Source of the DNA: a virus
IMG/VR virus record: IMGVR_UViG_3300032223_001457
Coordinates: 1-25,585 of that record
Reading direction: 5' to 3' (one strand)
DNA: 25,585 nt
A program made the position numbers and the translations under genes. A model generated the notes under the pieces. The model made no database searches and was not told where the DNA came from. It was given only the letters and a program-made list of their open reading frames with translations. Positions 1 to 25,585 of this stretch are shown here, in pieces (position 1 is the stretch's first letter; every line of letters starts with the position of its first letter).

Positions 1-97
1 CGCCAAACTTGACTACCTTTGCGGATTTATACCAGTAACCATCACGGCGATTTGATACAGCATAAATTTCGCCAATTTTGATATCTGCTTTTTTCAT
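1..97 (-). CDS. Small hypothetical protein, C-terminus beyond window
   Basis: The reading frame starts at ATG 97-95 and is still open at the left edge after about 32 residues, beginning MKKADIKIGEIYAVSNRRDG. The start overlaps the stop of the upstream gene (ATGA), and a purine-rich GAGGGA lies about 8 bases before it, so it is translated from the same message as the gene at 94-345. The visible part resembles the small beta-rich proteins common in actinophage accessory regions and looks similar in style to its neighbour, which also begins with a short 'KxGD/KIGE' strand. No function can be assigned. Confidence 0.6.
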   Translation of the reverse strand, partial: MKKADIKIGEIYAVSNRRDGYWYKSAKVVKFG

Positions 98-345
98 TTG
101 TTTCCCTCTTCTCTCTCTTGAATTCGGATTTCTTCCAAACCAGCATATTCTTTTTTACTGCCGTCAGCCAATTTTACGATTACATACTGTCTTCCATCTT
201 GACGGCGGTAAACATAAACGCCAGCATTTTGACGCATCTCTTTGACAACCTCTACGACTTCACCAATAACATTCTCAACGCCAAAGTAACGGTTGATAAG
301 TTTGTCGCCAACCTTCAAATGTCTGGCTTTGATATAAACACTCAT
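94..345 (-). CDS. Small beta-rich hypothetical protein (83 aa)
   Basis: ATG start with a very strong ribosome site (GGAGGAGGT, 6 bases before ATG) and its own promoter just upstream (-10 TATACT at 371-366). The protein opens KARHLKVGDKL, followed by alternating hydrophobic strands, and ends with a charged tail (residues about 70-83). This suggests a small SH3/KOW-like or DUF-type beta barrel, but I do not recognise a family. Charged, soluble, no cysteines, no membrane segment. It overlaps the next gene by four bases and so forms a two-gene unit with it. Confidence 0.7.
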   Translation of the reverse strand: MSVYIKARHLKVGDKLINRYFGVENVIGEVVEVVKEMRQNAGVYVYRRQDGRQYVIVKLADGSKKEYAGLEEIRIQEREEGNK

Positions 346-365
346 TTATTACCTCCTCCACTCTC

Positions 366-393
366 AGTATAGCAAACTAAACAGCCTAATCAC
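366..393 (-). promoter_or_regulatory. Promoter for the gene at 94-345
   Basis: On the minus strand GCTATACTG supplies a good -10 (TATACT, 371-366), followed within 6 bases by the AGAGTGGAGGAGGT leader and ribosome site. No consensus -35 is present: TTGCGT lies 20 bases upstream, CGTGAT 16 bases upstream. The region overlaps the end of the gene at 386-490. The nine bases CACGCAATT (391-399, plus strand) recur in the inverted repeat at 10608-10646. Confidence 0.6.
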
Positions 394-490
394 GCAATTC
401 AGGATAATTATCTTCAATACAGGCGTTGCAAAGGTCAACTTCTACCTCTTCTTTTTGCCACCCACATTTACACAAGATTTCTTGCCCCAT
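386..490 (-). CDS. Tiny zinc-finger-like protein (34 aa)
   Basis: ATG start at 490 after a clear ribosome site (AGAGGTGAT) and a promoter at 540-513; stop TAG at 388-386. The 34-residue product has four cysteines arranged C7-x-C9 ... C21-x2-C24, which looks like a single zinc knuckle, with an acidic C-terminus (IEDNYPELRD). Short Cys4 proteins of this kind are frequent in actinophage accessory regions and have no fixed role. It is supported by the promoter and ribosome site rather than by length. Confidence 0.6.
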   Translation of the reverse strand: MGQEILCKCGWQKEEVEVDLCNACIEDNYPELRD

Positions 491-512
491 TGTTATCACC
501 TCTTCCACTTCC

Positions 513-540
513 AGTATAGCGAAATACACCGTCAAATCAA
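513..540 (-). promoter_or_regulatory. Promoter for the gene at 386-490
   Basis: TTGATT (540-535), 16-base spacer, TATACT (518-513), then the purine-rich GGAAGTGGAAGAGGTGAT leader. It belongs to the repeated cassette seen also at 366, 3643, 6880, 7124, 8030 and 11753. Confidence 0.7.
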
Positions 541-550
541 GCACATTAAG

Positions 551-582
551 GGAAAATCCCCCAACATTTCTGCTAGGGGATT
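551..582 (-). terminator. Possible intrinsic terminator after the holin-like gene
   Basis: AATCCCC (555-561) pairs with GGGGATT (576-582), giving a 7-bp stem with a 14-base loop 20 bases after the stop codon at 601. On the minus strand only a short TTTTCC follows, so it is a weak terminator by sequence, but its position between the end of the lysis block and a new promoter fits. Confidence 0.45.
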
Positions 583-600
583 CTCTTAGTAAATGGAAAG

Positions 601-840
601 TTATTTGTCTTCATCAGGCATTTTGGCGAAGGCTTCATTAATCTCGGCAGTATCTAGTTTGCCATCCTTGAGGTAAGCCCGTGCTAAATCTTCAGCGATT
701 ACAGAAATACCTGTAATTGAAGCCAGCAACGCAGTCTTCCAAACCTCTATTCCTAGAATTGAGCCAGCACCCAAAACTCCCATTACACTTGCGATGATGA
801 CCGCGACCATACGGCGAAAAACATCAGCGAAAATTTTCAT
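601..840 (-). CDS. Holin-like protein, r1t type (79 aa)
   Basis: Start ATG at 840, nine bases after the stop of the M23 endopeptidase gene. Two hydrophobic helices (about residues 10-30 and 34-50) surround a short polar turn containing GAGSILGIEVWKTAL, followed by a charged tail with DGKLDTAEINEAF. This layout (two membrane helices, 'K.AL.A...' second helix, then D/E-K-rich tail with EIN.AF) matches small r1t-like holins of Gram-positive phages as I know them. A holin forms membrane lesions that release the endolysin; its place directly after a cell-wall hydrolase supports this. The 55-aa protein at 1382-1549 is a competing holin candidate. Confidence 0.65.
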   Translation of the reverse strand: MKIFADVFRRMVAVIIASVMGVLGAGSILGIEVWKTALLASITGISVIAEDLARAYLKDGKLDTAEINEAFAKMPDEDK

Positions 841-848
841 TATTATCC

Positions 849-1310
849 TTAAACTTCAAATCCGTTTAGACCAGATTGAATAAGCGGAAGCGGGTCAACA
901 ACAGCACTTGAAGCCAAGTGTCCAGCAACGCCAGCCATAAAGTGAAGGTGAGGACCAGAAGATGCACCAGAATTACCTGACTTACAAATCTCTTCGCCAC
1001 CCTTAACTTTGTCGCCCTTCTTCAAAGCAGGTTGCTTGTCCAAGTGACAATACGCAAAGTGCATAACCTTTGGCTTACCGTCAACTAAAACATAAGCGGT
1101 CTGTTCAATGACCCATCCAAGAATTTCTGAATGATAAACATCGCTAACAGTTCCATTACCAATAGCCTTCAAAGAAGTTCCAACTGGAACAGTAAAATCT
1201 AATCCACGGTGAGGACCAAGACCCATTGCCTTGCGTTGAGCAGACAAAGTGCCAAAGTGGTCATTAATAGTTTTTTCTGGAGCGGGCCAGAAAGTTTTTA
1301 GAGCAACCAT
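849..1310 (-). CDS. M23 (LytM-type) endopeptidase, probable endolysin (153 aa)
   Basis: The protein has the M23 metal-site pattern: H34 and D38 in HRGLDF, H89 in YCHLD, and H121/H123 in GPHLHF, with the usual 'G.SG.SSGPHLHF' surround. M23 enzymes are zinc peptidases that cut peptide cross-bridges of peptidoglycan. There is no signal peptide, so release would depend on a holin, consistent with small membrane proteins on both sides. The domain fills nearly the whole protein and there is no separate wall-binding module. ATG at 1310 has GAAAGGA 5 bases upstream. A distinct promoter-like element lies at 1334-1380. Confidence 0.88.
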   Translation of the reverse strand: MVALKTFWPAPEKTINDHFGTLSAQRKAMGLGPHRGLDFTVPVGTSLKAIGNGTVSDVYHSEILGWVIEQTAYVLVDGKPKVMHFAYCHLDKQPALKKGDKVKGGEEICKSGNSGASSGPHLHFMAGVAGHLASSAVVDPLPLIQSGLNGFEV

Positions 1311-1333
1311 AATATTCCTTTCAGTTGTTCTCT

Positions 1334-1380
1334 TCTATGGTCGCAGATAGCAAATTGCAACCAACAAAAAACACGCCGAA
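1334..1380 (-). promoter_or_regulatory. Candidate lysis-block promoter/operator, copy 1
   Basis: The minus strand reads CGGCGTGTTTTTT, about 20 bases, then TGCGACCATAGA (plus-strand tctatggtcgca near 1334-1345), then the ribosome site of the M23 gene. The same 12-mer recurs exactly before the PA14 gene. It is unlike the TATACT promoters of the accessory genes. A GCTATCT just before the 12-mer could serve as a -10. Role is inferred from position and repetition. Confidence 0.4.
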
Positions 1381-1381
1381 A

Positions 1382-1549
1382 TTAGTCTTTAGGGTTACGA
1401 ATAGAAAAAGACACAATCCAAATTACGGTTGACGCAATAATCAGCCAGCCCACAACTTGTTTAGCCGAACCTTCTAAAACAATCCACGCAACAAACAAAC
1501 CTACAAGAGTCCAAATTTGTCCAAGGATATCGGAAAAAAACTTTTTCAT
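1382..1549 (-). CDS. Two-helix membrane protein, holin candidate (55 aa)
   Basis: ATG at 1549 has a strong ribosome site (TGGAGGAAAGAA) and overlaps the stop of the upstream 40-aa gene (ATGA). The product starts MKKFFSDILGQIW and has two hydrophobic stretches (about residues 10-26 and 32-48) separated by the polar EGSAKQ, ending in a basic/charged tail. Size, two helices, charged end and position just before the M23 hydrolase fit a holin or a holin partner. No family is recognised from sequence alone. Too short for most gene callers' default. Confidence 0.6.
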   Translation of the reverse strand: MKKFFSDILGQIWTLVGLFVAWIVLEGSAKQVVGWLIIASTVIWIVSFSIRNPKD

Positions 1550-1668
1550 TTCTTTCCTCCACGAATTGTTTTAACAATTGTAATTAGAGTGATTGAGATA
1601 GATGCGACAACAATGATTACCGTGAGGCTATCAATTATTTGACGCATTACTAATTCGCTTATGGTCAT
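1546..1668 (-). CDS. Single-pass membrane peptide (40 aa)
   Basis: ATG at 1668 overlaps the stop of the PA14 gene (TAATG), and its own stop overlaps the start of the next membrane protein (ATGA), so the three are translationally coupled. Residues about 14-33 (LTVIIVVASISITLITIV) form one membrane helix; the C-terminus is basic (RGGKK). Its last codons encode the ribosome site of the next gene. It may be a holin accessory or antiholin, but only topology and location support this. Confidence 0.5.
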   Translation of the reverse strand: MTISELVMRQIIDSLTVIIVVASISITLITIVKTIRGGKK

Positions 1669-3122
1669 TATTTATTCTTTCTAATAGAGGTTGTTGATGC
1701 AGAAGTGGTAAGTGATACCGTGGCGGCAGTGGTCGCTATTTGAGTAACAATAACTGCCGAAACTAAAGTCTTTTTTGCTTTTGCTCTAACTGCTGGAGAA
1801 ATATCTGCACCAATATTTCCAACAAAGTTAATAGAATCCGTCAACGCTCCCGCAACATTTCCAATCAAAGGGATGCTTGCGATAGCAGGGTCAAGTTGAA
1901 TATCGTCTGCTTGAGCAGCCACAAACAATTGGTCAAGGGCTTTTTGATATTCAGGTGAACCTTGTTCACTGGTCGCTAAAGTTTCATTAGCCACCGATAC
2001 AAGTTCTGCAACTTCAGCCACCGTCAAAATTGACGCATCAATTTGAGCAGGGTCAATCTGAGTGAAACTTGGTTGAGGCTTTGAAACAACAGGGTCACTT
2101 ACAGGTTGGTCAACAGGAGGAGTCACAGAAGGCTCATCAGTAGGTTTTGGAGCAGGGTCAGGTGTAATAGGGTCAACTACTGGCGGTTGAGGCACTGGCG
2201 GGTCAATTACAGGCGGTTTTGGAGGTATAACTGGCGGAACGACAGGAATAGTGCCTGTAACAATATGAATTGAATCAGAAAATTGTGAATAAACAGGGAT
2301 TGAATCATTGTCAGACCTGACCGTGAAAGTTATGTCAGTGTTTTCAGGCAAATTAGAAATTGTTGCTTTTGTATCTGAAGCACTAATACCCCAACCGTCA
2401 GCACCTCCATAAGTCCAAGAAACAGCGTAATGTTCAATTGGATATAAAGATTCAGGTGCATCCCAAGTTAAGTTCACAGTTGTTGCATCAATTAATTTTG
2501 CTTGCACATTGACTGGAGCAGGTAACGATGGAATTACAGGAATAACTGGAACATCAGTTTTGGTGTAAGCGGATGCGGGAACTGAAATCCATTGACCGTC
2601 TTGAATTGAGTAAAGTGTGCTACACGCTCCTCCACCGTATTCATAAAACCACGCATCAAGTTTTTGCGGAACGCCAGCAACAAAATCGTGTTGAACTTGT
2701 GAACCGCTACAGCCTTTCAAAGTCCAATCATTGATTACAGGTTCACCGTCAAGTGTCATATAAAAACCATCATCAGCCATTGCCATTAGCGTTGCCGTTT
2801 CAGTTTTATCCCAAGTTATGTAACCTGAATAGTGAAGTAAAACAAAATCTCCGCGACATCCTGCAACTATGCCACCATATTCAGCGTCAAAATTAGCGTT
2901 AATTGAATCAACAGAAGTCCACGCTGTATCGGTAATCGTTGAACACAAATCATATTTTGCTTCGTGGTCAGGTGTTGAAGAAGAATCATAAACATAAACT
3001 TCTACCGTCAAACCTGATACTGATTCTGCTGAAGCAGATACAACAAAACCTAAACTCATCCATCCCGCGATTAAAGCAATCACAGCAAGTTTAGATAATT
3101 GTTTTATTTGTTTCGCAGTCAT
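1668..3122 (-). CDS. Secreted PA14 / fibronectin-III surface protein (484 aa)
   Basis: The likely start is the ATG at 3122 (MTAKQIKQL), giving a classical signal peptide: KLAVIALIAG core and ASA-E cleavage near residue 32; the upstream in-frame ATG at 3167 would add 15 unhelpful residues. Domains in order: a PA14-like beta domain (about residues 35-185, with the ADDGFYMTLDG...INDW signature), a fibronectin type III domain (about 200-290, 'PAPVNVQAK...TVNLTWDAP'), a proline-rich spacer (about 295-355), a helical region, and a C-terminal hydrophobic segment (about 450-475) with a basic end. PA14 and FN3 domains commonly bind carbohydrate or surfaces. The gene heads the lysis block and is coupled to small membrane proteins. 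It may be a host-surface or lysis accessory; it looks like a host-derived cell-surface gene. Confidence 0.75.
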   Translation of the reverse strand: MTAKQIKQLSKLAVIALIAGWMSLGFVVSASAESVSGLTVEVYVYDSSSTPDHEAKYDLCSTITDTAWTSVDSINANFDAEYGGIVAGCRGDFVLLHYSGYITWDKTETATLMAMADDGFYMTLDGEPVINDWTLKGCSGSQVQHDFVAGVPQKLDAWFYEYGGGACSTLYSIQDGQWISVPASAYTKTDVPVIPVIPSLPAPVNVQAKLIDATTVNLTWDAPESLYPIEHYAVSWTYGGADGWGISASDTKATISNLPENTDITFTVRSDNDSIPVYSQFSDSIHIVTGTIPVVPPVIPPKPPVIDPPVPQPPVVDPITPDPAPKPTDEPSVTPPVDQPVSDPVVSKPQPSFTQIDPAQIDASILTVAEVAELVSVANETLATSEQGSPEYQKALDQLFVAAQADDIQLDPAIASIPLIGNVAGALTDSINFVGNIGADISPAVRAKAKKTLVSAVIVTQIATTAATVSLTTSASTTSIRKNK

Positions 3123-3123
3123 A

Positions 3124-3172
3124 CATCTATGGTCGCAAACATTTTTTTTAAAAATAAAAAAACACACCGATA
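3124..3172 (-). promoter_or_regulatory. Candidate lysis-block promoter/operator, copy 2
   Basis: The minus strand carries CGGTGTGTTTTTTT, then about 18 A/T-rich bases, then TGCGACCATAGA ending two bases before the ATG at 3122. The 12-mer is identical to that at 1334-1345, and the T-rich upstream half is similar. There is no good Shine-Dalgarno before the start codon, so the element may act as operator or promoter for a very short leader. Confidence 0.4.
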
Positions 3173-3202
3173 AAAAAGACCCCCCACTTCTTGTGGGGAG
3201 TC
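3172..3202 (-). terminator. Intrinsic terminator after the gene at 3216-3614
   Basis: On the minus strand GACTCCCCAC pairs with GTGGGGGGTC around an AAGAA loop and is followed by TTTTTTATC. The stem begins 14 bases after the stop codon of the upstream gene. It separates the accessory operon from the lysis block. Confidence 0.85.
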
Positions 3203-3215
3203 TGGGGAATGATGT

Positions 3216-3614
3216 TTAGTCCATACGCGACCTATAACCAACATCATTGAAACCGTATTTACGATAAACGCCAACTACGGCTTTCATCGCGGCTTCTTTT
3301 CGTTGCATTGACTGGCTACGGTCATTCGGCAAGAATTCACTTGACCAAACTGACCAACCACCGTAGTAGTCTTTGTAACCCAACTTCTTGGAACGAAGCC
3401 ATCGCGGTAACGCACCACGACCATCTCCAAAGTTGACCCACGCAAAACCACAAACACCGTCAGCCACAAACCACATTTCCTTGGAAGGGTCAACATCATT
3501 TCCTAAAGGAGATGATGGCGAACCCACAACCATTGGAACTGGTTGAGCATCAACGAACGCTTTTTGAGCGGCTACTTGAGCCTCCTCAAAAACTGCCTGA
3601 TAATCAATCTTCAT
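3216..3614 (-). CDS. Hypothetical protein (132 aa)
   Basis: The start is placed at ATG 3614 (MKIDYQAVFEEAQ), because GAGAGGAGGTGAAA lies immediately upstream and the in-frame ATG at 3638 sits inside the untranslated leader just after the -10 box. Residues about 1-20 look helical; the middle has aromatic, glycine-rich stretches (DGVCGFAWVNFGDGRGALPRW) and the end is basic. The motif 'CGFAWV.F..GRG....WL' is reminiscent of small phage proteins of unknown role; I do not recognise a named family. It is a single-gene unit with its own promoter and terminator, which suggests independent expression. Confidence 0.7.
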   Translation of the reverse strand: MKIDYQAVFEEAQVAAQKAFVDAQPVPMVVGSPSSPLGNDVDPSKEMWFVADGVCGFAWVNFGDGRGALPRWLRSKKLGYKDYYGGWSVWSSEFLPNDRSQSMQRKEAAMKAVVGVYRKYGFNDVGYRSRMD

Positions 3615-3642
3615 ATTTTCACCTCCTCTCTCCCACATAACC

Positions 3643-3671
3643 AGTATAGCAGTTTATAGTGAGGAGGTAAA
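3643..3671 (-). promoter_or_regulatory. Promoter for the gene at 3216-3614
   Basis: TTTACC (3671-3666), 17-base spacer, TATACT (3648-3643) on the minus strand, followed by a leader with GGGAGAGAGGAGGT before ATG 3614. The ATG at 3638 is only 4 bases after the -10, so it cannot be the translated start of this transcript. Confidence 0.65.
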
Positions 3672-3676
3672 TTTAT

Positions 3677-3856
3677 TTAGCCGTGATTCTCGCAGTTCGC
3701 AATCGCTGAATCTTCTGTAGTGTAATGCGACCAGCAATCATAAGGGCTTGCAGGTCGCGTAAAGTAAGCAACAGCAAACGCAAAAATAAAAATAAAAATT
3801 ACTGCAACAAGGATAAAACCTAAACGATTTTTACGATTAAGGAGTTGTATTAACAA
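3677..3856 (-). CDS. Single-pass membrane protein with paired cysteines (59 aa)
   Basis: The frame runs from a TTG at 3856 (inside the end of the NlpC/P60 gene, 20-base overlap) to TAA at 3677. The product has a basic N-terminus (LLNRKNRLG), one membrane helix (about residues 13-31, very rich in F, I and V), then an outward tail beginning RPASPYDCW and ending ANCENHG, with two cysteines 16 residues apart. No ATG or GTG start is available, so the TTG start is the weak point. The same layout appears in the protein at 4832-5008. Function unknown. Confidence 0.5.
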   Translation of the reverse strand: MLIQLLNRKNRLGFILVAVIFIFIFAFAVAYFTRPASPYDCWSHYTTEDSAIANCENHG

Positions 3857-4373
3857 TTCTCACAAACCTAACTTGACTATTTTTGTAGTCATTCAATGAT
3901 TCAATTACCGTGGTCCGATAATAACTATTTGCATTTAAAACTTTGTTATTTCCAACATAGATACCTGAATGGTAAAAACTTTTTGAACCTTGATAAGCAA
4001 AAACAACTACATCGCCTAACCGTGGAGTGTGAACACGATAACCAAGATGAGCCTGAGCGTTTGCAGAATGAGGAAGTTCAATACCAAACTTTTGATAAGT
4101 CCATACAACCATTCCAGAACAATCCCAACCGTGAGTTGAAACACCTGAAAAAACATATGGAGTGCGATTTACGCGAGATTCTAAATATTTGATGATATGA
4201 ATCATCGTTGATTGATTGTGTCTTGTTCTTAATTGTTCATTAAAAGACAAATGTTTTACATCAGATAAAACAATTTTTGATTTTTGTAATTCACCGTGAG
4301 CAGATGCAGAGCAACTTACCAAAAGTAAAATTGCAGATAAAGCAACAACAAATTTTTTATTAAAGAAAGTCAT
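3837..4373 (-). CDS. Secreted NlpC/P60 peptidoglycan hydrolase (178 aa)
   Basis: The N-terminus is a signal sequence (basic NKK, hydrophobic FVVALSAILLLV) ending in a lipobox-like LVSC (C21) or in an ASA-H site at residue 25/26, so the protein is exported and may be a lipoprotein. The C-terminal NlpC/P60 domain (about residues 55-175) shows the catalytic Cys in WDCSG (C85), His in YHSGIYVG (H135) and a polar third residue near N147. Such enzymes cut peptide stems of peptidoglycan. Unlike the M23 enzyme it carries its own export signal, so it could act without a holin. ATG 4373 overlaps the metallopeptidase gene by 14 bases. Confidence 0.85.
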   Translation of the reverse strand: MTFFNKKFVVALSAILLLVSCSASAHGELQKSKIVLSDVKHLSFNEQLRTRHNQSTMIHIIKYLESRVNRTPYVFSGVSTHGWDCSGMVVWTYQKFGIELPHSANAQAHLGYRVHTPRLGDVVVFAYQGSKSFYHSGIYVGNNKVLNANSYYRTTVIESLNDYKNSQVRFVRIVNTTP

Positions 4374-4707
4374 TAGTCAACCATTCCGTTAGTTCTGGGT
4401 TTTCTTTTAAAACTGCTAGAAGCCCATTATCCCACATTCCAATAAAGTGATGCTCCCAATCTTCGTATTCATCCTCCCTTCTTGGTCTATTCAGTCCGTC
4501 AGTGGTCATACGAATAGAGTGAAGTATTTCGTGTAAAACTGTGACTTGTTTTTTTGTTATCGGAATGTCGCGTTGCAAAATAATAAGATTGCCTGACGCA
4601 AGCGTGTAGCCATAACAGCCGTCATTTAACATTCCATCTTCTAAAACAGAGCGTTCTACAATCGTGTAGCGTTCTGCCCCAATTTTGATGGACTTAGGAA
4701 TCTTCAT
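4360..4707 (-). CDS. HExxH zinc metallopeptidase-like protein (115 aa)
   Basis: The zinc-binding motif HEILH is at residues 59-63, within VTVLHEILHSI, preceded by a beta-rich half (GCYGYTLASGNLIIL) and followed by an acidic helix (DEYEDWEHHF) that could supply a third ligand, then 'LLAVLKENPELTEWL'. This layout matches small phage metallopeptidase-like proteins related to the ImmA/IrrE or SprT type folds. ImmA-type proteins cleave Cro/CI-like repressors; a Cro-like gene lies three genes upstream (5189-5410), so a repressor-cleaving role is possible but unproven. ATG 4707 overlaps the preceding stop (ATGA). Confidence 0.7.
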   Translation of the reverse strand: MKIPKSIKIGAERYTIVERSVLEDGMLNDGCYGYTLASGNLIILQRDIPITKKQVTVLHEILHSIRMTTDGLNRPRREDEYEDWEHHFIGMWDNGLLAVLKENPELTEWLTNDFL

Positions 4708-4835
4708 TCTTCAAGTCTAAAACCTTCTAGCGTGAAAACATCTTGACACGACATACAGGCTTCTGCACAGGTATTACAAGGCATTTTAGGGTCATTGAAA
4801 CACCAAGGACACCCGCAATCATATTTTTCAGTCAT
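4704..4835 (-). CDS. Cysteine-rich peptide (43 aa)
   Basis: ATG 4835 overlaps the stop of the upstream gene and its TGA (4706-4704) overlaps the next ATG. The 43-residue product has seven cysteines: C7, C9, C12, C20, C23, C27 and C30, followed by an acidic tail (TLEGFRLEE). The spacing suggests one or two zinc sites, or a disulfide-rich knot if exported, though no signal peptide is visible. No family recognised. Tight coupling on both sides supports it as a real gene. Confidence 0.55.
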   Translation of the reverse strand: MTEKYDCGCPWCFNDPKMPCNTCAEACMSCQDVFTLEGFRLEE

Positions 4836-5008
4836 TGATTTTTCCATTCTTGAATCACTTTACCTGAGCAAATTAAGGCAGAGCCGTTACCGTGAGGATT
4901 CTGATATCCAACAGTTTCGCAATCAGAATTGTTTGGCAAAAAGAAATAAATAATTGTGAACAACAATAAAGCCAAACTGACAATCAACAATTTTAGTTCT
5001 TTATTCAC
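4832..5008 (-). CDS. Single-pass membrane protein with paired cysteines (58 aa)
   Basis: The frame starts at GTG 5008 inside the end of the upstream gene, with AGAAAGAA upstream, and stops at TGA 4834-4832 (overlap with the next ATG). The product is MNKELKLL, a membrane helix (about residues 5-24), then a short outside tail with NSDCETVGYQNPHGNGSALICSGKV, i.e. two cysteines 16 residues apart. Size and topology mirror the protein at 3677-3856, although sequence identity is low. Together they flank the hydrolase and metallopeptidase genes. Function unknown. Confidence 0.55.
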   Translation of the reverse strand: MNKELKLLIVSLALLLFTIIYFFLPNNSDCETVGYQNPHGNGSALICSGKVIQEWKNQ

Positions 5009-5192
5009 TTGGTTCTTTCTGGTCTAAAAGACTTGCATATTTTGTGTCAACAACATTTCCAAAATACACAAAATCTAAAATTTCGCGATACATATTGCAT
5101 TGAGGACAATATTTACTTCCGCGACAGCCCCAATGCGAATTTATTTTGAATTGAACAAAGTCAATGATTTGACTGACCGTGGATTTACTCAC
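5001..5192 (-). CDS. Hypothetical protein with CxxC (63 aa)
   Basis: Starts at GTG 5192, which overlaps the TGA of the Cro-like gene (GTGA). The product has a helical N-terminus (VSQIIDFVQFKI), a central HWGCRGSKYCPQCNMY with three cysteines (C-x6-C-x2-C) and a charged C-terminus. This could hold a partial zinc site. It is part of the overlapping chain that runs from about 6347 to 3677. I do not recognise the family. Confidence 0.6.
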   Translation of the reverse strand: MSKSTVSQIIDFVQFKINSHWGCRGSKYCPQCNMYREILDFVYFGNVVDTKYASLLDQKEPSE

Positions 5193-5410
5193 TTGATAGC
5201 CCCAATAGCCTTTAATAGTTCTTCAGGCGATACTTTGAGTGCCTTGCACAGTTTTCCCACCGTGTTGGATGGAATTTGGCGTTGACGATTAAAGTATCTG
5301 CTCAAACTTGATTTAGGCATTTTTATTGCTTCAGCAAATTGAGTTAGCGAAGGATAACCAAGAGCCTCATATTTTGAAACAAACCAATCGTATGTTTTAT
5401 TTTTAGCCAT
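5189..5410 (-). CDS. Cro/CI-like (XRE) helix-turn-helix regulator (73 aa)
   Basis: The start is set at ATG 5410 (MAKNKTYDWF), 9 bases after AGGAG; the in-frame ATG at 5419 abuts AGGAG with no spacer. The protein is one helix-turn-helix domain: SLTQFAEAIKMPKSSLSRYFNRQRQIP (helices 2 and 3, about residues 22-45) and NTVGKLCKALKVSPEELLKAI (helices 4 and 5). XRE proteins bind operator DNA as dimers and act as phage repressors or Cro. Only the DNA-binding domain is present, so it is Cro-sized. Its operators are not evident; the inverted repeat at 10608-10646 is one candidate. Confidence 0.85.
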   Translation of the reverse strand: MAKNKTYDWFVSKYEALGYPSLTQFAEAIKMPKSSLSRYFNRQRQIPSNTVGKLCKALKVSPEELLKAIGAIK

Positions 5411-5699
5411 TCTTTTCATCTCCTAATGAAGCGTTCGCAACTGCTTTTAAAACTTGTGGATGATTTTTATTTATTGCCGTGAGCAAATCTATAAAAGCAT
5501 CTGACAAAGTTGATTTCTTTTCAAGGTGCTTTACCAAAGCCAGTGATGTCAAACGAATGATTCTGTCTTGCTCTTCTTGTTCTGCCTGTTTAGCACCGTC
5601 AAGCAATATCTTGACTAAAACATTCTGACAGTCAACGCAAGAATCACACTTACCTTCCCAGTGAGCCTTGGAGATGTTATCTGGTTTTTTTCTAAACAT
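5403..5699 (-). CDS. Hypothetical helical protein (98 aa)
   Basis: ATG 5699 lies inside the end of the upstream membrane-protein gene with GGAGGAAATA directly upstream. The N-terminal third holds three cysteines (KCDSCVDCQN), the remainder is predicted helical and charged, ending in KAVANASLGDEKNG. The last codons of this gene encode the ribosome site and start of the XRE gene, which couples their expression. No recognised family; the cysteines might form a metal site. Confidence 0.65.
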   Translation of the reverse strand: MFRKKPDNISKAHWEGKCDSCVDCQNVLVKILLDGAKQAEQEEQDRIIRLTSLALVKHLEKKSTLSDAFIDLLTAINKNHPQVLKAVANASLGDEKNG

Positions 5700-5895
5700 T
5701 ATTTCCTCCTCTAGTTATACGCTGGTGTTCCATAAAAGCACCAATGTTGAATGATAACAAAATAGCATTAAATGTGAAAAACGCAAAACTAGGCAACATA
5801 GAATTACCGTGCTGATACGCACCAAATGTGCTAGTCGCACCAATCAAAGTAAATAACGCTAAAGGCAAATTTGACGCTCTACGAAAATTAGACAA
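5692..5895 (-). CDS. Two-pass membrane protein (67 aa)
   Basis: A GGAGG lies 4 bases before the TTG at 5895, so I prefer that start; a TTG at 5910 would add five residues but has no ribosome site. The product (SNFRRASNLPLALF...) has two hydrophobic helices (about residues 10-24 and 34-53), each ending near a charged or glycine-rich turn (YQHGNSML), and a basic C-terminus (EHQRITRGG). It overlaps the genes on both sides by eight bases. Function unknown; superinfection-exclusion membrane proteins can look like this, but nothing here proves it. Confidence 0.55.
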   Translation of the reverse strand: MSNFRRASNLPLALFTLIGATSTFGAYQHGNSMLPSFAFFTFNAILLSFNIGAFMEHQRITRGGNNV

Positions 5896-6175
5896 CTTTC
5901 CTCCAAACAATAGATTTACGACCTGACGGTAAAATTACACGCTTCCCAGAATCTTCCACAAAGCCCTCAGCCACCAATTCTGCACGGCGACTCTTGATAC
6001 CTTGGTCAGAAGCCATAGGAGCGGTTGCAAACGAACGATAAATAAGAACCATCGCGTTGTCGTGCCGTGGCTTTGAAAGAGCCTTCAACACAAACAATTT
6101 TGTTTTGTTGAGATTTTTTACTGAAGCAGCCGCTTCGTGAGATGTTTCTGGATTTGAGGTTCTTGCTTTAGGCAT
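5888..6175 (-). CDS. Winged-helix DNA-binding protein (95 aa)
   Basis: The start ATG 6175 (MPKARTSNPETSHEAA) overlaps the end of the upstream coiled-coil gene; a longer frame from 6253 would overlap that gene entirely and has a basic out-of-character N-terminus. The pattern 'T.NPETSHEAA' followed by helices, 'IKSRRAELVAEGFVEDSGKR' and a terminal beta hairpin (LPSGRKSIVW) is the winged-helix fold found in many phage regulators and replication accessory proteins. It probably binds DNA; target unknown. Confidence 0.75.
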   Translation of the reverse strand: MPKARTSNPETSHEAAASVKNLNKTKLFVLKALSKPRHDNAMVLIYRSFATAPMASDQGIKSRRAELVAEGFVEDSGKRVILPSGRKSIVWRKVV

Positions 6176-6347
6176 TGTTGTCACCCTCAACCGCAGAACG
6201 AATTTCACTTGCTTTAGAACTGACCGCTTCAGCCTTTTCCAAAATGTTTTCAATGTCTAACTCTTTAACTTCTGCCGCAAGTTTTTCAACATCTGCTCGC
6301 AGTTCTCTTAACAGAACTCTTAAATTCTCTAAAGATTGGTCTTTCAT
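6168..6347 (-). CDS. Small coiled-coil protein (59 aa)
   Basis: ATG 6347 follows the upstream TAA directly, with GAGGAGAAATAA as ribosome site, and TAA at 6170-6168 lies within the next gene's start region. The product is almost entirely heptad-like helix: LENLRVLLRELRADVEKLAAEV and further to ILEKAEAVSSKASEIRSAV. It is acidic and probably dimeric. Similar short coiled coils accompany regulatory genes in phages, but there is no assigned function. Confidence 0.65.
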   Translation of the reverse strand: MKDQSLENLRVLLRELRADVEKLAAEVKELDIENILEKAEAVSSKASEIRSAVEGDNNA

Positions 6348-6485
6348 TTATTTCTCCTCTGTTTGTTTTTGTTTATTGCAATCGCAATTGCAAAACCATT
6401 GTTTGTCATACCAAGTAATAACTGGTCTGCATAATTCGTGTGTTTGAGTGTAGCAATAGCCACAGACACGCGGTTTATCTGCCAA
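6348..6485 (-). CDS. Small cysteine-rich protein (45 aa)
   Basis: The frame is open from 6545, but the first part overlaps the end of the upstream gene; TTG 6485 has AGAAGGG eight bases before it and gives MADKPRVCGYCYTQTHELC at the N-terminus. Cysteines at CGYC, ELC and WFCNCDC form two likely zinc-binding clusters. The gene is followed without a gap by the coiled-coil gene, its GAGGAG codons serving as the ribosome site. Start uncertain; an alternative TTG exists at 6503. Confidence 0.55.
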   Translation of the reverse strand: MADKPRVCGYCYTQTHELCRPVITWYDKQWFCNCDCNKQKQTEEK

Positions 6486-6499
6486 AGGTTTTTCCCTTC

Positions 6500-6859
6500 T
6501 CAAGCGTAATGACTTGCATACTTTGGCTTGCCATCCCAAAGCCAAGCACTCTGGAACGAACTAAGGCTGATACCGCCGTGCTTGCTCCACAGTTTACGCT
6601 CAGGTGGAGCGATGTAATCAGGGTCATAAACCTGACCAACACCGTCAGGTGCTTTTACCCAACCACCCTTGACGAATTCTTCACTAGGAACAACTTGCTC
6701 AGACATAAATCCGACCTGCTCAACAATTTTGTTTTTCAACTGTTGAATCCAAACGGATTTTTCTGAAACTTTGACAACCTTAAAAAACTCAATATTGGTC
6801 TGGTCGTAGCCCCAACTTGAATAAAGAATTGCTCCCACTTCTGGAATCTGTTTTTCCAT
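6500..6859 (-). CDS. Conserved actinophage-type hypothetical protein (119 aa)
   Basis: ATG 6859 has a strong ribosome site (GAGGAGGTAA) and a consensus promoter (TTGACA-16-TAAACT) upstream. The N-terminal half shows 'G.ILYSSWGYDQTNIEFFKVVKV', a motif I recall in small beta-barrel proteins of actinophages and their hosts. The C-terminal half is proline- and tryptophan-rich (APPERKLWSKHGGISLSSFQSAWLWDG is one continuous conserved-looking stretch in parts). It heads the long overlapping operon 6859-3677 and may therefore be among its most expressed genes. Function unknown. Confidence 0.75.
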   Translation of the reverse strand: MEKQIPEVGAILYSSWGYDQTNIEFFKVVKVSEKSVWIQQLKNKIVEQVGFMSEQVVPSEEFVKGGWVKAPDGVGQVYDPDYIAPPERKLWSKHGGISLSSFQSAWLWDGKPKYASHYA

Positions 6860-6879
6860 TTGTTACCTCCTCTACCTTT

Positions 6880-6907
6880 AGTTTACCGAATTACATTGAA
6901 TTGTCAA
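6880..6907 (-). promoter_or_regulatory. Promoter of the accessory operon 6859-3677
   Basis: TTGACA (6907-6902), 16-base spacer, TAAACT (6885-6880), then AAAGGTAGAGGAGGT. The -35 is a perfect consensus hexamer. It is the only clear promoter before about a dozen overlapping genes. Confidence 0.75.
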
Positions 6908-6916
6908 ACACATTCG

Positions 6917-7102
6917 CTACTGTTTCTTTTCAGCACCGAACTGCTGGAGTAGTTTTACCGCAAAATCAATCTCATAACCACTGTGGTAATACAGCACAGC
7001 CAAGTGCTTCTTGTAGTTCACAAGTTGTTTTCCGATTTCAACTATCCATTCCTGCTCAGATATTTGTGGTCCGTGTTTCACAGGAACATTTGCTACCTTC
7101 AT
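6917..7102 (-). CDS. Small hypothetical protein (61 aa)
   Basis: ATG 7102 follows a strong ribosome site (GGAGGAGGTGATTGA) and the TATACT box of a cassette promoter. The protein is soluble and mostly helical: QEWIVEIGKQLVNYKKHL and YEIDFAVKLLQQFGAEKK, with the C-terminal part predicted amphipathic. It is expressed as a single-gene unit between two promoters. No family recognised. Confidence 0.65.
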   Translation of the reverse strand: MKVANVPVKHGPQISEQEWIVEIGKQLVNYKKHLAVLYYHSGYEIDFAVKLLQQFGAEKKQ

Positions 7103-7123
7103 TCAATCACCTCCTCCACTTCC

Positions 7124-7129
7124 AGTATA
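7124..7129 (-). promoter_or_regulatory. -10 box of the promoter for the gene at 6917-7102
   Basis: TATACT with the shared GGAAGTGGAGGAGGTGAT leader. It lies 6 bases before the stop of the upstream gene, and its -35 would fall in that coding sequence; none matches the consensus well. Confidence 0.6.
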
Positions 7130-7134
7130 ACGCA

Positions 7135-8010
7135 CTAAAACAGTTCTGGTCTATCTTTTTTCCACTGAGCCATCTCTCTGAGATAGTTAGCAACCTTTTT
7201 CTCAACCTTGACCTTCACAGCCTCACGCTCTTCCTCAACGCTCACACCGTGTTTGAAAGCCAAAGCCTCAAGCAACTGCTCCAAAGCAATCAACTCAAAA
7301 GGCTTACGAGCCTGATACTGATTGTTTTCAGGGTCAACCTCATACAACTTCAAAGCCATCATCACATCAACCGCCATAATAGAAGCAGAACGCTCAGATT
7401 TGATAACTTCATCCCACTTGCCACCGTTGACATTCACACGAAGAACAGAACCGTCAGGATTCTTGATTCCAGATTTCTCAGCCTTCTCAGCCTTCTCACG
7501 CTTCTGCTGTTCACGCTTCTCGCGGGCTTCAATCACCTCGCGTGGCTCTAACACTGACTTACGAGCCAAATACTCACTAGGAGCGTTTGGATAACAAATT
7601 GAACAGGCTTTCTCACCTGCCGCCTTGATAATTTCCATTTCATCACGGTCAGACCAGTCAGGCAACCACGCAAAACGAGTTGACGGATAACAACTCACGC
7701 AATCCATTGACTTGTGAATGTGTCCATTTGAATTCTGAACCCAAAAACAACGATTCCAGCCCTCATACTGAGCATCCAAGTCCTTGACGACCTGCAAAAC
7801 CGCATTTTTGTCTTCCAAAGCGATTTCATAATCTTTTTTCAACTTCTCAAGTTGATTTACATAATAAACAAGCCCTTTATCTGCATAAACTTGGAAATTC
7901 TTGATATCGCGAGCAATCAAATCCAAGTGAAGTCTTTTACTCCAAAGCAGTTCATAAGCCTCAGAAATCTTGTTGTCCAACTCAACTGGGTCAACTTTCC
8001 AATTTCCCAT
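7135..8010 (-). CDS. Actinophage conserved hypothetical with zinc-like Cys/His motifs (291 aa)
   Basis: The start is ATG 8010 (MGNWKVDPVEL), placed by GGAGGTGGTGG just upstream and by the promoter at 8057-8030; the longer frame from 8100 would begin upstream of the promoter. An N-terminal coiled coil (about residues 10-75) is followed by 'WNRCFWVQN.NGHIHKSMDCVSCYPSTRFAWLPDWSD' and 'GEKACSICYPNAPSEY', a pattern I know from many actinophage and actinobacterial proteins of unknown function, with Cys/His pairs likely to bind zinc. A lysine/glutamate-rich coil follows (EKREQQKREKAEKAEK). Probably cytoplasmic; role unknown. Confidence 0.8.
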   Translation of the reverse strand: MGNWKVDPVELDNKISEAYELLWSKRLHLDLIARDIKNFQVYADKGLVYYVNQLEKLKKDYEIALEDKNAVLQVVKDLDAQYEGWNRCFWVQNSNGHIHKSMDCVSCYPSTRFAWLPDWSDRDEMEIIKAAGEKACSICYPNAPSEYLARKSVLEPREVIEAREKREQQKREKAEKAEKSGIKNPDGSVLRVNVNGGKWDEVIKSERSASIMAVDVMMALKLYEVDPENNQYQARKPFELIALEQLLEALAFKHGVSVEEEREAVKVKVEKKVANYLREMAQWKKDRPELF

Positions 8011-8029
8011 AACCACCACCTCCATTTCC

Positions 8030-8057
8030 AGTATAGCGGAATAAAGCACCGTGTCAA
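8030..8057 (-). promoter_or_regulatory. Promoter for the gene at 7135-8010
   Basis: TTGACA (8057-8052), 16-base spacer, TATACT (8035-8030), then GGAAATGGAGGTGGTGG. It is the best sigma-70-like promoter in the window and begins immediately after the terminator at 8059-8090. Confidence 0.8.
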
Positions 8058-8058
8058 C

Positions 8059-8090
8059 AAAAAAACCCCACTTTTTAAGGTGAGGTTTTT
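8059..8090 (-). terminator. Intrinsic terminator after ssb
   Basis: AAAAACC.CAC (8061-8071) pairs with GTG.GGTTTTT (8080-8090) with one mismatch and an 8-base loop; the minus strand continues with a T run. It ends the recombination operon 17 bases after the ssb stop. Confidence 0.8.
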
Positions 8091-8106
8091 CTGCTAACAA
8101 GGAAGG

Positions 8107-8529
8107 TTAGAAAGGTGAATCTCCCGAAACAGGAGGAGAAGCAGCCCAAGGGTCAGAAGCAACTGGAGCAGACTGCCCGCCAGTCTTAGAAGACTTAGCG
8201 ACAGCCAAACCAATATCAGCCAATTCCAACTTAAGTGAAACCTTAGTTTCACCGTCTTTGTTCACATACGATTCCTGAAGAAGCGAACCAGATGCAATAA
8301 CGCGATTACCCTTTTTCAAGGTTTGAGCAATAGACTCAGCGAACTCTCGCCAAGCAGTGACCTTAATCCACATAGTTTCAAGGTCAGTCCAACTTGATGT
8401 CGCTGAATCATATTTGCGAGGGGTGTGTGCCACCGTGAATGAAACCACAGCAAGATTGCTTGAAGTGTATTTCAACTCAGGGTCAGCAGTTATGTTGCCA
8501 ACAACGGTAGTTGTTAATCCTGTTGCCAT
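8107..8529 (-). CDS. ssb: Single-stranded DNA-binding protein (140 aa)
   Basis: An OB-fold SSB: 'TTTVVGNITADPELKYTSSNLAVVSFTVAHTPR' at the N-terminus, 'LETMWIKVTAWREFAESIAQTLKKGNRVIASGSLLQESY' in the middle, then a glycine/proline/serine-rich linker from about residue 112 and the acidic SSB tail GDSPF (bacterial SSBs end DDIPF or similar). SSB protects single strands in replication and recombination and recruits partners by its tail. It closes the exonuclease-RecT-HNH gene set, overlapping the HNH gene by 16 bases, which fits a recombination role. Confidence 0.93.
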   Translation of the reverse strand: MATGLTTTVVGNITADPELKYTSSNLAVVSFTVAHTPRKYDSATSSWTDLETMWIKVTAWREFAESIAQTLKKGNRVIASGSLLQESYVNKDGETKVSLKLELADIGLAVAKSSKTGGQSAPVASDPWAASPPVSGDSPF

Positions 8530-8861
8530 TTAATTTTTTCCTTTGTTCCGTCTTTTTTGAGCAAATACCACTGACCAAAATAATTTACTGGCACAGCAGT
8601 TGGGTCAACAGGTGGATTTTGATTTCTATGCAATTTCCATCCGTTAACTCTTCCAAGTTCTGCGAACTTAGAATCTGACTCTAAGCGAGCATTACATATC
8701 CCGCAAAGAGTCAAGAGATACGGAATGGTGTCAAACAATTTTGAACCACCCATACCTCTTGAAACTCTGTGTTGAATTGTGAGTCCAGTCCATCTCCCAC
8801 ACGCAACACATCTATCTCCATCACGCCTAAACACTTGTTCTCTTAGCCGTTTGCTAATCAT
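8514..8861 (-). CDS. HNH endonuclease (115 aa)
   Basis: The protein carries 'FRRDGDRCVACGRWTGLTIQHRVSRGMGGS' and 'LLTLCGICNARLE': the two CxxC pairs (residues about 18-21 and 53-56) hold a structural zinc and the H of 'IQHRV' begins the HNH (beta-beta-alpha metal) active site. HNH nucleases of this size act in phage packaging, recombination or as homing enzymes. Here it sits inside the RecT/SSB operon, overlapping the genes on both sides, so it is more likely a recombination or junction-processing enzyme than a freestanding homing nuclease. ATG 8861 overlaps the previous stop. Confidence 0.85.
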   Translation of the reverse strand: MISKRLREQVFRRDGDRCVACGRWTGLTIQHRVSRGMGGSKLFDTIPYLLTLCGICNARLESDSKFAELGRVNGWKLHRNQNPPVDPTAVPVNYFGQWYLLKKDGTKEKIKWQQD

Positions 8862-9223
8862 ACCGTGAATCCGCTAGATGAAGAAAGTCTATTTTCTTCA
8901 CGCTCTGAAGCAATTTCAGAACGCAAACTATCAGCCCTTGCTTCAAACCAGTTTAACTGTTTCCGCAAAGATTCTACCGTGGCTTCTGCAACTCTACGAG
9001 CAAGATTCAAATTAGAAATCTTTTCATCAGCCAACGCTAAAGAATCAGCCCACGCAGATGCAACCTTAGCGTCAACTAATCTTTCAGCGACTTTGAAAGA
9101 AGCAAAAGCGTGTTCAAAATCTGCTTTTGCTTTTGCTTCCTCCGTCAGTGCAACAGCCCATTGCTTGTTTAAAACTTCATTCCAAGCAATCAGATGTTCA
9201 TTCAGTCTTTGTTGTGCCGTCAT
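8858..9223 (-). CDS. Coiled-coil protein next to RecT (121 aa)
   Basis: The preferred start is ATG 9223 (MTAQQRLNEHL), with GAGG six bases upstream inside the 3' end of recT; a frame from 9253 is longer but has no ribosome site. Nearly the whole protein is alanine/glutamate/lysine-rich helix in heptads (EEAKAKADFEHAFASFKVAERL and LRRVAEATVESLRKQL-like stretches), so an elongated coiled coil is expected. Genes of this kind occur beside recT in other phages; a role as a RecT or exonuclease partner is inference. Confidence 0.7.
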   Translation of the reverse strand: MTAQQRLNEHLIAWNEVLNKQWAVALTEEAKAKADFEHAFASFKVAERLVDAKVASAWADSLALADEKISNLNLARRVAEATVESLRKQLNWFEARADSLRSEIASEREENRLSSSSGFTV

Positions 9224-9998
9224 TAGTTTCCTCAACAATTTCAGCGTCAACAATTTGAACGCGAGAATCTTTAGTCATTTGACCTGCAAGATTCATAAAT
9301 TCAGCAGACAACGCTGAAGTTAATTCACCAGATTCTTTTGCTTCCGCAAACAATTTGGCAAGGTCAGCCTTATCATCCAACTTCTTTGCATCAGCAAGCC
9401 AATCGCGACTAGGAGCAACAGGACCAGAAGAAGCAGAATCCATTTCTTCAGGAAGATAAATGCCAGACAGTTCCATAGGGAACGCTTTACGCAAAGCAAG
9501 CATCTCTGCACACTTACCCAACATCAGAGGACCGTGTTGATTCCACATAGGTGAAAGTCTGCCACTGAAATAAGGAGCGTAACCAGACCAAGTAGCGACA
9601 GCATACAAAGGTTCAGTAAAGCCCTGACGCATTACGCCACAGCGAGCCGCTTTAGGAGGTTCTGCATCTAACCACACCTCAACCCATTCTTTACCGTCAG
9701 CAGTCCACTCAATCGGTTTTTGACCTGCATATTCACCTGTGCGTTGAGCAACAAGTCTTGCACCGTCAATACCAACTGAGATGGTGTATTTACCTCCACG
9801 CTCAATGCAATAAATTTGGCGAGCAATCGGGTCAAGTTGTGTTCTTGCCACGGTTTGAGCAAACGCTTCAATAATTGGGCGAGGAGCAGGAACATACTTT
9901 TCCCCAACCTTTTTTACCAAACCAGCAAACTCCATTAGAGCCTTTTGGCTTTCTGTCCATTCAGAAACATTTCCTGAGATAGTTGCTAAATCAGTCAT
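9198..9998 (-). CDS. recT: RecT-family single-strand annealing protein (266 aa)
   Basis: The start ATG 9998 (MTDLATISGN) has AGAAGGG upstream and overlaps the exonuclease stop by a few bases. The core matches RecT/Bet: 'FAQTVARTQLDPIARQIYCIERGGKYTISVGIDGARLVAQRTGEYAG' (about residues 51-95), 'AVATWSGYAPYFSGRLSPMWNQHGPLMLGKCAEMLALRKAFPMELSGIYLPEEM' (about 140-195). RecT proteins bind and anneal single-stranded DNA made by a partner exonuclease. The C-terminal 70 residues are an acidic, variable tail. Directly coupled to the YqaJ-like exonuclease. Confidence 0.93.
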   Translation of the reverse strand: MTDLATISGNVSEWTESQKALMEFAGLVKKVGEKYVPAPRPIIEAFAQTVARTQLDPIARQIYCIERGGKYTISVGIDGARLVAQRTGEYAGQKPIEWTADGKEWVEVWLDAEPPKAARCGVMRQGFTEPLYAVATWSGYAPYFSGRLSPMWNQHGPLMLGKCAEMLALRKAFPMELSGIYLPEEMDSASSGPVAPSRDWLADAKKLDDKADLAKLFAEAKESGELTSALSAEFMNLAGQMTKDSRVQIVDAEIVEETNDGTTKTE

Positions 9999-10572
9999 TT
10001 TCCATTTCCCTTCTAAATGCTTTCGCATCTTCTAATCTGGCTAACAATTGGTAGCCAAGTTCTTTAAGTTCCGCAATAATTTTTTCATCACGGTGAATCA
10101 AAACTTTAATTGGTTCTAAATCAACTGGAACAAAATCTTGATGTTGCTCCCAAACCAACCAAACACTATCTGCATCCATAACCATCATTTCCCATTGAAC
10201 CTGACGAGCATAGTTCGGTGGAATAGAAGTTAAAGGTTTTGAAGATGTTTTCGCTTGACACAATTGAATTGTGCCATCCACCTCTGACACCAGAATACCG
10301 TCAGGTGTTGCCATAAATCTAGGCTCATCAGCGTAAGCGTAAAGATTTGTGTTTTGCGGGAATCCCGCCCAGTTCAACAAAAATTCTTCGCGTTGCAATC
10401 CCCATTCAGTTGCAGGATTACCAACAAAATCGTTGTGAAATTTTGCTTTGACAATTGAATCTATAGAACTTGCTTTTGCAAGTTTGGCTGCATCAGAAGC
10501 GGTAATGCCCTCTGCTCTAGCCTTCAACCAACTTTCACGGTCAGTTGAATCAGCAACTTTGATTGCCCTCAT
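9991..10572 (-). CDS. YqaJ/lambda-type exonuclease (193 aa)
   Basis: Features of the YqaJ/lambda exonuclease fold are visible: 'RESWLKARAEGITASDAAKLA' (N-terminal recognition), 'NPATEWGLQREEFLLNWAG' (acidic residue E), 'RFMATPDGILV' (catalytic Asp), 'IQLCQAKTSSKPL' (the ExK position, here Q-x-K) and 'NYARQVQWEMMVMDADSVWLV'. The family degrades one strand of a duplex end to feed RecT. The gene starts a new transcript (promoter at 10625-10599) and is coupled to recT. The ExK motif appears as CQAK, so the usual Glu may be Gln, which would be odd; activity is not certain. Confidence 0.88.
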   Translation of the reverse strand: MRAIKVADSTDRESWLKARAEGITASDAAKLAKASSIDSIVKAKFHNDFVGNPATEWGLQREEFLLNWAGFPQNTNLYAYADEPRFMATPDGILVSEVDGTIQLCQAKTSSKPLTSIPPNYARQVQWEMMVMDADSVWLVWEQHQDFVPVDLEPIKVLIHRDEKIIAELKELGYQLLARLEDAKAFRREMEND

Positions 10573-10598
10573 TTGTTTCCCTTCTTTTATGTTGCAAT

Positions 10599-10625
10599 CT
10601 TATAGTGAAATAAATTGCGTGTCAA
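10599..10625 (-). promoter_or_regulatory. Promoter of the recombination operon
   Basis: TTGACA (10625-10620), 15-base spacer, TATAAG (10604-10599) on the minus strand. The -35 hexamer lies in the arm and loop of the inverted repeat 10608-10646, so a regulator or structure there could block it. Confidence 0.6.
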
Positions 10626-10646
10626 CAATAAACACGCAATTTATTT
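10608..10646. repeat. Perfect 14-bp inverted repeat overlapping a promoter
   Basis: AAATAAATTGCGTG (10608-10621) and its exact complement (10633-10646) are separated by 11 bases. It covers the -35 region of the recombination operon and sits just after the gene at 10655-10951. It may be an operator or a terminator; no long T run follows on the minus strand, favouring the operator reading. Confidence 0.75.
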
Positions 10647-10654
10647 TTACGGTT

Positions 10655-10951
10655 TTAGATTAGTGCTACCGTCAGACACCAACTTGAATAAGGCTCATAA
10701 TACAAACCAATTTTCTTCAGTTTCTCAGTAACTTCTGAACTGTTATCCAATTGCTCAATCCAACCGCCATAGCCACCCCAAGATTCGTTTATCCAAACTG
10801 CTGGATAAGTGTATTGACCGTGATAAAAGTCAAGCCAGTTTTCGCGAAGTTCTAGCGGGTCGCCGTGTCCTTCATAACCTGTCTTTTTCCACCAGTCGCG
10901 GAAAATTTTGTCAGCCTTAGCGATTTGAGTTTTTGTAATTTTGTCTGTCAT
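10655..10951 (-). CDS. Hypothetical protein (98 aa)
   Basis: ATG 10951 follows AAAGAAAGGTAA. The sequence begins TDKITKTQIAKADKIFRDWWKKTGYEG, then aromatic-rich 'NWLDFYHGQYTYPAVWINESWGGYGGW', and ends in a short beta stretch. The many tryptophans and tyrosines suggest a compact soluble fold. I do not recognise a family. It is followed directly by the inverted repeat. Confidence 0.7.
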   Translation of the reverse strand: MTDKITKTQIAKADKIFRDWWKKTGYEGHGDPLELRENWLDFYHGQYTYPAVWINESWGGYGGWIEQLDNSSEVTEKLKKIGLYYEPYSSWCLTVALI

Positions 10952-10976
10952 TTTTCGTTACCTTTCTTTTTTCTAA

Positions 10977-11345
10977 CTAGAAACACAAGTCAGCACTGCA
11001 ATGCTTACCGTGTCCTATTCTGTTTGGAAAACTACAATTGAAATGTGGAATTTGATGTCCTCGCTTGCAGTCTAAACAATTTTCAATTTCGGCTTGTTTG
11101 GCTTGCTCTGCTAGTTCGGCTCGCTCTTTTGCTTGTTTTGCTTTTTCCGCAAGTTCGGCTTTGTATTCTAGGCTTTCACTTTTCTTGGGTGCTTTTAGAA
11201 ATTTTTCAATAAGATTGCTCGCACCTTGGCTACTCAAATCAATTGCAAAAAACTTGTCCAACTCCGCAATCAAATTTGGTGCATATTTTTCTTTCTCTAG
11301 TTTTCTTAAAAGCCTTAACTGTTTTTCACTAATTCTGTTTTCCAT
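10977..11345 (-). CDS. Hypothetical protein with C-terminal cysteines (122 aa)
   Basis: ATG 11345 lies just after the stop of the gene at 11354-11563, whose final GAGGAG codons are the nearest ribosome site. The first 90 residues are helical, with an A/E/K-rich coil (KAELAEKAKQAKERAELAE repeated in style), the last 35 contain five cysteines and three histidines (NCLDC, NC, GKHC, DLC), likely a zinc site. Nothing identifies a family; a DNA- or RNA-binding role is possible but not shown. Confidence 0.65.
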   Translation of the reverse strand: MENRISEKQLRLLRKLEKEKYAPNLIAELDKFFAIDLSSQGASNLIEKFLKAPKKSESLEYKAELAEKAKQAKERAELAEQAKQAEIENCLDCKRGHQIPHFNCSFPNRIGHGKHCSADLCF

Positions 11346-11353
11346 CAGACTTT

Positions 11354-11563
11354 TTACTCCTCACCCTCTTTGAGTTTGTTGAAGTGTGCTACGACATCTT
11401 CAGCACTTGACTGTTCTGCCACCTGCTCAAGCGAGATTCGCCAGTATTCAAATATCTGTTCTGATAGTTCCGCGAATTGTTTGTTAGATATTTTGACTAT
11501 CGCGTTACCTGCACTAATTTGAAAATGCTTGCCTAGCGAATCGGAAATTACTAATTTGTCCAT
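11354..11563 (-). CDS. Hypothetical protein (69 aa)
   Basis: The start is ATG 11563 (MDKLVISDSLGKH), which overlaps the TAA of the gene upstream and has AGAAGGAG seven bases before it; a frame from 11644 lacks a ribosome site and overlaps that gene. The protein has a beta-rich first half (VISDSLGKHFQISAGNAIVKIS) and a helical second half (LSEQIFEYWRISLEQVAEQ). It pairs with the 55-aa gene upstream as a two-gene unit. No family recognised. Confidence 0.7.
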   Translation of the reverse strand: MDKLVISDSLGKHFQISAGNAIVKISNKQFAELSEQIFEYWRISLEQVAEQSSAEDVVAHFNKLKEGEE

Positions 11564-11730
11564 TATTTCTCCTTCTTTTTTACAACTGAATATTTTGCAA
11601 ACACTCCGTTGCCGTAAGCCTGACGAACACCTTGAATATTCCATTCCGAATATTCCAGTTCAATCTCTACGCCGTCAGACGCATAAACAGCAAGAATTTT
11701 GAACTCTTTGGCTTCCAATGCTTTGTCCAT
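11563..11730 (-). CDS. Small hypothetical protein (55 aa)
   Basis: ATG 11730 follows GGGAGGAGAA and the promoter at 11780-11753; TAA 11565-11563 overlaps the next ATG (TAATG). The product is beta-rich: 'FKILAVYASDGVEIELEYSEWNIQGVRQAYG' with a lysine-rich C-terminus (VVKKKEK) whose codons also form the next gene's ribosome site. No family recognised. Confidence 0.65.
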   Translation of the reverse strand: MDKALEAKEFKILAVYASDGVEIELEYSEWNIQGVRQAYGNGVFAKYSVVKKKEK

Positions 11731-11752
11731 TTGTTCTCCTCCCTACATCTCC

Positions 11753-11780
11753 AGTATAGCGACATACAACGACAAAACAA
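11753..11780 (-). promoter_or_regulatory. Promoter for the gene pair 11730-11354
   Basis: TTGTTT (11780-11775), 16-base spacer, TATACT (11758-11753), then the shared purine-rich leader (GGAGATGTAGGGAGGAG). It follows the terminator at 11811-11855, so it starts a new unit. Confidence 0.7.
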
Positions 11781-11810
11781 GTGTTTCTGCACAAAAACAC
11801 CAAAATCTTT

Positions 11811-11855
11811 TTAAATAAAAAGGGTCGCTACCGTGAGGGGGAACGATAGCGACCC
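11811..11855 (-). terminator. Strong intrinsic terminator ending the replication operon
   Basis: GGGTCGCTA (11822-11830) pairs perfectly with TAGCGACCC (11847-11855), 16-base loop, followed on the minus strand by TTTTTATTT. It lies 62 bases past the WhiB stop. Confidence 0.92.
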
Positions 11856-11896
11856 GCACCAACCGAAGAGGTGCATAAACCAAAGGAAACCTTGGT
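11856..11896 (-). other. Two further hairpins upstream of the terminator
   Basis: Between the whiB stop and the terminator the transcript can form ACCAAGG-TTT-CCTTTGGT (11896-11879, one bulge) and GCACC-N9-GGTGC (11874-11856), the latter closed by a stable C(UUCG)G-type loop. With the terminator they make a row of three hairpins, possibly a structured 3' end or a processed small RNA. Confidence 0.55.
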
Positions 11897-11916
11897 ATCA
11901 AAATGATAGCACAGAA

Positions 11917-12228
11917 TTACAACCGTGTTCTTCGTTTTGGACCTTTATCAAAATCGTGTCCTCCCCAAACCCCACAAATCGCATTAACAGCAACCCCTGT
12001 TTTGTAGCATAAATCCTTGATAGGACACGGCGGAAAACCCTCAGAATCATCAGTAGCAGGTTTACCGTTACAGCCTTGCTTTGCTTCAAACGCATCAGAC
12101 TCAGTTTCAGCATCCCACAAAATTGGGTCTTGCTGACACAACACACTCAGGTCATTAGCCTGTTTGCTTAGTTCTTCAAGTAAGCGAGAACCCTCAACAC
12201 TTAGAGTAGGTTGAGAGAAATCACTCAC
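11917..12228 (-). CDS. whiB: WhiB-like iron-sulfur regulator (103 aa)
   Basis: The protein has the actinobacterial WhiB layout: C31 in 'LCQQDPILWDAE' (cf. CxxxDP.LFF), C53 in 'KQGCNGK', 'CPIKDLC' (C68 and C74, the C-x5-C pair) and the G[VI]WGG turn 'ICGVWGG' (86-90), then a basic C-terminus (KGPKRRTRL). WhiB proteins carry a 4Fe-4S cluster and bind the main sigma factor to change transcription. Unusually the C-x2-C partner just before C68 is missing (Phe65), so C53 probably serves as a ligand. Phage WhiB copies can silence host genes. It ends the replication operon. Confidence 0.85.
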   Translation of the reverse strand: MSDFSQPTLSVEGSRLLEELSKQANDLSVLCQQDPILWDAETESDAFEAKQGCNGKPATDDSEGFPPCPIKDLCYKTGVAVNAICGVWGGHDFDKGPKRRTRL

Positions 12229-12442
12229 TGGTCAAAGGACCACCGTTTGCTTTAATCAAAGCCTTGTAAACACCAATAGAAGTCATATCCATCGGGTCAG
12301 ACAAATCCTTGTAATTCTGAATCACTCCAGACTTATACAAATTCAAAGCAATCTCCGCTCTCTGCTCACGCAACTTAGATGCCTGAGCATCGTGTTCCGC
12401 AATCAAACCAGTAAGCGTTGCTACCTCAATCAAATCGTGCAT
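12221..12442 (-). CDS. Small helical (HTH-like) protein (73 aa)
   Basis: ATG 12442 follows AGAGG and overlaps nothing upstream, but its stop overlaps the start of whiB by eight bases. The product is helix-rich: 'LIAEHDAQASKLREQRAEIALNLYKSGV' then 'LSDPMDMTSIGVYKALIKANGG', the second part reading like the recognition helix of a small helix-turn-helix ('...vsr.tVykal'). Similar proteins with an 'R..i...L...G.....iA..lgvs...vy' pattern accompany actinophage replication genes. DNA binding is inferred. Confidence 0.6.
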   Translation of the reverse strand: MHDLIEVATLTGLIAEHDAQASKLREQRAEIALNLYKSGVIQNYKDLSDPMDMTSIGVYKALIKANGGPLTSE

Positions 12443-12454
12443 TTTAAAACCTCT

Positions 12455-13657
12455 CTATTCAATAACCTTGGCGTAAGCACCCTGCCAACCTAATAAAATA
12501 GTTGCAGAAGCACCGTGACGATTTTTTGCTATGTCCATAATCATAGTTTCATCTTCCTGATGTAGCAAGATAACCACATCAGAATCTTGTTCAATTGCTC
12601 CAGATTCACGCAAATCCGCCAAAGACGGTCTTTTATCTGTTCTGACTTCAGACTGGCGATTCAACTGAGAAAGCATAATCACAGGCACATTCAAATCGCG
12701 AGCCAAAAGTTTAAGTTGCCGTGAAAACTCTGCAACAATTTCGTGTCTAGGTCTGGAATCTTTAGAAGTAATCAACTGAAGGTAATCAACAACAATCCCC
12801 ACCAATTTACCTTCACGCGACACAGAGCGGGCGTGAGTTCTAATATCGTTGACAGAAACACCACCTCTATCATCAATCGCTATTTGAGGTCTTAGAAGGC
12901 TTCTAGCATCAACCGTCTTTTCCCAATCCATATCACTCAAATTGTTGTTCATAACCCTATCCATAGGAATCATCGCAACATTAGAAATAATTCTTTTGTG
13001 AATCTCTCTACGACTCATTTCAAGGCTAGAAAATGCAACCAAACCGTGTTTAGCCATCTCCAACGCAATACCCAAACCAACGCTAGTTTTACCCTTACCC
13101 GGTCTAGCACCAATCGTATATAAAGCACCTTTTCTAAAACCACCAATTGCTTTAGTCAACAAAGTCCACGGTGCAGGTATCGTGTCAGTTTTCTCATTCA
13201 ACGCTTCAAAAGTTTCGTGAATCTCTTCACCAACAAAACTAATCTTTGACTTAGCGATACCCAAAGCAGAATCAACATCAGCACGGCAAGAATCTGCAAG
13301 AGAATCAAAATTTTCGTTTTGCTTCGCTTTATCAATAATCTGCTGACCAGCAATCGCCAATCTTCTACGCACAGACTGTTCACCAATTTGGCGGGCATAA
13401 TAACTTCCAGCCGTGGCAGAAGGAACACCAGCAACAAATTCGTGAAGTTCAACAACTGTAAGTTTCACTTTTGAAAAACGAAGGTCATTAGCCACCGTGA
13501 TAACATCCACAGGCTTAGATTCCAAATACAACGAACGCATCAATCCGAAAAGATTACCTAAACGAATATCATAAAAATCTTCTGGCGTTAAACTAATCTC
13601 ATCAAAAATCTTGTTATCCAGTAATAACGCACCAAGCACTGCTGTTTCAGGATTCAT
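12455..13657 (-). CDS. dnaB: Replicative DNA helicase, DnaB family (400 aa)
   Basis: The start ATG 13657 (MNPETAVLGALLLD) overlaps the previous gene's end and has AGAGGG upstream. The N-terminal DnaB domain (ETAVLGALLLDNKIFDEI to about residue 110) is followed by a linker and the RecA-like core: Walker A 'GARPGKGKTS' (about 185-195), 'FSSLEMSRREI', Walker B 'GIVVDYLQLI', 'VIMLSQLNRQ', and 'LRESGAIEQDSDVVILLHQED' to 'IAKNRHG'. The hexamer unwinds DNA at the fork. At 400 residues it is slightly shorter than bacterial DnaB (about 450-470). Preceded by putative initiator and loader genes. Confidence 0.95.
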   Translation of the reverse strand: MNPETAVLGALLLDNKIFDEISLTPEDFYDIRLGNLFGLMRSLYLESKPVDVITVANDLRFSKVKLTVVELHEFVAGVPSATAGSYYARQIGEQSVRRRLAIAGQQIIDKAKQNENFDSLADSCRADVDSALGIAKSKISFVGEEIHETFEALNEKTDTIPAPWTLLTKAIGGFRKGALYTIGARPGKGKTSVGLGIALEMAKHGLVAFSSLEMSRREIHKRIISNVAMIPMDRVMNNNLSDMDWEKTVDARSLLRPQIAIDDRGGVSVNDIRTHARSVSREGKLVGIVVDYLQLITSKDSRPRHEIVAEFSRQLKLLARDLNVPVIMLSQLNRQSEVRTDKRPSLADLRESGAIEQDSDVVILLHQEDETMIMDIAKNRHGASATILLGWQGAYAKVIE

Positions 13658-13892
13658 TTCCAATAGCCCTCTTTTTTCTCTCAATTTTTATTCTTTTAGC
13701 CCCTTGCACAATATGAGCAGGTTTTACATATTCAGTTGATTCACGGTGATGTTCCAATAACGCTTGCAAAGCATCTTCAAAATCAGTATTAACCAAAATC
13801 TCTTGCCACGCAAGTATTGTTTCTGCTGAAGCCTCACGGTTATCCACCAAAGAAATCTTTGCCAACAAAATGCCAGTTTCTTTAATGTCCAA
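13647..13892 (-). CDS. Putative helicase-loader-type protein (81 aa)
   Basis: Start TTG 13892 has GGGGAGATGAAAGAAA before it, inside the end of the initiator gene; the stop overlaps the dnaB start. The sequence 'LAKISLVDNREASAETILAWQEILVNTDFEDALQALLEHHRESTEYVKPAHIVQGAKRIK' matches a small helical family found between initiator and helicase genes in actinophages and actinobacterial prophages ('D.R.v..a...aWh..l...df.da..Av..Hy..s...i.PahI'). Position between initiator and helicase suggests helicase loading, as lambda P does by position, not by sequence. The C-terminus is strongly basic. Confidence 0.65.
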   Translation of the reverse strand: MDIKETGILLAKISLVDNREASAETILAWQEILVNTDFEDALQALLEHHRESTEYVKPAHIVQGAKRIKIERKKRAIGNES

Positions 13893-14652
13893 TTTCTTTC
13901 ATCTCCCCGCTCATTAGACCTTGAGTTGCTTCTAAAATCTTTTTCGCATTATTTGATTTACCATAACGCAAAGGCAGAGGTCCATCAGTCCATCTATCTT
14001 GATTTAACCAAGTTGTAGGATGCGGAATAAATTGTTCTTCAGGCAAATTAGCGTCAGTGCCATAGCGTCTAGCACCCTCCAAAATGTCATCTACCGTGGC
14101 TCTTTTTAAAGCCTTCTCAAAAGATAACCGTGCTGGCTTCTTTCCAGTTTTACGAGGATAGAATTCCCAAAACTTGTCAAAGGCTTCATCAAAATTTTCC
14201 GCAGGAAAAGCGTCTGCTCTACTGCTCTCTGCTCTCTGCTCTCTGCTCTCTGCTCTCTGCTCAGGGGAGCGGATTTCTGAAATCTGCGGAAGATTGCCGC
14301 AACTTTCTTCAGAGCAAAAAATATGGTCAGGAATAACGCTCTTAGCAGGATGAGAAGGTCGTTGATGTTCCGCCCAGTTAGAAATCTTAAAATAAGGATT
14401 ACCCAAAACCTCATACTTGTGAATCACACCGTCAGCAATTAAATGCTCCATCCAATCTTGAATAGTTTCAAGAGAAATAGAATCATCCAAAGGAAAAGCA
14501 TCCGCTTTAATCAAACGATAATTAAAACGACCTTTACCCCAATCATCACAATAACCCCACAACAAAATCCAAAAATAGCGTAACTCTATGGGCCAAGAAT
14601 TGACCTTTTCGCTAGTTCTAATTTCAGGCTTGATTGAACGAATACGAGCCAT
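13882..14652 (-). CDS. Replication initiator-like protein (256 aa)
   Basis: The N-terminus 'MARIRSIKPEIRTSEKVNSWPIELRYFWILLWGYCDDWGKGRFNYRLIKADAFP' is the standard winged-helix start of actinophage replication initiator/DnaD-like proteins. A linker (about residues 128-150) holds EQRAESR repeats encoded by a 7-bp tandem repeat. The C-terminal domain 'FDKFWEFYPRKTGKKPARLSFEKALKRATVDDILEGARRYGTD...FIPHPTTWLNQDRWTD' is the one shared by phage O-like proteins that contact helicase. The layout (DNA-binding domain, repeat-bearing linker, helicase-interaction domain) parallels lambda O with iterons inside its gene. First gene of the replication operon. Confidence 0.85.
   Translation of the reverse strand: MARIRSIKPEIRTSEKVNSWPIELRYFWILLWGYCDDWGKGRFNYRLIKADAFPLDDSISLETIQDWMEHLIADGVIHKYEVLGNPYFKISNWAEHQRPSHPAKSVIPDHIFCSEESCGNLPQISEIRSPEQRAESREQRAESSRADAFPAENFDEAFDKFWEFYPRKTGKKPARLSFEKALKRATVDDILEGARRYGTDANLPEEQFIPHPTTWLNQDRWTDGPLPLRYGKSNNAKKILEATQGLMSGEMKEIGH
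14214..14262. repeat. 7-bp tandem repeat (CTGCTCT) in the initiator gene
   Basis: On the plus strand CTGCTCT occurs at 14214-14220, then after one base five exact copies and a sixth of six bases in tandem (14222-14262). On the coding strand it is AGAGCAG, read through all three frames to give the peptide EQRAESR. Just beyond lies the near-palindrome GGATTTCTGAAATC (about 14271-14284). Candidate initiator-binding iterons. Confidence 0.85.
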
Positions 14653-14675
14653 AATTTCCCTCTTTCTATTTTTAT

Positions 14676-15500
14676 CTATGCACGGTCAAACAGAATTTGC
14701 CATTCAGCAAATCCTACACGACCAGTCACCCTTAAACCGTGTTTAACTTGTAATTCGCGAACTGCTCGCAAAGTTTCAACACCAAAACGCGAAGTTGTTG
14801 GAATATTGTAGCCCAAACATCTCATCGCAGATTGCAAAGCCCTAACTCTCGGTCCAGCGTGTCCAGAAGCAATACGAATATGAAACTTAGGAATAATGGC
14901 TTGCCAAGTTCCCCAATCAACATAACCAGTTTCAGCAATACCCATTCTGGTTTGATAATATTTCACAGCGTCAGCAGAATCCTGACTGAAATATTCCATA
15001 TCTTCCACCGTCACGCCCACAAATAAATTAATAAACTTTACATCCAACCCACGACTTCCAAGTTTTAATTCACGCGAACCAGCCTTAGCGTTGCTATCTA
15101 AAACATTTTCCTCAACATCAGGTTTGATTTCATCTAAGAAGTTTTGATTAAAAATAAACCAATCATCAATTTGAGTAAAACCCCATTCAGCGATTTGTTC
15201 TGCTACGGATGTAAAACTAGGGATGCGAAAAGCCAAGCCCAAGCGAACATTAGCATCTTCGGATTCTTCAGTCCAACCGTCAAGAAGCACAGGAAAAGGG
15301 CGAGATTGATAGTAGTCATTATCGGGCAAGTCATTTCTCTTAAATTCCACACCGTTATCCAAAGCATAAGTCAACAATTCTTCAACATATTGTTGAATTC
15401 TGATGTGAACAAAAACTCTGGCATCACCTACAATTACACGGCGAATAAACTTTTGGCGGAAGGATTTAGCGTTAGGGTCGCCCCACAAAATATCTGTCAT
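14676..15500 (-). CDS. Peptidoglycan-binding protein with two PGB domains (274 aa)
   Basis: Two peptidoglycan-binding type 1 repeats are visible: 'GSRGLDVKFINLFVGVTVEDMEYFSQDSADAVKYYQTRMGIAETGYVDWGTWQAI' (about 146-202) and 'GHAGPRVRALQSAMRCLGYNIPTTSRFGVETLRAVRELQVKHGLRVTGRVGFAEWQIL' (about 213-271). The first 130 residues may be a degenerate M15-type carboxypeptidase fold ('RLGLAFRI', 'EWGFTQIDDWF'), but the expected H-x6-D and final His are not present. It could be a wall-binding virion part or an inactive lysin. It has its own promoter with almost no leader and no ribosome site. Confidence 0.75.
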   Translation of the reverse strand: MTDILWGDPNAKSFRQKFIRRVIVGDARVFVHIRIQQYVEELLTYALDNGVEFKRNDLPDNDYYQSRPFPVLLDGWTEESEDANVRLGLAFRIPSFTSVAEQIAEWGFTQIDDWFIFNQNFLDEIKPDVEENVLDSNAKAGSRELKLGSRGLDVKFINLFVGVTVEDMEYFSQDSADAVKYYQTRMGIAETGYVDWGTWQAIIPKFHIRIASGHAGPRVRALQSAMRCLGYNIPTTSRFGVETLRAVRELQVKHGLRVTGRVGFAEWQILFDRA

Positions 15501-15535
15501 AGCACAAAGTGTAGCAAGAACAACCTAAAACACCC
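15501..15535 (-). promoter_or_regulatory. Promoter giving a nearly leaderless mRNA
   Basis: GCTACACT (TACACT at 15513-15508) lies 7 bases before ATG 15500, so transcription would begin at or next to the start codon. The bases TTGTGCT before the ATG contain no ribosome site. No clear -35. Confidence 0.5.
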
Positions 15536-15537
15536 CC

Positions 15538-15565
15538 AAAAAAGCCTTGTGTGTCTGTTTCAGGC
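15538..15565 (-). terminator. Weak intrinsic terminator after the tail operon
   Basis: AGGC (62-65) and GCCT (44-47, within 15541-15565) can pair, followed on the minus strand by TTTTTT (15543-15538). An alternative hairpin CAGGC-GATTAAA-GCCTG (15561-15577) competes with it. The stem is short, so this is tentative. Confidence 0.4.
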
Positions 15566-15742
15566 GATTAAAGCCTGAATCTCACCGTCAGTAAGCCCTA
15601 AAGCCTTTAACTTGCTTATAGCCGATTTTCGGGCTATTTCTTGTTCAGTTGGTTCAGGGTCTTCAATTTCATATTGATTCACAATATTGTTATTTGGCTT
15701 AGAAGGGTCAAAACCTTCAGGTCCGTATGAAGTGACAAGCAT
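15560..15742 (-). CDS. Small acidic XkdX-like protein (60 aa)
   Basis: ATG 15742 follows the gene at 15743 directly. Acidic and proline-rich first part (VTSYGPEGFDPSKPNNN), then 'EQEIARKSAISKLKALGLTDGEIQALIA', the '(K/A)L.ALGLT..E..AL(v/i)' ending that I recognise from small proteins at the end of actinophage and Bacillus tail operons (XkdX-like). It may be an adaptor or tail-fibre accessory; no firm role. Confidence 0.65.
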   Translation of the reverse strand: MLVTSYGPEGFDPSKPNNNIVNQYEIEDPEPTEQEIARKSAISKLKALGLTDGEIQALIA

Positions 15743-16405
15743 TTACAATCCTAAATAAACAATTGGGGCTGAAGTGATAGTAGTTGTGCTAGTCCAAGTT
15801 GCAGGAAGAGTTCCAGCAAATCCAGTAGCACTATAACCAAGAATATTAGTAGAAGAATTTGTTACAGCAGGGATAAAAGGCAAGAAAATAGAAGTAGATG
15901 CAGAAGTAAAAGCAAGCGGAGAAGCCCCTGTTGCAACTAACGCTAACCAATAAATACCAGCAGACAAAGTAATCGTTTGACCAGTAATTTCTTGAAAACC
16001 AGCGTTTGCAGTATTTACAAAAGCAAAATCACCATAAATTTTAGCATTTGGTGAACCATTTGCGTTAGCACTATAAATCGCACCATAACCAGTTCCAGAA
16101 CCACCAGGTGTTGAAACATAACTTCCAAATTTAGTAAAAGTTGTTGTTTTAGTTATAGCAATAGGATGAATATAAATTGTGTTAGCAGTAGTAGAAATAT
16201 TTGCTTTAGCCGTAGGCGTAAGATGATAATAATTTCCTGCAACATAATTTGTATATCCAGCCAAACCATACACCGTGCTACCACCACTTAAAGTAGGCAA
16301 CAAAGTATTAGGTCGCTCTAACTCATTCAAACGCGACTTAATTTTATTAAACTCATTAATAACACCGTTCACCCCAGTTTTTGCGGGCTTATATCCACCA
16401 GACAT
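15743..16405 (-). CDS. Tail/receptor-binding protein (220 aa)
   Basis: A short N-terminal helical stretch (NGVINEFNKIKSRLNELERP, about residues 13-32) probably trimerises and attaches the protein, then an all-beta Ala/Thr/Gly/Ser-rich domain: 'ANTIYIHPIAITKTTTFTKFGSYVSTPGGSGTGYGAIYSANANGSPNAKIY...FQEITGQTITLSAGIYWLALVATGA'. This arrangement is common in actinophage minor tail and receptor-binding tips. Likely binds the host surface at the tail tip. No catalytic motif seen. Confidence 0.7.
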   Translation of the reverse strand: MSGGYKPAKTGVNGVINEFNKIKSRLNELERPNTLLPTLSGGSTVYGLAGYTNYVAGNYYHLTPTAKANISTTANTIYIHPIAITKTTTFTKFGSYVSTPGGSGTGYGAIYSANANGSPNAKIYGDFAFVNTANAGFQEITGQTITLSAGIYWLALVATGASPLAFTSASTSIFLPFIPAVTNSSTNILGYSATGFAGTLPATWTSTTTITSAPIVYLGL

Positions 16406-16406
16406 A

Positions 16407-16745
16407 TCAACCTTTCATAAAATAAGTTAACAACGCACTAATGATACTGGAAATACCTGCACCAGCCCCAATAAGTTTCCACTTCATCTCTTCAAGACGA
16501 GCCACACGCTTTTTTAATTCTAAAAAATCTTCAACTTTCACCGTGGACTTTTCAACTTCACGAATACGCTCTTCGTGGTCAATCTTCAATTCACGAAAAG
16601 TATCAGCCAACGGCTCAAGAGTTAACTCCAATTTTTGTATAGCCAACGAAACCAAATGAAAATTATCGTTCACAGACTTTTCCAATTGCTCCAACTTTTG
16701 ATATGTTGCCGTAGGAGTAACTTTTATAGGAATTTCATCGCTCAT
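16407..16745 (-). CDS. XhlA-like coiled-coil membrane protein (112 aa)
   Basis: The protein is a long heptad coiled coil (residues about 15-88, with LEKSVNDNFHLVSLAIQKLELTL and VEDFLELKKRVARLEEMKWKLI) followed by one membrane helix (about 90-108, IGAGAGISSIISALLTYF) and a short basic end. That is the hemolysin XhlA/holin-accessory layout. The tail-operon position, between the Gp37-like and receptor-binding proteins, leaves open a role in the tail or in lysis; no holin/lysin neighbours lie here. It overlaps the upstream gene by four bases. Confidence 0.65.
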   Translation of the reverse strand: MSDEIPIKVTPTATYQKLEQLEKSVNDNFHLVSLAIQKLELTLEPLADTFRELKIDHEERIREVEKSTVKVEDFLELKKRVARLEEMKWKLIGAGAGISSIISALLTYFMKG

Positions 16746-17866
16746 CGTTTAGGCACACAATCAATCTTAATAAATTTACCAATCGCATCGCCACTATAAG
16801 AAACAATGCGTTGAACATAAATATTTTTAGGAATATATTCATCTCGCACAACATTTATACGAATAAAATCGCCAACATAATAAGAACCCACCGTAGGAAC
16901 TCTGTCAGCCTGAACTTCAAAACTCCAAGTTTCATATGGCGACAAACCTTGAGCCGTCAAATTATTTGCAAAACCCTGCACCTGAGCCTGAGATGTAGCA
17001 GATTGATGAGCAGAATCAACAATTTCTAAAACAGGATAACCAGCCAACAAAGTAGTAGTGTTATTAGATTTATAGGAATACAAATTGCCAGACTGAGAAC
17101 CACCAACACTATAACCATAGTTAGCAAGATTGCCACCGTCAGACAAAATATTTAAACTTTTAATAGTAGATTCAGGCAAACCTACAGACCAAGTTTGAGC
17201 AGTATCAGCATAAACATAAGGGTCAGTAGGAGTTCCCACCGTCATAGTCCAACGAATAAAAGTTCCCGAACTTGTAGCAGTGAAATAAGGTTTAAAACGA
17301 ATATCAGGACCAAGATTTTGATTAACCAATTTATTTAACTCATCGCCAACAATAGCCAAATCTGTTCCCTTGATAGTCAAAGGTGAAGCGTTAGCATCAG
17401 CAACAGCAGAAGAAGGCAAATCTAAAGGCAAAAAACCGTTAACCCAAGAAGTAGTTTGATTTACTAAAGCAACCGCCATACTTCCATAACTAATACCCGA
17501 ATACGAAGTATCAAATCCTGAAACAGCGTTACCATTTTGAGCGGTAGAAGGCAAAACAAGACGATGATTAAAATAAGACAGCAAACCAGATGCAGAAATA
17601 CTTAATTTACGGTTAGCCATATCGTATGTAGTTGACCAAATAATTCCCGCAGATAAAACAATAGAACCTTCTAAAACAGCAATAAAAGTTTTACCCGCTT
17701 GCAAAGTTGACTTAAGATTTAAACCTTGCATATCAGGGTCATTAGTAGGAACTTTACAAACAATATCATCAGGTTGATTTAAACGAACAGACCAATTTCC
17801 TTCAGTGACCTGAAGTGTTCCTAAAATCTGCCCTGTAAGCAGATTACCGTAAACCCACTGTGACAT
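16742..17866 (-). CDS. Minor tail protein, Gp37-like (374 aa)
   Basis: Opening 'YGNLLTGQILGTLQVTEGNWSVRLNQPDDIVCKVP' and ending 'RVPTVGSYYVGDFIRINVVRDEYIPKNIYVQRIVSYSGDAIGKFIKIDCVP' are typical of the ReqiPepy6 Gp37-like tail-associated family, which I take as the hub or baseplate-type protein linking the distal tail to the fibres. Beta-rich and low in charge throughout. It overlaps the gene before it (TAATG) and the one after. No enzymatic motif seen. Confidence 0.75.
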   Translation of the reverse strand: MSQWVYGNLLTGQILGTLQVTEGNWSVRLNQPDDIVCKVPTNDPDMQGLNLKSTLQAGKTFIAVLEGSIVLSAGIIWSTTYDMANRKLSISASGLLSYFNHRLVLPSTAQNGNAVSGFDTSYSGISYGSMAVALVNQTTSWVNGFLPLDLPSSAVADANASPLTIKGTDLAIVGDELNKLVNQNLGPDIRFKPYFTATSSGTFIRWTMTVGTPTDPYVYADTAQTWSVGLPESTIKSLNILSDGGNLANYGYSVGGSQSGNLYSYKSNNTTTLLAGYPVLEIVDSAHQSATSQAQVQGFANNLTAQGLSPYETWSFEVQADRVPTVGSYYVGDFIRINVVRDEYIPKNIYVQRIVSYSGDAIGKFIKIDCVPKR

Positions 17867-18924
17867 TAATAGGCTACACGCGTCAAGGCAAGGCTGAGTC
17901 TATAAGTATAAGTAGTAGAACCAGTTGAAACAATGTTTCCAGAAGTTACAGAAACAACAGCCGTGGTGTTTGCAGGAATAATAGCGTAACCATTCATTGT
18001 CAAAGATTTCACTACACCTTCATTTGATTGATACAAAGTTGGGCTGTCTTGAACTAAACCAGAAGTAGTTGTTGCGTTGGTGCAAGAAATAGAAGGAGTA
18101 TTTGAAGCACCAAAACTTCCAGAATTGTTATCTAATTTGTAAGAACCAGTTATTACAACTTTTGTTCTATACGGAACAGACGGTAAAGTAGTTGCCGTTG
18201 CGGTATAAGCATTGGTAGTTGAAACAGTTGTAGTTGCAGAAAGAAAAGCCGCATCAACATAAACAGGCGGAGCAAAAACGCTCCACGCAGAACCAGAATA
18301 CTGATAATACAAAACATCGTTAATGTTAAAAATAACATCACCAATTTTCCAAGTCTGAGCATCACGCTCAGTAGTATTTCTCACAGGCACAATACCACCA
18401 GCCGTAGCAACATAAGGAGCAAGTTGAGTAATCACAACAGAACCAGAGTTAGTAGCAGTAACAGTAGAAGGCATATAAACAGTTGCCAAAGCAATCGCAC
18501 CAGTAGGCACAGACGGAGCAGTAGTAGGAGTTCCAGTGCTACCAGTCGCAATCGCAATCAAAGCACCGTCAGCACCATCAAGTGCATAATCCTTATGTTG
18601 AATATAGATAAGGTCAGTTCTCGCACCAGCCCAAGTAGCAACATCCAAAGTAACAGTAGAAGGATTAGTTAAAATATATGAACCATTAGCGGCAGAACGC
18701 GTAATAACCGCAGACCCAGAAGTAACAGTCACCGTCATAGAAGCAGTTCCCGCAACAAACAAAGAAGTATTGCTTCCACCAAACAAAATACCCGAACGAG
18801 CAGTCAACGCATCAGGTCTATACAACATACCTGCCATCGCCTGACGAGCGTGAGTGGGGGTAGTTAAACCAGCGTTGTTACCGTAAACATACAACCCATA
18901 GTTAATTGAAACTGAAGTAGCCAT
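17866..18924 (-). CDS. Minor tail protein / tail tip protein (352 aa)
   Basis: Begins with a beta domain carrying 'MTVTVTSGSAVITRSAANGSYILTNPSTVTLDVATWAGARTDLIYIQHKDYALDGADGALIAIATG', the actinophage minor tail pattern '...V.sG.a.v........Y...N....tl.v.....sRiDli.....D'. Middle 'NTTERDAQTWKIGDVIFNINDVLYYQYSGSAWSVFAP' is a second common tail-fibre motif. The C-terminal third is a Thr/Ser-rich beta domain. Probably part of the tail tip or host-binding apparatus. ATG 18924 lies 13 bases from the Dit stop. Confidence 0.75.
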   Translation of the reverse strand: MATSVSINYGLYVYGNNAGLTTPTHARQAMAGMLYRPDALTARSGILFGGSNTSLFVAGTASMTVTVTSGSAVITRSAANGSYILTNPSTVTLDVATWAGARTDLIYIQHKDYALDGADGALIAIATGSTGTPTTAPSVPTGAIALATVYMPSTVTATNSGSVVITQLAPYVATAGGIVPVRNTTERDAQTWKIGDVIFNINDVLYYQYSGSAWSVFAPPVYVDAAFLSATTTVSTTNAYTATATTLPSVPYRTKVVITGSYKLDNNSGSFGASNTPSISCTNATTTSGLVQDSPTLYQSNEGVVKSLTMNGYAIIPANTTAVVSVTSGNIVSTGSTTYTYRLSLALTRVAY

Positions 18925-18937
18925 TTATTATCTCCTA

Positions 18938-19786
18938 TTACCAATATCCATTAGACATAGATATGTTTAAAGTGCCTTGTGAGGCAGACCCACGACTAGA
19001 CACAACAATATTAGTTGTAGTCTGAGGCGGAACATTGAAAAAACCCGCAGAAACTAAATAGTTAGTTATATCGGTAACACCATTGTAAATCAACCTGCCA
19101 GTTCGCTGATTCACCGTAACAACATCACCCGCGTTCAAAGTAATAGCACACGAAATAGTTGCACCAGTATCAGAATTCACAATATTGAAACCTTGGTCAA
19201 CAGGACCAATAACAGTAAACGAAGGATAAACAGGTGCAGTTCCATTATTAGTAATAGTTCCGCGACCTGTAGTTCCAGTAGAAGTAAAACCAATAGTGCC
19301 TGACGGTGTAAACAAATTAAATTGCATACCACCAACACCATAAGGAAAAGCAACAGTAGTCAAAGCAGAAGCATCATACTTAATCGGGTCAACAGCCACA
19401 AATTGAACAGTGACCTGAGCAGCCGTAGCACGAATCGGTTTGACTTCAGGAGTAGAATTCAAAACAACAGTTGCATACAAAGTATTTACATCATCAGTAA
19501 CAGTTAAAACAAAAGGTTGACCGTCAGACATCGTGGAAGTAAAACCACGCCACATCGTAGCAATCGCTTCAGTAGAAGACGCAGAAACAACCCAACCAGT
19601 CAAAGTAATAACACGATTACTTCTATAAACCTTGCCAGTATTAAATGAACCGTCAGCGTTAGGTCGCTCAGTTAAAACAGGGCGAACAGGTGGAGCGGAA
19701 TACCAGCCATCTAAATTTTGTAATTTATAAGTAGCAGAAAAATCAGAACTAAAAGTCAATCCATTAAAATTTACTGTAGTAGCCAC
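18938..19786 (-). CDS. Distal tail protein (Dit-like) (282 aa)
   Basis: Starts at GTG 19786, overlapping the tape measure stop (TAGTG). 'VNFNGLTFSSDFSATYKLQNLDGWYSAPPVRPVLTERPNADGSFNTGKVYRSNRVITLTGWVVSASSTEAIATMWRGF' followed by 'VQFVAVDPIKYD' is the beta-barrel N-terminal half of siphovirus Dit; the rest is a galectin-like beta domain (about residues 150-280, 'TITNNGTAPVYPSFTVIGP'). Dit forms the ring that joins the tail tube to the tip. Position after the tape measure is the usual one. Confidence 0.82.
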   Translation of the reverse strand: MATTVNFNGLTFSSDFSATYKLQNLDGWYSAPPVRPVLTERPNADGSFNTGKVYRSNRVITLTGWVVSASSTEAIATMWRGFTSTMSDGQPFVLTVTDDVNTLYATVVLNSTPEVKPIRATAAQVTVQFVAVDPIKYDASALTTVAFPYGVGGMQFNLFTPSGTIGFTSTGTTGRGTITNNGTAPVYPSFTVIGPVDQGFNIVNSDTGATISCAITLNAGDVVTVNQRTGRLIYNGVTDITNYLVSAGFFNVPPQTTTNIVVSSRGSASQGTLNISMSNGYW

Positions 19787-22563
19787 TATTGTGTGCCTCC
19801 AATAAATCCAGCATTAAACCTTTGGAACAAAATTTCTGAAGTAGTAACAGGGTCTTGACTGCCAACCACCGTGAAATTATTTGTCACACTATAAGGATTA
19901 GTTGCATCAGAATAACTAGACTGACCAGAAGTAGGCGTAGCCAAAACTTTACTAACACCAGACATAATCTGAGATGCAGAATTCTTATAGCCACCCTGCT
20001 TAGTAGGATTCAAAACACCATCCTGAATAATCTTGCCCAAACCCTGAGCCTGTTTAAACAACTCAGCATCCTTAGAACGCAAACCCTTAATCAAACCATC
20101 AGTAGAATCAACGCCAGTGCCATACATAACCTGACCCATCATCTCAGCCGTAGTATTAGACAAATCCTTCAAACCAGCAAACTGACCATTCAACGAATCA
20201 ATAAACGACTGACCGCCAGCAACCAAAGTTTTAGCCGTAGCACCACCAGCCTCAGAACCAGCGTTCAACAACTCTTGAAGCACACCAGTATCTAAACCCA
20301 TATCTTTCAATTTAGAAAGATTAGAACGAAACTCAAAAACGCGAGCCAACATAGATTGCATATTCGCCGTAATATCAGCCGAAGTGCTACCCATTTTCGT
20401 AACATCAGCCTCAGCCATAATGCTTTGACTTGTAGATTTAATATAGTCGCGAGCCTGAGCAATCGTAGCCTGAATCTCATCACGCTTCTGCTGAATCAAA
20501 GCCAAAGACTTACCCTGAGCCGCAATAAAAGCAAGGTCTTGGTCATAAATCGCTTTAGTAATACCGCCAGCATCATACAAAGATTTAACGCTTGCTTTAA
20601 TATTTGCTAATTGGTCAACTACCGCTTGCTCATTTTGCCCAATAGTGCGAGTAGCCAAAGCAACAGCCTTCAAACCATCCAACACACCTTGAAGATTAGT
20701 TTTTGCTTGCTTAATCGCATCCGCTTTTTTTTGATTATCTGCGTTTGTTTGAGCATCGCTCGCAAGATTACTATTTAAAGAATCCTGTAAACCAGCAGTA
20801 TAACTACCGTATTCTTGCCCACCAATAATAAACGCTTTAGCCCAAGCCTGACCGCTCAAACCCGCTTCAGTAATAAGTTTTTTGCGTTGAGCCTTAGTAG
20901 AATTTTCTAAAATAGTATCAAACTGAGGGTCTTGAAGTAACTCAGCCAACTTTTGATGACTAATAGTTTTTTGGCTATCCAAAATATTAGTCAAAGTTTG
21001 ACTCATAGTATTTTTAATTTGATTTAATTCATTGCCCTTAGCATCCCTACCCCAAGCCTTTTTAAAAGCATCATTAAAACTCAAACTAGGGTCGGCAGCA
21101 ATAGTTGCCAAAACTTTTTTGGTCATACTCTTACGAACACCCATTTGATAATCTAAACTTTTTTGAACCCAATATTGGGCCCCTTTATCCTGAACCGCAG
21201 GACTTAACGCGGCTGCTTGAATATTGTCATAAGCAGTTTGTTTATCCGTGGCAGTTGCTCTAGGTCGGATAAAACCACGCAAAGCAGACCCAGAAGCAAC
21301 AACTCTCTGATTTTGAGTTAAAACTTTTCCAGTAACAGCGTCATAAACTTGCGTAGGGGCTTTAATGTTATCCATTGAATTTTGAGCATTAGTAGCACCA
21401 ACCGCAACCAAACCCAAAGCAACAACAAGAGCAGAAATACCCGCCAAAACAATTCCATAAGGATTCAACGCCATAGCAGTATTCAAACCCTCTTGAGCAA
21501 CCGTGGCTTCCTCAGTAGCAACAGTCTGAGCCTCAGTTAAAGCAATCCAAGTTGCCTTAATAGTGTCAACCCATTCAGTAACTTTTTGATAAGCCTTATA
21601 TGCACCAATAGCACCAACAACAGCAGAAGTTAAAACTAAAATAACGCCAGCATTTTGACTAAAGAAATCAATAATAGGTGGAAGAATTTGAATAAGTTTT
21701 TCCAAAGCAGGAACTAACTGAGTTTGCACCATCTTACCGAAACGGTCATAAGACGGAAGCATAATTTTACCAAAATCTTCTTGAAGATTTTTCCAAGAAG
21801 CCTTCATTTTGGCTGTAGTAGTTGCAGTAGTCGCGGCTGCACCGTGAACTTTCTTTTCAACCTTATCCAAAATCAACGCTCTGGCTTCATCGGCGTGACC
21901 AGACGCAACCAAAGTTTTAATTTTTTCTTTTTCAGAATCCGTCAAAATAATATTCATACGGCGTAAAACACCAGCGGCCCTAGTAGGGTCTTCCATTGCA
22001 CGACCCAACATACGAGCCATACCCGCCGCTTGACCAAAACCAGCACCTTGCAAATCAAGCGAAGCCTGAAGCACACGGTCAAAAGTTCCACCAACTTGAT
22101 TAGCAGATTTAGCCACACTATTGAAAGCCATAATCTTATTGGCAGAAGTCATAATGGCATCTTTATCAATACCAGTTAATTCAGAAGTTTTTTTCGCGTA
22201 TTCTTCAAGACGCTGAGTTGCTAAAAAAGCCGCATTAGATGAATGTAAAGTGCCAGTCGCCAAAAATTTAAATCGTTGCTCAACACTTCGTGATTCTTCA
22301 GCAACATCCCTCATTTCTTTAGCAAGATGAATTAAACCCCCAATAGAAAAAGCCGCCAAAGCAGGTCCAGCAATACTATGTAAAGCCTCTTTTAAAAGTT
22401 GCCCACCGTGAACGCCCGCTTCGTGAAGGCTAGTTTCAATTTTTTTAGAAGCCTGTTTGCTTTTATTTTGTAAATCTTGCAACCCCTTAACAGATTGCTG
22501 TAACCCCGCAAGAAAACCAGTAGCGTCAGCGAGAAGCCTTGCTTCTACATCAAATTCTGCCAT
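19786..22563 (-). CDS. Tape measure protein (925 aa)
   Basis: The long alanine- and glutamine-rich helical protein starts 'MAEFDVEARLLADATGFLAGLQQSVKGLQDL', the actinophage tape measure opening, and has two hydrophobic segments (about residues 305-324 and 367-390), a central stretch 'MRDVAEESRSVEQRFKFLATGT...SSNAAFLATQRLEEYAKKTSELTGI', and a C-terminal coiled region. It sets tail length and is ejected into the host. At about 1.5 angstroms per residue the tail would be around 140 nm, an estimate only. ATG 22563 lies just past the chaperone stop. Confidence 0.93.
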   Translation of the reverse strand: MAEFDVEARLLADATGFLAGLQQSVKGLQDLQNKSKQASKKIETSLHEAGVHGGQLLKEALHSIAGPALAAFSIGGLIHLAKEMRDVAEESRSVEQRFKFLATGTLHSSNAAFLATQRLEEYAKKTSELTGIDKDAIMTSANKIMAFNSVAKSANQVGGTFDRVLQASLDLQGAGFGQAAGMARMLGRAMEDPTRAAGVLRRMNIILTDSEKEKIKTLVASGHADEARALILDKVEKKVHGAAATTATTTAKMKASWKNLQEDFGKIMLPSYDRFGKMVQTQLVPALEKLIQILPPIIDFFSQNAGVILVLTSAVVGAIGAYKAYQKVTEWVDTIKATWIALTEAQTVATEEATVAQEGLNTAMALNPYGIVLAGISALVVALGLVAVGATNAQNSMDNIKAPTQVYDAVTGKVLTQNQRVVASGSALRGFIRPRATATDKQTAYDNIQAAALSPAVQDKGAQYWVQKSLDYQMGVRKSMTKKVLATIAADPSLSFNDAFKKAWGRDAKGNELNQIKNTMSQTLTNILDSQKTISHQKLAELLQDPQFDTILENSTKAQRKKLITEAGLSGQAWAKAFIIGGQEYGSYTAGLQDSLNSNLASDAQTNADNQKKADAIKQAKTNLQGVLDGLKAVALATRTIGQNEQAVVDQLANIKASVKSLYDAGGITKAIYDQDLAFIAAQGKSLALIQQKRDEIQATIAQARDYIKSTSQSIMAEADVTKMGSTSADITANMQSMLARVFEFRSNLSKLKDMGLDTGVLQELLNAGSEAGGATAKTLVAGGQSFIDSLNGQFAGLKDLSNTTAEMMGQVMYGTGVDSTDGLIKGLRSKDAELFKQAQGLGKIIQDGVLNPTKQGGYKNSASQIMSGVSKVLATPTSGQSSYSDATNPYSVTNNFTVVGSQDPVTTSEILFQRFNAGFIGGTQ

Positions 22564-22566
22564 ACG

Positions 22567-23102
22567 CTAATGTCCTAGTTTTGCTTGCCTCATTTCCTCT
22601 GCCTCAACAACCGTCAAAATGGCTAACCATTCAAACCATTCAGATGCCGAAAGAGGAGCGAACGCAGGAGAACCGTGTTCCAGTTCCCAAACTGTTCGCC
22701 CCAATCTCTCAGCAACTATAAACTTGGCTCTTCTTTCGTTGTTGAGGAGAAGTCTTTTCCCGCAGACTCTACAGGGTCGCTAGTCAAACCAGACAACCTT
22801 GCACCAACATCAACAAGACGCTGGACAACAGTAGCGGAACGCTTTTTAAGTTCAGGAATATCATCCACGGTAAAAAGTGCTTCGCCAGTTTCAGGGTCGC
22901 AAGCAGTTCCAACCACTACGCCCACATTGAACGCACGAAGATTGTTTTCACCAGTTTCAGGATTAAACACCGTGGCAAGGAACTCATCCTTACCAGCCAA
23001 AGTGAAACCTTTGACAAGAATCTTTACATCCCACTCAGGGATATCAACCAATTCCGATGGAACATCGTTTGAAGCAAAAATCTTATCTTTAAGAGAGGAC
23101 AT
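22567..23102 (-). CDS. Tail assembly chaperone, frameshifted GT product (178 aa)
   Basis: Reading the gene at 23102 in its first frame up to the heptamer G GGA AAA (22761-22755), slipping one base back, and continuing gives RLLLNNERRAKFIVAERLG and onward to VEAEEMRQAKLGH and a TAG at 22569-22567. The downstream part 'ERLGRTVWELEHGSPAFAPLSASEWFEWLAILTVVEAEEM' has the form of the T extension of siphovirus gpGT chaperones. The product has 116 + 62 residues. Expected at low stoichiometry; it bridges tail tube subunits and tape measure during assembly. Ends four bases before the tape measure ATG. Confidence 0.85.
22716..23102 (-). CDS. Tail assembly chaperone, G product (128 aa)
   Basis: The protein starts 'MSSLKDKIFASNDVPSELVDIPEWDVKILVKGFTLAGKDEFLATVFNPETGENNLRAFNVGVVVGTACDPETGEALFTVDDIPELKKRSATVVQRLVDVGARLSGLT'; this is the G-type chaperone found between tail tube and tape measure genes in actinophages. 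Most ribosomes stop at TAG 22718-22716; a fraction shift at GGGAAAA (22761-22755). ATG 23102 is close to AAGG. Confidence 0.88.
   Translation of the reverse strand: MSSLKDKIFASNDVPSELVDIPEWDVKILVKGFTLAGKDEFLATVFNPETGENNLRAFNVGVVVGTACDPETGEALFTVDDIPELKKRSATVVQRLVDVGARLSGLTSDPVESAGKDFSSTTKEEPSL
22755..22761 (-). other. -1 ribosomal frameshift site (GGGAAAA)
   Basis: On the coding strand the heptamer is in phase as G GGA AAA, i.e. codons GCG GGA AAA GAC; shifting back one base re-reads the last A. It lies 12 codons before the G stop codon. A slippery site of this form is established for siphovirus tail chaperones. No clear downstream hairpin was checked. Confidence 0.85.
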
Positions 23103-23116
23103 ACCTTAACTTTCTG

Positions 23117-23545
23117 TTAGTAGGTGGATGTTGTAGTGCCACCAGTTCTTTGAAAGTTTATACTAAGTTTTACAACATCGCCAACAGGCACACCAATGTC
23201 GTAAGAAGTTGGAATAACTCCCATAGTGTATTTTTTCTTACCTGCACCATTTCCCTGTGGACCGACTTCCAAAGTAATAGCCGAGTTAGCGGCATTTGAC
23301 ACAAGGTTGTCAATAGCGGTTTCAAGAGTAGCCGCTGTAGTTTGGTCAAAAAGACCAGTAAGGTTTATAGTCGCATCACGCTGACCAACAATGTAAGTCT
23401 TGTCAGAAATACCAAAATATGAGGTTTCCTTAGCCTCAATAGCAGTATTAAAAGTGATGTCGTTAGTGACTGATGTCAAAACGGTGTCAATTGCGTTGAC
23501 TGTAATTTTTAGGTAAGCATTTTTACCGTGAACATATGTTGCCAT
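23117..23545 (-). CDS. Major tail tube-type protein, short paralogue (142 aa)
   Basis: 'MATYVHGKNAYLKITVNAIDTVLTSVTNDITFNTAIEAKETSYFGISDKTYIVGQRDATINLTGLFDQTTAATLETAIDNL...SAITLEVGPQGNGAGKKKYTMGVIPTSYDIGVPVGDVVKLSINFQRTGG' is a compact beta protein with the tail tube signature of 'K...IVGQRDAT..L.G' and a final beta strand. It is clearly related to the next upstream gene (shared MATYxHGK start and core) but lacks its insertion and C-terminal domain. Likely the tube subunit proper. Ribosome site GGAGTT. Confidence 0.75.
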   Translation of the reverse strand: MATYVHGKNAYLKITVNAIDTVLTSVTNDITFNTAIEAKETSYFGISDKTYIVGQRDATINLTGLFDQTTAATLETAIDNLVSNAANSAITLEVGPQGNGAGKKKYTMGVIPTSYDIGVPVGDVVKLSINFQRTGGTTTSTY

Positions 23546-23548
23546 TTT

Positions 23549-24526
23549 TTAACTCCTAGATAATGAGATGATTGGTGAAATTGAACCAGTGCCAGCAGTC
23601 AAAGTAATCTGACCTCGCACATAACGGTTAACAGTTCCAGTTATTGCTTCCTGATATTCAGATGTAATGGTATTGGCTGGAACTACTGAAGACCCCGAAG
23701 AGAAAAAAGTAACCAAATCAACCCAAGTGCTGTTATCAGTTGAATGTTGAATTTTAATTGTTGTAGCAGTGCTACGAGTATTGGCTACACAATGCAAATT
23801 AGCAGTCCAGCCAATAGAAGTTGAAACAAGATTATCAACGCTAGTCAAGTTTACAGTTGCAGATTGAGAAGAACCATCCGCCAAAATAGTTCCACCGTGA
23901 ACACCAGAACTCATTTGAAAACTAGAATTCAAAGCAACAACATCAGCAACAGGCGTGTGAACATCGTGAGCAGTAACCTTACCAAACCCAAGATAACATC
24001 TGTTACCAATAACAAAACCCTTATCAGGTGCAACAGTAATAGACGCACCTTCAGCAGAAATAACAGACTGCATAATTTCTTCAATTTCTTGAACAGCCTG
24101 AACAGTTCCAGCAGAACCAGTAGAACCAAGGTTAGAACCAGTGTTGATAACAATTACAGAACCAGTAGTTCCAGCCTGTAAAACATAAGTGCCGTTGTAA
24201 GCAGTAGTAGAAAAACCAGCCAAAACAACGCTTTGCCCAACACTATAACCGTGAGCAGACGCAGTGTTCAAAGTTGTGTTAGGAGAAGAAAAAGTTGGAG
24301 ATGCTTGCAACGCAACAACAATGCTTGCAGTCTGACTAGCCCACATACCCTGAGCAGTAACAGTTGCATCAGCCTGACCAACAATATGAATCTTGTCAGA
24401 AGTGTTGAAAGGCGTAACATCCGAAACCATAATTGCTCGCGGAACAGAAATATCTTTATACCAAGAAGAAACCTCATAAGATGCGACAGCAAATCGGGCA
24501 TCTTTACCGTGTCTATAAGTAGCCAT
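23549..24526 (-). CDS. Tail tube-type protein with inserted and appended domains (325 aa)
   Basis: The start 'MATYRHGKDARFAV...FNTSDKIHIVGQADATVTAQGMWASQTASIVVALQ' and the core 'ASITVAPDKGFVIGNRCYLGFGKVTAHDVHTPVADVVALNSSFQMSSG' match the 142-aa paralogue. Between them lies an inserted beta domain (about residues 75-147, with 'HGYSVGQSVVLAGFSTTAYNGTYVL'), and after the core a C-terminal domain (about 216-325, 'IKIQHSTDNSTWVDLVTF...VNRYVRGQITL') like those that decorate actinophage tail tubes. Overlaps the next gene upstream by one base. It may be the decorated tube protein or a tail-end adaptor. Confidence 0.72.
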   Translation of the reverse strand: MATYRHGKDARFAVASYEVSSWYKDISVPRAIMVSDVTPFNTSDKIHIVGQADATVTAQGMWASQTASIVVALQASPTFSSPNTTLNTASAHGYSVGQSVVLAGFSTTAYNGTYVLQAGTTGSVIVINTGSNLGSTGSAGTVQAVQEIEEIMQSVISAEGASITVAPDKGFVIGNRCYLGFGKVTAHDVHTPVADVVALNSSFQMSSGVHGGTILADGSSQSATVNLTSVDNLVSTSIGWTANLHCVANTRSTATTIKIQHSTDNSTWVDLVTFFSSGSSVVPANTITSEYQEAITGTVNRYVRGQITLTAGTGSISPIISLSRS

Positions 24527-24759
24527 TATTCAACAACATCCTCTACAACAGACTCAGGCTCAGATACCTCTTCAGAAGGCACAGAAGGCTCAACAGAGGC
24601 TTCAACGCTACCGTCAAATACTTCAATCGCATTAATCGCCAATAAGTCAGCAATCGCCTTAGAAGGCAAATCACTCACAATATCGCCAATTTCTGCTCGC
24701 GTATTATCTGGAGGGTAGTTCAAACCCACCAACACACGATACAAAACATTTTTAGCCAT
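24526..24759 (-). CDS. Small acidic head-tail region protein (77 aa)
   Basis: 'MAKNVLYRVLVGLNYPPDNTRAEIGDIVSDLPSKAIADLLAINAIEVFDG' is a beta-helix unit common in small proteins of the actinophage head-tail region ('YRVLVGLNY...RAE.GD...DLP...i.wLL..gaIe'). The last 25 residues are very acidic (EASVEPSVPSEEVSEPESVVEDVVE). GGAGTT ribosome site before ATG 24759. Role unknown; likely a virion or assembly accessory. Confidence 0.65.
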   Translation of the reverse strand: MAKNVLYRVLVGLNYPPDNTRAEIGDIVSDLPSKAIADLLAINAIEVFDGSVEASVEPSVPSEEVSEPESVVEDVVE

Positions 24760-24820
24760 AATAAACTCCTAACTTATTTTGAATTAGATACAGGCAAAGC
24801 CCGCCAAAAACACGCCGAAA

Positions 24821-25213
24821 CTAGCCAAGGCTCACTTCAAAGTTCACGCTGAACTCCCAACGCTTATTCTCATCGCGACCCATAGAAGCCACCGTAGAAG
24901 AAGGCTTCACACGCAAAAACGCAACACCATTAATAGTCGTATTAGAAATAACCGCAAACAAACTTTTAACAGCCTCAGCCCTAGTTTGAGGAGAAGTGAA
25001 ATCCTCTGAATCACCGCGAACACGAACCTGCAACTGAGGAACATTTATAGCCGTGCCAGAAGCCATCGTTTCAACAATCCGACCAGAATAAGGAGTCAAC
25101 ATAGTTGTAACAACATAATTGTCAGGCATCAAACCAATAAAAATACTTGTTCCACGCGTTCCTAAACTATTTTGTTCAAGATGCTGTGCCAACGCTTCAA
25201 CCCAAGTCGCCAC
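24821..25213 (-). CDS. Minor capsid / tail terminator protein (130 aa)
   Basis: The preferred start is GTG 25213 (read as MATWVEALAQHL), with AAGGGA nine bases upstream; a TTG at 25231 would add six residues. The sequence 'EALAQHLEQNSLGTRGTSIFIGLMPDNYVVTTMLTPYSGRIV' then 'VPQLQVRVRGDSEDFTSPQTRAEAVKSLFAVI' and a final beta strand match the phage minor capsid 3 / tail terminator fold ('P.vQV.vRg....y..a...a..v...L'). Terminators cap the tail tube and join it to the head. It overlaps the gp10-like gene. Confidence 0.72.
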   Translation of the reverse strand: MATWVEALAQHLEQNSLGTRGTSIFIGLMPDNYVVTTMLTPYSGRIVETMASGTAINVPQLQVRVRGDSEDFTSPQTRAEAVKSLFAVISNTTINGVAFLRVKPSSTVASMGRDENKRWEFSVNFEVSLG

Positions 25214-25585
25214 GCTCAATAATCCCTTCAATACGGTCAGTCAAAGACTGCTCAAAATCATCCATAGCCTCGCGAGCAGGTTGCTCCAAATATTTTGCTT
25301 GCTTACCCTCAGCGTGACGGTAACTCAAATCTTCGTGTTGACGCAAAGCATACGCAGAAGCCGCTCCACCATAACCCATAACAACCTCAACACGATTACC
25401 ATTAATCTCAGGGTCAAGAACAGTTCCAGAATCTTTCAAAATTCCAGTATCAACAGGAACAATTTCTTGCGATTGAGCCATAATGTCATTAGCCTCAGCA
25501 TACAAAGCCTGAGTTAACACCGTCAAAACATTATCATTAGCCAACTGTAAAGCAGCCAAATACTCATCAGCCCCAACCCATTCAA
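25197..25585 (-). CDS. HK97 gp10-like protein, N-terminus beyond window
   Basis: The frame is open to the right edge: residues EWVGADEYLAALQLANDNV run in, so the TTG at 25559 is not the real start. Motifs 'VPVDTGILKDSGTV', 'EVVMGYGGAASAYALRQHEDLSYRHAEGKQAKYLEQPARE' are the hallmarks of the HK97 gp10-like family (neck or minor capsid/tail-completion protein). Overlaps the tail terminator gene by 17 bases. It usually follows the head-tail connector genes, so those are presumably just outside. Confidence 0.85.
   Translation of the reverse strand, partial: EWVGADEYLAALQLANDNVLTVLTQALYAEANDIMAQSQEIVPVDTGILKDSGTVLDPEINGNRVEVVMGYGGAASAYALRQHEDLSYRHAEGKQAKYLEQPAREAMDDFEQSLTDRIEGIIERGDLG

Follow-up and report, generated by a model that had tools for sequence, protein, structure and literature searches.

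On the minus strand of a 25,585-base virus contig (the window, that is, the whole stretch analysed), seven genes overlap one another in a single run (5419-3677, -), in the order XRE regulator, CxxC protein, membrane protein, seven-Cys peptide, HExxH metallopeptidase, NlpC/P60 enzyme, and membrane protein. What does a phage do with an exported peptidoglycan hydrolase packed between tiny membrane proteins and putative regulators, and do these products work together?

The gene run and its virus

The run begins with an XRE/Cro-type helix-turn-helix (HTH) regulator of 76 aa (5189..5419, -; PF01381 (HTH_3), 1.9e-9), followed by a small Cys protein with the sequence CRGSKYCPQC (5001..5192, -), the membrane microprotein 'CE', with one transmembrane (TM) helix and a predicted outside C-x-x-V-x-YQ(N/D)...C segment with two Cys (4832..5008, -), and a 47-aa peptide whose sequence holds exactly seven Cys and is zinc-ribbon-like (4704..4847, -). 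Next come a small HExxH (HEILH) metallopeptidase of 115 aa, DUF6782/M78-like and assigned to PHROG 1233 (4360..4707, -), a predicted exported NlpC/P60 endopeptidase whose signal peptide ends in a lipobox-like LVSC (3837..4373, -; PF00877, 3e-20), and the membrane microprotein 'CW' (3677..3856, -), which has a TTG start, one TM helix, and a predicted outside CWSHYTTEDSAIANCE hairpin with two Cys. As the preliminary description had it, all seven features are present on the minus strand with consecutive genes overlapping, from XRE to CW by 4, 8, 16, 4, 14, and 20 nt. The last gene of the run, with no assigned function (3216..3638, -), is followed by a strong terminator-like hairpin (3177..3203, -; 11-bp stem, MFE -21.9 kcal/mol, z = -3.9), which divides the run from a lysis-like cassette encoding a PA14-fn3 protein, TM proteins, an M23 peptidase, and a two-TM holin-like protein (601..3167, -). 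Given the gene overlaps and this intrinsic terminator, a single transcript for the run is plausible.

All recognised genes of the contig, whose G+C content is low (~40%), lie on the minus strand, with the tail genes followed by those for DnaB, RecT, HNH, and SSB, then the seven-gene run, and finally the lysis-like cassette. The window found no match in a DNA-level search among named phages. It carries a WhiB gene (PF02467, 2.4e-4, just under the cut-off), which, together with the presence of WhiB in 38 of the 45 contigs searched (window counted in), indicates Actinobacteria as the hosts. The whiB gene is also carried by the first two isolated phages of Nanopelagicales (PMC10202952). The sequence points to an actinophage-like fragment, for which the low-GC freshwater order Nanopelagicales is a likely but unproven host candidate, and the hosts of viruses carrying the gene set are probably freshwater Actinobacteria. 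Beside the tail genes, 14676-15500 (-) encodes a protein in which peptidoglycan-binding domains (PF01471) occupy two stretches and which may be a third wall-directed product of the same phage; for the protein of 7135-8100, no relatives were confirmed in IMG/VR.

Six of the seven run genes have relatives in other viral contigs, the exception being the CxxC protein (5001-5192), for which, as for the product of 3216-3638, none were found in related viral contigs. A gene-neighbourhood survey, which the preliminary description had suggested, recovered the set elsewhere in pieces: four run families recur as one another's neighbours or fusions, while the whole set in one run was found, among the contigs examined, in this window only. 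The genetic linkage is solid, and the earlier view of an envelope-directed set with an exported peptidoglycan hydrolase and small membrane proteins is supported to the extent that it recurs in pieces. The seven-Cys peptide has one relative, L114 3697-3957, in which the Cys region is joined to an acidic EQxRI coil; since both parts occur there in one protein, the window peptide may be a detached zinc-ribbon-like N-terminus. Small proteins with a G-x-EQER-II coil are encoded one or two genes upstream of CW in approximately half of the 118 loci listed, and window 5403-5699 (-) matches this coil family (E = 3.8e-4).

CW, CE, and the NlpC/P60 enzyme

A search with the HExxH protein brought up viral contigs, and CW was first noticed there, directly downstream of the HExxH gene, as a one-TM protein with CWxxY..E..AI..CE. 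As CW had no stretch of sufficient conservation for a profile search and a single-protein search retrieved only the query itself, a degenerate DNA coding pattern for the motif was chosen instead, which matched at least 119 stretches in IMG/VR and none in 84,980 GTDB genomes. The IMG/VR matches listed comprise at least 113 distinct TM proteins, sharing an architecture of one TM helix and a predicted outside CWxxYxTExxAIxxCE hairpin. Positive net charge is greater on the N-terminal side in 111 of the 113 CW proteins listed, predicting an N-in/C-out orientation, and the hairpin should therefore lie outside. The window protein has 58 aa, with a predicted disulfide-type hairpin of roughly 20 aa. 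The median dN/dS of ~0.15 among CW relatives indicates real, constrained proteins, and purifying selection is evident from dN/dS in all three families. Both the regular expression and the DNA pattern demand the Cys pair, whose conservation is thus partly built in; the sole variant with a diverged hairpin, found by HMM (L033), keeps both Cys.

CE is a sister family to CW, with ~15 relatives. The two membrane proteins had been called twins, and two one-TM, two-Cys proteins do flank the set, but they are not paralogous; that idea was rejected, as CE and CW are distinct families that are joined in tandem in other phages. The TM-CE-CW tandem fusion is found in at least eight distinct proteins (L090 and L120, CW-only proteins that match the CE HMM, were left out of the count), and CW followed by CE as overlapping genes in L033, L041, L074, and L109. 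No significant match to either family was obtained in Pfam, PHROGs, or NCBIfam, the PADLOC models matched nothing in the run save weak generic HTH matches for XRE, and the CE-CW protein is absent from the named phages searched. For the CW and CE families, and for their shuffling with an exported phage hydrolase, the libraries searched gave no match. Hsp20-like, thioredoxin-like, Dps-like, GroES-like, and glycosyltransferase-like families, as judged by eye, recur around CW.

Enzymes of the NlpC/P60 class serve cell separation in mycobacteria. The window NlpC scores 72.6 bits against PF00877 (gathering cut-off 23), and in an alignment of 32 relatives the catalytic Cys and His are invariant, with the third triad position occupied by Asn in 25, His in six, and Asp in one. 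Given this invariance, and given that the third position varies among polar residues across the superfamily, catalytic activity of the phage enzyme is plausible. The third-residue His is retained in a branch from contigs without CW found in the locus (L002-L006, L046, L047) and occurs also in L120 and L131. The window enzyme is probably exported as a lipoprotein; a strict lipobox expression matched 15 of 44 NlpC relatives, with several more near misses, and the remainder have a plain signal-like N-terminus. It resembles RipC/MepS, the best NCBIfam match being RipC (4e-16, far below the RipC cut-off). Because its relatives in GTDB genomes are domain-level only (identity <=44%), it looks like a member of a phage subfamily.

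CW and NlpC are fused in both orders. The SP-NlpC-CW form occurs in L104/L142, which represent the same gene on contigs G001 and G039, and separately in L054, placing the NlpC-first order in two lineages, whereas L166 has the opposite order, TM-CW-NlpC/P60. Every arrangement puts the hairpin outside, consistent with the topology predicted for free CW (111/113 listed), and no fusion of CW to any other enzyme is found among the 115 motif-first loci listed. In the NlpC tree, the window adjoins the L104 fusion (support only 81/70), L054 and L166 lie elsewhere, the latter in a clade having NlpC and CW as separate overlapping genes, and fused or adjacent forms occupy about three separate parts. An XRE gene directly follows the fusion in L104/L142 with a 4-nt overlap; at least there, XRE, NlpC, and CW travel together. 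In a model of the L104 fusion, pLDDT is mostly >90 for the enzyme and 50-64 for the hairpin, a low-confidence result that is uninformative on docking.

Separate genes also adjoin repeatedly. Among the 91 distinct motif-first loci listed, an overlapping gene immediately upstream of CW encodes the HExxH protein in 10 and NlpC in five (overlap 4-14 nt), and NlpC is fused to CW in four; one or two chance adjacencies of each kind would be expected by a rough estimate, made without a formal test, from about a dozen genes per locus and in-locus counts of 21 and 27. The HExxH gene overlaps CW by 4-28 nt in 25 of the 32 HExxH-first loci, many of which are near-identical. In L064, L126, L175, and L181, the HExxH gene is followed 105-113 nt later by NlpC and, ~0.7 kb after, by a holin-like gene. 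Whole-contig searches detected NlpC relatives (41-60% identity) in 30 of 49 related contigs; for the HExxH protein the count was 21 of 45. Neither these counts nor that for XRE given below measure prevalence, since the contig sets overlap and were partly picked by HExxH or NlpC matches. Many CW genes are kilobases away from NlpC and close to replication genes. In a few large contigs only one of the two was detected, CW in G009, G016, and G017 and NlpC, with no CW motif, in G002 and G014. Cassettes like that at 601-3167 recur in many related contigs, coming after HExxH/NlpC genes in several; the recurring parts are a PA14/fn3 or Pro/Thr-rich protein (N-terminus variable, C-terminal stretch conserved), a 55-aa TM protein, a two-TM holin-like protein, and an M23 peptidase.

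The HExxH protein, XRE, and the ImmA-ImmR comparison

The AlphaFold model of the HExxH protein (pLDDT 91.5) has viral IrrE/SprT-like fold neighbours, a PDB fold search gave nothing at E<=0.001, and the best sequence match of a solved structure is IrrE (E = 0.023). PF06114 (M78) matches 15 of 20 family members weakly (best 7.4e-5), the window protein having no match at E<=1; the DUF6782 profile also matches the family weakly, and named phages yielded three weak matches. The protein may be assigned, remotely, to the ImmA/IrrE kind.

The preliminary description was reminded by the HExxH/XRE pair of ImmA-ImmR repressor cleavage. On the model of ImmA-ImmR, known from ICEBs1, the locus would be a lysogeny switch with an XRE repressor cleaved by the HExxH protease. 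As in that system, one run encodes both an XRE protein and a small HExxH peptidase, here one that is remotely similar to M78/IrrE. Unlike in ImmA-ImmR, the pairing is not conserved: XRE relatives (42-61% identical) occur in only 8 of the 49 related contigs, the XRE gene lies three genes away from the HExxH gene in the window and adjoins it in none of the loci examined, and the recurring genetic partner of the HExxH gene is the membrane gene CW. Moreover, XRE here is a bare 76-aa HTH without a further domain, and no integrase was recognised in the window. The comparison was hence rejected on neighbourhood, despite the remote likeness of the peptidase, and a switch of this type is considered highly improbable.

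A candidate envelope-modification cassette and its alternatives

Membrane-protein control of NlpC/P60 enzymes has precedents in Actinobacteria: RipA is directly activated by the extracellular domain of SteB in Corynebacterium, RipC is held and activated by FtsX in M. tuberculosis, and the NlpC/P60 enzymes of mycobacteria stay autoinhibited until something activates them (PMC10694151). Like SteB-RipA and FtsEX-RipC, the set described here appears to combine an NlpC/P60 endopeptidase that is exported with a membrane protein bearing an outside domain. Unlike them, it is phage-encoded, the partner has 58 aa and a predicted ~20-aa disulfide-type hairpin, and no FtsE/FtsX-like or SteA-like gene was recognised in the window; the likeness of CW to such regulators would lie in the outside hairpin and the genetic fusion to NlpC/P60. 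On this precedent, CW and CE are proposed as positioning or activating hairpins, and the fusions and co-translation argue that hairpin and hydrolase share a target outside the membrane.

The reading that we favour, at a probability of about 0.45, is an envelope-modification cassette of actinobacterial phages, in which membrane-borne accessory hairpins position or activate an exported peptidoglycan endopeptidase. The NlpC/P60 enzyme, probably a lipoprotein and, judging from its conserved residues, presumably active, would cleave the stem peptides of peptidoglycan on the outside of the membrane and so complement the products of the neighbouring M23 and holin-like genes. CW and CE, by their predicted topology, would each use one TM helix to anchor a small disulfide-type hairpin at the outer face of the membrane, and this hairpin would be a hydrolase partner module working in cis (fused) or in trans (with its own anchor), so that the wall is cut at the right place and time. 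The HExxH peptidase, predicted to be cytoplasmic and in many phages translated together with CW or NlpC, might keep the module under proteolytic control, with XRE regulating its transcription; the substrate of the former and the target of the latter are guesses.

This cassette reading is favoured because the CW-NlpC fusions, in both orders, all have the hairpin outside and no other enzyme is fused to CW among the motif-first loci listed, because NlpC-CW and HExxH-CW overlaps recur and NlpC is present in over half of the related contigs, because CE and CW are repeatedly fused, because all three families are under purifying selection, and because NlpC sits between HExxH and holin-like genes in four loci. 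It is weakened by the frequent distance of CW from NlpC and the lone occurrence of either in some contigs, as well as by the poorly modelled hairpin and the minority of NlpC relatives with a strict lipobox. Lysis cassettes of Gordonia phages also have endolysin and small TM protein genes side by side (PMC9671378). The window shares this adjoining of peptidoglycan hydrolase and small membrane proteins with actinobacteriophage lysis cassettes; unlike in those, its hydrolase has its own predicted export signal, a separate M23/holin-like cassette is present, and the TM proteins, unlike holins, carry a conserved two-Cys hairpin predicted to lie outside.

Superinfection exclusion, with CW and CE blocking DNA entry at the membrane and the exported NlpC/P60 altering the wall against re-adsorption, would suit one-TM proteins with a small outside domain that are often encoded near replication genes and, for CW, occur only in viral contigs (the IMG/VR pattern matches listed, with none in GTDB genomes); an arms race might explain why the hairpins are joined in tandem and shuffled. 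Superinfection-exclusion lipoproteins/membrane proteins such as Ltp of TP-J34 are likewise phage-encoded with a small membrane-anchored outside domain. CW and CE had no family match in the libraries searched, however, and a near-invariant motif and strong purifying selection (dN/dS ~0.15) speak against exclusion. A hydrolase fusion would be unexpected for a DNA-entry blocker, we know of no counterpart to NlpC-CW among exclusion proteins, and NlpC adjoins lysis genes in several phages, all of which makes exclusion unlikely.

The autoinhibition of the mycobacterial enzymes allows the opposite role for CW, namely a brake that binds NlpC/P60 outside the cell and keeps it inactive until the late phase, when removal of CW, perhaps by the co-encoded protease, frees the enzyme. 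That HExxH, NlpC, and CW are translated together in the window fits this scheme, but a permanently fused brake would require an extra release step, and the HExxH protein is predicted to be cytoplasmic while the hairpin lies outside; we regard the brake as quite unlikely. That the run is only a packing of unrelated small accessory genes, with overlaps reflecting genome compression, is suggested by its completeness in this window only and by the CxxC and 3216-3638 products without relatives; this reading is disfavoured as improbable by fusions in both orders and repeated adjacency of four families.

Returning to the cassette reading, NlpC/P60, the small HExxH protein, and XRE are of known kinds, and what is proposed is that a phage here brings along an NlpC/P60 hydrolase together with membrane proteins that control it. 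Most of what is known about phages of the abundant freshwater Actinobacteria comes from sequence, and no description of how they open or alter the envelope was found in the literature searched. The CW-NlpC fusion in some relatives suggests that a wall-cutter and tiny membrane proteins work together at the bacterial surface. More tentatively, CW and CE might constitute a new, widespread class of phage membrane microproteins with a mobile outside hairpin, a plug-in module that regulates or targets the peptidoglycan hydrolases which phages export, as a counterpart of the host SteB/FtsX circuits. If the proposal is right, two new microprotein families would be named in over a hundred phage contigs, with a testable hypothesis for CW and CE, the control of an exported wall hydrolase, and they would provide minimal modules, 20 residues long, with a possible role in regulating NlpC/P60 enzymes.
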